From contig NZ_CP061368.1 of the NCBI RefSeq assembly GCF_014725735.1, positions 1,317,225 through 1,381,224 on the forward strand: a DNA stretch of 64,000 nucleotides, in the 5' to 3' direction. This document shows, piece after piece, positions 1 to 64,000 of the stretch (position 1 is the first letter of the stretch; each line of letters starts with the position of its first letter). This DNA is from Wenzhouxiangella sp. AB-CW3. Its GTDB lineage: Bacteria > Pseudomonadota > Gammaproteobacteria > Xanthomonadales > Wenzhouxiangellaceae. The position numbers and the translations under genes are program-made. A model generated the notes under the pieces. That model made no database searches. It was not told where the DNA came from and saw only the letters and a list, made by a program, of their open reading frames with translations.

Positions 1-785
1 ATCTCGCACTGTTCTGCGACTTCGAGAATATTGCCCTGGGCGTACGCGATGCCCGATACGAGGCGTTCGATATTCAGAAAGTCCTGGAAAGACTGCTGCT
101 CAAGGGCAATATCGTGGTCAAGAAGGCCTACTGCGACTGGGGCCGCTACCGGGACTTCAAGCCGCCCATGCACGAGGCAGCGTTTGAGTTGATCGACATC
201 CCGCATGTGCGACAGTCCGGAAAGAATTCGGCCGATATTCGCATGGTGGTCGACGCACTGGATCTGTGCTACACCAAGGAGCATGTCGATACCTTTGTGG
301 TCATCAGTGGCGATTCGGACTTCTCGCCGCTGGTGTCGAAGCTGCGCGAAAACAACAAGACCGTCATTGGCGTGGGGGTCAAGAGTTCAACCTCCGACCT
401 GCTGATGTCCAACTGCGACGAATTCATCTTCTACGATGACCTGATCCGCACCTCTCCCTCCAAGACGGCCAGGAAGAAAGCCACCAAGAAGAAAAAGAAG
501 AAAACCGGCGCCCGGGCAGAAGACGATCGCCAGCAGGAAGCATTCGATCTGTTGCTGGAAACCACCGAGGCGCTGTTTTCCGATCGCGACGCCGAGGAGA
601 AAGTGTGGGGGTCAATGATCAAACAGGCGCTGAAGCGCCGCAAACCGGGTTTCAGCGAAAGCTACCATGGCTTCCGCAACTTCTCCGAACTGCTCAAGGA
701 AGCCGAGAAGCAGGGCCTGCTCGAACTGCAGCACGACGAGAAATCAGGTGGCTACATTATTCGGGGGTTCAGGGCGGAGGATTGA
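1..785 (+). CDS. NYN-domain (LabA/DUF88-type) protein with C-terminal OST-HTH domain, 5' partial
   Basis: The reading frame is open from base 3, so the true start lies upstream of the window. The visible N-terminus reads LALFCDFENIALG, the Asp-x-Glu-Asn start of a NYN (PIN-like) nuclease domain. Further acidic residues follow in DALDLCY and in VVISGDSDFSPLV, the typical second metal-binding motif, so the nuclease site looks intact. A Lys-rich linker (encoded about 470-515) separates this from a C-terminal winged-helix-like OST-HTH/LOTUS domain (about 540-780), which in relatives is proposed to bind RNA. RNA cleavage or binding in the cytoplasm is therefore likely, but the target is unknown. 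It converges on the mscS-like gene, with heptamer arrays in between. Confidence 0.85.
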   Translation, partial: LALFCDFENIALGVRDARYEAFDIQKVLERLLLKGNIVVKKAYCDWGRYRDFKPPMHEAAFELIDIPHVRQSGKNSADIRMVVDALDLCYTKEHVDTFVVISGDSDFSPLVSKLRENNKTVIGVGVKSSTSDLLMSNCDEFIFYDDLIRTSPSKTARKKATKKKKKKTGARAEDDRQQEAFDLLLETTEALFSDRDAEEKVWGSMIKQALKRRKPGFSESYHGFRNFSELLKEAEKQGLLELQHDEKSGGYIIRGFRAED

Positions 786-804
786 AGGCGCGCGATCGCG
801 CGCT

Positions 805-846
805 GTGAAAGGTATAAGGCAAAAGGTGAAAGGTAAGAGGTAAAAG
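805..846 (+). repeat. Heptamer array A-left, 6 units, consensus GTRAAAG
   Basis: Six contiguous 7-base units (GTGAAAG, GTATAAG, GCAAAAG, GTGAAAG, GTAAGAG, GTAAAAG) begin 19 bases after the NYN stop codon. They are imperfect copies. The same unit occurs in reverse complement at 957-984, so the two arrays face each other. Confidence 0.85.
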
Positions 847-874
847 GAGGGGCGTCGGGGCTTCGGTGAAGGGA

Positions 875-909
875 GGTGGCCAAAGGCCAGGCTCATGCCA
901 TTGGCCACC
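875..909. repeat. Perfect 9-bp inverted repeat between heptamer arrays A
   Basis: GGTGGCCAA at 875-883 and TTGGCCACC at 901-909 form a 9-bp stem around a 17-base loop. It sits midway between the two facing arrays in a convergent intergenic region. It could act as a bidirectional terminator-like hairpin, although there is no clear T-run, or be the core of a small repeat element. Confidence 0.6.
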
Positions 910-956
910 CCGGCCATGATTACACGGACGTCATTACCCCCGTCTTGTGTTTATTC

Positions 957-984
957 CTTTCACCTTTCACCTTTCACCTTTCAC
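957..984 (-). repeat. Heptamer array A-right, 4 perfect GTGAAAG units on the minus strand
   Basis: Four exact copies of CTTTCAC on the plus strand read as GTGAAAG on the minus strand. The array overlaps the 3' end of the mscS-like gene and supplies its last codons and stop. Confidence 0.85.
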
Positions 985-1806
985 CGCGTTAGCTTTACTC
1001 TCCTCGTACACATGCACATCACGCTGCGGAAACGGAATCGAGCAACCTGCGGCTTCCAGCTCGGTCTTGAGCTGTTCCAGAAGTTCGCCCCGGACGGGCC
1101 AGAAGTCAGCCGTATTGACCCATGGCCTGACGGCGAAATCGACGCTCGAATCGCCGAGATCCATGAGCATGATGGTTGGCTCTGGATCATCAAGGACTTG
1201 CTCGTGCTTGGCCAGAACACGCGCGATGGTGTCTCGGGCAACCTTCAGGTCGTCGTCGTAGTGCACGCCGATGATCAGGTCGATCCGGCGCGTGTCATAG
1301 GCCGAGTAGTTGGTGATGGGGCTGGAGGTGATGGCGCTGTTGGGCACGACCACGTAGCGGTTGTCCGGTGTTTTCAGTTCAGTGTTGACAATGCCCACGC
1401 GCATGACCGTTCCGGCGACACCTCCGGCTTCAACGAAGTTGTCCCGGGTGAAAGGGCGGAATCCAACCAGCATGATGCCCGAGGCAAAGTTGCTCAGGGA
1501 GCTCTGCAGGGCCAGTCCTACGGCCAGTGCGGCGCCACCAAGTATGGCGATCAACGGCGTGATGGGTACCCCGAGGTAGCCGATGGCGGCTAGTACCACG
1601 GCCACGGTCAGCACGGCGCCGACGATATTACCCAGGAAGCTGACCAGCATGGCGTCGATCTCGCGCTTGACGAGCTGGCGTCGCATGAAGGCGACAATCG
1701 CTCGCACAATCCAGCGACCGACGATAAAGATCAGAATGGCGCCGATGATGTTCACCAGCGCTTCCATGTAGTTCAGTTGCTCGAACCACTCGATGATTTT
1801 GTCCAT
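967..1806 (-). CDS. Small-conductance mechanosensitive channel, MscS family
   Basis: A 279-residue inner-membrane channel of the short MscS type, expected to release solutes on hypo-osmotic shock. The N-terminus has three predicted membrane segments. The third is the Gly/Ala-rich pore helix (ILGGAALAVGLALQSSLSNF, about residues 88-107), followed by the beta domain (NFVEAGGVAGTVMRVGIVNT, VVVPNSAI) and an alpha/beta cytoplasmic domain. The start is supported by AGGAGG a few bases upstream on the minus strand. An oddity is the C-terminal VKGER and stop, which are encoded inside heptamer array A-right, so the natural tail was probably replaced or extended by the repeat. It may be a monocistronic gene. 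Confidence 0.93.
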   Translation of the reverse strand: MDKIIEWFEQLNYMEALVNIIGAILIFIVGRWIVRAIVAFMRRQLVKREIDAMLVSFLGNIVGAVLTVAVVLAAIGYLGVPITPLIAILGGAALAVGLALQSSLSNFASGIMLVGFRPFTRDNFVEAGGVAGTVMRVGIVNTELKTPDNRYVVVPNSAITSSPITNYSAYDTRRIDLIIGVHYDDDLKVARDTIARVLAKHEQVLDDPEPTIMLMDLGDSSVDFAVRPWVNTADFWPVRGELLEQLKTELEAAGCSIPFPQRDVHVYEESKANAVKGER

Positions 1807-1912
1807 GAGGTCCTCCTGAGCCGGTGGATTATTCCTGTCTGCACACGCGGTGTGCTATCGGCAAGCGGTCAGTGTGCAGGAACGGTGTCGACATTACATC
1901 AATTTCGTTGCA

Positions 1913-1940
1913 GGTGACCGGTGACGGGTGACAGGTTGCC
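1913..1940 (+). repeat. Heptamer array B-left, 4 units, GGTGACN-like
   Basis: Four contiguous units (GGTGACC, GGTGACG, GGTGACA, GGTTGCC) lie upstream of the mscS-like gene. They face the complementary array at 2021-2061 across about 80 bases with no gene. Confidence 0.8.
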
Positions 1941-2020
1941 CGGACTTGAGATAGCAGCGGCGACAAGCGGTGGGATTGCAGACTTCGGCCTGATTTTTTC
2001 ATCAGCCCCAAGCGCCCCCG

Positions 2021-2061
2021 TTTCACCTGTCACCCGTAACCCGTCACCCGTCACCCGTCAC
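2021..2061 (-). repeat. Heptamer array B-right, about 6 units of GTGACGG on the minus strand
   Basis: The plus strand reads TTTCAC, CTGTCAC, CCGTAAC and three CCGTCAC units. The reverse complement matches array B-left. The array ends one base before the stop codon of the SDR gene, so it abuts that gene exactly. Confidence 0.85.
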
Positions 2062-2062
2062 A

Positions 2063-2833
2063 TTATTTCGGTTCCAGTCGCACCGCACCGTCAAGCCGCA
2101 GGGTGCTGCCGTTGAGGTAGGCGTTCTCGACGATATGGGCAGCCAGGCGGGCGAACTCCTCGGGTTTGCCCAGGCGCTTGGGGAAGGGGATGGACTCAGC
2201 CAGGGCCTGTTGCACCTTTTCGGGCATGATGTCGATCATGGGAGTGTGGAACACACCTGGTGCGATGGTCATGACCCGAACGCCGAAGCGGGTGAATTCG
2301 CGCGCCATGGGCAGGGTCATGCCGACCACGCCACCTTTGGAAGCCGAATAAGCGGCCTGGCCGATCTGCCCTTCGTAGGCGGCCACGGATGCGGTATTGA
2401 TGATTACACCGCGCTCGTTGTCGTCATTGGCCTCGTTGTGCTGCATCAGGTTGGCCGCGGCCTTGGCCACGTTGAAGCTGCCTACCAGGTTGACCATGAC
2501 GGTTTTCGAGAAGGTTTCCAGAGGCATCGGTGCTTCACGCCCGAGCACGCGCCCGGCGCCGAGGATGCCGGCACAGTTGACGGCCACGTTGAGTCCGCCC
2601 AGCCAGTCGCTGGCTTCGCCAAGCACCTTTTCCACGTCGGCCTCGCTGGTGACGTCGACGCGGAAGAACTTCGCCTTGCCCTCGCCGAGCTGACCGACGG
2701 CCTCGGTGGCCTTTTCATCGTTGACATCAAGCAGGGCAATCTTGCCGCCCAGCGAAGCGAAGTGCTCGGCCACGGCCAGTCCCAGGCCGGAAACACCGCC
2801 GGTGATGACGGCACGAATGTCACTGGTCTTCAT
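2063..2833 (-). CDS. SDR-family 3-hydroxyacyl-CoA dehydrogenase (HSD17B10-like)
   Basis: A 256-residue classical short-chain dehydrogenase. The NAD-binding TGGVSGLG motif is near residue 11, followed by NCAG, a catalytic Ser in INTASVAAY, and the YSASK active-site pair (about residues 160-164). The PGVFHTPM and LDGAVRLEPK segments resemble type-2 3-hydroxyacyl-CoA dehydrogenases, which oxidise 3-hydroxyacyl-CoA in fatty-acid or branched-chain amino-acid breakdown. Substrate assignment is by family resemblance only. The 3' end touches heptamer array B-right. There is no beta-oxidation operon around it: hslU lies 84 bases upstream in the same direction but is functionally unrelated. Confidence 0.88.
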   Translation of the reverse strand: MKTSDIRAVITGGVSGLGLAVAEHFASLGGKIALLDVNDEKATEAVGQLGEGKAKFFRVDVTSEADVEKVLGEASDWLGGLNVAVNCAGILGAGRVLGREAPMPLETFSKTVMVNLVGSFNVAKAAANLMQHNEANDDNERGVIINTASVAAYEGQIGQAAYSASKGGVVGMTLPMAREFTRFGVRVMTIAPGVFHTPMIDIMPEKVQQALAESIPFPKRLGKPEEFARLAAHIVENAYLNGSTLRLDGAVRLEPK

Positions 2834-2917
2834 GTTCGACTCCTTCGTGTTTTTTCAGGTGCGATCACGCCATGTCGCGCAGACGTGATTCAGTTCGAAT
2901 GTCTGTTATCTGAGTGA

Positions 2918-4258
2918 TCAGAGGATGTAGCGACTGAGGTCCTCGTTGCCGGCAAGGTCTTCCAGGTACTGGTCGACGTAAGCTGCATCGATGGACAGTT
3001 TCTCACCCGACCGGTCCGGGGCTGCATAAGAAATGTCCTCCAGCAGCCGTTCCATGACGGTATGCAGGCGCCGGGCGCCGATGTTCTCGGTCGACTCGTT
3101 GACCGAATAGCTGATCTCGGCCAGACGGTGGATGGCATCGTCGGTGAACTCGACATCCACGCCTTCGGTGGCCAGCAGGGCCGTGTACTGTTCGGTCAGC
3201 GATGCATCGGTCTCGGTCAGGATGCGCTTGAAGTCGTCGGCCGTCAGGGCCCTGAGTTCGACGCGAATGGGCAGTCGCCCCTGCAGTTCTGGCACCAGGT
3301 CCGAGGGCTTGGCGACATGGAAGGCGCCGGAAGCGATGAACAGCATGTGATCGGTGTTGATCGGTCCGTAACGGGTGTTGACGGTCGAGCCTTCGACCAG
3401 CGGGAGCAGGTCGCGCTGAACACCTTCGCGCGAGACCTCGCCGGAAGAACCGCCTTCCGCCCGGCGGGCGACCTTGTCGATTTCGTCGATGAAGACGATG
3501 CCGTTCTCCTCGGCCATGGCCAGCGCCTGCTGCTTGACTTCCTCGTCGTTGATCATGCGCGCGGCTTCCTGCTCGATGAGCAGGGGAATGGCGTCCTTGA
3601 CCTTCATGCGGCGCTTCTGCTTGCGTTGCCCGGACATGTTGGAAAACATCTGCTGCAACTGGCTGGTCATTTCTTCCATGCCGGGTGGCGCCATGATCTC
3701 GACTCCGATGTTCATGTCCACATCGATTTCGATCTCGCGTTCATTGAAGTCGCCATTGAGCAGGCGGGTGAACATCTTGCGCCGGGTTTCGGACTGGTTG
3801 TCCTCCGGCTCCTCGGGAGAGTTGGCGAACCCGGTGGCCTGCCGCTTTGGCAGCATGATATCGACCACCCGCTCGACCGCGGCATCTTCGGCGCGTGAAC
3901 GAACCTTGTCCATGGCTTCGTCGCGGGCCATCTTGACGGCCGCTTCGACCAGGTCGCGCACGATGGCCTCGACATCCTTGCCGACATAGCCGACTTCGGT
4001 AAATTTGGTGGCCTCGACCTTCACGAAGGGTGCGCGGGCCAGGCGTGCCAGGCGTCGTGCGATCTCGGTCTTGCCGACCCCGGTGGGGCCGATCATCAGG
4101 ATGTTCTTGGGCGTAATCTCCTTGCGCAACTTCTCGTCCACCTGCAGGCGGCGCCAGCGGTTTCTGAGTGCGATGGCGACGGCGCGCTTGGCGGCCGCCT
4201 GTCCAATGATGTGGCGGTCCAGTTCCTGGACAATCTCGCGTGGGGTCATCTGCGACAT
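2918..4258 (-). CDS. hslU: HslU, ATPase subunit of the HslVU (ClpYQ) protease
   Basis: A 446-residue AAA+ unfoldase of normal family length. It shows the N-terminal [16 protein letters not shown] motif, Walker A GPTGVGKT (about residues 55-62), the inserted I-domain (about 110-240), Walker B in [10 protein letters not shown], and a C-terminal RYIL tail, which in the family docks into HslV. It unfolds substrates and feeds them into the HslV chamber in the cytoplasm. Its start lies 11 bases after the hslV stop with AAGGA upstream, so the two form an operon in the usual V-U order. Confidence 0.98.
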
Positions 4259-4269
4259 TTGAAGATCCT

Positions 4270-4827
4270 TCAGTCCAACGTGCCGGATTCGATATCCAGC
4301 GTCTCGACAGTGAAATTGTGGTTGGTGTAGATGCAGATCTCGCCGGCGATGGTCAGCGCCTCGCGGCAGATGCTCTCGGCATCGAGATCGGTGTGGCGCT
4401 GCAGTGCCCGTGCTGCCGACTGGGCAAACGGGCCGCCGGAGCCGATGGCGATGAGGCCCTCTTCAGGCTCGATGACATCGCCGTTGCCCGAAATGATCAG
4501 GGATGCTTCCTGGTCGGCCACGGCCAGCAGGGCTTCCAGGCGTCGCAGCAGGCGGTCGGTGCGCCAGTCCTTGGCCAGCTCCACCGCAGCCCGCGTGAGA
4601 TGTCCGGAGTGCATCTCCAGCTTCGACTCGAAACGTTCGAACAGCGTGAATGCATCGGCGGTGGCGCCGGCAAAACCGGCCAGTACGCGGTTCTTGTAGA
4701 GTCGGCGCACCTTGCGTGCGTTGGATTTCATGACGGTGTTGCCGAGCGAAACCTGACCGTCGCCGGCAATCACCACCTGGTTGGCGCGCCGCACCGACAC
4801 GATCGTTGTTCCCCGATACTGTTCCAT
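4270..4827 (-). CDS. hslV: HslV, peptidase subunit of the HslVU protease
   Basis: 185 residues starting at the ATG that gives MEQYRG followed by TTIVSVRR. Upstream in-frame starts would add an unrelated 36-residue extension and are rejected. The active site is an N-terminal Thr, so the six-residue propeptide must be removed, as in betaproteobacterial HslV; E. coli has only Met before Thr. NGDV, IAIGSGG and the CIYTNH segment are conserved. It is a self-compartmentalised threonine protease, working as a double hexamer with HslU. The operon has a candidate heat-shock promoter upstream. Confidence 0.97.
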
Positions 4828-4860
4828 GATTGTGGCTGCCTGTTGCGGGTTGAATGTGCA

Positions 4861-4890
4861 ACATGGGGACGGTGGCGGCGCAGGACAATC
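4861..4890 (-). promoter_or_regulatory. Possible sigma-32 heat-shock promoter for hslVU
   Basis: The minus strand carries CCCCATGT (4861-4868), a match to the sigma-32 -10 pattern CCCCATNT, 33 bases before the hslV ATG. A weak -35-like GATTGTC lies 15 bases further upstream (4884-4890). hslVU is a classical heat-shock operon in E. coli, which raises the prior, but the -35 match is poor. Confidence 0.4.
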
Positions 4891-4970
4891 ATCTCTCGCC
4901 GTTGCCCCGGAGTTTCCGGGCGGGCCGATGTGCATGTCATCGTCCGGTCCGACAGTGTATCCTCACGTTC

Positions 4971-5726
4971 ATGGTTGCTGTTTTGCGCCGAGTCATTCTG
5001 TCTACAGGCCTTGCGTTGGCCGCCACGCTGTGGCTGGCGGGCACTGCCTGGTCAACCACTGCCCCGGAGCCGGAGACCGAAGGGTCGCGAACCTCGCCCG
5101 GCGAGTCTGCCGAGCAGTCCACCGCCCGGGTCACTGGTCGTCTTGAGCTGGTGTCCGAAGATGGCGAGCCAGTACGGAAGCGCCACGAGTTCGCCAATGC
5201 GGTGGTCTACTTCGAGCCTGATGAATCGCCGGCTGTTGCAGAGCATGACGCAATGGTCGAGATGACCACGCGGCGGCGAGAGTTCGTGCCCCGAGTACTG
5301 GCGGTTGCAGCCGGCACCGAAGTTCGGTTTCCGAACGAGGATCCCATCCTGCACAACGTGTTCTCCACTTCCGGTGACAACCGATTCGACCTGGGTGTGT
5401 ACGGTGAAGGCTCCGGCGAGACCCATCGTTTCGAGCATCCCGGCCTGGTGCGGGTGTTCTGCAACGTCCACTCGCGCATGTCCGCCCACATCGTGGTCGT
5501 TGACGGGCCCTATTTCACCAAGCCCGATCGCGACGGTCGTTTCGTGCTTGAAGACCTGCCCGTCGGTCCCGGCCGGCTCACCATCTGGCATGAGCGCTCC
5601 AGCGCCGAGCGCATCGACATCGACCTGGAAGCCGGCGACGAGCATGTGCACGATGCCTGGCTGGAGCTGACCGTACGCGAAGCCGAGTCTCCCCCCCGGC
5701 GCATGCGTCGTCGCGGAAGGTATTGA
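4971..5726 (+). CDS. Secreted cupredoxin-domain (plastocyanin-like) copper protein
   Basis: 251 residues with an N-terminal signal peptide (LRRVILSTGLALAATLWLAGTAWS). The cupredoxin-like core spans about residues 110-180. Likely type-1 copper ligands are visible: His in PILHNVFS and the Cys-x-x-His-x-x-Met group in FCNVHSRM. A C-terminal carboxypeptidase-regulatory-like beta domain (DGRFVLEDLPVGPGRLTIWHE) follows. Relatives are often annotated as methylamine-utilisation proteins, but no methylamine genes are present. The stop overlaps the start region of the kinase gene, so the two are co-transcribed. A periplasmic copper or redox sensing or carrier role is an inference from this coupling. 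Confidence 0.82.
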   Translation: MVAVLRRVILSTGLALAATLWLAGTAWSTTAPEPETEGSRTSPGESAEQSTARVTGRLELVSEDGEPVRKRHEFANAVVYFEPDESPAVAEHDAMVEMTTRRREFVPRVLAVAAGTEVRFPNEDPILHNVFSTSGDNRFDLGVYGEGSGETHRFEHPGLVRVFCNVHSRMSAHIVVVDGPYFTKPDRDGRFVLEDLPVGPGRLTIWHERSSAERIDIDLEAGDEHVHDAWLELTVREAESPPRRMRRRGRY

Positions 5727-5731
5727 GTGTC

Positions 5732-8308
5732 ATGAACTCACTCGCCGCGAGAATCGCCATCGTCACGGTTGTTCTGGTCAGCCTGGCCGTGACCATCGCG
5801 ATTGGCGCAACCTGGCTGATGAGCCAGCGCATTGCCTCGGAGGCGGTCAGCGATTCGCTGGAAGCAACCCAGGCCATGCAGCGGTATCTGCAAACCTCGC
5901 GGGCGCGTGAGCTGGCGCTCACCACCGACCTGCTGGCCGCCGACCCGCATGACACCGCGTACCTGGTTGAAGCCACCAGGGGGCAGTTCGACGATGACGA
6001 AGAGATCGATCTGCGCTCCATACTTGACCTCGTCGACGACCGGCGGCGGGAGATGGGCTTTGATTTCGCCATGATGCTCGATGCCAACGGACAGGTGCTG
6101 GTGCACACCGACCGTCCCGACGCCGGTGGCAGAATGCTTGGAGACCACCCGATGGTGGCCACAGTCATGGATGATCTGATTCCGGACTACGGCCCCTGGC
6201 GCGAGGGGAGTCGCCTGTTCAACGTGGCCGTGGTGCCGCTGGCCACGGCCTTCGAGGTCATCGGCTACCTGGTCACCGGGCTGGCCATCGACGATGATGT
6301 GGCCGCCGATATCAAGCGGGTGACCGGCATCGATGTTGCCTTTGTCTCTCTGGAAGAGGAGCGTGAGCAACTCGGAGCAAGCACGCTCGACATGCGCCAG
6401 GGTGAACAGCTCTTTGGGCAATTGGCCGATTCCGGCGACACGCTGGCCCTTCTGCGGGCCGGACAGCCCGTAAGCCGGCTGGACATCGATCTCGGTGGCG
6501 AGGCCTGGGTGGCCCGACTCGAACCGATTTCTGCGCCTGGCGGCGAAGTGCTGGGTGCGGCGATCGCCATCGATTCCCTCGATGCCCGCCTGGCCGGTTT
6601 CCGCACGCTCCAGACCGCCTTGATCAGTGGCGGGGCGCTGGCCATTCTGGTCGCGCTGGCCCTGTCGTTGCTGGTTGCCCGCCGTATTGCCCGTCCGGTG
6701 GGTCAGCTTGCGGCTGTCGCCGACCAGGCCGCCCAGGGTGATTACGAGCAATCCATCGACATCCGGCGCAGGGACGAAGTCGGCACCCTGGCCCGCGCCA
6801 TCAATCGCCTGCTCGCCGACCTGCGCGAGCAGCAAGAGATTGCCGGCTACGTCACTGATCTATCGCGCCAGCTGGAAGAACACAGCGCTCCGTCGTCTGA
6901 AAGAACCATTCCGGACCCAGCCGGCGAGGTCGGGTCGGGCCCGGCCTGGCTGGCCGGCATCGAATGGCCGAATGATGCAGGCGGGTGGGAAGCCAGTCTG
7001 CCCGACCTGGTCGGCATGGCCTCCCGGCACCAGGCCAGCCTTGTACCCGGTGGTGCCGCCCGGGTGCTGCTGGTCATAGAGTCTGATCGTACCGACCGCT
7101 TGACCGGGCTGCTTTCCGACCTGCTCGGGCTGACTGCTCACCAGGACGACCAGCCTGGTCTTGCCCTGGCCTACGGCAATGTTGACAGCGCCAGACTCGA
7201 ACTTGGCTCGGCCTGCTACCCGATACTGTCCGGCAAAGCGGTGACGCACATCGAGGTTTTGCTGCATGAGGCCGGTCCGGGTCGCATGCTGGTGTCGCCG
7301 GCCGCGAGCAAGCAGCTCAAGCCGCTGATAGAAGCCGATCGCGTCGAAACGGCCATCGTTGACGGCCGCTCGGGCCGCCGGCGCTTCCACCAGGTGCTCG
7401 CAGTCGCCGCGAGTGACGATCCCGACGCCACGACCACGGCGGATGTTGCCCCCATCACCCGGCCGCGAACAGTGCTGGCCGAAGGGCATGTGCTGGGAGA
7501 GCGCTTCGAGATACTCGAGGCGCTGGGAGAGGGTGCCATGGGCAGCGTTTACCGGGCGCGCGATCACAAGCTCGATGACGTGGTCGCGCTCAAGTTGCTC
7601 AAGCCGTCACTGGGCGAGGACCCTGAGTACCTGGAGCGCATGAAAAGCGAGATCCGGCTGGCGCGCCGTATCACCCATTCCAACGTGTTGCGCACCCACG
7701 ACTTCTTCGAGCTCGACGGCCTGCCCGTCATCTCAATGGAGTATGTCCGGGGTGTCACCCTGGACCAGTTGCTTGAACGTTCCGGCCGTCTCAGCCTGGC
7801 TGCGGGATTGCGAGTCAGCGCCCAGGTGCTCAAGGGGCTGCAGGCTGCCCATGATGCCGGGGTGCTGCACCGTGACATCAAGCCTGGCAACATCATCCTC
7901 GACCCCCGCGGCAATGCCCGCCTGATGGACTTTGGTATTGCCCGCCAGGCGGTCGATGAAGGCAAGGATCTGACGCAGGCCGGTGCTATCGTCGGCACCG
8001 CAAACTACATGGCACCGGAAGTCTTGCTCGGAGAAATCGCCGATGTGCGCAGCGACATCTACTCGACCGGCGTGATGATGCACCAGCTGTTCACCGGTCG
8101 GCTTCCGTTTTCCGGCAAGACCTCGATGGAGGTCTGCATGGCCCATGTTCAGAAAGATCCGGCGCCGCCATCGGAGTACTGGCCAGAGATTCCCACCATG
8201 CTCGAAACCATCATTCTCGACTGCATGGCCAAGAAACCCGAACAGCGGCCCGCCAGCGCACGAGTGCTGCTGGAGCAGCTCTTGAAAGTACGCCGCGAAG
8301 CGGGGTGA
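5732..8308 (+). CDS. Membrane receptor Ser/Thr protein kinase with HAMP and degenerate cyclase-like region
   Basis: About 858 residues from ATG 5732; GGAAGG lies 11 bases upstream, and the TTG at 5723 is too close to it. Order of parts: N-terminal membrane helix (about 8-30), extracytoplasmic sensor region (to about 285), second helix (about 295-318), HAMP (about 320-375), a region around residues 440-570 whose GNVDSARLELG and GRMLVSPAA segments resemble a class III nucleotide cyclase without its metal-binding residues, and a complete kinase domain (about 588-855). The kinase has LGEGAMGSVY, the VALKLL lysine, HRDIKPGN, DFGIA and GTANYMAPE, so it should be active. It lies directly after the cupredoxin gene and before an outer-membrane barrel gene. 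Confidence 0.9.
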   Translation: MNSLAARIAIVTVVLVSLAVTIAIGATWLMSQRIASEAVSDSLEATQAMQRYLQTSRARELALTTDLLAADPHDTAYLVEATRGQFDDDEEIDLRSILDLVDDRRREMGFDFAMMLDANGQVLVHTDRPDAGGRMLGDHPMVATVMDDLIPDYGPWREGSRLFNVAVVPLATAFEVIGYLVTGLAIDDDVAADIKRVTGIDVAFVSLEEEREQLGASTLDMRQGEQLFGQLADSGDTLALLRAGQPVSRLDIDLGGEAWVARLEPISAPGGEVLGAAIAIDSLDARLAGFRTLQTALISGGALAILVALALSLLVARRIARPVGQLAAVADQAAQGDYEQSIDIRRRDEVGTLARAINRLLADLREQQEIAGYVTDLSRQLEEHSAPSSERTIPDPAGEVGSGPAWLAGIEWPNDAGGWEASLPDLVGMASRHQASLVPGGAARVLLVIESDRTDRLTGLLSDLLGLTAHQDDQPGLALAYGNVDSARLELGSACYPILSGKAVTHIEVLLHEAGPGRMLVSPAASKQLKPLIEADRVETAIVDGRSGRRRFHQVLAVAASDDPDATTTADVAPITRPRTVLAEGHVLGERFEILEALGEGAMGSVYRARDHKLDDVVALKLLKPSLGEDPEYLERMKSEIRLARRITHSNVLRTHDFFELDGLPVISMEYVRGVTLDQLLERSGRLSLAAGLRVSAQVLKGLQAAHDAGVLHRDIKPGNIILDPRGNARLMDFGIARQAVDEGKDLTQAGAIVGTANYMAPEVLLGEIADVRSDIYSTGVMMHQLFTGRLPFSGKTSMEVCMAHVQKDPAPPSEYWPEIPTMLETIILDCMAKKPEQRPASARVLLEQLLKVRREAG

Positions 8309-8323
8309 TCGGCGCGCGGTTGT

Positions 8324-8352
8324 TTGCACCTGTTTTCCGCCTGCCCTAGAAT
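8324..8352 (+). promoter_or_regulatory. Candidate sigma-70 promoter for the outer-membrane barrel gene
   Basis: TTGCAC (8324-8329) and TAGAAT (8347-8352) are separated by exactly 17 bases and lie 54 bases upstream of the next ATG. The -10 matches consensus at five of six positions, the -35 at three of six. Confidence 0.5.
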
Positions 8353-8406
8353 CGAATCAGCATCCAACGGCCCGCCAGACCGGCGTTCGCCTTGAGGGAG
8401 ATTGCC

Positions 8407-9678
8407 ATGCATCGTTTGATTGCTGTCGCCGCAGTCCTGGTGCTGTTGCCCTGTTCCCCTGCCGTCCTGGCCGAAAATGAACCGGTGGTCGAATGGCTAG
8501 GCTTTGCCGCGGTTCGCGCGGGCTGGGTGGAAGGTCAGCCCGGCTGGATCGAGGGCGGCTTCGGTCGCCTGGCTGCCGGGGGTGACGCGCCCGGCGACAG
8601 GGAGTTGTGGGTTCGCGGCGAAACCCAGCTCGGCCTTCGCTTCGAGCCGTCGGTGAGCTGGCGGGGCAAGCTTCACGCCGTGGCCCGCGCATCGACGGCC
8701 GACAACCAGGGCGATGCGGTCGGACTGACCGAAGCCTGGGCCCGCTATCAGCGTGCCGTGGGTCACCGTGGCGAGCTGGCGCTGACGGGCGGCCTGTTCT
8801 TCTTTCCCACTTCGCAGGAAAACATCGACCCCCTGTGGGCCTCTCCCTATACGCTGACCTACTCGGCAATCAATAGCTGGTTTGCCGAGGAGTTCCGGCC
8901 ACTGGGCCTGGACGCCGAGTGGCAATCGTATACCGGGCAAGGCGATATCTGGTCGCTGGGGGCCACTGTTTTCGGTGGCAACGACACCATGGGCACACTC
9001 CTGGCCTGGCGCGGGTGGGCCATGCATGACCGTCTTGGCGGGTTCGATGAGAAGCTCCCCCTGCCGCCTGTCTTTTCGCTGGAAGATGGCCGCTACTTTG
9101 GTGCCCAGAGACACTTTTCCACCACGGCCTTCGGCAGTGATCTCGATGGCCGTCCAGGCTGGGCGGCGCGCGCCCGCTTCGACCGCGGCCAGGCATTCAG
9201 TGGTCAGGTCGCCTGGGTGGACAATCGGGGTGATCGCAGGCTGCACGGCGACGAGTGGGCCTGGGCGACCCGTTTCGCGCATGCCGGCGGCCATTGGCAG
9301 GTGAGTGACAGCGTGGAGCTGATGGGCGAGTTCACCCACGGCAACACCCGTATCCGTTTTCCAGGCTCGCCCTGGGTTGATGCCGATTTCCGCGCCGCTT
9401 ACCTGATGGCCTCCGTGGCCACGACCACAGGGCGCTGGTCGCTGCGCCACGACCGCTTCCATGTCGACGACCGATTGGCAAACCCTGCCTGGGGGCTGTT
9501 CAATGATCGCGGCCGGGCCCTGACCCTGGCCTGGATCCGGGATATCGCCGATCGCAGCCGCTTCGGCGTTGAACTCCTGTGGCTGGAAAGCGACCGCAGC
9601 GTTGCTGCCCAGTCCGGTTTCCCGGCCGACACCGATGGTCTCAGCCTGCTGGCCGAATGGCGAATCAAGTTTCATTGA
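8407..9678 (+). CDS. Predicted outer-membrane beta-barrel protein, function unknown
   Basis: 423 residues from the ATG at 8407, preceded by GAGGGAG. The N-terminus is a signal peptide (MHRLIAVAAVLVLLPCSPAVLA). The mature part alternates aromatic and hydrophilic residues in repeated strands (for example WSLGATVFGG, RWSLRHDRFHVDD, RFGVELLWLES) and ends in an aromatic-rich strand (LLAEWRIKFH), as expected of a porin-like barrel. It has no recognised enzyme motif. It may be a porin for the neighbouring cupredoxin/kinase cassette, but it has its own candidate promoter. I do not recognise the specific family. Confidence 0.7.
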   Translation: MHRLIAVAAVLVLLPCSPAVLAENEPVVEWLGFAAVRAGWVEGQPGWIEGGFGRLAAGGDAPGDRELWVRGETQLGLRFEPSVSWRGKLHAVARASTADNQGDAVGLTEAWARYQRAVGHRGELALTGGLFFFPTSQENIDPLWASPYTLTYSAINSWFAEEFRPLGLDAEWQSYTGQGDIWSLGATVFGGNDTMGTLLAWRGWAMHDRLGGFDEKLPLPPVFSLEDGRYFGAQRHFSTTAFGSDLDGRPGWAARARFDRGQAFSGQVAWVDNRGDRRLHGDEWAWATRFAHAGGHWQVSDSVELMGEFTHGNTRIRFPGSPWVDADFRAAYLMASVATTTGRWSLRHDRFHVDDRLANPAWGLFNDRGRALTLAWIRDIADRSRFGVELLWLESDRSVAAQSGFPADTDGLSLLAEWRIKFH

Positions 9679-9702
9679 CCCGGCAAGGTCGGTGGCTTTG
9701 CC

Positions 9703-10566
9703 TCAGATCGCAAGGTCGATAACGCCCAGCAGGATCAGCGCTGCCAGAATCCACACGTAGAAGGCGAAGATCTTGAGCTGGGCCCGGTAAAGGCTCCAGA
9801 TGACGATCTTGAGTGACACGATGCCGACCCCGGCGGACACCACGAATCCGATCGCCAGTGCGCCGATGCTGATCTCGCCCAAGCCGCTGGTCGTGAACAC
9901 CTCCCTGCTTTGCACCAGGGTGGCCGCAAGAATGGTGGGGATGGCCACGAAAAAGCTGTATTCGGCTGCCCAGCGTCGCTTCAGGCCGGCAAATAGCCCG
10001 AAAACGATGGTCATCGCACTGCGCGACAGGCCTGGCGCCAGCGAGAATCCCTGGGCGATGCCAATGATGGCCGCCGTGCCCCAGCCCGTATTCTTGAGCC
10101 CGCGAGTGCGCGGTTTGAGTTTGTCGGTCCAGTAGAGCAGGATGCCAGTCCCGACCAGTGTCAGGGCGATGACCTGCGGGTTGGCGAAAACCCACTGGAA
10201 GGTGGCTTTCAGTCCCAGTCCGACCAGGCCCGTGCACAGCACGGTGAACAGACCGAGCAGGAACAGGCGCAGAAAAACGGCTGGTTTCTCTCGCCCGCCG
10301 GCGGCCGCCCAGTTGCGGGCATCGAGCGCGCAGTTGACGCTGAACCGGCTCAGCGACGGCCAGAACACGACGGCAATCGACACCAGCGTACCGACATGCA
10401 CCACCAGATTGAACAGAATCATCTCGGGACTGGCCGGATCCGGCACCGTATGGCCGCGCCCCAGCAGCCAGTGTTCGACCAGCACCATGTGCGCAGTCGA
10501 AGAAACCGGCAGAAACATGAAGACGCCTTGTATGACACCGAGCAGAGCGGCAATCCAGATGGCCAT
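9703..10566 (-). CDS. UppP/BacA-like undecaprenyl-diphosphatase family protein with altered active-site motif
   Basis: 287 residues with about eight membrane helices. LPVSSTAH near residue 20 and PGLSRSAMT in the second half are the two signature motifs of UppP (BacA), which dephosphorylates undecaprenyl pyrophosphate for cell-wall lipid recycling. The normal first motif is E/Q-x-x-x-E before LPVSS; here it reads GVIQGVFMF. The first position is Gln, which is tolerated, but the second, normally invariant Glu is Met. The retained His and Arg argue for a lipid-phosphate ligand, but hydrolysis is uncertain. It stands alone, followed by heptamer repeats. Confidence 0.8.
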   Translation of the reverse strand: MAIWIAALLGVIQGVFMFLPVSSTAHMVLVEHWLLGRGHTVPDPASPEMILFNLVVHVGTLVSIAVVFWPSLSRFSVNCALDARNWAAAGGREKPAVFLRLFLLGLFTVLCTGLVGLGLKATFQWVFANPQVIALTLVGTGILLYWTDKLKPRTRGLKNTGWGTAAIIGIAQGFSLAPGLSRSAMTIVFGLFAGLKRRWAAEYSFFVAIPTILAATLVQSREVFTTSGLGEISIGALAIGFVVSAGVGIVSLKIVIWSLYRAQLKIFAFYVWILAALILLGVIDLAI

Positions 10567-10593
10567 GGCAGCGCGGATGGTGGGGGTGGGAAA

Positions 10594-10644
10594 GTGTAAA
10601 GTGTGAAGGGTTAAGTGTGAAGTGTTAAGTGTTAAGTGTTAAGT
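10594..10644 (+). repeat. Heptamer array C-left, 7 units, GTGTGAA/GTGTTAA type
   Basis: Units are GTGTAAA, GTGTGAA, GGGTTAA, GTGTGAA and three GTGTTAA, then GT. The array is cut at 10644 by the IS element and continues at 11968. Taking out the IS and one target copy restores an uninterrupted GTGTTAA phase. Confidence 0.9.
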
Positions 10645-11967
10645 CACTAGTGTCCGACACATTTCAGCCCAAGGGGCGATAACTGACTGATATGGCGCGT
10701 TTTATCATACATTCTAGGGTGTCACCGACTTGAACTCGATCATTGAACCGGTTCAGGCTTCCCGGATTTGCCCGAGGGAAGCCGATGTACGCCGGAAAGT
10801 TCGTGTTTTCTCAATTGATGGACCTGGCGCCATGGCATACCTTTCGAAGACTGGTCAGCAAGTACAAGGGCGACTTCAATGCCCGCACATTCCGTTGTCG
10901 GGATCAGTTTCTGTGCATGGCTTTCGCTCAGCTGACCTATCGGCGAAGCCTGCGCGACATCGAAGGCTGCTTGCTGGCCCAGCCCTCCAAGCTCTACCAC
11001 ATGGGTATCCGCGGCCGTATTTCTCGTTCCAATCTGGCCGATGCCAACGAAAGCCGCGACTGGCGCATCTACGCAGAGTTCGCCCAATCCCTGATCAGCA
11101 CCGCCCGCCGACTTTATGCCGACGAGGATCTCGAACTGGATCTCGCGGGAACGGTCTATGCCCTCGACTCCACCACCATCAGATTGTGCCTTTCGCTGTT
11201 TCCGTGGGCCGACTATCGAGAGACCAAGGCCGCCGTCAAAATTCATACGCTGCTCGACCTCCGGGGCGCCATCCCAGCATTCATGCTGGTTTCCGACGGT
11301 CTGCTGCACGATGTCAACATCCTCGACCTGTTCAGCCCAGAACGCGCTGCGTTCTACGTCATGGATCGTGCCTACGTCGATTTCGAGCGTTTGTTCACCA
11401 TCAATCAGGCCGGCGCCTTCTTTGTCACTCGCGCAAAGAAGCCCCTGAAGTTCAAAAGTGTCAGCTCTCAGCCCGTCGACAAATCGACCGGCTTGATCTG
11501 CGATCAACAAATCAGGTTGACCGTCTACTACTCCAGAAAGGCTTACCCCAAGCTTCTTCGGAGGGTGCGCCTGAAAGACCCAGAGACTGGCAAGACACTG
11601 ATCTTTCTGACCAACAACTTCGAGATCACGGCGCAGACAGTCTGCGATCTCTATCGGAGCCGCTGGCAAGTCGAACTGTTTTTCAAATGGATCAAGCAGC
11701 ATTTGCGCATCAACCAATTCTTCGGGCGCTCGGAGAATGCCGTGAAGTGTCAGATCTGGATCGCCGTGGCCACCTATCTGCTGGTTGTGATCGCCAGGAA
11801 ACAGTTCGGTATTCCGCTTTCTCTGCACTCGATGCTGCAGATTCTGAGCATAACGCCATTCGAAAATATTCCATTAAATCAGCTGCTTATGGATCCGGGG
11901 CTGGCGGAAGAAGACGCCTGTGCCGCCAAGCAATTGAAACTATTATGAAATGTGTCGGACACTAGTG
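10645..11967 (+). mobile_element. IS4-family insertion sequence inside a heptamer array
   Basis: 1323 bp bounded by a perfect 22-bp terminal inverted repeat (left end starts CACTAGTGTCCG, right end ends CGGACACTAGTG). The flanks AGTGTTAAGT at 10635-10644 and 11968-11977 form a 10-bp target duplication. Because the target is itself a 7-base repeat, a 3-bp duplication (AGT) would look the same. Ten bases fits the 9-12 bp usual for IS4. The element appears intact and encodes one transposase. Confidence 0.93.
10785..11948 (+). CDS. IS4-family transposase (DUF4372 plus DDE domain)
   Basis: 387 residues from the ATG at 10785, with GAGGGAA just upstream; a TTG 42 bases earlier is possible. The N-terminal part (GKFVFSQLMDLAPWHTFRR) is the DUF4372 type. 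The DDE triad is visible as Asp in YALDSTTIRL, Asp in FYVMDRAYVD and Glu in YRSRWQVELFFKWIK, which fits the IS4 signature Y-x2-R-x3-E-x6-K. No frameshift or stop interrupts it, so it is probably functional. It performs cut-and-paste transposition of the surrounding IS. Confidence 0.95.
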   Translation: MYAGKFVFSQLMDLAPWHTFRRLVSKYKGDFNARTFRCRDQFLCMAFAQLTYRRSLRDIEGCLLAQPSKLYHMGIRGRISRSNLADANESRDWRIYAEFAQSLISTARRLYADEDLELDLAGTVYALDSTTIRLCLSLFPWADYRETKAAVKIHTLLDLRGAIPAFMLVSDGLLHDVNILDLFSPERAAFYVMDRAYVDFERLFTINQAGAFFVTRAKKPLKFKSVSSQPVDKSTGLICDQQIRLTVYYSRKAYPKLLRRVRLKDPETGKTLIFLTNNFEITAQTVCDLYRSRWQVELFFKWIKQHLRINQFFGRSENAVKCQIWIAVATYLLVVIARKQFGIPLSLHSMLQILSITPFENIPLNQLLMDPGLAEEDACAAKQLKLL

Positions 11968-11990
11968 AGTGTTAAGTGTTAAGTGTTAGG
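11968..11990 (+). repeat. Continuation of heptamer array C-left after the IS
   Basis: AGT followed by three GTTAAGT/GTTAGG units. This is the other half of the array split by the IS. Between here and 12083 there is no gene. The stretch has G-rich segments (GGTGTTTGGG, TGGGGTGGTT) loosely complementary to CCCAAACCACCCC at 12111-12123. Confidence 0.85.
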
Positions 11991-12082
11991 GGAGGGGCGT
12001 GGTGTTTGGGTTGCGAGAATCTGGGGTGGTTGCTTTCGGGACAGGCTTAAAGAGTAAAGAATTTCAGTAGGTTGTAGTCCCG

Positions 12083-12110
12083 CCTAACACCTAACACCTA
12101 ACACCTAACC
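12083..12110 (-). repeat. Heptamer array C-right 1, 4 units of TGTTAGG on the minus strand
   Basis: Three CCTAACA units and one CCTAACC on the plus strand, the complement of the GTGTTAG type found at 52284-52332 and 61840-61895. It faces array C-left. Confidence 0.85.
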
Positions 12111-12168
12111 CCCAAACCACCCCGAAGACTGAAGCCTCCCGGCCCCACCACGACCCAAGATACCCGCC

Positions 12169-12203
12169 CTTCACACTTCACACTTAACACTTAAACCTTA
12201 ACC
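12169..12203 (-). repeat. Heptamer array C-right 2, 5 units
   Basis: CTTCACA twice, CTTAACA, CTTAAAC and CTTAACC; the complements are TGTGAAG and TGTTAAG, the same two types as in array C-left. It ends 10 bases before the xerC stop codon. Confidence 0.85.
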
Positions 12204-12213
12204 CTCCAAACTC

Positions 12214-13110
12214 TCACCCCTTCTTCTTCGCCCGGGGGTGGGTTTGGTCGTAGACTTTTGCCAGGTGCTGGAAGTCCAGGTGGGTGTAGATCTGGGTGGT
12301 GGAGAGGTTGGCGTGGCCGAGCAGTTCCTGGACTGCGCGCAGGTCGCCGGAGGATTCGAGGATGTGGGATGCGAAGGAGTGCCGGAGCTGGTGCGGGTGG
12401 ACGCGCTGGTCCAGGCCCTGGCGGTCGGACCAGTAGGCGACGCGTTTCTGGATGGCGCGTACACCCAGCGGGCGGCCCTTGAGACTGGTGAAGATCCGCG
12501 GCTGTTCGATGCCCGCCACGGCGGCGTGGGTGTTGCGCCATTGCTTGAGTGCCTTTAGGGCATGGCGACCGACCGGCACCATGCGCTCGCGTTGCCCCTT
12601 GCCGAGTACGCGGACCAGGCCCTCGTTCATGTCCAGCCGATCCCAGGTCAGGGTGGCGAGTTCGCTGACTCTCAGCCCCGAGGCATAAAACAGTTCCAGC
12701 ATGGCGCGATCCCGTTGGGCCAGATCATCGTCGCCCGGGATATCCAGCAGGGCCAGAACCTGGTCGACATCCAGCACTTCGGGTAGCCGGCGCCGGGCCT
12801 TGGGCGCGCGGACGCCGCGCGTCGGATCGTCGCTGATGACACTTTCCCGCCTGAGAAATCGGAAGAAACGCCGAAGCGCCGAGAGGCGGCGCTGAATGCT
12901 GCGCGGGCTCAGGCCGCGCCGGTGCTCACTGGCGGCAAATGCCCTGATGTCGTGGACATCGATTGCGGCCGGGTTGCTCTTCTTCTGCCCATCGCACCAC
13001 TGGCCGAAGCGCGCGAGGTCGCGGCGGTAGGCATCGAGCGTGGCGTTGCCCAGCCCGGCTTCATGGGCCGCGTGCTGAAGAAAGGCGGAGATGGCCGCCT
13101 GCAACTGCAT
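12214..13110 (-). CDS. xerC: XerC tyrosine recombinase
   Basis: 298 residues. The N-terminal SAM-like DNA-binding domain (about 1-90) is followed by the catalytic domain. Active-site residues are visible: Arg in ASGLRVSEL, Lys in GKGQRERMVP, His-x-x-Arg in HPHQLRHSFA, His in LGHANLSTT and Tyr in QIYTHLD. With XerD it resolves chromosome dimers at dif. Assignment to XerC rather than XerD rests on the conserved dapF-DUF484-xerC gene order. Its stop lies close to heptamer array C-right. Confidence 0.95.
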   Translation of the reverse strand: MQLQAAISAFLQHAAHEAGLGNATLDAYRRDLARFGQWCDGQKKSNPAAIDVHDIRAFAASEHRRGLSPRSIQRRLSALRRFFRFLRRESVISDDPTRGVRAPKARRRLPEVLDVDQVLALLDIPGDDDLAQRDRAMLELFYASGLRVSELATLTWDRLDMNEGLVRVLGKGQRERMVPVGRHALKALKQWRNTHAAVAGIEQPRIFTSLKGRPLGVRAIQKRVAYWSDRQGLDQRVHPHQLRHSFASHILESSGDLRAVQELLGHANLSTTQIYTHLDFQHLAKVYDQTHPRAKKKG

Positions 13111-13116
13111 GCTGGT

Positions 13117-13797
13117 TCAGGCGCGTTTGCGCTGGTCAGTCCCGATCTGTTCCAGGCGATGACGGATCGTCGTGCCGAGCAGCTCCAGGAACAGGGTGCC
13201 CATGTCCGGGTCGAAGCGACCAGGAGAGTCGGCACCGATGGCCAGCAGGCCGTTGTGTTTGATCGGAACCAGGGCCGCCGAGGCGACGGTGGAATCACAA
13301 TCCGGGAACAGCACCTGCAGCTTGGCACGGGTCAGCCGACCAAAGACGATCTTGCCGCGTTCGAGTACTTCGCCAAACCAGGCCGGTGGAGCCTGTTCAT
13401 GAATGATGATCGCCTCGGTGCCATCCAGTCCGGGTTGCTGAGACAGCAGGTGCAGGCGGACACTGGCGGCCTTGAAGTCCTCTCCCAATCGGGCCATCAG
13501 CCGCTCGAAGAACTCGCGCGGGTCGGCCGTTGTCATGACTTCAAGGGTGAGTTGGTGCAGGCGTTGCATGAGCCGCTCGTTCTCGCCGGCAATGCCGGCC
13601 AGGGTGTGCAGCTGGGCCCGGAGTTGGCGGTTGTCCTCGCGCAGCCGCCGCACCTGTAACTCGATCAGCGAATCGGCACCGGCATCGTGGGGCAGGGTCA
13701 TGCGATCGAGTAGTTCCGGATGGCGGCGGAACAGGTCCGGATGGTCGCTCAGCCACTCCAGAATGTCGCGTTCCTCCGGTGAATTCATGTCGCCCAT
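13117..13797 (-). CDS. DUF484 family protein (YigA-like)
   Basis: 226 residues starting MGDMNSPEERDILEWL, with AAGGAG seven bases upstream on the minus strand. It overlaps the dapF stop by 13 bases. The N-terminal helix SPEERDILEWLSDHPDLFRRHPELL is characteristic of DUF484. A coiled-coil segment (about 45-75) and a GAF-like domain follow. The molecular function is unknown. It is almost always found between dapF and xerC, as here, which suggests a link with chromosome-end processing or envelope growth, but this is not established. Confidence 0.93.
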   Translation of the reverse strand: MGDMNSPEERDILEWLSDHPDLFRRHPELLDRMTLPHDAGADSLIELQVRRLREDNRQLRAQLHTLAGIAGENERLMQRLHQLTLEVMTTADPREFFERLMARLGEDFKAASVRLHLLSQQPGLDGTEAIIIHEQAPPAWFGEVLERGKIVFGRLTRAKLQVLFPDCDSTVASAALVPIKHNGLLAIGADSPGRFDPDMGTLFLELLGTTIRHRLEQIGTDQRKRA

Positions 13798-14630
13798 GCA
13801 ATGACTCCTTCGAAAACCTTGCTGGCGGGCCCAGTCATGGCGACCGGGTCTCCCTCTGCAGACCAATCTATCACAAGCGTTCCGCCAGGCTGCACGACTT
13901 CGACCGGCGAGGTCAGGGCGCCAGTGCGGATCAGAGCCGTGGCGGCGGCACAGGCGCCGCTGCCACAGGCCGGCGTAAGCCCGGCACCACGCTCGTGAAC
14001 CTGCAGGTGGAGACGATGCGGGTCGCTGACAAGGGCAAATCCGACGTTGGCGCCCCGGGCCAGCGCGGGGTGCGAGCCCAGCCTGGAACCGAGCTGCTCG
14101 ACTTCTGAGGCATCGGGCATTTCCCTGCACGGCATGACCAGGTGCGGGTTGCCCATGGCGGCGCCGAGCACCTCGAAGCGCTGGTTGTCGAGCTGCAGGG
14201 TGACCGGAAACTCTCCATCGTCGTCCAGACCACAGGATCGGGGGCTGAAGTCTGGCGGCGGCAAGGTGGCCGTGATGCGATCGGCCCCCTGCCAGGTCAG
14301 TGTCACCGGCCCGGCCAGGGTTTCGATGCGGGCGCTGGAATCGAACTCGCCAAGTCGGTGCAGCCAGAGCGCGACGGCGCGCATGCCATTGCCACACTGC
14401 TCGGCACTGCTGCCATCGCTGTTGTAGATCTCGACATGACACATGCACTCGGGGTCTGCCGGTGGACGCAGAAGCAGCAATTGGTCGAAACCGATCCCGC
14501 GCCGGCGATCGGACATGGCCTCGATACGGGACGGTTCCATCCGGATCGAGGTGCTGCGCGCATCGATCAGTACGAAGTCGTTGCCCAGGGCTTCGAGCTT
14601 CGTGAACGCAATCCGACTGCGGCGACTCAT
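13785..14630 (-). CDS. dapF: Diaminopimelate epimerase
   Basis: 281 residues. It converts LL- to meso-diaminopimelate in lysine and peptidoglycan synthesis. Both catalytic cysteines are present, in the paired motifs EQCGNGMRA (about residue 79) and TPACGSGACAA (about residue 220). The N-terminal KLEALGNDFVLID matches the family. It overlaps the neighbouring genes at both ends (DUF484 by 13 bases; the methyltransferase stop by a few), so it belongs to one tight operon with lptM, methyltransferase, DUF484 and xerC. Confidence 0.97.
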   Translation of the reverse strand: MSRRSRIAFTKLEALGNDFVLIDARSTSIRMEPSRIEAMSDRRRGIGFDQLLLLRPPADPECMCHVEIYNSDGSSAEQCGNGMRAVALWLHRLGEFDSSARIETLAGPVTLTWQGADRITATLPPPDFSPRSCGLDDDGEFPVTLQLDNQRFEVLGAAMGNPHLVMPCREMPDASEVEQLGSRLGSHPALARGANVGFALVSDPHRLHLQVHERGAGLTPACGSGACAAATALIRTGALTSPVEVVQPGGTLVIDWSAEGDPVAMTGPASKVFEGVIAWAT

Positions 14631-15289
14631 TGCGGCAGGTGCCCCTGGACCAGCCAGTGCCGGTCGCTGGGGCGGGTCAGCTCAAGGCTGTCCAGGCCCG
14701 CCTGCCTGAGCTGAAGTGCAACCTCCTCCCCGGTCCATGCGGCCAGCAGGCTGTTGTGAAAATCCTTTTGCAGCACTTCGGGCTCGCCGGCGGCATGGAC
14801 TTCGACCAGCTCGCTTGCGGTCTTGCGATCGGCGGGCCGGTGCAGGTCCATGACCTGGACAAAGCCACCGGGGCGGGTCAGTCGTGCAATCGATTGCCAC
14901 AGGCTCATGGGATCGGGCAGATGGTGCAGCAGGCTGTTGGAGACCACCGCATCGAACTGCCCGGAGAATGGATGGTCGGGCAAACGGGACTGCACGAACT
15001 CGACACGCTGCTCCAGTCCGGAAGATCGCAGCGCCTGCCGGGCCAGGGCCAGCATGTTGGGGCCGGCATCCAGGCCGGCTATGTTCCACCGTGGCAGGGC
15101 ACGCGCAAAACGCAGGCAGATATCACCCGGGCCACAGCCCAGATCAAGGAGTCGGCCCCCGGCCCTGGTGTCCAGATGCGATAATGCCAGCTCGACAAAC
15201 AGATTGTTGGGCTCGCTGAAGTCGGCTTCGGCATAGGCACGGGCCTGTGCCGGTGCATCCATCAGTTCGGGTTCAGGCACCCGTTTCAT
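14627..15289 (-). CDS. Class I SAM-dependent methyltransferase
   Basis: 220 residues from the ATG giving MKRVPEPELMD; longer in-frame starts would read through lptM. Motif I is LLDLGCGPGD (about residues 47-56), with an acidic loop GLDAGPNML and motif IV-like VVSNSLLHHLPDP, typical of Methyltransf_25/11 proteins. The substrate is unknown. It overlaps the lptM stop by 17 bases and the dapF start by 4, so it is translationally embedded in the lptM-dapF operon, where E. coli has no gene. Confidence 0.88.
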   Translation of the reverse strand: MKRVPEPELMDAPAQARAYAEADFSEPNNLFVELALSHLDTRAGGRLLDLGCGPGDICLRFARALPRWNIAGLDAGPNMLALARQALRSSGLEQRVEFVQSRLPDHPFSGQFDAVVSNSLLHHLPDPMSLWQSIARLTRPGGFVQVMDLHRPADRKTASELVEVHAAGEPEVLQKDFHNSLLAAWTGEEVALQLRQAGLDSLELTRPSDRHWLVQGHLPQ

Positions 15290-15419
15290 CGGTTTCTTCC
15301 TCGCTGGTGTCGGTTTCGGTCTCGACCGGATCGTCCGGGGGCAGGTAGAGATCACCCTTCAGGCCACAGCCGGTCAGCAGGGCCAGGCTCAGTAACAGAC
15401 AGGTTAAACTTGATCGCAT
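15273..15419 (-). CDS. lptM: LptM (YifL-type) small lipoprotein
   Basis: 48 residues: a signal peptide ending in the lipobox LLTGC, then GLKGDLYLPPDD, the conserved LKGDLYLP core of LptM, and an acidic tail. In E. coli LptM binds and helps oxidative maturation of the LptD/LptE LPS translocon. The small size and short conserved core are normal. Position immediately before dapF (here with one methyltransferase gene between) matches E. coli. Its start codon overlaps that of the divergent esterase gene by two bases. Confidence 0.92.
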   Translation of the reverse strand: MRSSLTCLLLSLALLTGCGLKGDLYLPPDDPVETETDTSEEETDETGA

Positions 15420-16098
15420 GAACGACATCGCCGCTGAACAACTCGAATGCGTGGTCCGCGACACCGGGCCGGATCCGAAGCATGCCGTGATCTGGTTGCA
15501 CGGGCTGGGTGCCGACGGGCATGATTTCGAACCGATTGTACCGCACCTGTCGGTCGCCTCGTCGCGTCCGGTGCGCTTCGTCTTTCCGCACGCACCCGTC
15601 ATGCCGGTCACCATCAATGGTGGCATGGCCATGCGCGCCTGGTATGACATTCTGGGCGTGGATATCGACCGCAACCAGGATGGCGACGGCATTCTGCGCT
15701 CGGTGGCGGCAACCAACCGCCTGATCGATAGCCAGCTGCAGGCCGGCATCAGCCCGGAACGCCTGATACTGGCCGGTTTTTCCCAGGGCGGGGCCATCGC
15801 ACTGCGATGCGGGCTGGCGCGCACCGAGCCCCTGGGCGGTGTGATCGGTCTGTCGACCTACCTGCTCGGTGAAGACTCGCTGGATGAGTGGCTGGGCGAG
15901 GCGGCGCGTCAGGTTCCGGTGTTCATGGGGCATGGCACCCAGGATCCGATCGTACCGGTTGCACTGGGCCAGTCCAGCGCCGAGCGCCTGAAGAGTGCCG
16001 GCTTCGATGTGACCTGGCAGACCTGGCCGATGCAGCATGCCGTGTGCCAGGAAGAAATCGCGGCCATTGATCATTGGCTCACCTCGACCTGGAACTGA
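15418..16098 (+). CDS. Alpha/beta-hydrolase carboxylesterase (phospholipase/carboxylesterase family)
   Basis: 226 residues. VIWLHGLGADGHDF near the N-terminus forms the oxyanion-hole region. The nucleophile is in GFSQGG (about residue 120), the acid in HGTQDPIVP and the His in PMQHAVCQEE, so the triad is complete. Relatives are small cytosolic carboxylesterases or acyl-protein thioesterases acting on short acyl esters. It starts back-to-back with lptM with no intergenic space. hemC follows 59 bases later in the same direction. Confidence 0.92.
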   Translation: MNDIAAEQLECVVRDTGPDPKHAVIWLHGLGADGHDFEPIVPHLSVASSRPVRFVFPHAPVMPVTINGGMAMRAWYDILGVDIDRNQDGDGILRSVAATNRLIDSQLQAGISPERLILAGFSQGGAIALRCGLARTEPLGGVIGLSTYLLGEDSLDEWLGEAARQVPVFMGHGTQDPIVPVALGQSSAERLKSAGFDVTWQTWPMQHAVCQEEIAAIDHWLTSTWN

Positions 16099-16157
16099 CG
16101 GTCAGGCGCGCACCATTGCTGCCCGACCGTGAACCACACAAGGAGAACGCAGACCCC

Positions 16158-17069
16158 ATGATGAGAATTGCCACCCGCAAGTCCCTGCTGGCTCTCTGGC
16201 AGAGCGAGCATGCCGCGGGCCTGTTGCGTCAGCACCATCCCGATCTCGATGTGGAGCTGGTGCCACTGAGTACCCGGGGCGATGAAGTGCTGGACCGCTC
16301 ACTGTCGGAGATCGGTGGAAAGGGGGTGTTTCTCAAGGAACTCGAGCGCGCCATGCTTGATGACGAAGCCGATATTGCCGTGCATTCGCTCAAGGATGTG
16401 CCGGCCGAATCTCCGCCGGAGTTCGAACTGGTGGCCTCGCTCCCGGGCGGCGACTGGGGCGACTGGTGGATTACCTGCAATGGTGCCGCGCCGGCCGACC
16501 TGCCGCCCGGCAGCCGGGTGGGCACGTCCAGTCTGCGTCGGCAGAGCCAGTTGCTGGCCGCCCATCCAGATCTGGAAATCGTACCGGTGCGCGGCAACGT
16601 GCAGACCCGGCTTGACAAGCTGGACCGTGGCGATGTCGATGCACTGATACTGGCCGCAGCCGGATTGCGGCGGCTGGAGATTGAACGTGAACACTGGCAG
16701 TTGCTCAAGCCCCCGGCTTTCCTGCCGGCACCGGGGCAGGGCGTGATCGTGGTGCAGTGCCGGCGTGGCGACGAACGTGTTCGCCGCCTGATTGAACCCC
16801 TGAACTGTCAGGTAACGGCGGCTCGCGTTCGTGCCGAACGGGCGGTTGTTCATGAACTGGGAGGGGATTGCAGAATGCCACTGGCCGCACTCGCGGAAGT
16901 GAATGGCTCGTCAATTCGCCTGCAGGCGAGACTGGCCAGTCCCGATGGGCGCCAGGTCATTGATGCAAGCGGCGAGGGTGCGGTGGCCGATGCTGACCGG
17001 CTGGGCCGGGAAGCTGCACATCATCTGCTCGATCGCGGTGGCCGGGAGATTCTGGCGGCGCTGGATTGA
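16158..17069 (+). CDS. hemC: Porphobilinogen deaminase (hydroxymethylbilane synthase)
   Basis: 303 residues from MMRIATRKS, with AGGAG 12 bases upstream; the second ATG is equally possible. It polymerises four porphobilinogens to hydroxymethylbilane. Conserved segments are RKSLLALWQ, GGKGVFLKELE, HSLKDVP, GTSSLRRQ and VRGNVQTRLDKL. The dipyrromethane cofactor-binding Cys is in GGDCRMPLAA (residue 238). It is followed by hemD as usual, but separated from it by about 290 bases containing a structured RNA and an intrinsic terminator. Confidence 0.97.
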   Translation: MMRIATRKSLLALWQSEHAAGLLRQHHPDLDVELVPLSTRGDEVLDRSLSEIGGKGVFLKELERAMLDDEADIAVHSLKDVPAESPPEFELVASLPGGDWGDWWITCNGAAPADLPPGSRVGTSSLRRQSQLLAAHPDLEIVPVRGNVQTRLDKLDRGDVDALILAAAGLRRLEIEREHWQLLKPPAFLPAPGQGVIVVQCRRGDERVRRLIEPLNCQVTAARVRAERAVVHELGGDCRMPLAALAEVNGSSIRLQARLASPDGRQVIDASGEGAVADADRLGREAAHHLLDRGGREILAALD

Positions 17070-17175
17070 ACCATGTCGGAAAATTACTGGAAAATCGGTC
17101 TGGACATTTCTTTTCAGTTATGCGACAGTAAATCCAACGATCAATGCAAAAGGGGTGTTTCAAACGATTTGCTTT

Positions 17176-17320
17176 CCGGGCGTCACCCACGGCACTGTCT
17201 GTTGAGGTGCGTCCCCCTACTGCCAACGCCAACACGCAAGCCCCCAGCACTTTGGCAGGTTGTGCCAGACGCCCGGATTCCATTCTCGAAAAAGGCCTGC
17301 CCTCGTGGCAGGCCTTTTTT
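17176..17320 (+). ncRNA. Candidate structured RNA or leader ending in an intrinsic terminator, between hemC and hemD
   Basis: CCGGGCGTC (17176-17184) pairs perfectly with GACGCCCGG (17268-17276). Just inside, GGCAC (17191-17195) pairs with GTGCC (17262-17266). An internal stem CTGCCAA (17220-17226) pairs with TTGGCAG (17252-17258). This closed, multi-stem fold is followed 17 bases later by a strong terminator. It could be a small RNA or a cis-acting leader of hemD, whose start is 40 bases past the terminator. I do not recognise it as 6S, SRP RNA, tmRNA or a common riboswitch. The 5' end and promoter are not defined. Confidence 0.55.
17294..17320 (+). terminator. Rho-independent terminator upstream of hemD
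   Basis: GGCCTGCC (17294-17301) and GGCAGGCC (17307-17314) form a perfect 8-bp GC-rich stem with a five-base loop, preceded by five A and followed by six T. It would end a transcript arriving from hemC or from the structured RNA before hemD begins. Confidence 0.92.
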
Positions 17321-17359
17321 GTTTCCCGGGGACGGGTTCATCCAAGAAGGGAGCATCGC

Positions 17360-18124
17360 ATGAGCGTCAATCCACTGGTTCTGGTCACCCGAACCGAGCA
17401 GGCTGGCAAGGCGCTGGCCGAAAAGGTCGAATCCCAGGGGCTGTCCGCGCTGCACTGCGCGCCGTTTGCACTCAAGGCACCTGAACAGCCCGACGAGGTG
17501 GCCGCACAGCTTGATGCGCTGCTGCCGGCCGACCTGGTCATCATTACCAGCCAGGAGGGCGTTCGACGCAGTGCCGAGCTGGTGGGTGCGGAGCGTTTCG
17601 CGCGCGCGCTGGTCGTCGTGCCGGGCGAAGGCACGGCGCAGCTGGCCCGCGAACTGGGCTTTGCCAATGTCATCTACCCGTCGCGGCACGGAACCAGCGA
17701 GGCCATGCTGGCACTGCCAGAACTGCGTGAAGTCGATGGCCTGAGCATCCTTATCCTGGCCGCCGAGGGTGGGCGTGGCCTGATGGGGCGTACGCTGGAG
17801 GAGCGGGGTGCGGTGGTCGATCGCATTCACGTCTATCGGCGTGTTCGTCAGGCCATGCCCGAGGACCTCGGCGGGCGAATCGATGAAGCTGACCTGGTGG
17901 TCACGCTGGCGGCAAGCTGGGAGGCGGTGTCCGGTCTGTGTGAGGCGCTGGATGACGAACTGCGTCGCCAGATCCAGTCCGGCGTACTCGTGGCACCGTC
18001 CCAGCGCGTGGCCGATCGATCTGCGGCCATCGGTTTCGAGCGCTGCAGGGTCGCCGGCGGTGCCGATGATCATGCAATGCTGTCCGAATTGCATCGACTG
18101 ACCCGGCGGTCCGAATTGCGTTAA
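17360..18124 (+). CDS. hemD: Uroporphyrinogen-III synthase
   Basis: 254 residues from MSVNPLVLVTRTEQAG, with AAGGGAG upstream. An earlier in-frame ATG at 17144 would run through the terminator hairpin and is rejected. The sequence is divergent, as usual for HemD. It keeps the VTRTEQAGKALAEKVE start, a two-lobed layout and LILAAEGGRGLMGRTLEERGAVV, where relatives have the GxxGRxxLxxxLxxxG-type segment. It cyclises hydroxymethylbilane with inversion of ring D. hemX and hemY follow. Confidence 0.9.
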   Translation: MSVNPLVLVTRTEQAGKALAEKVESQGLSALHCAPFALKAPEQPDEVAAQLDALLPADLVIITSQEGVRRSAELVGAERFARALVVVPGEGTAQLARELGFANVIYPSRHGTSEAMLALPELREVDGLSILILAAEGGRGLMGRTLEERGAVVDRIHVYRRVRQAMPEDLGGRIDEADLVVTLAASWEAVSGLCEALDDELRRQIQSGVLVAPSQRVADRSAAIGFERCRVAGGADDHAMLSELHRLTRRSELR

Positions 18125-18169
18125 TCTTGCAGCTTCGAAGCAAATGCTGGCGATCGGGAACGAGACGCA

Positions 18170-19327
18170 ATGAGTGAAGAGCACGGCGCCAACGAGCTTG
18201 ATGGCGAATCGAGTACCAGGTCGGAGGCCGAGCAACCATCATCAGCAGACCAGCGGCAGACTGCCGGTTCAGGCCGATGGCTGGCTGTTGTGGCATTGCT
18301 GGTTGCCCTGGCAGCCTCGGCGGGGGTTGGCTGGCTGATTTGGCAGCAGACCCTCGAAACCGAACCCGAGGAAGAACAGCCAACGGCGGCGTCGGTTGAG
18401 GCGCTGGAGGCGGTGGCCGAGCAGGCGCAAACGCTTTCCGAGCGCGTCGATCAGCTGGCCGAACAGCAAGCCGGTTTCGAGGATGACCTGTCCGACCTGG
18501 ACGGTGCCAGGGGCGACTTGCGCCAGTCGCTGCGTGAACAGGCCGATGATTTCGAGCGGCTCTCGGAGCAGTTCGGCAGCCTGGAGTCCGAGCTGTCGGA
18601 TGCGATCAGGCGCCTGGACGAGGCGGCGGGTGACCGGCGCGAGGTCGATCGGGAGATGGCCCGGCGACTGCATTTGATGGAGGCGGCCGCCATGCTTCGA
18701 ACCGGCCAGCAGCGCCTGGAGCTGGCCGAGGACTTTGCTGCGGCCCGGAATGCCTTTCGGCGAGCCTATCGCCTGCTGCGCTCGCTCGACGATCCCCGCA
18801 TCAATCGGGCGCGTGGCGAAGTCGCCCGCGAGCTGGAGGCCCTGGAGGCGGTCGAGGAGCCGGACTGGATGGCCTTGCATGCCAAGGTCGACCGGCTGCA
18901 GGCCATGGCGGCAGAGTGGCCGGCGCGCCCCGGGCAAGAGCTGCCGGGCGCGCAGGAGGACGATGCTCGGGGCGAGGAGGCGGAGCTGGGCTTCTGGTCG
19001 CGCTTCGGCTCGACCCTGACCGGCCTGGTGCGTGTGCAGCCACGAGATGCCGTGCCTATGACCGAGGAAGTGCTCGATGCCATTCGCGGCCAGGTTCAAA
19101 TCAGGCTTGCGGCGGCCGACCTGGCGCTGGCACAGCGGGACCTGGAGGGGCTGGGTCGCCAACTCGATCATGTCATCGACCTCATGGAGCAGGGGTTTGA
19201 CCCGCGTGATTCCGGGGTTGAACGGGGCCGTTCGCTGATTGATGAGCTGCGCTCGGCCGAAGCAGCCGAAGTACCGGCGCTCGGTTCGGCCCTGACCGAG
19301 ATCAACCGCCTGCTGGACGAATCGTGA
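18170..19327 (+). CDS. hemX: HemX-like uroporphyrinogen-III C-methyltransferase family protein
   Basis: 385 residues: an acidic N-terminus, one membrane helix (about 40-62, WLAVVALLVALAASAGVGWLIW), a long coiled coil (about 70-165) and a helical periplasmic C-terminal domain. This matches the HemX family found between hemD and hemY in gammaproteobacteria. Despite its database name it lacks the SAM-dependent methyltransferase fold, and its function is unproven; a scaffold role in the heme pathway is an inference. It overlaps hemY by four bases (GTGA). Confidence 0.9.
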   Translation: MSEEHGANELDGESSTRSEAEQPSSADQRQTAGSGRWLAVVALLVALAASAGVGWLIWQQTLETEPEEEQPTAASVEALEAVAEQAQTLSERVDQLAEQQAGFEDDLSDLDGARGDLRQSLREQADDFERLSEQFGSLESELSDAIRRLDEAAGDRREVDREMARRLHLMEAAAMLRTGQQRLELAEDFAAARNAFRRAYRLLRSLDDPRINRARGEVARELEALEAVEEPDWMALHAKVDRLQAMAAEWPARPGQELPGAQEDDARGEEAELGFWSRFGSTLTGLVRVQPRDAVPMTEEVLDAIRGQVQIRLAAADLALAQRDLEGLGRQLDHVIDLMEQGFDPRDSGVERGRSLIDELRSAEAAEVPALGSALTEINRLLDES

Positions 19328-20508
19328 AGCGCCTGCTGCTGATCGTACTAGTGGTCGTGGGGCTGGTTGCGGCTGCCCTGTTGGCTCCGATACTGCTCGA
19401 AGATCCCGGTCACGTCGTTATTGACATCGGCCAGTGGCGAGTCGAAATGTCGCTGCTGGTGCTCGTGGGCGGCATGCTGCTGGCCTGGATGGCTTTCTCG
19501 CTGTTGAGCCTGTTGCTGAGGTTGCCGACCCGTGCGGTGCGGCGGGCACGGGAAGTCCGCTCCCGTCGTCACCTGGAAAACGGCTTTCTGGCCCTGACCG
19601 AAGGAGACTGGAACCGGGCCGAACGCTCGTTGCAAAAGGCCTTGAAGCACCAGCGCTCCACCGCGGGTTACCTGGCGGCGGCACGAGCGGCACAAGGGCA
19701 GGGGGATCGTCGCGGCCGCGACCGCATGCTGGCGCTGGCCGATACCCGCTTCGGGCGTCGCCATTTCGTGACCGATCTGGCCCGCGCGCGCCTGCTGATC
19801 GGGGAAGGCCGGGTCGAAGAAGCGGTGCCGGTGCTGGAGTCACTACACCTGCGCAAGCCGCGCCACACCGGGGTGTTGCGGCTTTTGCTGGAATGCTACC
19901 AGGATCTTGGCCGCTGGCGGGATATGCGGCTGCTGAGCCCGGCGCTGCGCCGCGCCGGAGTGGTTGACCGTGAGCGTGGCGCCGAACTGGCTGCCGTGGC
20001 GGGCGGCCGCGAACTGGAATCCGCGCCGGATGTCGAGCAGCTGGACCAGTGCTGGAAGGAACTGGGCCGAAAGCTTCGGGAGCATCGCGGCATCGTGCTG
20101 GCCTATGCACGACGATGCGCCGAGTTGGATCATGCCGGTCAGGCCGGCCGTGCACTGTCGAACTATCTTCGCCATTCACTTGATGACGAGTTGCTACGTG
20201 CCTATGCCGATGTCGGCGAAGCCGGACGCGCCGAGCGCATTGCCCGGCTCGAAGACTGGCAGAAGCTCGACCCCGACCACGCCGGCCTGCTGCTGGCGCT
20301 GGGCCTGCTCTACCTAGACGACCGCCAGTACGACAAGGCGAAAGCCTGCCTGGAACAATCCGTGCGCCGCCAGCCAGGCAGCGAGGCCTATGCGGCCCTG
20401 GGCCGGGTGCTCGATCATGCCGGCAACCTGGAGGCTGCCGCCCAGTGCTACCGCAATGCCCTGCGTCTAAAGACCGGCCGCGGCGCCGAACCCCTGCCAC
20501 CGCCTTAG
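19324..20508 (+). CDS. hemY: HemY, TPR-containing membrane protein
   Basis: 394 residues starting GTG inside the hemX stop. Two N-terminal membrane helices (about 3-20 and 42-62) are followed by tetratricopeptide-type helical repeats to the C-terminus (for example DDRQYDKAKACLEQSVRRQPGSEAYAALG, split here from a longer repeat). This is the gammaproteobacterial HemY, unrelated to Bacillus protoporphyrinogen oxidase of the same name. It probably assists late heme synthesis at the inner membrane. It is the last gene of the hem cluster; the AT-rich island starts 22 bases later. Confidence 0.9.
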   Translation: MKRLLLIVLVVVGLVAAALLAPILLEDPGHVVIDIGQWRVEMSLLVLVGGMLLAWMAFSLLSLLLRLPTRAVRRAREVRSRRHLENGFLALTEGDWNRAERSLQKALKHQRSTAGYLAAARAAQGQGDRRGRDRMLALADTRFGRRHFVTDLARARLLIGEGRVEEAVPVLESLHLRKPRHTGVLRLLLECYQDLGRWRDMRLLSPALRRAGVVDRERGAELAAVAGGRELESAPDVEQLDQCWKELGRKLREHRGIVLAYARRCAELDHAGQAGRALSNYLRHSLDDELLRAYADVGEAGRAERIARLEDWQKLDPDHAGLLLALGLLYLDDRQYDKAKACLEQSVRRQPGSEAYAALGRVLDHAGNLEAAAQCYRNALRLKTGRGAEPLPPP

Positions 20509-20530
20509 TAAGCCAGCCGCAAAAGTCATG

Positions 20531-21904
20531 CTATGGTTTTACTCCAGCGTGGTCAGAACATTCGAAATAGGACTGAATCTCATGCACATCCGGGTCGCAT
20601 TTGAGCGCCTCCGGGAGGTATTGCCTGAGTGGATTGGCGTGCTCAAGGTTGTCAATAATCTTAATCAGGATGCGCAATTCAATGGCCGAGATCCAAGTCA
20701 GCGCATCCAGCATGGAGTCGAGCTGGCGAGCCGAGTTGAGCGAATTGGTCCATAGATCCTCTACCCCGTATGAGGTATCTCCACCGGAAGCAAATGTCCT
20801 GCGGCCAGAAATCAGTCTGGCTTCTTCTAGTTTCGCCATCATGAGTTTGGGGTACTGAATCATGCCGATGGAGGCGTCTGAAACTCTCATGTCGCGAGGG
20901 ATGCTGGGAACCTTACCACTTAGCAGGTGGTTGCACCTGTTCACAAGCAGCCAACCCATCATTAATGCTGATTCTATGCATGACCCGAGTTTCAGTGTCA
21001 GTGATGGTGTTAGGAAGCTTGCCTGAGATACGGCTTCATCCCGGCTCAAGTCGAAGTATGGATTGCAGGAAGGTTGAGACAGTAATAGATCCAGTTCGCA
21101 TTGCAACTCCCTGTGGCATCGTGCGAAGGAGCTCAGTGCTTGTGGAAGCGCTCTAAAGGAAACGGGGTGCTGAGACTGGTTGGGCTTAATGATGGGCTGG
21201 TAGGGCTTAATTAGTGGTTCCATAGATTGCCATAGATCCCCGGTATCCTGCTGTTTTCTAATCGCGCCAATGGATGAGAAGTCAAAACCTGAGATTGAGC
21301 CCATCAGCCTAGATGCCATCAGAATCTGCTGGTAGCAGTTTTCTATTCTTGGAAGCAGGGACAAGGAGAAGCCTATAGAAATAAATGCGCCGTTGATCAG
21401 CCCCATTAGGTCTGGAGGTGAGAGTTCCACTTGATGGTCTTTACGAATTGTGTCAAGCAGATCCAGACTCCAGTGGGCGGCGGGGATGACGTCGCCGCAG
21501 GAATAGCTTGAATCAAGAGGGACTGCCGGGCTGAAGTGCCGATTAGTAACTCCTTTCTCTGCAAGCTCGAATAGGTATGGCGAAATCCCGGATCCTCCAT
21601 TTGACCAAGTGTGCATGCGAGCAAAGCCGACAAGTCGAGCCTGAGACCTACTCATGAAGGTAGAGCCCCCTATGGCGTGTTCTCTCAGGATGTTTTCGTG
21701 TGTGATCCAGGCTTGATTGGGGTTAAGCTTGTTGTCATCAAGGTGGCCGGTTAGGGTGTTACTGCCATACACCGCTGTATTGTTGGACCTGACCATGTTG
21801 ATGGCGTGGTCATGCTCGGCCTTGATCTGAAGCGCTGCACTTGCCCATCTCGGTGATGGTGCTAGTCTGTTGGCTAGCATGATGATGTTGTGCGATTCAC
21901 TCAT
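20531..21904 (-). CDS. Divergent MIO-type aromatic amino-acid ammonia-lyase family homologue
   Basis: 457 residues, about 50 shorter than histidine or phenylalanine ammonia-lyases. Family landmarks in order: AVYGSNTLTGH (HAL: YGINTGFG), ENILREHAIG, SGISPYLFELA, SYSCGDVIPAAH where HAL has SVGASGDLAPLAH, GLINGAF (LLNGTQ), QHPVSFRALPQ (QDPYSLRCQPQ), CNPYF (DNPL) and a late ED. The MIO-forming Ala-Ser-Gly is Ser-Cys-Gly here, so cofactor formation is uncertain. Substrate is unknown; HAL identity is not claimed. It starts 5 bases after the stop of the membrane-protein gene, forming a two-gene unit. Base composition is visibly AT-richer than neighbours. Confidence 0.72.
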   Translation of the reverse strand: MSESHNIIMLANRLAPSPRWASAALQIKAEHDHAINMVRSNNTAVYGSNTLTGHLDDNKLNPNQAWITHENILREHAIGGSTFMSRSQARLVGFARMHTWSNGGSGISPYLFELAEKGVTNRHFSPAVPLDSSYSCGDVIPAAHWSLDLLDTIRKDHQVELSPPDLMGLINGAFISIGFSLSLLPRIENCYQQILMASRLMGSISGFDFSSIGAIRKQQDTGDLWQSMEPLIKPYQPIIKPNQSQHPVSFRALPQALSSFARCHRELQCELDLLLSQPSCNPYFDLSRDEAVSQASFLTPSLTLKLGSCIESALMMGWLLVNRCNHLLSGKVPSIPRDMRVSDASIGMIQYPKLMMAKLEEARLISGRRTFASGGDTSYGVEDLWTNSLNSARQLDSMLDALTWISAIELRILIKIIDNLEHANPLRQYLPEALKCDPDVHEIQSYFECSDHAGVKP

Positions 21905-21909
21905 GGCGA

Positions 21910-23229
21910 TCAGCTGCCATTCTTTTTAAGAACCAAGTACATAGTGATTGCCAGGACTGCGATAAGAGCGTACAGGGTCCCGTTTACCGACAGCTTCTCG
22001 ACGATGTCAGTTAAACCCCATATGGAGTCTTCGGGGCGCTCTGGGTTGTGTGTGAACTTGGATATCGAAACAAAAACACCGATCAGGCTGGTGCCGCCGA
22101 TCACTGACAGTATTGCCTCAACAATCCGGTTGTACTTGCGTTGATGGAGCTGATTGGACACCTCGACAGAGTGGTCAAGAACCTCCATCTTGTGGGCGAC
22201 TGAGGATGTCAGCTCACCAAAGTTCCAGGCGCTGAAAAAGGCATGAGATAGAGATTTTCTTATACCCTGAAGTCCAAGCCGGGTGTCATGCAGTTGACTC
22301 TTGAAAAGGTTCAAGCGGGCACTCGCGCTGTTGATTTTTGAGGCTTGTGAAGTACTTAGCGCCGGGTTGTCCGATGTCTCCAGGATCAATCTTCCCAGGT
22401 TACGATTACAGATTTCCTGGATGCAATAATGGTACATGCAAATGGTCAGCGCCGATAGGAGCTGATCTACCTCTGCATCTGATATCTGACCTTCAATGAC
22501 GCTGTTTCCTGCATGGATGAAGTATGACGTGCTATCAGTCCGAAATGACGGATTATCTGACTTTCTCTGAGTCCAAGAGTCAATCTGGCTGGAACGTAGT
22601 TGGCTTGAGTTAAGGATTCTGGTAACCCAGAGTAGTCTTCTCGGACCATGCGGAACTTCCTGGATGTCGTAGAAAGTTCCAGAGCGGGAGGGTGTGCGTA
22701 GAAGTGGTTGTTGTCGTAGTCTTCGTGTCTGTCGGTGAAGCACGGTATTGAGCCGCGTTTCGGTTGGGCTCAGAATGTCAATGATCTGTGAGCATGCCGT
22801 GGTTGTCCAGTTGTCCAGATGATCCAAAAGAGTGTCAGGGTGAGTGATGTCATCTATCCGGACCTCCAGCAGAAGTTGGCCAATTGTGTTGTCGAACAAA
22901 TGTGCTGTGGCTGTGCAGATCTTGTATCTTCCGGCTCCATGTGGGCATGGAATCGTGTCCTGAAAGGTTTCGATGATCCCCGGGTCAGCCTTGAGTACAA
23001 ATACTGGTTGTGAGAACAGTGGTATGTCGTCCTCGGTCAGGCTCTGATAATGCAGTTCAGTTTCTTTTCCATGAGATCGGCCTGGGGCTACATGGTAGCC
23101 GTCCATAGAAAGGTTGAGCTCTTGTTGCGCAGCTTTCAGCAAATTGTGCAGCAAGCGCGGATCTGTAAGTGTTCGCGAGCTGTACAGATTCAGGTTCGTG
23201 CGGAATGGTGCGCAGAGGAAAAGTCGCAT
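21910..23229 (-). CDS. Unknown protein with C-terminal coiled coil and two membrane helices
   Basis: 439 residues from ATG 23229; a TTG nine bases earlier is possible. The first about 330 residues are soluble and not recognised. A helical, coiled-coil-like stretch (about 325-385, with LFKSQLHDTRLGL and KMEVLDHSVEVSNQLHQ) leads into two membrane segments, about 388-410 (AILSVIGGTSLIGVFVSI) and about 420-437 (LYALIAVLAITMYLVL). This layout resembles CorA-like or RMD1/DUF155-like proteins, but no GMN motif is present, so magnesium transport is not supported. It is AT-rich and coupled to the lyase homologue. Its start is only 41 bases from the pilR stop on the same strand. Confidence 0.65.
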   Translation of the reverse strand: MRLFLCAPFRTNLNLYSSRTLTDPRLLHNLLKAAQQELNLSMDGYHVAPGRSHGKETELHYQSLTEDDIPLFSQPVFVLKADPGIIETFQDTIPCPHGAGRYKICTATAHLFDNTIGQLLLEVRIDDITHPDTLLDHLDNWTTTACSQIIDILSPTETRLNTVLHRQTRRLRQQPLLRTPSRSGTFYDIQEVPHGPRRLLWVTRILNSSQLRSSQIDSWTQRKSDNPSFRTDSTSYFIHAGNSVIEGQISDAEVDQLLSALTICMYHYCIQEICNRNLGRLILETSDNPALSTSQASKINSASARLNLFKSQLHDTRLGLQGIRKSLSHAFFSAWNFGELTSSVAHKMEVLDHSVEVSNQLHQRKYNRIVEAILSVIGGTSLIGVFVSISKFTHNPERPEDSIWGLTDIVEKLSVNGTLYALIAVLAITMYLVLKKNGS

Positions 23230-23270
23230 GGCTATCAAGTGGCTGTTGGTTGCGGCTCTTGTGTTTGCTA

Positions 23271-24686
23271 TCAGTCTATGTCGTACTTCTTCAGTTTGTA
23301 GCGAAGAGAGCGAAAAGAGATGCCGAGCTGGCGCGCTGCCTCGGTCTTGTTGTACTTGGCTTCGCGCAGGGCGTTTTCGAGGATACGGCGTTCGATATCC
23401 TCGATGTAGTCGTCCAGGCTGCGGTCCTCGGGTGGCTTGACGTCGATGCCGTCCTCGGGCAGCACGGATTTATCCAGGTCCAGATCCTCGACACTGATTT
23501 CGTCGCCCTCGCACAGGGTGACGGCGCGCTGGAGAATGTTGACCAGTTCCCGGACATTGCCGGAGAAGCGGTGCTGCTGCAGTGCATCCATGGCATCCCG
23601 GCTGAGCTGGCGAGGGGGTTCTCCCCATTGTTCTCCGATAGATTGGAGAAAGTGTTCGGCCAGCAGGCGGATATCCCCGCGACGGTCACGCAGACTGGGC
23701 ATGGGCAGTTCGATGACATTGAGCCGATAGTACAGATCGTTGCGGAACTCGCCGTTCTCGACCAGTGGCTTGAGCGGCTTGTGCGAGGCCGAGAGGATTC
23801 GTACGTCGATCTTCTTCTCTTCACGACCGCCTACCGGCCGAACGCTCTTTTCCTGGATGACCCGCAGCAGCTTGACCTGCATGGCCAGCGGCAGATCAGC
23901 TACTTCGTCGAGAAACAGCGTGCCGCCGTCGGCAGCCTGGAAAAGGCCCTGCTTGTCGGCATCGGCGCCGGTGAAGCTGCCCTTGATATGGCCGAAGAAC
24001 TCGCTTTCCATCAACTCCGAGGGAATGGCGCCGCAGTTGACGGCAAGGAAAGGTTCTTCGGCCCTGGGGCCCAGGTCGTGGATGAGCCGGGCGGCCAGCT
24101 CCTTGCCTGTGCCGGACTCGCCACTGATCAGTACCGGGGCCTGGCTGCGGGCCAGCTTGCGGATGGTCTGCCTGACCCGCTCCATGGCCTGCGAACGGCC
24201 CACGAGCTTGCTCATGAGTTCGTTTTGCGCCGAGCTTGATGCGGTCTTGTCGACTGCGTCCTTGTCCGCGTCTTCCCGTGCCGCCTTGGGTCGTGACGGG
24301 GCCTCCAGGTCCTCGCGTCGCAGCTTCAGGGCCGTACGCACCATGTTGCGCAGAACTTCGAGGTCCACGGGCTTGGACACGAAATCGAAAGCCCCGTATT
24401 TCAGGGCCGTGACGGCATCCTCGACCTTGCCGTAGGCGGTGATCATGGCCACCGGCAGCTGATCGTGATCGCGATTGATCTCCTTGATCAGGGTCAGCCC
24501 GTTGCCATCGGGCAGTCGCATGTCGGTCAGGCACAGGGCATAGTCGGCATTGGCCGACAGATAGTGTCGGGCCTCGGCCAGGTTCTCGGCGGTATCGACT
24601 TCCAGGCCCATGCGGCTCAGGGTAATGTCGAGCAACTCCCGAAGATCGGGTTCGTCGTCAACAACCAGTGCTCGCATTTCAGTCAT
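23271..24686 (-). CDS. pilR: PilR, sigma-54-dependent response regulator of type IV pili
   Basis: 471 residues in the NtrC layout. The receiver domain (1-120) has Asp10/Asp11, the phospho-acceptor Asp55 (LTDMRLPDG) and Lys105. The AAA+ domain has Walker A GESGTGKE (189-196), the sigma-54 contact loop GSFTGA (usual GAFTGA) and FLDEVADLP. A Fis-type helix-turn-helix closes the protein (NKTEAARQLGISFRSLRYKLKKY). With PilS it activates pilA transcription in Pseudomonas. It lies 56 bases downstream of pilS. No pilin gene is in the window. Confidence 0.94.
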   Translation of the reverse strand: MTEMRALVVDDEPDLRELLDITLSRMGLEVDTAENLAEARHYLSANADYALCLTDMRLPDGNGLTLIKEINRDHDQLPVAMITAYGKVEDAVTALKYGAFDFVSKPVDLEVLRNMVRTALKLRREDLEAPSRPKAAREDADKDAVDKTASSSAQNELMSKLVGRSQAMERVRQTIRKLARSQAPVLISGESGTGKELAARLIHDLGPRAEEPFLAVNCGAIPSELMESEFFGHIKGSFTGADADKQGLFQAADGGTLFLDEVADLPLAMQVKLLRVIQEKSVRPVGGREEKKIDVRILSASHKPLKPLVENGEFRNDLYYRLNVIELPMPSLRDRRGDIRLLAEHFLQSIGEQWGEPPRQLSRDAMDALQQHRFSGNVRELVNILQRAVTLCEGDEISVEDLDLDKSVLPEDGIDVKPPEDRSLDDYIEDIERRILENALREAKYNKTEAARQLGISFRSLRYKLKKYDID

Positions 24687-24742
24687 GGGCCTCGCCTTTT
24701 CGGGACAGTTAACAGGCAGATCATAGCGTGTTCAGGGTTGCT

Positions 24743-26395
24743 TCAACGGCTTGTTCGGGCCGCAGCCCGCTTTTGTCCGGCACCGACATTGCCTTGGGTG
24801 CCGTGTTCCGGGCGTCGCAGCAGAATTCGGAAACAGGCGCCTGCATTGGGCACCTGAACGTACTCCAGGGGTGCCTGGTTGGCATCACAGAGCTGTCGGG
24901 CAAGGTACAAGCCCAGCCCCGAACCCTGCTTGTGGGTGGTGAAAAACGGTTCGAAGATCTGCGATCGTTTCTCCAGGGGAATACCGGGGCCATTGTCGAT
25001 GATGTCGAGTGCGATCTCGCGATGCCCGCGGATCGGGCTGACCCGCAGAATGATCCTGGGCTTGCGCTCCTCGACCGCGCCGTGCCTGAGGGCGTTCTCC
25101 ATCAGGTTCCAGACGGCCTGGGTCAGTTGGCTGGCATCGATCAGGACCATGATGGATGCCGAAGGAATTTCGAGCTTGACCTGGTCGCCATCGAGCTTGT
25201 GATACCGCTGGAAGTCGCTCCCCAGTTTTCGAATCCATGTAACCAGATTGACCGGTTCGATTTGTGCACGTTCCCTGCGAGATAGCTTGAGTACATTCTC
25301 GACAATATCGTTCATGCGTGCGGAATGATTGAGAATCATGTTGACCAGCTTGCGGTCTGCCTTGTTCAGGTCTTCGGATTCGCCGAGCAGTTGGGCGGCG
25401 TGGCTGAGTGCTCCCAGGGGGTTGCGTATTTCATGGGCAATGCTGGCCGATAGCCGTGCCAGCGAGGATTGTGCCAGGTCCCGTGCTCGCCGGCTTACCA
25501 CGGAGGTGTCTTCCAGGAAGATCAGGGTTGCTTCGGTGCCATGCTGGCCCGGGGTATCGAGCATGCGCGGCACCACGGCGGCCTGGGTCGCCTGCAGCAG
25601 CAGCCCTTCGTCTTCGGACTTGCCGGTCTTGCGCCAGCGCTGCAGGCGCTCGGCCAGAGCCGGTGACACCTGCTTGAGGTTGCGTTTTCCGAATGGCGGG
25701 TTGCCCAGCAGGTACCAGGCCGCTTCGTTCATCTGGCGGATCTCGTTGTTGGCATCGACCACGAGCACGCCCGAGCGCATCCGGTGGATGATGAGTTCGT
25801 TGACCTGTCCGAGATTGGCCAGATCCAGGCTGCGACGTTCGGCAAGCAGCTGGTATTCCCGCCCCCAGCGCCCCAGCAGGGCGGCACCGAGTGCGATTCC
25901 GAATGCTGCCACGCCGTAGAGTGCGGCCTGCAGCAGGCTGGCCGGTTCCGGGGTCTCGGCGGCGGTGATCCAGGAATCGGCCAGCACCCCCAGGGCGACC
26001 ATGGAAGCGAACAGCAGCGCGGTTCTGACGTCCAGCACCAGGGCGGAGATGCCGACGGTAAACAGCAGCAGGATGACCAGGGCCGTGGCCATGCTGCCGA
26101 ATGCATGCAGAATGATGCCCAGAAGGATGATGTCGGTGGCCAGGGAAAAAGACGCCAGCCGCGCCACCTGCTTACGTTTCCGGAGATTGGCGACGACAAA
26201 CACAAGGGCTGCCGCGGCGTACATCAGCGCCGCGGCCTGGCCGAGCACGCGGTAGGTTGCCGTCAGTCCGTCACTGAGTGGGCTGAAAGCCACGAACAGG
26301 GCCGAGACCGCCACCACGATCCTGAATGCATTCAGATAATGCATGGCCCGGCGTACGAGCTTCTCGTCAGCGACCAGATTGCCCAGTGCTTTCAA
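24743..26395 (-). CDS. pilS: PilS, sensor histidine kinase of type IV pili
   Basis: About 550 residues with a TTG start; no upstream ATG is in frame. Six predicted membrane helices (about 20-190) are followed by a cytoplasmic PAS-like region (about 205-320, VVDANNEIRQMNEAAWYLLG), the phospho-accepting H-box SIAHEIRNPLGALSHA, and an ATPase domain with NLMENALRHG, DNGPGIP and GSGLGLYLA. It phosphorylates PilR. The order pilS-pilR on the same strand is the usual one. Confidence 0.93.
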   Translation of the reverse strand: MKALGNLVADEKLVRRAMHYLNAFRIVVAVSALFVAFSPLSDGLTATYRVLGQAAALMYAAAALVFVVANLRKRKQVARLASFSLATDIILLGIILHAFGSMATALVILLLFTVGISALVLDVRTALLFASMVALGVLADSWITAAETPEPASLLQAALYGVAAFGIALGAALLGRWGREYQLLAERRSLDLANLGQVNELIIHRMRSGVLVVDANNEIRQMNEAAWYLLGNPPFGKRNLKQVSPALAERLQRWRKTGKSEDEGLLLQATQAAVVPRMLDTPGQHGTEATLIFLEDTSVVSRRARDLAQSSLARLSASIAHEIRNPLGALSHAAQLLGESEDLNKADRKLVNMILNHSARMNDIVENVLKLSRRERAQIEPVNLVTWIRKLGSDFQRYHKLDGDQVKLEIPSASIMVLIDASQLTQAVWNLMENALRHGAVEERKPRIILRVSPIRGHREIALDIIDNGPGIPLEKRSQIFEPFFTTHKQGSGLGLYLARQLCDANQAPLEYVQVPNAGACFRILLRRPEHGTQGNVGAGQKRAAARTSR

Positions 26396-26492
26396 GCGCT
26401 TGTCCTCATGTTTGCATGATGAATGCAGCTTTCTGGCTGCCGGCCAGGCCTGCCCTTCAATGGCTCGACTTCAGTATAAGCCATCCGCTGGT

Positions 26493-26521
26493 TTGATAAA
26501 CTAGCCGACTTGATCCAGAAT
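26493..26521 (+). promoter_or_regulatory. Possible sigma-70 promoter for sucCD
   Basis: TTGATA (26493-26498) and CAGAAT (26516-26521) are 17 bases apart and lie 87 bases before the sucC ATG, in the only long intergenic space upstream of sucCD. The -10 matches consensus at four of six positions. Confidence 0.4.
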
Positions 26522-26607
26522 ACGCCGGTTCCGGCGCGCTCGCAGCGGCAGCGCGTTGCGGATTCCCGAATTCGATTTCCAATCCATCAATTTCAGGACT
26601 TTCAAGC

Positions 26608-27771
26608 ATGAACTTTCATGAGTATCAGGCCAAGGAGCTGTTCGAGCAGTACGGGGTTCCCGTACCGCGCGGTCACGTGGCGACCAATGGCGACGAAGCC
26701 GTAGCAGCTGCCGAGAAGCTCGGTGGCGGCCAGTGGGTCATCAAGGCCCAGGTGCATGCCGGTGGTCGCGGCAAGGCAGGTGGCGTCAAGCTCGTGTCCA
26801 GCCTGGACGAGGTGCGCAGCGAAGCCGAGCGCATGCTGGGCATGGCCATCGAGACCTACCAGACGGGCGGGCGTGCCCTGCCAGTCAATTCGGTGCTGGT
26901 GGCAGAAGCCACCGACATTGAGCAGGAGCTGTACCTGGGCGCCCTGGTTGACCGCGCCCACAAGTCGGTGGTGTTCATGGGTTCGGCCGCCGGTGGCGTC
27001 GATATCGAGCAGGTTGCCGAAGAAACCCCGGAGCAGATCATCACCACGGTGGTAGACCCGGCCGCCGGCTTCATGCCCTACCAGGCACGCCAGATCGGCT
27101 TCCGCATGGGTCTCAACGCCAAGCAGGTCGGCCAGCTGGTCAAGATCATGGACGGGTTGTACCGACTGTTCATGGAAAAGGACATCGGCCTGATCGAGGT
27201 CAACCCGTTGATCATCGACGGCAATGGCGACCTCAGCGCTCTGGATGCCAAGGTCAATGCCGACGAGAACGCACTGTTCCGCCACAAGGATCTGGCGGAA
27301 ATGCGTGACGAGTCGCAGGAAGATCCCACCGAGCTGGAAGCCAGCAAGCATGATCTGAACTACGTCACCCTGGATGGCAATATCGCCTGCATGGTCAATG
27401 GTGCCGGTCTGGCCATGGCTACCATGGATGTCGTCAAGCTCTCTGGCGGCGAGCCGGCCAACTTCCTCGATGTGGGCGGCGGCACCAATGCCGAGCGCGT
27501 CAAGGAGGCCTTCAAGCTGATTCTGGCCGGCGAAAACGTCAAGGCCATCCTGGTCAATATTTTCGGCGGTATCGTGCGCTGCGACCTGATCGCCGAAGGC
27601 ATCATCAACGCCGTCAAGGATGTGGACGTCAATGTTCCGGTCGTGGTGCGCCTGGAAGGCACCAACGTGGATCAGGGCAAGAAGCTGCTGGCTGACAGCG
27701 GTTTCGACATCATCCCTGCCGAAGATCTCAACGATGGCGCGAAGAAGGCCGTCGAAGCGGCTGCCGCCTGA
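26608..27771 (+). CDS. sucC: Succinate-CoA ligase (ADP-forming) subunit beta
   Basis: 387 residues, the standard length. It begins [22 protein letters not shown] and has an ATP-grasp domain ([21 protein letters not shown], about 36-60; EVNPLIID, about 197). The C-terminal CoA-ligase part contains [13 protein letters not shown]. With SucD it makes ATP or GTP from succinyl-CoA in the TCA cycle. sucD follows 11 bases later. It is not linked here to sucAB or sdh, unlike E. coli. Confidence 0.98.
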
Positions 27772-27782
27772 AGGAATCAGCA

Positions 27783-28655
27783 ATGAGTGTACTAGTCAAC
27801 AAGGATACCAAGGTCATCTGTCAGGGCTTCACCGGAGCTCATGGCACTTTTCACTCCGAGCAGGCGCTTGCTTACGGCACGCAACTGGTCGGTGGCGTGA
27901 CGCCCGGCAAGGGTGGCAACAAGCATCTGGATCTGCCGGTGTTCAACACCGTTGAGGAAGCCGTCGACGAAACAGGCGCCGATGCATCGATGATTTTTGT
28001 GCCGCCGCCTTTTGCCGCCGATGCCATTCTTGAAGCGGCCGACGCCGGCGTCCGCGTGATCGTCACCATTACCGAGGGCATTCCGGTACTCGACATGCTG
28101 CGCGTCAAGGCTGCCTTGGGCAACTACGATGACGTCACGCTGATCGGACCCAACTGCCCCGGCATCATCACGCCCGACGAGTGCAAGATCGGCATCATGC
28201 CCGGCGCCATTCACAAGAAGGGCAAGGTCGGCATCGTCTCGCGTTCGGGAACGCTGACCTACGAGGCGGTCTACCAGACCACCCAGGCCGGCCTGGGTCA
28301 GTCGACCTGCATCGGCATTGGCGGCGATCCTATCCATGGCATGAGCTTCGTTGACTGCCTGGATCTGTTCGAGTCCGACGAGGACACGCAGGGCATCATC
28401 ATGGTCGGTGAGATTGGTGGTTCGGCCGAGGAAGAAGCGGCCGAGTTCATCGCCGATCGCGTGAGCAAGCCGGTCGTTGCCTACATCGCCGGCGTCACCG
28501 CACCTCCGGGCAAGCGCATGGGCCATGCCGGTGCCATCATTGCCGGTGGCAAAGGCACGGCCGATGCCAAGTACGAAGCGCTGGAAGATGCCGGTGTGAC
28601 CACCGTGCGCTCGCCGGTGGAGCTGGGCGAGGCCATCGCCGGACGACTGGCCTAG
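27783..28655 (+). CDS. sucD: Succinate-CoA ligase (ADP-forming) subunit alpha
   Basis: 290 residues. The N-terminal CoA-binding domain starts [22 protein letters not shown]. The active-site phosphohistidine is in [10 protein letters not shown] (about residue 246), and [10 protein letters not shown] is conserved. It forms the heterodimer or tetramer with SucC. The stop codon TAG overlaps the first unit of heptamer array D-left, so an element has landed exactly at the gene end without damaging it. Confidence 0.98.
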
Positions 28656-28681
28656 TTGCAAGTTGTCAGTTGTAAGTTGTA
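28654..28681 (+). repeat. Heptamer array D-left, 4 units, AGTTGNN
   Basis: AGTTGCA, AGTTGTC, AGTTGTA and AGTTGTA are contiguous from the sucD stop codon to one base before the start of the S23 gene. Bases 28655-28673 are repeated perfectly in inverse orientation at 29075-29093 (19 bp). Confidence 0.92.
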
Positions 28682-28682
28682 G

Positions 28683-29060
28683 GTGGGTCGCAAGCGCTAT
28701 TTTCGGGACCTTCTCGCATGGCAAAAGGCCATGGAGTTGGTTCCGGCCGCCTACGAGATTGCCAGAGCACTGCCCGGTGTTGAACGCTACGCACTGGCGG
28801 ATCAGATCCGCCGGTGCGTCATTTCGGTGCCCGCGAACATTGCTGAAGGCCAGGCCCGGCAGCACCCCAAGGATTTTTTGCAATTCTTGGCGATCGCCCG
28901 AGGCAGCCTTGCTGAATTGCATACACTGATTCTGGCTGCACACAGTCTCGACTCCATTGCTGAAGGTCAAGTGGAGCCTTCTGAGAAATTGATTGCAGAA
29001 GTCGGCCGACTCCTGGCAGGATTGTCCAATCGGCTAAAATCCGACTCGCAAGTTGTCTAA
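28683..29060 (+). CDS. Four-helix-bundle protein of the 23S rRNA intervening-sequence (S23/IVP) family
   Basis: 125 residues from GTG; no ATG precedes the conserved start YFRDLLAWQKAMELV. The core continues with YALADQIRRCVISVPANIAEGQAR and DFLQFLAIARGSLAEL, a clear match to the S23/TIGR02436 four-helix bundle, which is related to the Avd accessory protein of diversity-generating retroelements. Molecular role is unknown; nucleic-acid binding is proposed in the family. No Shine-Dalgarno sequence is evident. The gene fills the space between two inverted heptamer arrays and is not inside an rRNA gene, as classical IVS copies are. Confidence 0.9.
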   Translation: MGRKRYFRDLLAWQKAMELVPAAYEIARALPGVERYALADQIRRCVISVPANIAEGQARQHPKDFLQFLAIARGSLAELHTLILAAHSLDSIAEGQVEPSEKLIAEVGRLLAGLSNRLKSDSQVV

Positions 29061-29066
29061 TGGATT

Positions 29067-29094
29067 TGCAACTGACAACTGACAACTTGCAACC
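29067..29094 (-). repeat. Heptamer array D-right, 4 units, inverted copy of D-left
   Basis: The minus strand reads GGTTGCA, AGTTGTC, AGTTGTC, AGTTGCA. It begins seven bases after the S23 stop codon. Left and right arrays have four units each and share a perfect 19-bp inverted repeat. A further plus-strand GCAAGTTGTC at 29048-29057 covers the S23 stop region. Confidence 0.92.
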
Positions 29095-29136
29095 GTCCAG
29101 CGGCTGGAAGGAAATCGCAGGATCTGACGCAACGCC

Positions 29137-30780
29137 ATGACAGGCAAGGGCCGCCTCACCATTGCTCTCGCGCAGGACGACTACCTGGTCGGTCATATAA
29201 CCGGCAATCAGGATCGCATCATTTCAAGAATTGCCGAGGCGCGCGATCGGGTCGGTGCCGACCTGGTCGTTTTCCCTGAACTGGCGTTGACGGGTTATCC
29301 GCCCGAGGATCTGTTGCTGCGGCCCGGTTTCATGCGCCGTACCGAACAGGCCCTTGCCGAGGTGCAGGACGCCGCGCAGGGGATCGATGTACTCGTCGGT
29401 CATCCGCGTGCCGAGGGTGACAGGCGCTACAACTCCCTTTCCTGGTTGCGCGATGGCAAGGTCATCGGCAGCTATGACAAGTGGGACCTGCCCAACTACG
29501 CAGTCTTTGACGAGCGTCGATACTTTGTGCCGGGCGATTCGCCACTGGTCGTCGATTTGAAGGGCGTGAAAGTGGGGGCGATTGTCTGTGAGGACACCTG
29601 GACCCCGGGTGCCGCGGCAGCGGCCAGGGAAGCGGGTGCACAGATCATCGTGTCGGCCAATGCGTCACCGTATTTCGAAAACAAGCACGTGGAGCGCGCG
29701 CATATCCTGCGAGAGCGCCAGGCCGAGACCGGCTTGCCGGTCATTTACCTCAATTGCGTTGGCGGACAGGATGAACTGGTCTTCGACGGGCACTCACTGG
29801 CTATCGATGCCAATGGCCAGGTCGGGGAGCCGGGTCCGCTGTGCCAGGAAGCGCTTCTGGAAGTGACCTTCGACCCGTCTGGCGGGAAGTTGCACTACGA
29901 TCACTGGCCCGCCGGACAGGCCGAGCGTTTGCCGGTAATTTATGAGGTGCTCAAGCGCGGGTTGCGCGACTACGTGCTCAAGAACGGCTTTGAATCGGTG
30001 GTTTTCGGATTATCCGGAGGCATTGATTCGGCCTTGACGGCCGCGATTGCCGCCGACGCCCTGGGGCCTGACAAGGTGCTTGCGGTGATGATGCCCTCGC
30101 GCCACACCTCCGAGTTGTCGCTGATACTGGCCAGCGAGCAGATTGCCGAACTCGGCCTGCGGCACGAGAATATCTCGATCGAACCCATCTACCAGGCGCA
30201 GCTCAAGCAGTTGGCCGAAGTCTTTGGCGATACGCGCGAGAACTTCACCGAGGAAAACCTGCAGGCCCGTGCTCGAGGCAGTGTCGTGATGGCGCTGTCG
30301 AACAAGTTCGGTCATCTGCCCCTGGCCACCAGCAACAAAAGCGAACTCGCAACCGGTTATTCGACAATCTACGGGGATATGTGCGGGGGCTATAGTCCGA
30401 TCAAGGATGTGCTCAAGACGCTGGTTTACGAACTGTCCGACTGGCGCAACACCCTCTCGAATGCGATACCGCAGGGCGTAATTGACCGTCCGCCCTCGGC
30501 CGAGCTGGCGCCCAACCAGTTCGATCAGGACAAGCTGCCGTCTTACGAAGTGCTCGATGACATCATCACTCGCTATGTCGAGCAGGACCAGTCCATCCAC
30601 GACATGGTGGAAGCGGGTATCGAGGAGACGATTGCGCGGCGCGTCGCAGGCATGGTGCTGGCGGCCGAGTACAAGCGCCGGCAAGGAGCGCCGGGTCCGC
30701 GTATCACCCGCAAGGCCTTTGGCCGTGACCGGCGCTATCCCATCACCTCGGGTTGGCGCGATAGCGGAATTGGTGTCTGA
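29137..30780 (+). CDS. nadE: Glutamine-dependent NAD+ synthetase
   Basis: 547 residues with two domains. The N-terminal glutaminase (nitrilase fold, about 1-250) has the Glu in VVFPELALTGY, Lys in GSYDKWDLPN and Cys in IVCEDTWTP. The C-terminal synthetase (about 275-547) has the P-loop GLSGGIDSALTAAIA and NKSELATGYSTIYGDMCGG. It amidates deamido-NAD with glutamine-derived ammonia. Length is typical for the bacterial two-domain form. It lies downstream of the S23 unit, which now separates it from sucCD. Confidence 0.97.
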   Translation: MTGKGRLTIALAQDDYLVGHITGNQDRIISRIAEARDRVGADLVVFPELALTGYPPEDLLLRPGFMRRTEQALAEVQDAAQGIDVLVGHPRAEGDRRYNSLSWLRDGKVIGSYDKWDLPNYAVFDERRYFVPGDSPLVVDLKGVKVGAIVCEDTWTPGAAAAAREAGAQIIVSANASPYFENKHVERAHILRERQAETGLPVIYLNCVGGQDELVFDGHSLAIDANGQVGEPGPLCQEALLEVTFDPSGGKLHYDHWPAGQAERLPVIYEVLKRGLRDYVLKNGFESVVFGLSGGIDSALTAAIAADALGPDKVLAVMMPSRHTSELSLILASEQIAELGLRHENISIEPIYQAQLKQLAEVFGDTRENFTEENLQARARGSVVMALSNKFGHLPLATSNKSELATGYSTIYGDMCGGYSPIKDVLKTLVYELSDWRNTLSNAIPQGVIDRPPSAELAPNQFDQDKLPSYEVLDDIITRYVEQDQSIHDMVEAGIEETIARRVAGMVLAAEYKRRQGAPGPRITRKAFGRDRRYPITSGWRDSGIGV

Positions 30781-30871
30781 CCTTGCAGTGGGCCGAAGCG
30801 CACACTGCGGCTGAATGCGATCTACATTCGTGCCGGGTTAATAGTACGACCTCATTAGTAATAATAGCCCG

Positions 30872-33217
30872 TCAGATGGAGGTCTCGCTGGAACTCTGTG
30901 CGGCTGTGAGGGAGTCGAGCCGGGCCTGGAAACGTGGCGGCCAGCGCACGCCGGCCTGGACTCGCGCCTGCTCCATCAGCTTGAGACTCCCGACGATATC
31001 GCCTTCCGCTCTGGCCAGTTCCGCCTGCATCACCAGTACTCGCCACTGATCCGCCAGTTCCGAGGGTATGTCCTTCATGGCTGCTTGTGCCCGTTCCCGG
31101 TCATCAATGCTCAGTGCGAACTGGACCAGGTCCGCGATCAGCGCAACTCGTGGTTCAAGCTGATTGACTCTTCGCGCATGCTGCAGGCCTTGTTCAAGCA
31201 GGTCCACGGCCTGCACGGCATCGGCCTGTTTGAACGCCAGGCGGGCACGCAGGTGGTGCCAGGTGGCTGCCTGCAGATCGGGCATGCCGTGTTCCGTGAA
31301 ATCAGTTTTGACCTCATCGAGCCACAAGGCGGCTTCCTCGTGATCCCCATGATTCAGGGCAAGCTCGGCCAGGTCCAGCCGGGCATCAAGCACGCGCGTG
31401 CGCACGTGCGACATCTCTTCGAAGGCCGCCAGTGTTTCCAGCAGCAGCTCGCGACCGAGGTCGTAGTCCTGTTCCGTGGCGGCCAGGCGTCCCAGCCCCC
31501 CCAACGCACTGGCCCGAGCCTGGGCATAACCCATGTCTTCGGCTTTGGCCAGGCCGCGTTCCAGCGTCTGGCGCGCCCGTGCCGGCTCACCGGTGCGAGC
31601 CTGCAGGTGCCCCAGTTGCACTACCGCCCAGGTATGCATGTCGGCCAGTCTCTGGGCCTCGGTCAGCAGGATGGCTTCTTCGATCAGGCGCCGGGTTTCA
31701 TCGAATTGCATGCGCGCCGATGTGGTCGTTGACAGGTTGAGCAGGCTCTGAGCAATCTCGCTGCGGCGACCGTACTGGCGGCGAATCTCCAGCGCCTCGC
31801 GATGCCAGTTTGCAGAAAGTTCCACATCGCCGGCACGCCAGGCGCGCGCGCCCAGCGAGTTGGCGACCAGGGCGCGGCCGGGTTGATAGCCAATACGGGT
31901 GAACAGCCGCATGGCGGTCTCGTTTCGATCCCTGGCCAGCTGGTTTTCGTCCAACGCGCTGAGCATGACCCCCTGGGAAACCAGCGCCTGTGCATGATGG
32001 CGCAGGTGATTGGCCTGCTCGGCCAGTTCGGCCGCGGTCTCGAAATGAATCAGCGCCTGTTCGGCCTCGCCGAGCTGATGCAGAACCACTCCCAGCGAAT
32101 TGTGGACTTCGATGGCCAGCCCGTCTGCCTGGTCCAGGGCGGGATCGGCGAGCAGGACTTCAAGCGCCTCCCGTGCTTCGTGATTCTCGCCGGCCTGGCG
32201 CCGCGCCACGGCCACGAAATAGTGCGCCCAGAGGTGATCGGGCTGGTATGAAAGTATGAGTCCGGCCGTATCCCTGGCCAGTGATGGTGCGCCGGTTTCC
32301 AATGCCTGGATGGTGCGCGCCAGGCTTTCGTTGACCCAGGGGTCGGGAGAGAGGATGTGGCTGCCAGTTCGGGCGGTGACGGGGCGGTAGCGCACATTGA
32401 GTTGATGGGTCAGCTCGCTGAGCGCAACGGCGAGCTGCTCGTGACTGAACTCCAGTAGGTCCTTCAGCTCTCCCTCGCGAGTCAGGATTTCCGCGCCCAG
32501 ATACCAGTGTCCGTCGCTGAAAGCCGCTATCGGTTGAATGATCTCGTCGGCTCGCAAGGCATCACGAATCCAGTCGATCTCCGCCCCTTCTTCAGCGGCG
32601 CCCTGGATGGCATCGCCCAGCACCATCAGTCCGGGAACGCCCGCCAGTGCGTATCCCATCAGGCGTGGCAGGCCGAGTTCGAGCCAGTCCGGTGCGTCTT
32701 CCGTCTCGATCTGTTGAACAGTCGGTGCAATGGCCACGGTGAGAGACTCCGGCGCCACGGTGGGTGCGGGCCACAGCCATAGCAGAATCGCTCCGGTCAG
32801 TAGTAGGCCGGCCAGGGCCAGCCAGCCTGCGGCCGGGGATCGTCGAGCGTGACTCGCAGCAGCAGCGGGCATGGCCTCGGCAACCCCATCGTTGCGATCT
32901 TCAGTCGTGACGGCCGCCACGAACCGGTAGCCGAAGCCGCGCACGGTGGCGATCACTTCCTGGCGCTCGCCGTCATCCTCCACGGCAGCGCGGGCCTTGC
33001 GAACGGTCTGGCTGATGACCGTGTCGGATATGACACGATTGGGCCATAGCGCTTCGGCCAGCTCGTCCTTGCCGACTGCCCGGTCACGGTGCAACAGCAG
33101 GTAATGAATCAACTCCAGCGCCTTTGGTTCAACCGCCACGGGTGCTCCCTCGCGGAACAATTCTCGCGTGTTCCAGTTCAGCTCAAAGGCGCCGAATATC
33201 TGTTTGCTGTCGTTCAC
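30872..33217 (-). CDS. Membrane-anchored winged-helix (OmpR/CadC-type) transcriptional regulator with TPR sensor domain
   Basis: 781 residues. The N-terminus (about 1-105) is an OmpR-type winged helix: LNWNTRELFREG, ALELIHYLLLHRDRAVGKDEL, SDTVISQTVRKARAAVEDD and IATVRGFGYRF. A single membrane helix lies at about 130-150 (GWLALAGLLLTGAILLWLW). The rest is periplasmic: an unassigned domain (about 155-285) and tetratricopeptide-like repeats (about 290-760). CadC-type proteins bind DNA while tethered to the membrane. It is divergent from the secreted-protein genes, and three sets of 11-bp repeats nearby are plausible binding sites. Confidence 0.88.
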   Translation of the reverse strand: MNDSKQIFGAFELNWNTRELFREGAPVAVEPKALELIHYLLLHRDRAVGKDELAEALWPNRVISDTVISQTVRKARAAVEDDGERQEVIATVRGFGYRFVAAVTTEDRNDGVAEAMPAAAASHARRSPAAGWLALAGLLLTGAILLWLWPAPTVAPESLTVAIAPTVQQIETEDAPDWLELGLPRLMGYALAGVPGLMVLGDAIQGAAEEGAEIDWIRDALRADEIIQPIAAFSDGHWYLGAEILTREGELKDLLEFSHEQLAVALSELTHQLNVRYRPVTARTGSHILSPDPWVNESLARTIQALETGAPSLARDTAGLILSYQPDHLWAHYFVAVARRQAGENHEAREALEVLLADPALDQADGLAIEVHNSLGVVLHQLGEAEQALIHFETAAELAEQANHLRHHAQALVSQGVMLSALDENQLARDRNETAMRLFTRIGYQPGRALVANSLGARAWRAGDVELSANWHREALEIRRQYGRRSEIAQSLLNLSTTTSARMQFDETRRLIEEAILLTEAQRLADMHTWAVVQLGHLQARTGEPARARQTLERGLAKAEDMGYAQARASALGGLGRLAATEQDYDLGRELLLETLAAFEEMSHVRTRVLDARLDLAELALNHGDHEEAALWLDEVKTDFTEHGMPDLQAATWHHLRARLAFKQADAVQAVDLLEQGLQHARRVNQLEPRVALIADLVQFALSIDDRERAQAAMKDIPSELADQWRVLVMQAELARAEGDIVGSLKLMEQARVQAGVRWPPRFQARLDSLTAAQSSSETSI

Positions 33218-33355
33218 AATGGGGTCGGGCAGTTCAGGCAGTTGGTTTGCCCGCTCAATTTATACCATTTGGCCATCAGTCTGCCAGCGGGGACCCTGAT
33301 CGAACAGCGTCATTTGGCGCCATGCTGCAGTGTCCGCACCAACACTGGGTGCGGC

Positions 33356-33388
33356 TTGATGATTGCGTGACGATTCGGTGACGAACCC
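33356..33388 (+). promoter_or_regulatory. Operator candidate 1: three contiguous 11-bp direct repeats
   Basis: Units TTGATGATTGC, GTGACGATTCG and GTGACGAACCC follow each other without gaps. They fit the consensus RTGAYGAWNCS except at the first base of unit 1. Direct repeats about one helical turn apart are what OmpR/PhoB-type winged helices bind. They lie 139-171 bases from the regulator start and 185-217 from the ATG of the S74-domain gene. The remainder of 33218-33572 holds no gene. Confidence 0.6.
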
Positions 33389-33450
33389 ACGCAGCATGCT
33401 GCTGTTTGCAGTCGGGCTATGGCTTTCCGGACTGACCGTTATGGCCGGTT

Positions 33451-33483
33451 GTCGAAATCATCGAATCATCATCGCTTCATCAT
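33451..33483 (-). promoter_or_regulatory. Operator candidate 2: three contiguous 11-bp direct repeats, minus strand
   Basis: Read on the minus strand the units are ATGATGAAGCG, ATGATGATTCG and ATGATTTCGAC. The set is in opposite orientation to candidate 1 and ends 90 bases before the ATG at 33573. Downstream of it lie TTTCACGG and GATCAACCTTG, both also found downstream of candidate 3. Confidence 0.6.
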
Positions 33484-33572
33484 GCGAACCGACCCTTCTG
33501 CTGCTGCAATGGCGTTGCATTTCACGGGCTGTGTGGCTCGTTTGATCAACCTTGGACAGTGAGGTAAGGAAG

Positions 33573-35120
33573 ATGAAGGGTTTCAAGTGGATGTTCTTGG
33601 CGGCTCTGGCACTGACGTGGTGCCAGGCTCAGGCGTCGGAACTCTGGAAGGAAGGTGATGCGGGAATCTACTTCGATCTGGGTTCGGTGGGTATTGGCAC
33701 GGAACAGATGCTGGCGCCGCTGCATGTGGTCATGCATGAAGACGGCGCACTGGACGAGAACGCAGCGGTCTTTGTCCGCAACCAATCCCATCTGGAGAAG
33801 TCGACCGGCTTGCTATCCGAGGCAGTCGGTGGTCGCGAAACCTTTGCAATCTATGGCAGGGCGCAGGGGGATATCACCAGTGCCGCAGGCCGGTTCGTCA
33901 ACCTGAGCGCCCAAGGCGGTTATGGTCTCCATGCAGATGCGCAGGCGCAGTCCGGACCGGCAGTTGGCTTGTTCGCCACTTCGCGTTCACCGGATGGCTA
34001 CGGCATACGCGTCAGCAGCGATGAGAGCGCGTGGTCGGGATACTTTACCGGTGGTCGATCCTATTTCGGCAATCGGGTCGGTATTGGCACCGAGTCCATC
34101 TCCGACAGCCTGCATGTACGCGCCCCCAGTGGCCAGAACGCATTGCGTGTGCAGACTGGGGGTCGCACTGCGTTTCGCGTCTACGGGAATTCCGGGGTGG
34201 GCGTTGGCGCCAACTACAACAGTTCCGGGGTGCCGGAACGGGGTTTGCGGGTGCATGGAGATGGAGACTTTGGTGGAGGGCTTTCAGCCACTTCGCTCAC
34301 CGTTACAACGGATCCGGAGCTTGATGGCTACTACTGGTTTCCGGATTGGTTCGATGACGAAGTTGTTGCGCCACACTTCATCGCCTGGAATAACCCCGCC
34401 GAAGGTGTTTATGCCCGTAGCACCCTGCTGTTGTTCCATCCCGATCGCCAGGCGCCAATGGCGACGTTTCGATCGTTTGGCGATGAGGATGATCGGGTAG
34501 ACCAGGTCGCACTCGGTGGGTGGCTGGACCCACTCATCCTTCAAGGCATGCCGTGGACCTATCCACGTGAAATTGAACTGCACGTCCATGGAAGGGCGCG
34601 CAAACCGGGTGGCGGGCTTTGGTCCACTTTTTCTGACGAGCGTCTGAAGGATGAGGTCGAGCTGCTGGAAACCGGCATGCTGGATCGACTCACCAGCCTC
34701 AATTCCTACCGCTACACCTATCTGCGCGATGCCATCGAGCAGGGGCTGGGTCATCCCGGAGAATACATCGGCTTTATGGCCCAGGAAGTCGAAATGCTGT
34801 TCTCGCAATGGGTTTACGAGAACAACCAAGGCTATCTGGAGATCTCCGAGCAGGGATTCACCGCCATCGTCGCCCAGGCGCTGCGCGAGCTTCGGGAAGA
34901 ACAGCGCCTTGCCGTCCGGCAGGCTGAGGAAGGCTTCAGGGCTGAAGTTGCGGCACGGGATGAGCGCGTCCACGAGCTGAGCGAGCGCCTGGCGGCCGCC
35001 GAGTCCACACAGCAGCAGATTTTTGCGCTGCAGGCCGAGCGGGATGCGATGTCCGAGCGCCTTGCCGTGCTGGAAGCGCTGCTGTTGGGCGGCGAGATCG
35101 CCTCGGTTCAATCACCTTGA
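33573..35120 (+). CDS. Secreted protein with C-terminal S74-type intramolecular chaperone domain
   Basis: 515 residues from ATG 33573 (GGTAAGGA upstream). A signal peptide (MKGFKWMFLAALALTWCQAQA) precedes a Gly-rich beta region with recurring VGIGTE units (LGSVGIGTEQM, NRVGIGTESI). At about 355-450 comes FSDERLKDEVELL, GEYIGFMAQEVE and SEQGFTAIVAQALRELREEQ, a Peptidase_S74 domain. Its SDERLK segment carries the Ser and Lys of the self-cleaving dyad described for phage endosialidase chaperones. A coiled coil ends the protein. It is likely a trimeric surface or secreted fibre that may cleave off its chaperone. The next gene starts 29 bases after its stop. Confidence 0.82.
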   Translation: MKGFKWMFLAALALTWCQAQASELWKEGDAGIYFDLGSVGIGTEQMLAPLHVVMHEDGALDENAAVFVRNQSHLEKSTGLLSEAVGGRETFAIYGRAQGDITSAAGRFVNLSAQGGYGLHADAQAQSGPAVGLFATSRSPDGYGIRVSSDESAWSGYFTGGRSYFGNRVGIGTESISDSLHVRAPSGQNALRVQTGGRTAFRVYGNSGVGVGANYNSSGVPERGLRVHGDGDFGGGLSATSLTVTTDPELDGYYWFPDWFDDEVVAPHFIAWNNPAEGVYARSTLLLFHPDRQAPMATFRSFGDEDDRVDQVALGGWLDPLILQGMPWTYPREIELHVHGRARKPGGGLWSTFSDERLKDEVELLETGMLDRLTSLNSYRYTYLRDAIEQGLGHPGEYIGFMAQEVEMLFSQWVYENNQGYLEISEQGFTAIVAQALRELREEQRLAVRQAEEGFRAEVAARDERVHELSERLAAAESTQQQIFALQAERDAMSERLAVLEALLLGGEIASVQSP

Positions 35121-35149
35121 AGAGACAAGCATTAGCTGGGAGTAACGTA

Positions 35150-38100
35150 ATGGCCAGGATCAGATTCGTTCTGGGATTTTCACTTCTGTTGACTTCCGCT
35201 GTGGTGCATGCCAACTACGTGGTCAACTCCAACACTGACGCACCGCGGTCGCCTTCGGCTGCGGCAGGTGACTGCGATACTGGCAACGTGGTGCCGGCGC
35301 CCGGCGCCGGCTTCGAGCCCGAGTGCACGCTGCGGGCCGCAATTCAGACTGCCAACCTGGTCGATTCCGGATCCCTGGCGATCATCAGCTTTGCCAGCCA
35401 CATTCCGACCAGCGGGGGCAATACAGTATTCACCCCGGCGACCGCATTGCCGGATATCGAAACGCCGATCCGCATCGATGGCACCAGCCATCCCAACTAC
35501 GATCCGCAGGATGGGTTTCCGCGGGTCATTCTCGACGGCAACTCGCTGACTGAAAGCGCGCATGGTCTGCGAATCACGGCCGATGGCTCGTTCTCCGAAA
35601 TCATTTCACTGAATATCATCCGCTTTTCCAGTGGCGCGGGGATTCAGATGACCAATGCCGACAACGTACTGGTGGGTCAGTCGCAGATCGGCCAGTTTCT
35701 CGGATCGAATGTGCCTGCACCCAACAACTGGGGAATTCGGATACTCAATGGCAACAATAACCAGATTGGTGGCACCAGCCAGTTCGCTCCACCGATCGGC
35801 CCCTGGCGCAACGTGATCTCCGGCAATACAGCCAGTGGGATAGAGATTGCCGGCGACAATAATCGCCTGGGTCGTAATCACATTGGTGTCAGTCCGATCG
35901 GTGATCAGCCCACGCCCAACGGTGCGGTGGGGGTATCGATTCTAGGAGGTCAGGGCAACGAGATTGGCCACCCGCAGGGACGCAGCGTGATTGCCGCGAA
36001 TGGTGGTGGTGATGTGCTGATTCTGCAGTCGGCCAGCCAGACTCTCATTCGCTGCTCCTTCATCGGCACCAATGCGGCGGGTGATGGCCTGCTGTCCCCG
36101 GGACCTGAGCCGGCCATAGAGGTTGTGGGCAATGGCCACACCATTGGCCAGCAAGGCTGCGCCAATCGTATTGCCGGGCAGGTGGCCATCGGTCGAGACG
36201 GCCAGTTTCCCGAGTCGGCCAACTTCAACACGGTCGAGTACAACTTCGTCGGCACCAATCCGGATGGCGACGATCTGGGGACCGACCAAACCGGTATCTT
36301 CGTGCTGGATGGTGAAGGCAATGAGATCCTCCACAATACGGTGGGCTTCGCGCTGACGGGCATCGGGCTGGGCGTCAACACGGTCAACAATTTCGTGCGT
36401 TCCAACTTTGTCGGCGTCAATGCCGACGGTGATGCCTTGCCCGTCATGTTCAGTGCCATTCGCGATGCCGGGCAAGGCAATGGCAACAACATCGGCGGTT
36501 CGCAGGAAGCCTGGGGCAACGTGGTTGGCCATGCCGCGATCGGGATCGAACTTGCGGCCGACAGCACGCTCTCCAGAGTCGAGGGGAATCTCGTTGGGGT
36601 CACGCCGGGCGGCGCGCCGGCGCCGGTCACTCATGGTATCCAGGCCTCGGGCAGTCAGCACCAGATCGGTACCATCGGTACGGGTAACCGCGTCGGTCAT
36701 GCCACACTTTCAGGCATTCGCCTGATGCCGGGCTCGGCGGATGTCTCGGTGGCCGACAATCGCATCGGCACCGAGCCGATGCTTGACGGAGGCTTCGGGT
36801 CCGATGCCATCGGCATCCGGGTGTCGGGAGCGGATCACCAGATCGGGAGCTTCAACTATATTGGCGGCATGGACAGAGGTATCCGTGTTTTCGAGGGGAC
36901 TCACGACATCTTCGACAACCGGCTTGGCATCGATGAGGTCCTCCAGGCCTACCCGATTGCCACGCATGGCATTCTGCTCGGCAATGGCTCGAGCAGTGTC
37001 CGGGTCATCGGCAACTGGATCGGCCACAGCACACGCGGCATTCGCATCAACAGTAGTTCGCCGTTCGCGGTGGTTGGCAACAATTGGGTCGGCGTCACTC
37101 CCGACGGCGATGATATCGGCAATACCCTGTATGGCCTCTACACCACCGGATCCGGCACGATGGTCGGTGTTGATCCGTCCACGTCAGATAGCATGCCCAA
37201 CGTATTCGGCTTCAACGGTAGCGGGGGCGGAGTCCGGGTCGGCAGTGACAACGCTCAAGTCATCAATAACTACATTGGCAGCACTCCTGCAGGCCTGACG
37301 GTCCCCAACGGTGGCGAGGCCGGACTGATCATTCTGGAATCGCCGCAGAATGTTCGTATCGGGCTCTCTGCCGAAATCAGTCAAAACATCATCCGCGGCA
37401 ATGCGGGGCACGGTATATCCGTCAGATCGGCGGGGCCGGACGTCGAGATTGGTGTCAACAGTATTCGGGGCAATGGTGGCCACGGCATATTGATTGGCCA
37501 AGGGGTATCCGATGTGGTCATGCAGAGCTCGGTAGACCCCAGCCTGGGTTCTCTCGACTTTTACGGCAATGAGGGTAGTGCCATTGCCTTTGATCCGGAT
37601 GCCGGCGCCGGCAACAGCATCCGCCGCGTTCTGCAACGCCGCCATGACAAGGGAATTGATCTGGGGCCGGGCGGGCGCGATCAGGATCCCGGGGATGCCG
37701 ACACCGGCCCGAACAACCTGCAGAATTATCCCGAATTCGACGAATTGGCATCCGGGTTCAATCCGGATGCCGGAAACGTGGAGATCCGCTTTCGCGTCGA
37801 TTCAGCACCTGGTAACTCGGCCTACCCGATTGTAGTTGATGTCTACAGGAGCGACCCCGCCGGTTCCGGATTGCTGATGGGTTGGATTGGCACCGTGGTT
37901 TACGAGCAGGCCGACGCACAGGAGTTCGTCGAGGTCAGTCTGACGCCGGTGCCCGGCACCCAGACGCCGGAGGCAGAGTCCTGGTTCGTGGCCGTTGCCA
38001 CCGACAACCTGGGCAATTCCAGTGAAGTTTCCGAACCCTTCGGCGGACCACCCCGCTACACCATCGGCGGCGTCGTTAACAACCTGGCCGGCAACGGAAT

Positions 38101-38368
38101 GAATCCCCTGGTGCTGCAGAACAACGGTGGCGACGATCTGGATATCACCCAGGCCGGGACTTTCTCGTTCCAGTTCGATACGCCAGTGCCGGACGGATTC
38201 ACCTACGAGGTCAGCGTCAGTCAGCAGCCTGACGGCCAGTCTTGCACGGTGAGTAATGGCAGTGGCACCGTCGACGGCGACGACGTCAACGACGTCCAGG
38301 TCATCTGTGATGCACTGGGAGATGTGATCTTCACAGACCGATTTGAGTTCGATCCGATTCTCCGGTAG
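35150..38368 (+). CDS. Large secreted right-handed beta-helix protein with CSLREA-type start
   Basis: 1072 residues from ATG 35150 (GGGAG upstream), with a signal peptide (VLGFSLLLTSAVVHA). Near residue 50 is ECTLRAAIQTAN, a variant of the CSLREA motif that opens many secreted beta-helix proteins. Repeated turns follow (VIGNWIGHSTRGIRI, VVGNNWVGVTPDGDDIGN, NNYIGSTPAGL), as in NosD/pectate-lyase-like solenoids. From about residue 860 come two or three beta-sandwich-like regions, and the end is VIFTDRFEFDPILR. No catalytic residues are identified. An adhesin or surface polysaccharide-binding role is an inference. Confidence 0.82.
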   Translation: MARIRFVLGFSLLLTSAVVHANYVVNSNTDAPRSPSAAAGDCDTGNVVPAPGAGFEPECTLRAAIQTANLVDSGSLAIISFASHIPTSGGNTVFTPATALPDIETPIRIDGTSHPNYDPQDGFPRVILDGNSLTESAHGLRITADGSFSEIISLNIIRFSSGAGIQMTNADNVLVGQSQIGQFLGSNVPAPNNWGIRILNGNNNQIGGTSQFAPPIGPWRNVISGNTASGIEIAGDNNRLGRNHIGVSPIGDQPTPNGAVGVSILGGQGNEIGHPQGRSVIAANGGGDVLILQSASQTLIRCSFIGTNAAGDGLLSPGPEPAIEVVGNGHTIGQQGCANRIAGQVAIGRDGQFPESANFNTVEYNFVGTNPDGDDLGTDQTGIFVLDGEGNEILHNTVGFALTGIGLGVNTVNNFVRSNFVGVNADGDALPVMFSAIRDAGQGNGNNIGGSQEAWGNVVGHAAIGIELAADSTLSRVEGNLVGVTPGGAPAPVTHGIQASGSQHQIGTIGTGNRVGHATLSGIRLMPGSADVSVADNRIGTEPMLDGGFGSDAIGIRVSGADHQIGSFNYIGGMDRGIRVFEGTHDIFDNRLGIDEVLQAYPIATHGILLGNGSSSVRVIGNWIGHSTRGIRINSSSPFAVVGNNWVGVTPDGDDIGNTLYGLYTTGSGTMVGVDPSTSDSMPNVFGFNGSGGGVRVGSDNAQVINNYIGSTPAGLTVPNGGEAGLIILESPQNVRIGLSAEISQNIIRGNAGHGISVRSAGPDVEIGVNSIRGNGGHGILIGQGVSDVVMQSSVDPSLGSLDFYGNEGSAIAFDPDAGAGNSIRRVLQRRHDKGIDLGPGGRDQDPGDADTGPNNLQNYPEFDELASGFNPDAGNVEIRFRVDSAPGNSAYPIVVDVYRSDPAGSGLLMGWIGTVVYEQADAQEFVEVSLTPVPGTQTPEAESWFVAVATDNLGNSSEVSEPFGGPPRYTIGGVVNNLAGNGMNPLVLQNNGGDDLDITQAGTFSFQFDTPVPDGFTYEVSVSQQPDGQSCTVSNGSGTVDGDDVNDVQVICDALGDVIFTDRFEFDPILR

Positions 38369-38378
38369 CCAACGCATT

Positions 38379-38457
38379 CGGTCGGCAGGTCAGCCTGGCG
38401 CGTGCGTAGGCAAGTTGATCCTGGCCTGGGCGCTACTCCCGCCGCGCCTGCCGACCG
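38379..38457. repeat. 11-bp perfect inverted repeat downstream of the beta-helix gene
   Basis: CGGTCGGCAGG (38379-38389) and CCTGCCGACCG (38447-38457) could form an 11-bp stem with a 57-base loop that is itself G+C-rich. It starts 10 bases after the stop codon. It may stabilise or end the upstream transcript, although no T-run follows. Confidence 0.5.
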
Positions 38458-38472
38458 ATCCTCCAATGGAAG

Positions 38473-38505
38473 GACAAAATCACGCCAAAGTCATGGTTTC
38501 GTCAT
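38473..38505 (-). promoter_or_regulatory. Operator candidate 3: three contiguous 11-bp direct repeats, minus strand
   Basis: On the minus strand the units are ATGACGAAACC, ATGACTTTGGC and GTGATTTTGTC. RTGAY is kept in all three; the rest of the consensus is kept only in the first. The set ends 74 bases before the ATG at 38580, a position like that of candidate 2 before its gene. Confidence 0.55.
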
Positions 38506-38579
38506 GCCGGGTGGACTGACCCCGACAAGACTGTGTTTCACGGACCAGGATCAACCTTGAACGCGACGGGAGAAGTGCA

Positions 38580-40055
38580 ATGAGAAAGACAGTCTTGGTA
38601 GTCATGGCCACCGCCGGCCTGTTGGGGGCAAGTGGCAACGCCTTCGGCCAGCACCTGTGGATCGGCAACGAGTCGGAGGACTGGTTCGATTCCGACAACT
38701 GGGACGGCGGTGTACCGAACTCGGGAACCAGTCAGGTTCGTATCAATACCACCAACCCCAACCCGACTTTGATCGATGGTAACGCGGCAGAGACCGGCAA
38801 CAGCTTCAGCGTCGGTCACAACGCCAGCGGTGAATTGTCGATTGTCAACGGCGGCAGCCTGCATACCCATGGTTCAGGCGTCGTGGGCAGCCAGGCGGGA
38901 GGCGATGGTAGCGTGATCATCCGCGGAGCGGGTTCGAGTTGGGAGGTGGACTCATCGAACTCTGCTATTGGAAACTCTGGCGCCGGTGAACTAGAGATTC
39001 TGGACGGTGGCCAGTGGATCGGTCCTGGAAGCGGCACTATCAGCATTGGTTGGCAGGCCTCGGGCAGCGGAAGTGTTGTCGTCAGTGGCACCGGGTCGAG
39101 CATGGATTTTGGTGGCGGGAATTTCTGGCTTGGGCATGTCGGCTCAGGCCAGATGACCATCAGTGACGGCGGCCAGGTGCTGTTCGGCACAACCTCCACT
39201 GTGGCGCAGGCAGCGAACAGCCATGGCGAAGTCCTGTTGACCGGTGCCGGGTCCCTGCTCTCCGGAACTCGTCTGCATGTGGGCAACAGCAGCAGCGGCC
39301 ACCTGCGATTGGTCGATGGCGCCATGTTGCATCTGACGGGCAGCGGATCTCCGGCGAACTACCGGTTGGTGATTGGCGCCAATCCGGGATCGGAAGGCGA
39401 GGTGGTCGTTGGCGGGCCCGCTGGCGAGTCGCCAGAAGCTCCCGGCCAGATGGATCTGTTTGGCGGGGTTCTGTTCAACGGCGGTGCCGGAACGCTGGTG
39501 TTCAACCACACCGGTTCGCTGGACATGCCGTTTCCCATCGAAGGCCCGGTCGGCACGAATGCCAGCGGTCTGATCCGTGCAGAGAACGGCGCCACGCTGT
39601 TTTCCGGTCAGCCGGTCAACTACAGCGGCAGCCTGCTCATCGAGGAGGCTGGGGTTTTCGGCGCCAGTGGGCAGTTAGGCGATGTGACCAATGAAGGCAC
39701 CCTGGTGGCCAGCCCCGGCCAGTCGGCCGCGCTTAGCATAGGCGGTGACTATGTCCACGGCGAGAATGCCGTGCTGGCCATCGAGCTCGCGCCGGGCCCG
39801 GTCGTTGATCTCGTCGAGGTAAGCGGTGCGGTGACCATCGAGGGCGGCAGTGTGGCTTTCACCGTTCTGCCGGGCAACTACGGCCGAGAGCCCCTCGACG
39901 GCCTTTATCCGATATTGACGGCAGCCGAAGGCATTGTTGGGGAGTTCGATCAGATTGTCACCAGCAATCCGAACGCCTATGTGCTGGTCCATGATGGTGA
40001 TACCGTCTATGTGCAGGTCAACGACCGCATGTTCCATGATCGCTACGAGCAGTGA
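38580..40055 (+). CDS. Secreted beta-solenoid protein with autotransporter-passenger-like repeats
   Basis: 491 residues with a signal peptide (MRKTVLVVMATAGLLGASGNAFG) and GGGAGAAG upstream. WIGNESEDWFDSDNWDGGVPNSG is the typical opening of autotransporter-type or PEP-associated passenger proteins. Repeats such as SGELSIVNGGSLHTHGSG, GSVVVSGTGSSMDFGGG and GQMTISDGGQVLFG build a beta-solenoid. No C-terminal translocator barrel is present; the protein ends RMFHDRYEQ, similar to the end of the upstream beta-helix protein. It is probably exported and retained at the surface by other means. The function is unknown. Confidence 0.8.
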   Translation: MRKTVLVVMATAGLLGASGNAFGQHLWIGNESEDWFDSDNWDGGVPNSGTSQVRINTTNPNPTLIDGNAAETGNSFSVGHNASGELSIVNGGSLHTHGSGVVGSQAGGDGSVIIRGAGSSWEVDSSNSAIGNSGAGELEILDGGQWIGPGSGTISIGWQASGSGSVVVSGTGSSMDFGGGNFWLGHVGSGQMTISDGGQVLFGTTSTVAQAANSHGEVLLTGAGSLLSGTRLHVGNSSSGHLRLVDGAMLHLTGSGSPANYRLVIGANPGSEGEVVVGGPAGESPEAPGQMDLFGGVLFNGGAGTLVFNHTGSLDMPFPIEGPVGTNASGLIRAENGATLFSGQPVNYSGSLLIEEAGVFGASGQLGDVTNEGTLVASPGQSAALSIGGDYVHGENAVLAIELAPGPVVDLVEVSGAVTIEGGSVAFTVLPGNYGREPLDGLYPILTAAEGIVGEFDQIVTSNPNAYVLVHDGDTVYVQVNDRMFHDRYEQ

Positions 40056-40217
40056 TCGGAACAGGGGCTTGTGCTCTGTTTCTGACCGGTTGCTCCCGGC
40101 CCCGGTGGGCTGTGTGAAAGCGGCTCACACTGCGTCTCCTGGCCTTTTCGCAGTACACGGAGCAAGGAGCGATCCGGGCTAAAATGAGCCCTGGATTCAA
40201 TAAACCGGGCGCAACCC

Positions 40218-41948
40218 ATGGCGCAGTCCGATTCCAGCGGCTCATTGATCCGGCGGGCAACCGATCTGTTGTTGACCGGTTTCGACGATTACAACGCCAG
40301 CTTTTCCGACCTGTCGCGGCGCGGCAAGCGCCGCTTCGAGGCCGGTGACCGGGTCGGCATGCGCTCGGACGTGGTCGCGCGTATGGCGCTTTACGACCAG
40401 AGTGTCGACGAGGTCATCGGCCGGCTCGAGGAGAGCCTGGCCAACCGGTTGTGGTCCCGCTCGATCTGGAAGGAGATCCACAAGGCCTTTGCAAAGGCCA
40501 TCGACGATCGCCTCGATGCCGAGCTCTACAAGACTTTCTTCAATACCACCAGCCGACGGCTGTTCAAGACCCGGGGTGTCGATCCGGCCATCGAGTTCGT
40601 GGCGCTGGATATCCAGCCTACCGACCGGATCACTCATCCGGTCTCACGCCACACCTACGCCGTGGGCGGTGATCTGGGCGATACGTTCCGGCGTGTTCTG
40701 CGCGACTACGAGTTTTCCATACCGTATGCCGATTCGGCAGGGGACGGCGAACGTCTTGCCGAGCGCCTGCGCTCGGAGTTGCTTGCCGTTGGCGAGTCGG
40801 CGATCACCAGCATCGAGCTGCTCGAGACGGTGTTTTATCGTGAAGGGCGCGCCTACCTGGTCGGGCGGGCATTCGGGCGCGAGCGTTATCTGCCCTGCGT
40901 GATTGCCCTGGTCCAGGAGGACAGCCAGGTACGCGTCGATGCGCTGCTGGTCCGACGCCTGCAGGTGTCGATCCTGTTCGGGTATACGTTCAGCTATTTT
41001 CTGGCCGATCTGCCCACGGTCGGCGATGCCGTGGTGTTTTTGCGCACGCTGTTGCCCGACAAGCCCATCGATGAGCTCTACACCGTGCTGGGCCGTGCCA
41101 AGCAGGGCAAGACCGAGCGCTACCGCGCCTTTGTGCGCCAATTGCTGGTGCGTCCGGAGGAAACGATGGTCGAGGCCGAGGGTCAGCGCGGCATGGTCAT
41201 GGCCGTGTTTACCCTGCCGTCCTATCCGCTGGTTTTCAAGCTGCTGCGTGACCGGTTTGCTCCGGTCAAGACCATTCGCCGCCACGAGGTCATCGAGCGC
41301 TACCACCTGGTTCACCGACACGACCGGGTCGGGCGATTGCTCGATGTGCAGGAGTTCAAGGACCTGCGCTTTCCGCGCGACCAGTTTTCCTCCGAACTGC
41401 TCGATGAGCTCATGTCGGAATGTCAACGCATAGTACGGATTGATGACGACACCGTCGTGATCCGTCACAGCTTTGTCGAGCGGCGGGTACGGCCGCTGGA
41501 CCTGTATCTCAAGGAGGTGGACGAAGCAGCGGCGCATCATGCCGTGACCGACATGGGCCAGGCACTCAAGGATCTGGCCCGCTCCAATATCTTTGCCGGC
41601 GACCTGCTGCCCAAAAACTTCGGCGTGACCCGATCGGGCCGGGTGGTGTTCTACGACTATGACGAGCTGACCCTGCTGACCGACTGCAACTTCCGTCACA
41701 TGCCCAAGGCGACCAACGATTTCGATCTCTACAGCGATGAAACCTGGTTCCATGTGGATGACAATGACGTCTTTCCCGAGGAGTTTCCCAGGTTTCTCGC
41801 CCTGAAGCCGGCATTGCTCGAGGTGCTGCGCGATGCCCACGGCGAACTGTTCGACGCCGACTGGTGGCTTCAGGTGCAGTCACGCATCCGTTCGGGAGAA
41901 TCGCTGGATGTGCCGCCCTACACCGATGAAGCCCGCCTGCGTGGCTGA
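40218..41948 (+). CDS. aceK: Isocitrate dehydrogenase kinase/phosphatase
   Basis: 576 residues, the usual length. Family segments are present, including the ATP-binding stretch near RGMVMAVFTLPSYPLVFKLLRDRF and the Asp-containing ARSNIFAGDLLPKNFGVTRSGRVVFYDYDE of the kinase-like core. AceK reversibly phosphorylates isocitrate dehydrogenase and so switches carbon between the TCA cycle and the glyoxylate bypass. aceA and aceB are not in the window. It stands alone between the solenoid gene and the convergent dcd. Confidence 0.96.
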   Translation: MAQSDSSGSLIRRATDLLLTGFDDYNASFSDLSRRGKRRFEAGDRVGMRSDVVARMALYDQSVDEVIGRLEESLANRLWSRSIWKEIHKAFAKAIDDRLDAELYKTFFNTTSRRLFKTRGVDPAIEFVALDIQPTDRITHPVSRHTYAVGGDLGDTFRRVLRDYEFSIPYADSAGDGERLAERLRSELLAVGESAITSIELLETVFYREGRAYLVGRAFGRERYLPCVIALVQEDSQVRVDALLVRRLQVSILFGYTFSYFLADLPTVGDAVVFLRTLLPDKPIDELYTVLGRAKQGKTERYRAFVRQLLVRPEETMVEAEGQRGMVMAVFTLPSYPLVFKLLRDRFAPVKTIRRHEVIERYHLVHRHDRVGRLLDVQEFKDLRFPRDQFSSELLDELMSECQRIVRIDDDTVVIRHSFVERRVRPLDLYLKEVDEAAAHHAVTDMGQALKDLARSNIFAGDLLPKNFGVTRSGRVVFYDYDELTLLTDCNFRHMPKATNDFDLYSDETWFHVDDNDVFPEEFPRFLALKPALLEVLRDAHGELFDADWWLQVQSRIRSGESLDVPPYTDEARLRG

Positions 41949-41960
41949 CTGACCGAAACC

Positions 41961-42530
41961 TCAGGCTCTGGGCAGGGTGACGCCGCGCTGCCCCATGTAC
42001 TTGCCGGCTCGGTCGGCGTAGGAGGTCTCGCAGGCTTCGTCGGATTCCAGGAACAGGAACTGGGCCACACCCTCGTTGGCGTAGACCTTGGCCGGCAGTG
42101 GCGTGGTGTTGGAAAACTCCAGCGTCACATGGCCTTCCCATTCCGGTTCCAGCGGAGTGACGTTAACGATGATCCCGCAGCGTGCGTAGGTCGACTTGCC
42201 CAGGCAGATGGTCAGCACATTGCGGGGAATGCGGAAGTATTCCACCGTGCGGGCAAGGGCAAAGGAGTTGGGCGGGATGATGCAGACATCGCCCTTGAAG
42301 TCGACAAAGCTCTTGTCGTCGAAATGCTTGGGGTCGACGATGGCGGTGTTGATGTTGGTGAAGATCTTGAACTCATCGGCACAGCGGCCATCGTAGCCGT
42401 AGCTCGAGGTGCCATGGGATACGAGTTTCTCGCCGGCGGCGTTCTGCCGGACCTGGCCGGGCTCGAACGGCTCGATCATGCCGTGCTTTTCGGCCATGTG
42501 GCGGATCCAGCGATCAGACTTGATGCTCAT
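41961..42530 (-). CDS. dcd: dCTP deaminase
   Basis: 189 residues, close to the 193 of E. coli. [45 protein letters not shown] and [22 protein letters not shown], with the catalytic Glu in the last of these, match the homotrimeric dCTP deaminases. The enzyme supplies dUTP for thymidylate synthesis. The gene converges on aceK with 12 bases between the stops and is upstream of the DegS-like protease on the same strand. Confidence 0.96.
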
Positions 42531-42580
42531 GACAACCCCGAACAGTCGATTTCTGCAAAGTGGTGAATTCTACCCGCTGT

Positions 42581-43675
42581 TCAGCTGCGCAGGGGCGGCT
42601 GCTGAATCAGGGTCACGCTGGTGGTGAACAGCTGATTGCCACGAATGATCTCGAACTCGACTTCCCGACCGGGCTCCAGGTTGGCCAGGCGCTGGGTCAG
42701 AGCGCGCGCGCTGGCGACCGACTGCTCATTGGCCTGGACCAGGATGTCGCCGGGTTGCAGTCCGGCTCGCCAGGCGGGTCCGCCCTGGTGGATCTGGGTG
42801 ATGCGGGCGCCGGGCCGGGTGGCGTCCTGTCCGGTCAGGTTGAGCGTGACGTCGGCCAGGTCAGCACCCAGCCAGCCGCGCTTGACCTGTCCGTACTCGA
42901 TGATCTGGCTGGCCACGCGACGGGCAACCGGGGCTGGAATGGCAAAACTGATACCCTGGGCCCCGGTTTCCTGGCCCAATGAGGCGCTGTTGATGCCCAC
43001 GACTTCGCCGCTGGCGTTGATCAGGGCGCCGCCGGAATTGCCGGCATTGATGGCCGCGTCAGTCTGGATGAAGTCTTCATGGCCGCCAAGGTCGAGGTGG
43101 GCACGGCCGGTGGCGCTGATGATGCCCTGCGTGACCGTATGGCTCAGCCCATAGGCATTGCCGATGGCCAGGACCACGTCGCCGGTGCGCAGCCCTGAAT
43201 TTTCAGACAGCGTGGCCACCGGCAGGTCGTTCATGCTCACCTCCAGCAGCGCCAGGTCGGTACCGGGATCGGCACCGACCACGCGCGCTTCGGCGATGCG
43301 CCCGTCCCACAGGGCCACGAGGATGTCGTCGACGTTGGAAATGACGTGCATCGTGGTCAGAATCAGTCCGTCACTGGAAATGATCACGCCCGAGCCCAGG
43401 CCTTGGCGGGGGCGGGTGACCATGCGGTCGCGGTAGAGTGCGGAAAACAGTGGGTCGGAGAACTCCATGCCCAGCGGCTCGCTGACCAGCGTACGGGTAT
43501 AGACGCTGACTACCGCCGGCGCCGTTCGGTTGACCGCTTCGGCGTAGGAATCCGGCGCGCGATTGCCCGTAGCGTCCAGTGCCGGCAGCAGTTCAGGCCG
43601 AAACCAGACCAGCACAAAGGCCACGGCCAGACCCAGGATGGTGAACTGCAAGGCAAATTGAAGGACTCTGGTCAT
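42581..43675 (-). CDS. DegS/AlgW-like periplasmic S1C serine protease with PDZ domain
   Basis: 364 residues from ATG 43675; a TTG start 12 bases upstream is possible. One N-terminal membrane anchor (about 3-22, FALQFTILGLAVAFVLVWF) precedes a trypsin-like domain with His in LTTMHVIS, Asp in GTDLALLEV and Ser in INAGNSGGAL. A single PDZ domain follows (about 255-350, KRGWLGADLADV). One anchor plus one PDZ is the DegS/AlgW layout, the site-1 protease that cleaves RseA under envelope stress. No rpoE or rse genes are near, so this role is by family only. Confidence 0.9.
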   Translation of the reverse strand: MTRVLQFALQFTILGLAVAFVLVWFRPELLPALDATGNRAPDSYAEAVNRTAPAVVSVYTRTLVSEPLGMEFSDPLFSALYRDRMVTRPRQGLGSGVIISSDGLILTTMHVISNVDDILVALWDGRIAEARVVGADPGTDLALLEVSMNDLPVATLSENSGLRTGDVVLAIGNAYGLSHTVTQGIISATGRAHLDLGGHEDFIQTDAAINAGNSGGALINASGEVVGINSASLGQETGAQGISFAIPAPVARRVASQIIEYGQVKRGWLGADLADVTLNLTGQDATRPGARITQIHQGGPAWRAGLQPGDILVQANEQSVASARALTQRLANLEPGREVEFEIIRGNQLFTTSVTLIQQPPLRS

Positions 43676-43796
43676 GTATCGATGCAAAGTTCAGCGGCCC
43701 CGCCCTGGCGCCGAGTTCTTGTGTCGGGGATGACGGCCAAATCCGCCTGTGATACGGCATGCGTGGAATATTTCTCGCATAAAGTACCATGGACGA

Positions 43797-43826
43797 TTGA
43801 GAAACAGCTTAATTTTTCGCTAAAAT
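43797..43826 (+). promoter_or_regulatory. Candidate sigma-70 promoter for petABC
   Basis: TTGAGA (43797-43802), an 18-base AT-rich spacer and TAAAAT (43821-43826) lie in the 304-base gap between the divergent protease gene and petA. The gap holds no gene. The promoter would leave a leader of about 150 bases before petA. Confidence 0.55.
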
Positions 43827-43979
43827 AGCGGGCTGATTGTTCTTGAGTCCGTTTCGCGTGACGCCGCTTGCTCCCGATCGGGAACCAGCGGTCGGGTACA
43901 GGCGGGACGCAATCCCGGGAGCATCGGCCTTTCAGCATGCCGAGCTGCCCCCTAAAGAAACCTAGTTCTGGAGTGCTTC

Positions 43980-44603
43980 ATGTCGGAAAGTGATTCGCTT
44001 TCGTCCATCCAGCCGCCCGAGAATCCGGGTCGGCGCCGTTTGCTGGCGTGGACCACCGGGGTGGTCGGTGCCGCAGGCGTCGGTGCCGCGGTCTGGCCGT
44101 TTGTCTCCTCGCTGCAGCCCAGTGCCCGGGCGCGGATCATCGGGGCGCCGGTCGAGGTCTTTATCGGCAACCTGGAGCCGGGGCAGTTGCTGCGAGTCCA
44201 GTGGCGTGGCCAGACCATCGGCGTGATGCGCCGCACCGAGCGTATGCTCGAGGATCTTCAGGCCCTGGCCGATCAGCTCCGCGACCCGGACTCAAGTGCA
44301 GAGCAGCAGCCCGAGTATGCCCGCAACTTCCATCGCTCGATCCGACCGGAAGTCCTGGTGGCCAATATCCATTGCACCCACCTGGGCTGCGTGCCCCAGG
44401 TGTTGCCGGAAGTCGGAGCCCAGCCGTTCGACGAGAACTGGCGCGGCGGGTTCTTCTGCCCCTGCCACCGTTCGACCTTCGATCTGGCCGGACGCGTGTT
44501 TCGCGGGGTGCCGGCGGTACTGAACCTGGTGGTGCCACCATACCGATTCATCGACGACGATCACGTCCTCATCGGCGAAGACCCGGAAGAAGGAGCAGCC
44601 TGA
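43980..44603 (+). CDS. petA: Ubiquinol-cytochrome c reductase, Rieske iron-sulfur subunit
   Basis: 207 residues. A Tat-like N-terminus (NPGRRRLLAWTTGVVGAAGVGAAVWPF) provides the membrane anchor. The 2Fe-2S ligands are in CTHLGC and CPCHRSTFDLAG near the C-terminus. The protein passes electrons from ubiquinol to cytochrome c1 in the bc1 complex at the inner membrane. It is the first gene of the petABC operon; petB follows with one base between stop and start. Confidence 0.97.
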   Translation: MSESDSLSSIQPPENPGRRRLLAWTTGVVGAAGVGAAVWPFVSSLQPSARARIIGAPVEVFIGNLEPGQLLRVQWRGQTIGVMRRTERMLEDLQALADQLRDPDSSAEQQPEYARNFHRSIRPEVLVANIHCTHLGCVPQVLPEVGAQPFDENWRGGFFCPCHRSTFDLAGRVFRGVPAVLNLVVPPYRFIDDDHVLIGEDPEEGAA

Positions 44604-44604
44604 C

Positions 44605-45843
44605 ATGGCAAAGCCCGCCAGTTCGATCAACAAGCACATCAATGCCGTCGGTCAGTGGATTGACGATCGCTCCAATATCAGCGAGTTCTACAAGAAGCAC
44701 TTGAGCGAGTACTACGCCCCGAAGAACTTCAATCTGTGGTACTTCTTCGGGTCGCTGTCCTTGCTGGTACTGGTCAACCAGATCGTGACCGGCATTTTCC
44801 TGACCATGCACTACAAGCCCGACGCGGAGCTGGCCTTCGCCTCGGTTGAATACATCATGCGCGATGTCGAGTGGGGTTGGCTGATTCGCTACATGCACTC
44901 GACCGGCGCGTCGCTGTTTTTCGTGGTGGTCTACCTGCACATGTTCCGAGCCCTGATGTACGGCTCGTACCAGAAGCCCCGCGAGCTGGTCTGGATCCTC
45001 GGTGTCACCATCTACCTGGTGCTGATGGCCGAGTCCTTCATGGGCTACGTGCTGCCCTGGGGCCAGATGTCCTACTGGGGTGCCCAGGTGATCATTTCGC
45101 TGTTCGGCGCCGTGCCGTGGATCGGGGACGGACTGGTCGAGTGGATTCGCGGCGATTACATGGTCGCTGACGCCACGCTCAACCGTTTCTTCGCGCTGCA
45201 CGTCGTGGCGCTGCCCATGGTGCTGCTGCTGCTGGTCGTCTTGCACCTTGCCGCGCTGCATGAGGTGGGTTCGAACAACCCCGATGGCGTCGAGATCAAG
45301 GAAAAGAAGGATGCCCAGGGCCGTCCGATCGATGGCATTCCGTTCCATCCTTACTACACGGTCAAGGACATCTTCGGCGCGGCCTTCTTCCTGATCATCG
45401 CGGCGTTCATCATCTTCTTCCTGCCGGAATTCGGTGGCTACTTCCTCAAGCCTGACAACTTCATCGAGGCCGACCCGCTGGTGACGCCGGACCACATTCC
45501 GCCGGTCTGGTACTTCACGCCGTTCTACGCCATTCTCCAGGCCGTGCCCGACAAGCTCATGGGCGTGATGCTGATGGGTGCGGCGGTCATGATCCTGTAC
45601 CTGGTGCCGTGGCTTGATCGCAGCCCGGTCAAGTCGCTGCGCTACCGCAGCTGGATGTCGAAGCTGGCGCTGGCCATCTTCGCCGTGGCATTCATCAGGC
45701 TGGGCATGCTGGGGCTGTCTCAGGATTCCAGTACCCTGGAGCTGAGGCTGTGGACCTTCCTGTACTTCGCGTTCTTCATTCTGATGCCGATCTGGACGCG
45801 CTTCGAGCCCACCAAACCCGTACCCGAGCGAGTGACCAAGTAA
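44605..45843 (+). CDS. petB: Cytochrome b subunit of the bc1 complex
   Basis: 412 residues with about eight to nine membrane helices. The four heme-b histidines lie on helices B and D (for example RYMHSTGASLFFVVVYLHMFRAL and LNRFFALHVVALPMVLLLLVVLHLAALHEVG, each quoted by segment). The Qo-site signature PEWY-type region reads PVWYFTPFYAIL here, with Val for Glu at the second position. A long C-terminal extension continues past helix VIII. It holds the Qo and Qi sites of ubiquinol oxidation. Confidence 0.96.
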   Translation: MAKPASSINKHINAVGQWIDDRSNISEFYKKHLSEYYAPKNFNLWYFFGSLSLLVLVNQIVTGIFLTMHYKPDAELAFASVEYIMRDVEWGWLIRYMHSTGASLFFVVVYLHMFRALMYGSYQKPRELVWILGVTIYLVLMAESFMGYVLPWGQMSYWGAQVIISLFGAVPWIGDGLVEWIRGDYMVADATLNRFFALHVVALPMVLLLLVVLHLAALHEVGSNNPDGVEIKEKKDAQGRPIDGIPFHPYYTVKDIFGAAFFLIIAAFIIFFLPEFGGYFLKPDNFIEADPLVTPDHIPPVWYFTPFYAILQAVPDKLMGVMLMGAAVMILYLVPWLDRSPVKSLRYRSWMSKLALAIFAVAFIRLGMLGLSQDSSTLELRLWTFLYFAFFILMPIWTRFEPTKPVPERVTK

Positions 45844-46581
45844 ATGAGTTATCGACACTTTCAGATTGTTCTGGTGCTGATTGCCATGGCCGTTGCCAAC
45901 CCGGCGACGGGTAAGGGTGGTGATCTCGATCACGCCAACACCAATGTCCATGACAAGGCGGCGTTGCAGCGCGGTGCCAGCCTGTTCGTGAACTACTGCA
46001 TGGGTTGTCATTCTGTCCAGTTCATGCGCTACCAGCGACTGGCTGACGATCTCGGCCTTACCGAGGAACAGGTAGAAGAGTTCCTGATCATGGGCGATGG
46101 CGAGGCCGGCGACTACATGCTCACGGCCATGGATGCCAGCGATGCCGAGGACTGGTTCGGCGTGACGCCGCCGGATCTGAGCCTGACCGCCCGTTCGCGC
46201 GGCAGCGACTGGATCTACAGCTTTCTGCGTGGCTACTACCTGACAGACGACGGCTGGAACAACACGGTGCTGGAAAATCCGGCCATGCCGCATGTGCTGT
46301 GGGATCTGCAGGGCATCCAGCGCGCCGTGACCGAGACCTACACCGACGATGAGGGCCAGGAGCGGACCCGCGTGGTCAGCCTGGAACTGGATCAGGAAGG
46401 CCGCATGTCGCCCCGGGATTTCGACAAGGCCATGCTGGATCTGACCACGTTCATGGAGTACGTCGCCGAACCGGCCGCGCTTCAGCGTGAGCGGCTGGGG
46501 ATCTGGGTGCTGCTGTTTCTCGGATTGCTGACCTTCCTGGCGTATCTCCTATACAAGGAATACTGGAAGGACGTCAAGTGA
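45844..46581 (+). CDS. petC: Cytochrome c1 subunit of the bc1 complex
   Basis: 245 residues directly after petB with no spacer. A signal peptide (FQIVLVLIAMAVANPATG) is followed by the heme-binding motif CMGCH (about residue 53), an axial Met region and a C-terminal membrane anchor (LGIWVLLFLGLLTFLAYLLY). It accepts electrons from the Rieske protein and delivers them to soluble cytochrome c. Its size matches short proteobacterial c1. Confidence 0.96.
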   Translation: MSYRHFQIVLVLIAMAVANPATGKGGDLDHANTNVHDKAALQRGASLFVNYCMGCHSVQFMRYQRLADDLGLTEEQVEEFLIMGDGEAGDYMLTAMDASDAEDWFGVTPPDLSLTARSRGSDWIYSFLRGYYLTDDGWNNTVLENPAMPHVLWDLQGIQRAVTETYTDDEGQERTRVVSLELDQEGRMSPRDFDKAMLDLTTFMEYVAEPAALQRERLGIWVLLFLGLLTFLAYLLYKEYWKDVK

Positions 46582-46627
46582 GTGCTGTGTCCGCCAGCCT
46601 GAAGGCGCCAGACCACCTAGCCGGAGT

Positions 46628-47251
46628 ATGACTAACATGATGGCCCTGTATTCCTCGGAGAACTGCATCGACTGTCATCGTGTGCGCGTCGTCCTGGCCG
46701 AAAAGGGGATCAACGTCGAGATCATCCATGTCGAGCAGGATCGTGCCGCCACGGCCGACCTGGCTGAGCTCAACCCTTACGGCGAGACGCCGACACTGGT
46801 CGACAGAGACCTGACGCTGTATGGCACCTGGGTGGTGACCGAGTACCTGGACGAGCGTTATCCGCACCCGCCGCTGATGCCGGTCGACCCGGTATCGCGT
46901 GCCTATCTCCGGCTGGCCATGTACCGCATGTTCCGCGACTGGATCGATGCGGCGCGCATTATCGAAACCTCTGGTGGCGAGAAGAAGGTTGCCGCCGCGC
47001 GCAAGCAGCTGCGCGAGGGGATCATCTCGTCCGATGACCTTTTTGGTGTCAAGCCTTTCCTGCTCAGCGATGAGCTTTCGCTGGCCGATTGTGCTCTGGT
47101 GCCGTTGCTCTGGCGCCTGCCGGCCTACGATATCGATCTGACGGCGCGCCAGGCCCCCAACGCGATCAAGTACATGGAACGCATGTTCGCGCGCGACTCG
47201 TTCAAGCGCAGCCTGACCGAGGTCGAGCGAATCCTGCGCGAAGGGGAGTGA
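46628..47251 (+). CDS. sspA: Stringent starvation protein A (GST-fold)
   Basis: 207 residues. A thioredoxin-like N-terminal domain (LYSSENCIDCHRVRVVLAEKG) and an all-helical C-terminal domain (YLDERYPHPPLMPVDPVSRAYLR, SLADCALVPLLWRLP) follow the GST fold. SspA binds RNA polymerase and alters transcription under starvation. GGAG lies only two bases before the first ATG; the ATG at 46637 has better spacing and may be the true start. petABC-sspAB is a common gene order. Confidence 0.94.
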   Translation: MTNMMALYSSENCIDCHRVRVVLAEKGINVEIIHVEQDRAATADLAELNPYGETPTLVDRDLTLYGTWVVTEYLDERYPHPPLMPVDPVSRAYLRLAMYRMFRDWIDAARIIETSGGEKKVAAARKQLREGIISSDDLFGVKPFLLSDELSLADCALVPLLWRLPAYDIDLTARQAPNAIKYMERMFARDSFKRSLTEVERILREGE

Positions 47252-47255
47252 GCGC

Positions 47256-47669
47256 ATGCTGTCAAGCCGACCCTACCTGCTGCGGGCGCTGTATGAATGG
47301 ATTGTCGACAGCGGTCTGACGCCACATCTGCTGGTCGATGCCCAGCAACCCGGTGTCGAGGTGCCGGAATCGGCCGTCGAAGATGGCCGGGTGATTCTCA
47401 ATGTCAATCCATCGGCAGTGCGAGACTTGCTGATCGATGCTGAACTGGTGACGTTCGTTGCCCGTTTCGGCGGCGTGTCGCAGGCAGTGACCGTGCCGGT
47501 CGAGGCTGTCGAGGCCATCTATGCCCGGGAGAATGGCCGCGGGATGATGTTTCCCCCGGATGGCGAGGATCCCGGTGGCCCCTCGGGCAAAGAGGGGGAC
47601 GAGTCTACAGAGGCCCGTTCACCGTCGCCGGGCCCGCGCGGCAAGCCCAACCTGAAAGTCATCAAGTAA
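47256..47669 (+). CDS. sspB: Stringent starvation protein B, ClpXP specificity enhancer
   Basis: 137 residues. LSSRPYLLRALYEWIVDSGLTPHLLVDA is the SspB start, followed by the substrate-binding beta domain (VILNVNPSAVRDL, VTFVARFGGVSQAVTVPVEAV). A disordered linker ends in PNLKVIK, the ClpX-docking tail. It tethers ssrA-tagged proteins to ClpXP. It begins four bases after sspA and is co-transcribed with it. Confidence 0.95.
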   Translation: MLSSRPYLLRALYEWIVDSGLTPHLLVDAQQPGVEVPESAVEDGRVILNVNPSAVRDLLIDAELVTFVARFGGVSQAVTVPVEAVEAIYARENGRGMMFPPDGEDPGGPSGKEGDESTEARSPSPGPRGKPNLKVIK

Positions 47670-47675
47670 GCAAGG

Positions 47676-48023
47676 CTACCGGGTTTCTTCTCCTTCCTCG
47701 ATCACGCGGCCGCCATCTTCGCGCTCGGCCCAGATGGCGATCAGCCGCGTACCGATCATGGTCAGCTCGCCGCCGCGCCGCTGACCCCCGTCGGGGCTGA
47801 AGTCGAAGCGGTAGCGACGACGCCATTGCAGTCCCCGCTTCGAACGCGTCGGCCACAGCCCGGCCAGGGTAACGGTCTGATCGAGCAGTTGCCAGTGCTG
47901 GCTTCGACAAAAAGTCCGCGCATGTCCCCGGGCCCGGTCGCGGGCGTTGACCGCCGATGCCCAGTACAGCGCGGCTGCCCCCAACAGCAGCAGGATGGCC
48001 AGGGTTTCTTCCATGCCGTTCAT
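47676..48023 (-). CDS. DUF3301 family small membrane-anchored protein
   Basis: 115 residues: one N-terminal membrane helix (about 6-24, ETLAILLLLGAAALYWAS) followed by a basic, beta-rich region (CRSQHWQLLDQTVTLAGLWP, LQWRRRYRFDFSPDGGQRRGGEL). The pattern matches DUF3301 proteins of gammaproteobacteria, whose function is unknown. Its start overlaps the stop of the smr gene by four bases, so both are expressed from the same transcript. It converges on sspB with six bases between the stops. Confidence 0.8.
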   Translation of the reverse strand: MNGMEETLAILLLLGAAALYWASAVNARDRARGHARTFCRSQHWQLLDQTVTLAGLWPTRSKRGLQWRRRYRFDFSPDGGQRRGGELTMIGTRLIAIWAEREDGGRVIEEGEETR

Positions 48024-48553
48024 CGACGTGTGCTCAGCAGCACGTGAACGGCCCCCGTGCCGCCATCATGCGGCGGGGCCGAAGCAAAAGCGGCAACGCG
48101 GCTGTGGCGGCTTAGCAGACGCGCCGCAAGGCGCTTGATCTGCGGGCCATCCGGCCCCGAGCGCAGCCCCTTGCCGTGAATGATCTTGACGCAGGAAAAG
48201 CCCTCGCGCTCGGCGTGGGCCAGGAACTCCCGAATGGTGCGGCCGGCTGCCTCCAGGTTCATCTGGTGCAGGTCGATCTGATCCTGGACTCGCCAGTGTC
48301 CACGCCGCAGACGGGTCAGAACACGCTTCTGCAGCCCCGGCCGCAGGTAGCTGATTTCCTCGCCGGTCTCGACGGCACTGAAATCGATGGGGGCGGAGGC
48401 GAGATCGTCCATTACGGCCCGCTCGTCCTGCTGGCGCTGGCGCGGCTGGGCACGCGGTGCGGGAGGCCGGCTCTGCACCCGGTCGCTCCTGACCCGTCGC
48501 ACTGATCCGACAGACTCGCGAAACAGCTCGAAATCCTTGTCTGAATTGTTCAT
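48020..48553 (-). CDS. Smr-domain protein (SmrA-type putative endonuclease)
   Basis: 177 residues. The basic N-terminus is followed by the Smr domain (about 90-177): QIDLHQMNLEAAGRTIREFL, CVKIIHGKGLRS and APPHDGGTGAVHVLL, carrying the DLH, HGKG and GGTGA-type motifs. Smr proteins nick or cleave nucleic acids; recent bacterial examples act on RNA of stalled ribosomes, so the substrate is not certain. The DUF3301 gene follows with a four-base overlap. It is divergent from surE across 73 bases. Confidence 0.9.
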   Translation of the reverse strand: MNNSDKDFELFRESVGSVRRVRSDRVQSRPPAPRAQPRQRQQDERAVMDDLASAPIDFSAVETGEEISYLRPGLQKRVLTRLRRGHWRVQDQIDLHQMNLEAAGRTIREFLAHAEREGFSCVKIIHGKGLRSGPDGPQIKRLAARLLSRHSRVAAFASAPPHDGGTGAVHVLLSTRR

Positions 48554-48626
48554 GGCATCCTGCGTTCAGCTGCGTCCGACGACCCGACTTCCTTTATAGT
48601 TACGTTTTACCCAGTCCAGTTCAAGC

Positions 48627-49406
48627 ATGCATATTCTAGTTGCCAATGACGACGGGCTTTATGCGCCCGGAATCCGCCTGTTGTCGGAGCGGCTGCTCGA
48701 TCACAGCGAACGTGTGACCGTGGTCGCCCCCGACCGTGACCGCTCCGGGGCCAGCAATTCGCTGACCCTGGACCGCCCGATTCGCGTCGATCAGCGTGAT
48801 GATCGCACGTACAGGGTGTATGGAACGCCCACCGACTGCGTGCACATCGCCATAACCGGGCTGCTCGAGGACGAGCCCGACATGGTGGTCTCGGGGATCA
48901 ACGCAGGCGCCAACCTGGGCGATGACGTGCTCTACTCGGGCACGGTGGCAGCGGCCATGGAGGGGCGTTTCCTCGGCCTGCCGGCAATGGCCGTGTCACT
49001 GGTTCATTCCAACGGCGGGCCGCGCCACTATGAAACCGCTGCCGAAGCGGCCTGCCTGCTGATGGCCCGTCTCAAGGACGAGCCCTTGCCGGCCGACACC
49101 ATACTCAACGTCAACGTGCCCGACGTGCCCTGGGACGAGATTCAGGGGTTTGAGACCACCCGCCTGGGTCATCGTCACCGCTCCGAAGACGTGATCCCTC
49201 TCGAGGACCCGCGCGGGCGCAGCTTCTACTGGATCGGCCCGGCCGGTGGCGAAGAGGACAACGGGCCGGGCACCGATTTCCATGCCGTTCGCAAGCACCA
49301 TGTTTCGGTCACGCCCATCCACGTCGACCTGACTCGCTACCAGGCACTGGACCAGGTCAGTCACTGGATTGAGCAGCTCAACCTCGGATCGAAAGCTGAC
49401 CGGTGA
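48627..49406 (+). CDS. surE: 5'/3'-nucleotidase SurE
   Basis: 259 residues. [16 protein letters not shown] carries the metal-binding Asp-Asp pair, and [40 protein letters not shown] and GTDFHAV (last segment by position) are family blocks. It removes phosphate from nucleoside monophosphates and is tied to stationary-phase survival. It overlaps pcm by four bases. The order surE-pcm-(yqaA)-nlpD follows the E. coli surE-pcm-nlpD-rpoS cluster, but no rpoS follows here. Confidence 0.97.
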
Positions 49407-50059
49407 TGATGGCTCCCAGTGGCATAGGCATGACCTCCGAAACCACACGCAGGCGCCTGATCAAGCGCCTGCGCGACAAGGGCATTCAGGATGAACGGGT
49501 GCTTGATGCGATGGCCGCGGTGCCGCGTCACCTGTTTGTCGACGAGGCCTTGTCGTCACGGGCCTACGAGGATACGGCCCTGCCCATCGGCAGAGGTCAG
49601 ACCATATCCCAGCCCTACGTCGTGGCGATGATGACAGCGGCGGTGCTGCGAGAGGGCAGGCTGGGCAAGGTACTGGAAGTTGGAACGGGTTCGGGCTACC
49701 AGGCTGCGATTCTGTCCCGGCTTGCCGACAAGGTGTTCACCACCGAGCGGATCGGCGAACTGCAGCGCAGCGCCCGCCAGCGTTTTCATCGCCTGGGCTT
49801 GCACAACATCTATACCCGTCATGCCGACGGCAACGAAGGCTGGCCCAGCCAGGCTCCATTCGACGCCATCATGGTCACTGCCGGCGGCGATATCCCGGAG
49901 CAGTTGTTCGAGCAGCTCGCCGAGGGGGGTGTGCTGGTGGCTCCCGAGACTGCCGGAACTCATCAGCAACTGGTGCGGGTGACGCGACGGCAGGACGGCT
50001 ATGAGCGTGAGGTGTTGGGTGCCGTCACCTTCGTGCCACTGAGAACGGGACTGGAATAA
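49403..50059 (+). CDS. pcm: Protein-L-isoaspartate O-methyltransferase
   Basis: 218 residues from GTG 49403 overlapping the surE stop; start codons 3-27 bases further on are also possible. [31 protein letters not shown], the SAM motif [15 protein letters not shown] and [17 protein letters not shown] define the enzyme. It repairs isoaspartyl residues in aged proteins. Its product works alongside SurE in the stress-survival cluster. Confidence 0.97.
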
Positions 50060-50081
50060 GTGAGCGGGGAAGGCTGCTGAG

Positions 50082-50657
50082 GTGTTTCGTGCACTCTACG
50101 ATCGGGTGCTCATGTGGTCCCGGCATCGACACGCCCGGCGCTACCTGTTTACCCTGAGCCTGACCGAGGCCACCTTCTTTCCGGTGCCCCCCGATGTCAT
50201 GCTTGCCCCGATGGTGCTGGCCGAGCGAAAGGCGGCCTGGCAACTGGCCTTTCTGACTACGCTGGCCTCGGTCATCGGCGGGCTGATCGGGTACCTGATC
50301 GGGTTTCTGGCCATCGAGGCCGTCATGCCGCTGATCGAGCGGGCCGGTTACATGGATGCCTATGATGCCGCCGTCGACGCCTTCCAGCGCTTCGGGGTCT
50401 GGTTCGTTATTCTGGCCGGCTTCTCGCCCATACCCTTCAAGGTGATCACCATTGCCGCCGGCGCCCTGGGCATGCCTGTATTCGGTTTCCTGATTGCCGC
50501 CACGATTGGCAGGGGCGCGCGTTTTTACATGGTCGCCGGGGTGATATACGCTGGCGGAGAACGTGCGGCCGAGTATCTTCGCGACTGGATCGACATACTC
50601 GGCTGGGTGTTCGTGGGCCTGACTGCCGTTGCCTTGCTGCTGTGGTGGCTGTGGTGA
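50082..50657 (+). CDS. YqaA-like DedA/SNARE-associated family membrane protein
   Basis: 191 residues from GTG. About four to five membrane segments include TTLASVIGGLIGYLIGFLAI and the conserved FSPIPFKVITIAAGALGMPV and GRGARFYMVAG, typical of the YqaA branch of the DedA superfamily. These proteins are thought to move or flip undecaprenyl phosphate or phospholipids, but YqaA itself is little studied. It is placed between pcm and nlpD with a four-base overlap to nlpD, so it shares their operon. Confidence 0.9.
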   Translation: MFRALYDRVLMWSRHRHARRYLFTLSLTEATFFPVPPDVMLAPMVLAERKAAWQLAFLTTLASVIGGLIGYLIGFLAIEAVMPLIERAGYMDAYDAAVDAFQRFGVWFVILAGFSPIPFKVITIAAGALGMPVFGFLIAATIGRGARFYMVAGVIYAGGERAAEYLRDWIDILGWVFVGLTAVALLLWWLW

Positions 50658-51487
50658 AACTTCGTTTCCCTGTCGTGCTGCTGATCGCGACTGTCCTGGC
50701 GGGTTGCGCCCCCTGGGCCCCGGCGCCCGTGGAAGATCGAAGTCGTGGTGCAGAGCCGCCGTCGCCACCTGCCCAGGAAGAGCGGGTGGTCACTGCGCCG
50801 CCACCCGTCTACGAGGTGCGGCGTGGCGACACGCTGTATTCCCTCGCCTTTCGCTTCGGCCTCGACTGGCGCGCCGTGGCCGAATGGAACGATATCGATG
50901 CGCCCTACACAATTCGTCCGGGCCAGGAGCTGCGCATGACCGCACCGCCGGCAGCCAGGCCCAGCGCCGAACCCGGACGGCCGGCCGTAGCGCAGGCCGA
51001 TCCGGAGCCCGAAGCCGAACAGGACAGCGAAACCGCAACGCCGGATCGCCCTGAACCCGCCCGCGAGACGACGCGCGCACCGGCACCTTCGGCATCATCC
51101 AGCACCCGCACGGTCGGTGGCGTGGAATGGCAGTGGCCGGCATCCGGGACAGTACAGCGGCCCTTTGACGCCAGTGCGACCCGTCGGGGCATCGGAATTG
51201 GTGGACAGGCTGGCGAACCCGTGCTGGCCGCCGGCGCGGGCGAGGTGGTCTACAGTGGCACGGCGCTGATCGGTTACGGCGAGCTGATCATCATCAAACA
51301 CTCCGACACCCTGCTGTCGGCCTATGGCTACAACCGCAGTCGGCTGGTCGAGGAGGGTGATCAGGTGTCGCGTGGCGAGCAGATTGCCGAGATGGGTCTG
51401 AACGAACGCGACGAAGAGTTGCTGCACTTTGAGATCCGGCGCGATGGCCAACCGGTCGACCCCCTGTCCTACCTGCCGCAGAGATAG
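50654..51487 (+). CDS. nlpD: NlpD-like lipoprotein with LysM and degenerate LytM (M23) domain
   Basis: 277 residues from GTG 50654 overlapping the yqaA stop. The lipobox is LAGC (about residue 18). A LysM domain follows (YEVRRGDTLYSLAFRFGLDW), then a Pro/Glu-rich linker and a C-terminal LytM domain (about 160-277). The zinc-binding HxxxD motif is replaced by GIGIGG, and only the His of LLHFEIR remains, so it cannot be a metalloprotease. As in E. coli NlpD it is expected to activate an N-acetylmuramoyl amidase in cell separation. It is the last gene of the surE cluster. Confidence 0.92.
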   Translation: MKLRFPVVLLIATVLAGCAPWAPAPVEDRSRGAEPPSPPAQEERVVTAPPPVYEVRRGDTLYSLAFRFGLDWRAVAEWNDIDAPYTIRPGQELRMTAPPAARPSAEPGRPAVAQADPEPEAEQDSETATPDRPEPARETTRAPAPSASSSTRTVGGVEWQWPASGTVQRPFDASATRRGIGIGGQAGEPVLAAGAGEVVYSGTALIGYGELIIIKHSDTLLSAYGYNRSRLVEEGDQVSRGEQIAEMGLNERDEELLHFEIRRDGQPVDPLSYLPQR

Positions 51488-51517
51488 TCTGAATACTCGC
51501 CACCAGCCTGTCGCCGG

Positions 51518-51889
51518 TCAGGCCATGATCAATGCCGCCAGCGCGCGCCGGTTCTCGCTCATCAGCACATTGAACGTGCGGGCCGCGGCCGGCAGCGTCA
51601 TGCACTCAAAGCCAATGCCCTGTTCGACAAAGCGCATCTGGAGCTCGATTGGCGGCACCTGGTGGGTTCGGCCAATGCCGACGACCACCAACTCGGGTTG
51701 TGGCCCGAGCAGAACCGACAGCCTGTCCTCATCGAGATCGTCCAGGGAGCAGACCGGCCAGTCGGTTTCCAGAAAGCGAGCACCCACCACCAGGCTGGCG
51801 TGGTAGATGGCCTGGTCGATGCGCACGCCCTGGTCGGTCACCTCGCGAATGACATGATGATTGCCCTGGCGGTGCTCGGTCAGTTCCAC
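51518..51889 (-). CDS. Mth938-like (DUF498/NDUFAF3-type) domain protein
   Basis: 123 residues. VLLGPQPELVVVGIGRTHQVPPIELQMRFVEQGIGFECMTLPAAARTFNVLMSENRRALAALI (quoted in meaning, with key motif VVGIGRTH then TLPAAARTFNVL) matches the small Mth938-like alpha/beta domain. In mitochondria the relative NDUFAF3 assists complex I assembly; the bacterial role is unknown. It follows yhbY on the same strand by only three bases, suggesting an operon. Confidence 0.85.
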   Translation of the reverse strand: MELTEHRQGNHHVIREVTDQGVRIDQAIYHASLVVGARFLETDWPVCSLDDLDEDRLSVLLGPQPELVVVGIGRTHQVPPIELQMRFVEQGIGFECMTLPAAARTFNVLMSENRRALAALIMA

Positions 51890-51892
51890 TGG

Positions 51893-52186
51893 TCAGCGGG
51901 GCAGGGCGATCACCGGTTTCTTTGGGTGGCGCCGGTAAAGACAGACCACCTGGCCGATGCTGTGCACCTTTTCCGCCCCGGTGGAGGCGATCAGCCGCGC
52001 AATCCACTCGCCGCGCTGTTCCCGATCGCCACGCAGCTTGATCTTGATGAGTTCATGGTGATCCAGCGCCTGCTCGATCTCGGCCAGCACGTTATCGCTC
52101 AGTCCCTTGTCAGCGATCATCACGACCGGTTTGAGGTCATGAGTCAGGCCGCGGAGATACTTTTTTTGCGAAGTGGTCAGGGGCAT
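51893..52186 (-). CDS. yhbY: YhbY, ribosome-assembly RNA-binding protein (CRM domain)
   Basis: 97 residues covering one CRM domain. LTTSQKKYLRGLTHDLKPVVMI, KLRGDREQR and the GxxG-type RNA-binding surface near IGQVVCLYRR match YhbY. It associates with pre-50S ribosomal particles. In E. coli it is divergent from rlmE-ftsH, the same arrangement as here, except that about 700 bases of heptamer repeat now separate the two. Confidence 0.95.
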   Translation of the reverse strand: MPLTTSQKKYLRGLTHDLKPVVMIADKGLSDNVLAEIEQALDHHELIKIKLRGDREQRGEWIARLIASTGAEKVHSIGQVVCLYRRHPKKPVIALPR

Positions 52187-52248
52187 GGGGTGGTGTCTGC
52201 TGATGGAGCCATCATTGTATCGCAGGGTGGGGGGGAGGGAAGGGTGGG

Positions 52249-52570
52249 GTGTTGGGTGTTGGGTGTTGGGTGTTGGGTGTTGGGTGTTAGGTGTTAGGTG
52301 TTAGGTGTTAGGTGTTAGGTGTTAGGTGTTAGGTGTGAAGTGTGAAGTGTGAAGTGTGAAGTGTGAAGTGTGAAGTGTGAAGTGTGAAGTGTGAAGTGTG
52401 AAGTGTGAAGTGGGAAGTGGGAAGTGGGAAGTGGGAAGTGGGAAGTGGGAAGTGGGAAGTGGGAAGTGGGAAGTGGGAAGTGGGAAGTGGGAAGTGGGAA
52501 GTGGGAAGTGGGAAGTGGGAAGTGGGAAGTGGGAAGTGGGAAGTGGGAAGTGGGAAGTGGGAAGTGGGAA
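52249..52570 (+). repeat. Heptamer array E-left, 46 perfect units in four homogeneous blocks
   Basis: 322 bases of uninterrupted 7-base units: GTGTTGG x5 (52249-52283), GTGTTAG x7 (52284-52332), GTGTGAA x11 (52333-52409) and GTGGGAA x23 (52410-52570). Neighbouring blocks differ by one or two bases, as if successive variants arose and then expanded. There is no spacer of any other length. Apparent long open frames across it are an artefact of the 21-base (3 x 7) period lacking stop codons. Confidence 0.97.
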
Positions 52571-52600
52571 GTGTGGCGGGTGGGGTGGTTTTGGTCTGTC

Positions 52601-52632
52601 GTCCCGGAATCGCCGCAGGCGATATCCGGGAC
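52601..52632. repeat. REP-like palindrome between heptamer arrays E
   Basis: GTCCCGGAATCGCC (52601-52614) pairs with GGCGATATCCGGGAC (52618-52632) with one bulged base and a three-base loop. A second, shorter inverted repeat, CCCCGGA / TCCGGGG, lies at 52701-52730. Both resemble repetitive extragenic palindromes. The 52571-52839 interval contains no credible gene. Confidence 0.65.
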
Positions 52633-52839
52633 CCCGCAGGTTGGGAATCTGCACGGCTTGGCGATCAGGTTCAACGTTGTGCCTGCTGATGGGTGCGAGG
52701 CCCCGGATCATCGCGGCGCGCTGTCCGGGGCGACGAGGCAGGGTTATCAGGGGGACCCGTTGGGGGCGTGGCGCGGTGAGAGGCGGCCGGAGGGCTGAAG
52801 AGATCGGCAGCTGAGCGGGTGGGTATTGGTGGTAGCATT

Positions 52840-52888
52840 GTCCCGTTCCCCATCTTCCATCTCCCGTCTTCCGTCTTCCGTCTTCCGC
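52840..52888 (-). repeat. Heptamer array E-right, 7 units, ACGGAAG type on the minus strand
   Basis: Plus-strand units GTCCCGT, TCCCCAT, CTTCCAT, CTCCCGT, CTTCCGT, CTTCCGT, CTTCCGC. It ends five bases before the rlmE ATG, so it replaces the usual ribosome-binding site region with a pyrimidine-rich sequence. Confidence 0.85.
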
Positions 52889-52893
52889 TCCAA

Positions 52894-53496
52894 ATGTCCA
52901 ACTGGAAAAAACGCCAGGAATCAGACCCCTACGTCAAACAAGCCCGCGAGCGAGGCTACCGCGCGCGGGCGGCGTTCAAGCTTGCCGAGCTTGATGACAA
53001 GGACCGCCTGTTTCGCCCCGGCCAGCGGGTCGTGGATCTGGGTGCGGCCCCCGGTAGCTGGTCGCAGGTGGCGCGCGAACGGGTCGGGTCTGGCGGCATC
53101 GTCATTGCCCTGGATATCCTGCCCATGGAGCCTCTTGAGGGAGTGACCTTCATCGAGGGCGATTTTCGTGAGGACGAGCCGCTCGAGGCCCTGGAAACGG
53201 CACTGAACGGCGCGCGAGTAGACCTTGTGCTGTCGGACATGGCGCCCAATATCTCCGGTATCGGGCCGGCCGACCAGGCGCGCAGCATGTACCTGGCGGA
53301 GCTGGCCATGGCCTTTGCCGTCGAGTGGCTGGATATTTCAGGGGTCTTCGTGGTCAAAGTCTTTCAGGGTGAAGGGTTTGACGCGTTTCTCAAGGAGCTG
53401 CGTCAGGCCTTTGGCAGCGTGAAGGTGCGCAAGCCCCGTGCCTCGCGCCCGGAAAGCCGCGAAGTCTACCTGGTGGCAAGAGACCGCAAGGGCTGA
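52894..53496 (+). CDS. rlmE: 23S rRNA 2'-O-ribose U2552 methyltransferase
   Basis: 200 residues from ATG 52894, giving [30 protein letters not shown], the standard FtsJ/RlmE start; a GTG at 52819 would translate the repeat and is rejected. The SAM-binding [15 protein letters not shown] and the Lys-Asp-Lys-Glu catalytic positions (Lys near residue 32, Asp in LSDMAPN, Lys in VVKVFQG, Glu in RPESREVY) are present. It methylates 23S rRNA in late 50S assembly. ftsH follows. No Shine-Dalgarno sequence is visible: heptamer array E-right occupies that position. Confidence 0.96.
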
Positions 53497-53566
53497 GAGT
53501 ATCCGTTGATTACACATGCGATAGAATGGGTCAGGTGGCCACAAGACCCGACCCCGGAGTAATGTT

Positions 53567-55483
53567 TTGAGTGATTTTGCCAAGAATCTTCTAATGTGGA
53601 TCATCATCGCGGTGGTGCTGATGAGTGTGTTCAATCACTACTCACAGACCGACCCCGAGCCGCGCGAGATGATCTACTCGGTGTTCCTGGAGCAGGTCCG
53701 CAGCGGCAACATCGAGGAAGTGGTGATCCAGGAAGGCCAGGGTGGCAAGACCATCACCGGCCAGACGCTGGATGGGCGTGACTTTCTGGTAACCGCGCCG
53801 CGTGATGACGGGCTGATCAAGGATCTGCTCGATCACAATGTCGCCATTGACGCCAAGCCGCCGGAGGGTCGGTCGCTGGTGCTCGATATCCTGATCAGCC
53901 TGCTGCCGGTACTCGTGCTGGTGGGCCTCTGGGTCTATTTCATGCGCCAGATGCAGGGCGGCGCCGGCGGACGCGGCGGGGCGATGAGTTTCGGCAAGTC
54001 TCGCGCAAAGTTGCAGGGCGAGGATCAGGTCAAGGTCACCTTCAGTGATGTCGCCGGTTGCGACGAAGCCAAGGACGAAGTGACCGAACTGGTCGATTTC
54101 CTGCGCGACCCCGGCAAATTCCAGCGTCTGGGCGGACACATTCCCAAGGGCATTCTCATGGTCGGCCCGCCGGGAACCGGCAAGACCCTGCTGGCCCGGG
54201 CCATCGCCGGCGAGGCACAGGTGCCGTTTTTCTCCATCTCCGGCTCGGACTTCGTCGAGATGTTCGTCGGTGTCGGTGCCTCGCGCGTTCGCGACATGTT
54301 CGAAACCGCCAAGAAACATGCCCCGTGCATCATTTTCATCGACGAGCTCGATGCCGTTGGTCGTCATCGTGGTGCCGGTCTGGGTGGTGGTCATGACGAG
54401 CGTGAGCAGACCCTCAACCAGTTGCTGGTGGAAATGGATGGCTTTGAGGGCAGCGAGGGCATCATCCTGATTGCCGCGACCAACCGCCCCGACGTGCTCG
54501 ATCCGGCCCTGCTGCGACCGGGTCGCTTCGACCGCCAGGTGGTTGTTCCGCTGCCCGACCTCAAGGGGCGCGAGCATATTCTCAATGTGCACATGCGCAA
54601 GGTGCCGTGCGACGAGAATGTCAATGCCCGCCTGATCGCACGGGGCACGCCCGGTTTCTCAGGCGCCGATCTGGCCAACCTGGTCAACGAGGCCGCTCTG
54701 TTTGCGGCGCGCCAGAACTCGAAGACGGTCACCCACCAGCACTTCGAGCAGGCCAAGGACAAGATCATGATGGGCGCCGAGCGCAAGTCCATGGTCATGG
54801 ACGAGGAAGACAAGCGTCTGACTGCCTACCACGAGGCGGGTCATGCCATTGTCGGTCGCATCGTGCCCGAGCACGATCCGGTCTACAAGGTGACGATCAT
54901 TCCTCGCGGACGTGCGCTGGGCATGACCATGTTCCTGCCCGAGCAGGACAAGTACAGCCAGAACAAGACCGAGCTGGAGAGTCAGCTCGCCAGCCTGTTC
55001 GGCGGACGGGTGGCCGAGGAGCTGATCTATGGCAAAGACAAGGTCACCACCGGGGCCTCCAACGATATCGAGCGGGCCACCCAGATTGCCCGCAACATGG
55101 TCGCGAAGTGGGGGCTGTCGGATGTCATGGGGCCCTTGTCCTACGACGAGAACGAAGATGAGGTCTTTCTTGGTCGCTCGGTGACCCAGCACAAGCATAT
55201 TTCCGACGAAACCCATCGGCAGATGGACAAGGAAGTGCGTCAGATCATCGATCGGGCCTACGAGCGGTGCAGGGAAATCCTACAGACGAACATGGACAAG
55301 CTGCACCTGATGGCCGAGGCGCTGATGCGCTACGAGACCATCGACGCGAAGCAGATCGACCAGATCATGGACGGCCATGAGCCCGATCCGCCCGAAGGCT
55401 GGGACGATTCCGGAGCGCCGGATTCCGATTCCGGTGCGGGTGACGATGATCAGGCGCCGGATGGTCAGCCGGCAACCGGTTGA
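53567..55483 (+). CDS. ftsH: FtsH, ATP-dependent membrane zinc metalloprotease
   Basis: 638 residues from TTG (GGAG seven bases upstream), giving [14 protein letters not shown]. Two N-terminal membrane helices flank a small periplasmic domain. The AAA module has Walker [18 protein letters not shown] and the arginine-finger region RPGRFDRQV. The protease domain has HEAGH (about residue 422-426) as zinc ligands and the third ligand Asp in [10 protein letters not shown]. It degrades membrane proteins and regulators such as LpxC and sigma-32. It follows rlmE by 70 bases and precedes folP. Confidence 0.98.
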
Positions 55484-55531
55484 CGACTTTTGCTCTGACA
55501 TCCTGAATATCGGCGGTCACCCATCGGATTG

Positions 55532-56377
55532 ATGGCAAGGAATCTGCAGCAACGCCTGAAAGAGGCGGCCGCTCACCAGCGGCCGCTGGTCATGGGGGTG
55601 GTCAACGTCACCCCCGATTCCTTTTCCGACGGCGGTCTGTTTCTTGACCCGGCCCGTGCCGTTTCGCATGCGCTCGCGCTGGCCGGGCAGGGTGCCGACT
55701 TGCTCGATGTGGGCGGTGAGTCAACCCGACCAGGGGCCGATCCGGTCGACCAGAACGACGAGCTTGAGCGGGTCCTGCCGGTCATAGAAGGCATCGTGTC
55801 GGCCACTGATGTGCCGGTTTCCATCGACACCTCCAAGCCTGATGTCATGCGCGCGGCGGTGGCTGCCGGGGCGGCCATGGTCAACGACGTCAACGGTTTG
55901 CGTGCCGAAGGAGCCATCGAGGCCGTCGCCGGCATGGACGTGCCGGTCTGCATCATGCACATGCTCGGCGAGCCACGCACCATGCAGCACGACCCCCGAT
56001 ACAGCGACGTGGTGGGTGACATCGCGGATTTCCTTGGCGAACGCGTAGCGGCCTGTCGCGCGGCCGGCATGGACAAGGACCGCATCGTGCTCGATCCGGG
56101 CTTCGGGTTCGGCAAGACCCTGGCCCACAACTTCGAATTATTGCGCCGACTCGATGAACTGGTGGCCCTGGGCCACCCGGTGCTGGCCGGCATGTCGCGC
56201 AAGTCGATGCTGGGCACGCTGTGTGGTCGCGACAACCCGGCCGATCGGGTGGCCGCATCGGTCGCCGCCCACCTGCTGGCGGTGCAGAAGGGGGCAGCCA
56301 TTGTTCGCGTGCACGATGTGGCCGAGATGGTCGATGCCCTGGCTGTCTGGCGTGCCACGACCGCTATCGAAGACTGA
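55532..56377 (+). CDS. folP: Dihydropteroate synthase
   Basis: 281 residues. VMGVVNVTPDSFSDGG, DVGGESTRPGADPV, the VSIDTSKPDVMRAAV loop and DPGFGFGKT are the pterin- and p-aminobenzoate-binding segments. It condenses 6-hydroxymethyl-dihydropterin diphosphate with p-aminobenzoate in folate synthesis and is the sulfonamide target. It sits between ftsH and glmM, the standard order. Confidence 0.97.
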   Translation: MARNLQQRLKEAAAHQRPLVMGVVNVTPDSFSDGGLFLDPARAVSHALALAGQGADLLDVGGESTRPGADPVDQNDELERVLPVIEGIVSATDVPVSIDTSKPDVMRAAVAAGAAMVNDVNGLRAEGAIEAVAGMDVPVCIMHMLGEPRTMQHDPRYSDVVGDIADFLGERVAACRAAGMDKDRIVLDPGFGFGKTLAHNFELLRRLDELVALGHPVLAGMSRKSMLGTLCGRDNPADRVAASVAAHLLAVQKGAAIVRVHDVAEMVDALAVWRATTAIED

Positions 56378-56420
56378 GCCCGACTGCCGCGGGGCGGTGC
56401 GCATCCCTTAGAATACCGCC

Positions 56421-57773
56421 ATGGCTGCTAGATACTTTGGAACTGACGGCATTCGCGGACGCGTCGGCGAACCGCCAATCACTGCCGACTTCGTGCTCAG
56501 GCTGGGCTGGGCGGCCGGTAGCGTGTTGACCGAAACCTTCGGTGAGGATGTTGCCGTGGTGATCGGCAAGGATACTCGTATTTCGGGCTACCTCTTCGAA
56601 TCGGCCCTGGAGGCGGGTTTTTCTGCCGCCGGCGTGGATGTGTTGCTGCTTGGTCCCATGCCGACGCCCGCGGTGGCACACCTGACCCGCAGTCTGCACG
56701 CGGTGTCCGGCGTGGTGATCTCGGCCTCGCACAATCCCTTTGAAGACAATGGCATCAAGTTCTTCTCGGGCCACGGGGAAAAGCTGGACGACGAGCTGCA
56801 GGAAGCCATCGAGCGCAAGCTCGACGAGTCCATGACGCATGTCGAGCCGCACCGGCTGGGCAAGGCGACCCGCATTGACGATGCCATCGGCCGCTACGTG
56901 GAGTACTGCAAGGGTACGGTGACCTGGGGTACCCGACTCGATGATCTCAGGATCGTGGTCGATTGCGCCAATGGGGCTACATACCGTATTGCGCCGGATG
57001 TGTTTCGTGAGCTTGGTGCGGAGGTGATTACCATCTTCGACCAGCCAGACGGACTCAACATCAATCGCGAATGTGGCTCGACGCATCCGGACAACCTGGC
57101 CCGAATGGTGCGTGCCGAGCGCGCGGATGTGGGCGTGGCCTTCGACGGAGACGGCGACCGGGTGATCATGGCCGATGCCCAGGGCAACCTGATCGACGGC
57201 GATCAGATTCTGTTTGTTCTGGCCGATGCCAGGCGGGCCAACGGCGGCCTGGAAGGCGGCGTGGTTGGCACGGTGATGAGCAATTTCGGCCTGGAGCAGG
57301 CCTTTCGCGAATCCGGCATCCCCTTTGTTCGCAGCCCGGTGGGCGATCGCCACGTACACCAGTGGCTGACCGAGCGTGGCTGGGTGCTGGGGGGTGAATC
57401 ATCCGGCCACATCCTGTGCCTGGATCGGGCAACCACCGGTTGCGGCATTGTCAGCGCGCTGCAGGTGCTGGAAGTACTGGCCCGCAGCGGTCGTTCCCTT
57501 GCCGAACTGGCTGCCGGAATGGTCAAGTGCCCCCAGGTCATGATCAACGTTCCCATTGCCAGCCAGCGTCGGGCGGAGCTGACCGCCAGTCCGGCCATCG
57601 AGGATGCGGTAAAGCGCGTTGAATCGGAGCTGGCCGGCGATGGCCGAGTCATCCTGCGACCCTCCGGAACCGAGCCGGTGGTGCGGGTTACGGTCGAAGG
57701 TATGGACGGTGGCCAGGTCGATCATCTCGCCCGCGAGCTGGCCGATGTCGTGCGCGACTCGCTGGCGGAATGA
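56421..57773 (+). CDS. glmM: Phosphoglucosamine mutase
   Basis: 450 residues. The phosphoserine active site is in VVISASHNPFEDNGIKFF (Ser near residue 102). DGDGDRVIMAD binds the metal, GEXSGH-type GGESSGHIL binds the sugar, and RPSGTEPVVRV binds the phosphate. It makes glucosamine-1-phosphate for peptidoglycan and LPS. Its 3' end overlaps the next gene by four bases. Confidence 0.97.
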   Translation: MAARYFGTDGIRGRVGEPPITADFVLRLGWAAGSVLTETFGEDVAVVIGKDTRISGYLFESALEAGFSAAGVDVLLLGPMPTPAVAHLTRSLHAVSGVVISASHNPFEDNGIKFFSGHGEKLDDELQEAIERKLDESMTHVEPHRLGKATRIDDAIGRYVEYCKGTVTWGTRLDDLRIVVDCANGATYRIAPDVFRELGAEVITIFDQPDGLNINRECGSTHPDNLARMVRAERADVGVAFDGDGDRVIMADAQGNLIDGDQILFVLADARRANGGLEGGVVGTVMSNFGLEQAFRESGIPFVRSPVGDRHVHQWLTERGWVLGGESSGHILCLDRATTGCGIVSALQVLEVLARSGRSLAELAAGMVKCPQVMINVPIASQRRAELTASPAIEDAVKRVESELAGDGRVILRPSGTEPVVRVTVEGMDGGQVDHLARELADVVRDSLAE

Positions 57774-58717
57774 GCGCCCATGCAACGGGCATTCCAGTGC
57801 TGTCGCTCAAGGCCTTCAAAAGCCAGGACGGCAGTTTTGCGCGCGATCTGGGCCGGGCCTGGCGCGAATTCGGATTCGTCGGGATCACTGATCATGACAT
57901 TGACGATGCCCTGATCGAGCAGGCTTACTCGGTATTCCGCGCATTCTTCGCGCTGCCGCAACGTGTCAAGCGGAAGTATCACCAGCCGGGCAGTGGCGGT
58001 GCGCGTGGCTACACCGGCTTTGGCATCGAGCAGGCGCGGTCGCACAACGTGCCCGACCTCAAGGAGTTCTGGCACGTGGGGCGTGAGCTCAACGACGACA
58101 ATCCGTACCCGGGAGTACTCCACCCCAATATCTGGCCTGACGAGGTGCCGGATTTTCGCACGGCGGCCCTGGCCATGTACCGGGCGCTGGAGCGACTGGG
58201 CAACCGCTTGCTGTCGGCGGCCGCCCTGGATCTCGGGCTGGACCGTGACTGGTTCTCGGACAAGACCAGGTACGGCAACTCCATTCTGCGCCCGTTGCAC
58301 TATCCGCCCATCGGGCAGGCGCCGGAGGGTGCCGTGCGCGCCGCGGAGCACGAAGACATCAATCTGATCACCCTGCTGGTGGGCTCCCGTGAACAGGGAC
58401 TTGAAATCCTTAACCGCAAGGGCACCTGGGTGCCTGTGACCACGCTGCCGGGCACCATTATCGTCAACGTGGGCGACATGCTGCAGCGCCTGACCAATCA
58501 TGTCTATCCATCGACCACGCACCGGGTGGTCAACCCGCCAGGGGCGGCCGCCGGGCAGTCGCGCTATTCAATCCCGTTTTTTCTGCACCCCAATCCGGAC
58601 TTCGTGATCCGGACCCTGCCGGGCTGTGCAGGTGCGGGGCAACCGGATCGCTACCCGGAACCGATCACGGCAAACGACTATCTGAGGCAGCGCCTGAAGG
58701 AGATTCGTTTGCTGTGA
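57770..58717 (+). CDS. Isopenicillin-N-synthase-family 2-oxoglutarate/Fe(II)-dependent oxygenase
   Basis: 315 residues. The N-terminal DIOX_N region (IPVLSLKAFKSQDGSFARDLGRAWREFGFVGITDH, by segment) is followed by the iron-binding His-x-Asp in AAEHEDINLITLL, the distal His in PSTTHRVVNP and the 2-oxoglutarate Arg-x-Ser in SRYSIPFFLHP. All iron ligands are intact. The substrate is unknown; bacterial relatives occur next to many pathways. The four-base overlap with glmM suggests co-expression but not a shared pathway. Confidence 0.9.
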   Translation: MSAHATGIPVLSLKAFKSQDGSFARDLGRAWREFGFVGITDHDIDDALIEQAYSVFRAFFALPQRVKRKYHQPGSGGARGYTGFGIEQARSHNVPDLKEFWHVGRELNDDNPYPGVLHPNIWPDEVPDFRTAALAMYRALERLGNRLLSAAALDLGLDRDWFSDKTRYGNSILRPLHYPPIGQAPEGAVRAAEHEDINLITLLVGSREQGLEILNRKGTWVPVTTLPGTIIVNVGDMLQRLTNHVYPSTTHRVVNPPGAAAGQSRYSIPFFLHPNPDFVIRTLPGCAGAGQPDRYPEPITANDYLRQRLKEIRLL

Positions 58718-58769
58718 GCCCTCATTCCCGGTTAGTCTGTTGGGCGGCTCTAAGCCAGGGGAGGGAAGA

Positions 58770-59798
58770 ATGTATCAATTAACCAGTGGCGAGCGATACG
58801 CGCGGCTCAGGCGATGGCACGACCATCACCTGGAAGTCTATTTTGGTGCCCGCGATCTCGACGCCGCCCTGGCGACTTATCATCCCGAGGCGGTGGGGTA
58901 TGGAACCGGCCGTGGCGAGGAGGGCAATAGTCCGGAGAAGTTGCGTGGGGTGGTGATCGGCGACCTTCAGAGCTTCCCCGAGCGAATCGATTACCGCACC
59001 CGGGATCGCAGCTTCCATGCCGTCTCCCCCGACGTGGTGCTGTGTCAGGTCTGCCTGGATTTGACTCTGGATATCAATGCTCACCGCGTCAACCTCAGAA
59101 ACCTGCGGCACAGCCTGGTCGCCCGGGAAACCGATGACGGCGATTTCAGGATCTGCCATGTGCACGTGTCCTACCCCACTGATCTGCACGGTGAGGAAGA
59201 GCCCTACCCGCTCAAGGAGATCGAGGAGATCTCTGAGGTGGTGGACGAGATGGTCGCCAGCAAGACCCGCGACCTGACCACGGCGTATCGCAAGCTCGAG
59301 CACATGGCCATCCGCGACCGGCTGACCGGCGTGTTCAATCGCATTCGCGTCGACGAGAAGCTGGAGCAGGAAGTCAGGCGCGCCAATCGCTACGGCAGTC
59401 CGATTGCCCTGATCATGCTCGACATTGACGACTTCAAGGTGGTCAATGACAACCATGGCCACCTCAGCGGCGATCGGGTGCTCAAGGAGCTGGCGCGGCT
59501 GGCCACTGAAATGACACGCGATACCGACCTGGTGGGGCGCTGGGGCGGTGAGGAATTCATCATCATCCTGCCCGAGACCTCGGCCGAGCAGGCCGCCGAG
59601 ATCGGGGAACGAATTCGCGAGGCATTTGGCGAGACTGCGTTCCAATCCGACTCGGGTGCGCCCATCGAACTGTCGCTGAGCTGTGGGGTCAGCGAATTCC
59701 AGGATGGCGACGATGCCGAATCAGTTTTTCGGCGCGCCGATCAGGCCCTGTACGAGGCCAAGCGTGCGGGCAAGAACCGGGTGGTGCAGAAGCATTGA
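58770..59798 (+). CDS. Diguanylate cyclase with N-terminal SnoaL/NTF2-like sensor domain
   Basis: 342 residues from ATG 58770 (GAGGGAAG upstream). Residues about 10-135 (HDHHLEVYFGARDLDAALATYHPEAVGYGTGRGEE and later strands, by region) look like a SnoaL-like NTF2-fold domain, likely a ligand sensor. A short helical linker leads to the GGDEF domain (about 180-342): DRLTGVFNRIRVDEKL, DIDDFKVVNDNHGH and the active motif GGEEF. The inhibitory I-site RxxD (RDTD) is five residues before GGEEF, so product feedback is expected. It is soluble, with no membrane helix. Confidence 0.92.
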   Translation: MYQLTSGERYARLRRWHDHHLEVYFGARDLDAALATYHPEAVGYGTGRGEEGNSPEKLRGVVIGDLQSFPERIDYRTRDRSFHAVSPDVVLCQVCLDLTLDINAHRVNLRNLRHSLVARETDDGDFRICHVHVSYPTDLHGEEEPYPLKEIEEISEVVDEMVASKTRDLTTAYRKLEHMAIRDRLTGVFNRIRVDEKLEQEVRRANRYGSPIALIMLDIDDFKVVNDNHGHLSGDRVLKELARLATEMTRDTDLVGRWGGEEFIIILPETSAEQAAEIGERIREAFGETAFQSDSGAPIELSLSCGVSEFQDGDDAESVFRRADQALYEAKRAGKNRVVQKH

Positions 59799-59818
59799 CA
59801 ATGTCTTTGCCGAAGGCC

Positions 59819-61300
59819 TCAGAGCGGACCCTGTTGTTCATAGGCTTCGGCATCGAAACGGGCCAGCCGTTTTCTGAAACCCAGCGTGAAACCGGGCCAG
59901 ATCGTGGCATTGCGCCGCGTAACCGGATGCAGATACCAGCTTGAACAGCCGCCGGCGTTCCAGACCGAGCCGGCCAGTCGACGCTCCAGCATGGCGTTCC
60001 ACGCCGCCTGGGCTGATGCCTTGACCTCGATCCGGTCGCTGCGGTGCCGGTCCATCTCGTCCAGTGCCGCACCCAGGTAGCGAAGCTGCGACTCGATCAT
60101 CATGATCACCGAGTTGTGCCCCAGCGCCGTGTTGGGCCCGAGCAGCATGAACAGGTTGGGAAAGCCGGATACGGTGGTGCCCTTGTAGGCCTCCGGCCCG
60201 GCCTGCCAATCAGCCGCCAGATCCTGCCCGTTGCAGCCGATGATCAGTCCCTCGGGAACCGGTGCGGTGGCCTTGAAACCGGTTGCAAGGATCAGGGCAT
60301 CGATGACCCTGCGGCGTCCATCGGAGTCGACGATGGCGTCGGATTCGATACGGGAGATGCCGCGGTTGATCAGCTCGACATGGTCCTGATTGAGTACCGG
60401 GTAGAAGTCGCTGGCCAGCAAGACGCGCTTGCAGCCGATGTCGTAATCCGGGCGCATGGCCCGGGCCAGTTCGGGATCATCGATCTGGCGTCTGCGATGC
60501 CAGTCGGCCAGCAAGCGGTGTCCGGCCGCCAGGCGATTGCTCCACAGGAAGGCGGGTACGCGGGTCTCCGAGATGGCCCAGACACCGAAGCGGACCAGTT
60601 TCTGCAGCCAGGGAAGACGCCGATAGAGCGCACGCCGGCGCGGTCCAATGGCCCGGTCGGGCCTTGGAATGATCCAGTTGGGCGTGCGTTGGTAGATGTC
60701 GAGTTGTTTCGCCTGACGGGCGACGTGCGGAATCAGTTGAACGGCCGAGGCCCCGGTGCCAATCACCGCTACCCGGCGATGGGTCAGATCAAGGTCTTCC
60801 GGCCACTGCTGGGTGTGCACGACCTTGCCCGCGAAGCCTCCGAGACCGGGTATGTCCGGCCAGTGTGGGCGTGAAAGGCCGCCCAGGGCGGGCACCAGGA
60901 TGCGAGCACGACATACGCGGCCCGTAGCATCGCTCAGGTGCCAGCGTCGCTCCTGCTCGTTCCAGTTCGCCCGCACGATTTCGGTGCCCAGCTCGATTCG
61001 GCTTTCAAGACGATGCTGTCGCACCAGATTCTCGAGATACGCCTGAATCTCGACCCTGGGAGCAAAGCGGCGGGTCCAGTCCGGGTTGGGTGCAAAGGAG
61101 AAGGAGTACAGGTGCGAGGGCACATCACAGGCACAACCCGGGTAGCGATTGACCCACCAGGTACCGCCTACTCCGCCGCACTTATCGAAGACCCTGAAAT
61201 TCTCGCGACCACGCCGGCCAAGCAGGATGGCCGCACCTACACCGCTGAAGCCGGCGCCGATGATGGCCACATCGAGTTCGTCGCGGCGCTGCTGGTTCAT
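59819..61300 (-). CDS. Flavin-containing monooxygenase (Baeyer-Villiger/FMO type)
   Basis: 493 residues. The N-terminal FAD-binding GAGFSGVGAA and FDKCGGVGGTWWVNRYPGC, the fingerprint FAGKVVHTQQWP (FxGxxxHTxxWP) and the NADPH-binding GTGASAVQL are all present. It uses NADPH and O2 to oxygenate ketones or nucleophilic hetero-atoms; the substrate is not predictable. It stands alone between the diguanylate cyclase (convergent) and the DUF2489 gene on the same strand. Confidence 0.92.
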   Translation of the reverse strand: MNQQRRDELDVAIIGAGFSGVGAAILLGRRGRENFRVFDKCGGVGGTWWVNRYPGCACDVPSHLYSFSFAPNPDWTRRFAPRVEIQAYLENLVRQHRLESRIELGTEIVRANWNEQERRWHLSDATGRVCRARILVPALGGLSRPHWPDIPGLGGFAGKVVHTQQWPEDLDLTHRRVAVIGTGASAVQLIPHVARQAKQLDIYQRTPNWIIPRPDRAIGPRRRALYRRLPWLQKLVRFGVWAISETRVPAFLWSNRLAAGHRLLADWHRRRQIDDPELARAMRPDYDIGCKRVLLASDFYPVLNQDHVELINRGISRIESDAIVDSDGRRRVIDALILATGFKATAPVPEGLIIGCNGQDLAADWQAGPEAYKGTTVSGFPNLFMLLGPNTALGHNSVIMMIESQLRYLGAALDEMDRHRSDRIEVKASAQAAWNAMLERRLAGSVWNAGGCSSWYLHPVTRRNATIWPGFTLGFRKRLARFDAEAYEQQGPL

Positions 61301-61308
61301 CACGGTTG

Positions 61309-61773
61309 TCAGGTTTTCTGGGCTTCGCGTACCCAGTTCAGCAAATGGCGAACATCGGCCTGAATGTCGTCTTCCATCTCCACCTCGTAGCCCTCGCGCT
61401 CTTCGTCCATCTGTTCGATGATCTGGGGCGGAAACGCCTTGCGGGCATCGTGGGTGGGCATGTGTTTGATGCGCTCGTGCATGTCATGAATCGCCGGGTA
61501 GCGCTTGGAAAAGTCGGGGTTGTCCGGCAGCACGAGATGATCAAGCAATACAGTCAGGCGGATGCTGCCCTCCGACAATTCACACTGCTCCTGTTGCATG
61601 GCCATGGAGATGAGCTTGATGCTTTCGAACAGTTTTCCGTTGTGTGCATCGACCTCCCGGCGCTGCTTGCGACCTCGGTCGTAGACCTGCCACCAGAGAA
61701 AGCCAGCGTAGGCGGCAAGCGCGAGGATGATGAGCAGGCCGAGGGCGAGGAGTATCCAGAGGGTTGTAGTCAT
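61309..61773 (-). CDS. DUF2489 family membrane-anchored protein
   Basis: 154 residues: an N-terminal membrane helix (about 4-28, LWILLALGLLIILALAAYAGFLWW) followed by a helical soluble domain with SIKLISMAMQQEQCELSEGSIRLTVLLDHL and a C-terminal acidic region. The middle part matches DUF2489, found in gammaproteobacteria and of unknown function. It starts eight bases upstream of the monooxygenase gene on the same strand. Heptamer array F lies in its 5' region. Confidence 0.8.
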   Translation of the reverse strand: MTTTLWILLALGLLIILALAAYAGFLWWQVYDRGRKQRREVDAHNGKLFESIKLISMAMQQEQCELSEGSIRLTVLLDHLVLPDNPDFSKRYPAIHDMHERIKHMPTHDARKAFPPQIIEQMDEEREGYEVEMEDDIQADVRHLLNWVREAQKT

Positions 61774-61811
61774 GGGGGCAGGGTAACGTGGTGGGGTGAG
61801 TGAGGTGTGGA

Positions 61812-61902
61812 GGGTTAAGTGTGAAGTGTGAAGTGTGAAGTGTTAGGTGTTAGGTGTTAGGTGTTAGGTGTTAGGTGTTAGGTGTTAGGTGTTAGGTGTT
61901 AA
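61812..61902 (+). repeat. Heptamer array F, 13 units, GTGTGAA then GTGTTAG
   Basis: GGGTTAA, GTGTGAA x3, GTGTTAG x8 and GTGTTAA without interruption. It uses the same unit types as arrays C and E. No complementary array is seen on its right: yigZ ends at 61918. It lies between the 5' end of the DUF2489 gene and the 3' end of yigZ. Confidence 0.95.
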
Positions 61903-61917
61903 GGGGGTGGTGGGTTT

Positions 61918-62502
61918 TTAGATGCGGGCTATGCGGGCCTGGCCGCGGGTTAGGTCGCGTAGTTGGTTGGTGAAAGCCTGGCGGTGGTTGGTTGGCAGGG
62001 TTACGACCAGGGTGACGCCGTTGCTGTCGAAGGTTTCGTCGAGCTTTTCGGCGGTATGCGTTTCCAGGGCCTGGTGGGCGGCGTTGATGCAGTCGAAGGG
62101 CAGGGAGACGCGTAGGCGGATTTTCTGTACCAGCGGGCTACTGTCGGCACTCCTGAGAGCTTCGGCCGCACTGGCGCCGTAGGCGCGCGCCAGCCCGCCC
62201 GTGCCCAGCTTGGTGCCGCCGAAGTAGCGGGTGACCACCACCATGACCCGGTCGAAATCCTGGCCCTCGATGGCCTGCAGGATGGGCATGCCGGCCGTGC
62301 CGCCCGGTTCGCCATCGTCGTCGAAGCGATACTGGTCGCCGGCCTTAAACGCCCAACAGTTGTGCGTGGCACCCGGGTCGCCGATGCGCTCCAGGAAGGC
62401 CCGGGCCTCGTCTTCGTTGGCTACCGGCGCGGCGCGGGCGATGAATCGACTGCGCTTGACCTCGATTTCGTGAACAACTTCTCCGGTCAGGGTGCGGCTC
62501 AT
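61918..62502 (-). CDS. yigZ: YigZ, IMPACT-family protein
   Basis: 194 residues. EIEVKRSRFIARAAPVANEDEARAFLERI, THNCWAFKAGDQYRFDDDGEPGGTAGMPIL (by segment) and VVVTRYFGGTKLGTGGLARAYG are the UPF0029/IMPACT signature. A small C-terminal domain (DUF1949-like) follows. The cellular function is not established; nucleotide or translation-factor binding has been proposed for the family. Its start overlaps the xseA stop by four bases, an unusual partner. Confidence 0.93.
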   Translation of the reverse strand: MSRTLTGEVVHEIEVKRSRFIARAAPVANEDEARAFLERIGDPGATHNCWAFKAGDQYRFDDDGEPGGTAGMPILQAIEGQDFDRVMVVVTRYFGGTKLGTGGLARAYGASAAEALRSADSSPLVQKIRLRVSLPFDCINAAHQALETHTAEKLDETFDSNGVTLVVTLPTNHRQAFTNQLRDLTRGQARIARI

Positions 62503-63866
62503 TTCAGGCGACTCTCCCGTGGGCTGGACACGACTTCAGCATCGACTTCAAATGTATCCATCAGAATGTTGATGGGGCTGCCTTTTCCAAACTGCTCTGC
62601 CCGGGTCAGGGCTCGACCGTCGGGATCCCGAACCACGGCATAGCCGCGCTCCAGAACGGCCAGCGGGCTGACTGCGTTGAGTGCGCGCAGGGTGCCGCCG
62701 AGACGCTGACCTGCTGCTTCGATACGGTGTTCCATTGCGCGCTGCAGCCGCAGTTTCAGCCCGCCGGCTTCCTGTCCGGCACGCTCGATCTGGCGCCTCG
62801 GGTGACAGGCGGACAGGCGTGACTGGCAGGCGGCCAGCAGGCGTGTCTGCGAGGCAATCTGGCGGCTTATGGCCACCTCTACCCGCCGGGTCAGATCCCG
62901 ATGGCGCCGAGAGAGTTCGTCCAGGCGACGCTCGGGGTGCTGGCGGCCCAGTCGCCGATCGGCCAGGTCCAGTGCCTGCATGCGTTGCTGCAGCGACTGG
63001 TCCATGCCGCGCCGCAATTGCTGATCCAGCCGTCCGAGCTGCAGTCGCAGCGCCGGTCCGTCCGGGGTGGCGGCCACGGCCGCGGCCGTTGGCGTGGGAG
63101 CGCGCAGGTCGGCCACGAAATCGGCGATGGTGAAGTCGGTTTCGTGACCAATACCGCTGACGACCGGCGTTTTCAGGTCATGGATGACACGCGCCAATTG
63201 CTCGTCATTGAAGGCCCACAGGTCCTCGAGCGATCCGCCGCCGCGAGCCAGGATGATGACATCGCCATAGCCATGGCGATCGGCGGCGGCCAGGGCGCGA
63301 ATCAGCTCGGCCGGAGCCGTTTCCCCCTGGACCTGGCTGGGATAGATGCGCACCCGGGCTTCTGGCCAGCGCTGATTCAGGGTCTGAAGGATGTCGCGGA
63401 TGGCGGCTCCCGATGGCGAAGTCACCACGCTGATGCGCCGGGGCCATTTCGGCAGGGGTTTCTTGTGCGTTTCATCGAACAGCCCCTCGGCCTTGAGTTT
63501 CTTTTTCAGGGCTTCGAACGCCTGGCTGAGCGCACCGGCGCCGCCTTCAAGCATGGCATCGGCAATCAGTTGATAGTCACCCCGTGGTTCATACAGCCCC
63601 AGCCGCCCTCGAACCAGCACCTCCTGGCCGTTTTCCGGACGAAACGACACCCCGGCTGCGTTGCCACGAAACAGCGCACAGCGAACCTGTGCGCGTGCGT
63701 CCTTGATGGTGAAATACAGGTGTCCGGACGGTGGCCGGGCAAGATTGGAGATCTCTCCGGCCAGCCACAGGCGCGGAAAACCCGCCTCGATATGAAGCCG
63801 AACCTCGCGGTTCAGTTCGGAAGGGCGATAGACCTGGGCTTCCGGGCCGGGAGCGACGGTTGACAT
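62499..63866 (-). CDS. xseA: Exodeoxyribonuclease VII large subunit
   Basis: 455 residues. The N-terminal OB-fold domain (RPSELNREVRLHIEAGFPRLWLAGEISNL, by segment, to about residue 100) binds single-stranded DNA. The catalytic core has ISVVTSPSGAAIRDIL, ILARGGGSLEDLWAFNDE and the metal-binding GIGHETDFTIADFVAD. A long coiled coil (about 280-400) follows. With XseB it degrades single-stranded DNA to oligonucleotides. A TATAAT box lies 8 bases upstream of the ATG on the minus strand (63875-63880). Confidence 0.96.
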   Translation of the reverse strand: MSTVAPGPEAQVYRPSELNREVRLHIEAGFPRLWLAGEISNLARPPSGHLYFTIKDARAQVRCALFRGNAAGVSFRPENGQEVLVRGRLGLYEPRGDYQLIADAMLEGGAGALSQAFEALKKKLKAEGLFDETHKKPLPKWPRRISVVTSPSGAAIRDILQTLNQRWPEARVRIYPSQVQGETAPAELIRALAAADRHGYGDVIILARGGGSLEDLWAFNDEQLARVIHDLKTPVVSGIGHETDFTIADFVADLRAPTPTAAAVAATPDGPALRLQLGRLDQQLRRGMDQSLQQRMQALDLADRRLGRQHPERRLDELSRRHRDLTRRVEVAISRQIASQTRLLAACQSRLSACHPRRQIERAGQEAGGLKLRLQRAMEHRIEAAGQRLGGTLRALNAVSPLAVLERGYAVVRDPDGRALTRAEQFGKGSPINILMDTFEVDAEVVSSPRESRLK

Positions 63867-64000
63867 GGGTCCGGATTATACCGGGCGTCACCGTTGCTGG
63901 TGGTGTCCTGTAAGCCGTTGCCGGTGTCGTCAGTCTCCAGTGGCTGGAGCAGGGCCAGAAAACGTTGCGTACTGTGAGTCCAGGAAAACGACTGGAGAAC
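63812..64000 (-). CDS. C-terminal fragment of an unidentified protein, possibly a glycosyltransferase
   Basis: A minus-strand frame is open from the window edge for 62 codons and stops at 63812, overlapping the xseA start by 55 bases in another frame. The visible start FSWTHSTQRFLALLQPL resembles the last helix of GT-B glycosyltransferases (family pattern FSW-x-x-x-x-x-x-x-L). The remaining tail is unlike any family I know. An overlap this long with xseA is unusual, so the call is weak. Confidence 0.35.
   Translation of the reverse strand, partial: VLQSFSWTHSTQRFLALLQPLETDDTGNGLQDTTSNGDARYNPDPCQPSLPARKPRSIALPN

Follow-up and report, generated by a model that had tools for sequence, protein, structure and literature searches.

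The 64 000-nucleotide stretch of DNA that was analysed (the window; GC content 61.7%) carries the gene of a membrane one-component regulator, three genes for exported proteins on the other strand and three short arrays of 11-bp direct repeats (Table 1).

Table 1. Genes, repeat arrays and candidate promoter elements at the locus (positions in the window).
Feature	Position	Strand	Remarks
Membrane one-component regulator, 781 aa	30872..33217	-	GTG start; winged helix, one TM helix, alpha/beta segment, long TPR solenoid
DNA-binding domain of the regulator, residues 1-107	32897..33217	-	Recognition helix region ISDTVISQTVRKAR
-10-like GACACT, regulator gene	33329..33334	-	Tentative; two-base match; same array distance as in target promoters
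Set 1, 3 x 11-bp array	33356..33388	+	Antisense to and upstream of regulator gene
Set 2, 3 x 11-bp array	33451..33483	-	Before S74-protein gene
-10-like TGCAAT, set 2	33505..33510	+	Tentative; T only, without the A of the fixed A...T pair
Leader segment with TTTCACGG (33520) and GATCAACCTTG (33544)	33520..33554	+	Common to 38536/38549
Exported 515-aa protein, C-terminal Peptidase_S74 (endosialidase-type) chaperone domain	33573..35120	+	Pfam PF13884 E 2e-9; first target gene
Exported 1072-aa CSLREA-like right-handed beta-helix protein	35150..38368	+	Pfam Beta_helix E 7e-9; C-terminal end IFTDRFEFDPILR
Set 3, 3 x 11-bp array	38473..38505	-	Before T5SS-repeat-protein gene
-10-like AAGACT, set 3	38527..38532	+	Tentative; at fixed distance from set 3
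Second copy of TTTCACGG (38536) and GATCAACCTTG (38549)	38536..38559	+	
Exported 491-aa protein, T5SS/PEP-CTERM-associated repeats	38580..40055	+	NCBIfam TIGR04393 E 4e-29; end MFHDRYEQ; set 3 target

The regulator was matched by Pfam to Trans_reg_C (E 8e-15, 55.1 bits for a cut-off of 26.2) and TPR_12 (1e-16). The solved structures nearest to its DNA-binding domain were those of CadC (5ju7, E 8e-14) and of PhoB on DNA (1gxp, E 1.5e-13), and the N-terminal domain was thus assigned to the OmpR/PhoB-type winged helices. A single hydropathy peak was found at residues 128-151, the sole stretch above 1.6 in 19-residue windows, which indicates one TM helix. With both elements in place, the description of the neighbouring gene as a divergent CadC-like membrane regulator, given in an earlier note made from the DNA letters, was borne out. 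The AlphaFold2 model (pLDDT 81) comprised the winged helix, a helix at 132-148, an alpha/beta segment and a TPR region at about 293-780, whose best fold matches were TPR scaffolds. The positive residues before the TM helix suggest that the C-terminus is periplasmic. The regulator is CadC-like in layout; identity with the CadC equivalog was rejected (NCBIfam CadC, 44 bits versus a cut-off of 400). It also resembles the HilA/EilA type of Salmonella in having a winged helix followed by a helical-repeat domain, with a weak NCBIfam match (E 2.5e-7, far under the cut-off), and differs from that type by its TM helix, its much longer TPR array and its unrelated targets.

The S74 protein has a signal-like hydrophobic N terminus. 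The beta-helix gene begins 29 bp downstream of the S74 gene and probably belongs to the same operon; its product matched NCBIfam CSLREA at E 3.5e-4, under the cut-off of that model. The protein encoded behind set 3 was considered as a type V autotransporter and this was rejected, as it has T5SS/PEP-CTERM repeats only, a DRYE tail and no Pfam barrel domain.

On direct reading, the three contiguous arrays were found exactly where the earlier note had placed them. The units are TTGATGATTGC GTGACGATTCG GTGACGAACCC in set 1, ATGATGAAGCG ATGATGATTCG ATGATTTCGAC in set 2 and ATGACGAAACC ATGACTTTGGC GTGATTTTGTC in set 3. The core RTGAY that had been proposed for every unit is not matched by the first unit of set 1, which is TTGAT, and the proposed extension RTGAYGAWNCS describes mainly the first units. 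A better consensus, in the sense direction of the target genes, is AAATCAY-nnAAAAATCAY-nnTTCRTCATGC. The half-sites stand head to tail and are phased at about 10-11 bp, as in direct-repeat operators of the OmpR/PhoB type. Sets 2 and 3 lie 89 and 74 bp before the start codons of their genes (90 and 74 had been claimed), and set 1 lies 138 bp from the GTG of the regulator.

Three TGAY units at a period of 11 occurred three times in the window (0.05 times in the shuffled window), and each other period within 8-15 gave 0-1 occurrence. The genome-wide search that had been proposed as a check on random occurrence was carried out with TGAY-N7-TGAY-N7-TGAY. It returned five arrays in the whole genome (3,844,697 bp) and none with the reversed pattern. 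Three of the five are sets 1-3; one lies inside rnc (L034) and one, Pho-box-like, at phoB (L003). The latter overlaps the start region of a response-regulator gene that is directly followed by a PhoR-like kinase gene, which identifies it as the phoB promoter. An alternative account is that the arrays are tandem repeats that arose by chance or act as spacers and that no protein recognises: TGAY is short, and base composition predicts about 1.4 arrays per genome. The same calculation gives 0.003 for the 9.2-kb locus. The presence of three arrays in 5.2 kb, together with the conserved profile, target classes, orientation and co-occurrence reported below, makes this account scarcely credible.

RTGAY triplets at 11 bp were far commoner than the reversed control in 151 genomes of the order. 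When sorted by eye, after the fact, the matches formed two classes, the first Pho-box-like (TGACA) and the second similar to sets 2 and 3. Fourteen second-class sites (sets 2 and 3 and 12 sites from relatives) went into a profile, R1, made from sequence alone. In the AB-CW3 genome, searched up to E 10, R1 detected the three sets of the window only. The training sites scored 26.5 bits (set 2, E 2e-5) and 26.6 bits (set 3, E 1.8e-5); set 1, which was outside the training, matched least well (12.5 bits, E 0.57). Of the 151 genomes, 11 contained R1 sites at E<1e-3, and a winged helix at least 60% identical (60-83%) to that of the regulator was present in 10 only. Sites were found in 9/10 genomes with such an orthologue versus 2/141 without (Fisher p=6e-12); inside the family and inside the genus, p was 9e-7 and 1e-5, respectively. 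The sites had been picked by motif resemblance and not by the presence of the regulator, so the test is not circular in that respect. The exceptions were one genome with the regulator and no convincing site (G016) and one with a site and no close regulator (G013), both fragmented MAGs.

In relatives, the arrays are located about 50-140 bp before genes for exported CSLREA/beta-helix, T5SS-repeat, S74-like or collagen-like proteins, with the RTGAY strand opposite the gene. Second-class arrays precede CSLREA/beta-helix genes at L072 (twice), L075, L076, L080 and L086, and T5SS/PEP-CTERM-repeat genes homologous to the set 3 target at L079, L150 and L151 (the last two held-out). An SGNH-like protein gene lies behind the L074 array and a collagen-like protein gene behind the L073 array. 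Seven of the nine held-out R1 sites (E<0.1, regulator-bearing genomes) directly precede genes of exported type (L150, L151, L157, L085 twice, L153 and L154), which encode T5SS-repeat, CSLREA/beta-helix, YQG-type and DRFE-tailed proteins. The other two are a site in coding sequence (G012:C194) and a near-palindrome common to another genome. The arrays G002:C34 and G014:C161, near-palindromic and identical in both genomes, were left uncounted as target evidence. The array of G035 adjoins a T5SS-repeat coding sequence that has no clean start. Regulator and arrays are often on different contigs (G006, G014, G022).

Arrays were found inside the intergenic region of the regulator itself in three relatives. 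The whole layout is kept in G028 (L080): the regulator, a set-1-like array, a set-2-like array and a CSLREA gene. G025 (L086) has one array in a divergent arrangement, with the same flanking genes (NAD synthase, succinyl-CoA ligase, AceK). The third is G015 (L085). Set-1-like arrays, antisense and before the regulator gene, are limited to G028 and G015.

An 11-bp spacing of direct repeats is shared by several other regulators. PhoB reads TGTCA-N6-TGTCA and TcpP reads TGTAA-N6-TGTAA (PMC11358694); upstream of envelope genes, CenR recognises TGA-N8-TGA, and the site read by ArcA has three direct repeats (PMC9275681). With these systems the arrays have in common the 11-bp period and the TCA/TGA core. 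Sets 1-3 could accordingly be Pho boxes or be bound by another response regulator of the OmpR family (PhoB, CenR-like or ArcA-like), the CadC-like protein being a bystander, and the search pattern does pick up a TGAC x3 array at the phoB promoter of this genome. However, TGTCA occurs in 0/9 units and the base before RTCA is never T. Unlike a Pho box, the array has three units with an A-tract in the middle one and a conserved TTCRTCATGC at the promoter side, and the -10-like element is about 22 bp from the last TCA; unlike PhoB, the regulator has no receiver domain. The phoB site was missed by profile R1. Response regulators are to be expected in all these genomes, whereas R1 sites track the winged helix of this regulator, and arrays lie in its own intergenic region in the three relatives named above. 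A Pho box was rejected as the identity of sets 1-3 and the phoB site was kept as a positive control; operation by some response regulator is judged decidedly unlikely.

Twenty-one target promoters were aligned on the array in the sense direction of the gene. Outside the array they are unalike (median identity 28%). Past the array, two positions are prominent, an A at array position 56 (15/21) and a T at position 60 (16/21). Both are present together in 14/21 promoters (the next best position gave 5), and the A...T pair was found in 18/21 when a shift of up to 2 bp was allowed. The most important two bases of a -10 element are an A and a T with this spacing of four, and the -35 region is the usual site for an activator that replaces a -35. 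The fixed distance of the pair indicates that the array abuts or overlaps the -35 region; this -10-like element was found by inspection, after the fact. Scans of both intergenic regions for the sigma-70 consensus and for terminators gave nothing.

Both AB-CW3 promoters share TTTCACGG and GATCAACCTTG, as had been noticed earlier. The words are missing from the promoters of relatives and were rejected as part of the operator. Since they have no counterparts there and lie downstream of the inferred -10, they look like local leader similarity. Of the three copies of GATCAACCTTG in the genome, the one outside these promoters lies within a ribosomal-protein gene.

The same geometry can be read in terms of repression, with the regulator bound to the arrays and holding the surface genes silent until a signal arrives. 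An array that reaches the -35 region would place the protein where it could block RNA polymerase; a good -35 was not seen, and the arrays of paralogues with an ALTRA helix lie about 20 bp before the starts of the regulators themselves, in the opposite orientation. Against this, the absence of a consensus -35 and the poor -10 elements are what is expected of activator-dependent promoters, and most target promoters have the same geometry. CadC and PhoB are both activators and work on a similar architecture. Repression is regarded as unlikely.

The regulon proposed in the earlier note, in which the regulator, the arrays and a small group of surface-protein genes belong together, is supported by co-occurrence, by the position and strand of the arrays in relatives and by the fixed distance to the -10-like element. 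On this sequence evidence it is likely that the arrays are operators of the divergent CadC/ToxR-like regulator, which would activate the surface-protein genes and probably its own. Autoregulation through set 1 is the weakest part of this reading: similar arrays at that place are found in two relatives only, and set 1 itself is the poorest match to R1. In the activation model, three winged-helix domains would occupy the same face of the DNA in head-to-tail order, one per 11-bp unit, in the manner of PhoB. The promoter-proximal unit would reach the -35 region, with a weak -10 about 21 bp further down. The TPR solenoid may sense something outside the cytoplasm, and the bound regulator would recruit polymerase to the weak promoters of the surface genes. 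Two units would be activated: one consists of the S74 and CSLREA/beta-helix genes, in that order, and the other of the T5SS-repeat-protein gene. Through set 1, the regulator would probably activate its own gene as well.

The system is similar to E. coli CadC and to Vibrio ToxR-TcpP in its N-terminal OmpR/PhoB-type winged helix, single TM helix, predicted extracytoplasmic sensor side and divergent target operon. Unlike that of CadC, the predicted C-terminal sensor is a TPR solenoid of about 490 residues. E. coli CadC binds a head-to-head pair of TTAxxxxT sites (PMC5430869), whereas the predicted operator has three head-to-tail 11-bp units. The head-to-tail reading therefore rests on the DNA and not on the CadC precedent. 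The targets, unlike those of CadC and ToxR-TcpP, are exported beta-helix, T5SS-repeat and S74 proteins. What appears to be new is that a membrane regulator of the TPR type is paired with a predicted triple head-to-tail operator, a fixed promoter geometry and surface-protein targets. In a partial search of the literature, no earlier description was found of TPR-type CadC regulators with direct repeats, of CSLREA or of the DGFE tail in this connection.

A further set comprised the regions upstream of 101 winged-helix-TPR regulator genes of the order. TGAY x3 at period 11 was present in 16/101 (mean of shuffles, 0.03). An unbiased scan of all 4-mers at periods 6-18 gave a clear maximum for TGAC at 11 (11 regions; the next had 5). 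In the TGAY-negative regions, other words such as TGAAGA, CCTTG and TGGGG were still over-represented at period 11 (15 versus 1-8 at other periods). Where the regulator has a [ST]E[TA]A[LMV]TRA helix, its own start is preceded at about 20-50 bp by four TGAC units. In 398 genomes of the order, TGAC x4 gave 30 matches versus 0 for the reversed pattern, and 15 of these loci had a winged-helix gene start within 250 bp; in two of the 15, array and gene are on opposite strands, and these two are probably phoB. The half-site words therefore appear to follow the recognition helix. It is conceivable, and put forward tentatively at somewhat less than even confidence, that a large family of TPR-type membrane winged-helix regulators in this order uses one grammar of three or four head-to-tail 11-bp units in which the recognition helix sets the half-site word. 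As part of the same tentative proposal, ISDxVISQT might read TGAY arrays at target genes, [ST]E[TA]A[LMV]TRA might read TGAC x4 at its own promoter, ISDTVISQA might read TGAAGA and SEST[IV] helices might read CCTTG.

The soda-lake bacterium Wenzhouxiangella sp. AB-CW3 is a predator of Gram-positive cells and must touch its prey to feed (PMC7691419). An orphan membrane regulator of this bacterium is here linked to a predicted operator and to a few surface proteins that are otherwise uncharacterised, and the promoter architecture is testable, with a motif that can be used for finding such regulons in other genomes. If the wider pattern is true, the DNA code of many orphan regulators could be readable from the genome alone, and a general relation between helix and half-site would offer a natural data set on how winged helices specify their DNA sites.

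The pattern describing the window arrays also picked up a Pho-box-like site in the phoB promoter of AB-CW3. Upstream of other winged-helix-TPR paralogues, 11-bp arrays were built from differing half-site words. Winged-helix paralogues with the recognition helix [ST]E[TA]A[LMV]TRA carried arrays of four TGAC half-sites about 20 bp upstream of their start, in several families of the order (loci L280-L309). In several of the genomes with these quadruple arrays, one or two additional arrays were found before unrelated genes.

Orthologues of the CadC-like regulator appeared truncated or frameshifted in the draft assemblies of two relatives (G015, L077:4041-4928; G035, L091:4490-5335), and the arrays were still present there despite the apparently broken genes. 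A near-palindromic array, CCGATGACGAAATGTTGACGTTTCAGTGACGTCACCGG, was identical in two different genomes (L155:4074-4106; L156:4029-4061) and may belong to an element that is mobile or repeated.

Positions of 11-bp arrays and of the C-terminal tails of exported proteins
Feature	Position	Context
Array, half-site TGAAGA	L161, L165, L175	Upstream of winged-helix-TPR paralogues
Array, half-site CCTTG	L194, L199	Upstream of winged-helix-TPR paralogues
Array, half-site TGGGG	L183	Upstream of winged-helix-TPR paralogue
Array, half-site TGGAGATC	L188	Upstream of winged-helix-TPR paralogue
Array, three TGAC, 11-bp period	L003:1501-1527 (G000:C1:2502562-2502588)	phoB promoter, AB-CW3
Tail [IVL]F.DRFE	window 38336-38368	C-terminus of exported protein 35150-38368
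Tail variant with DRYE	window 40029-40055	C-terminus of exported protein 38580-40055

Two of the exported proteins of the window end in a related tail. In AB-CW3, a DNA pattern for [IVL]F.DRFE gave 28 matches (loci L252-L279) versus one for the reversed control, the majority being in frame and 0-7 residues from a stop. The proteins ending in these matches are long and mostly exported-looking. The tail, which was covered by neither a Pfam nor an NCBIfam match, may be a C-terminal sorting tag.
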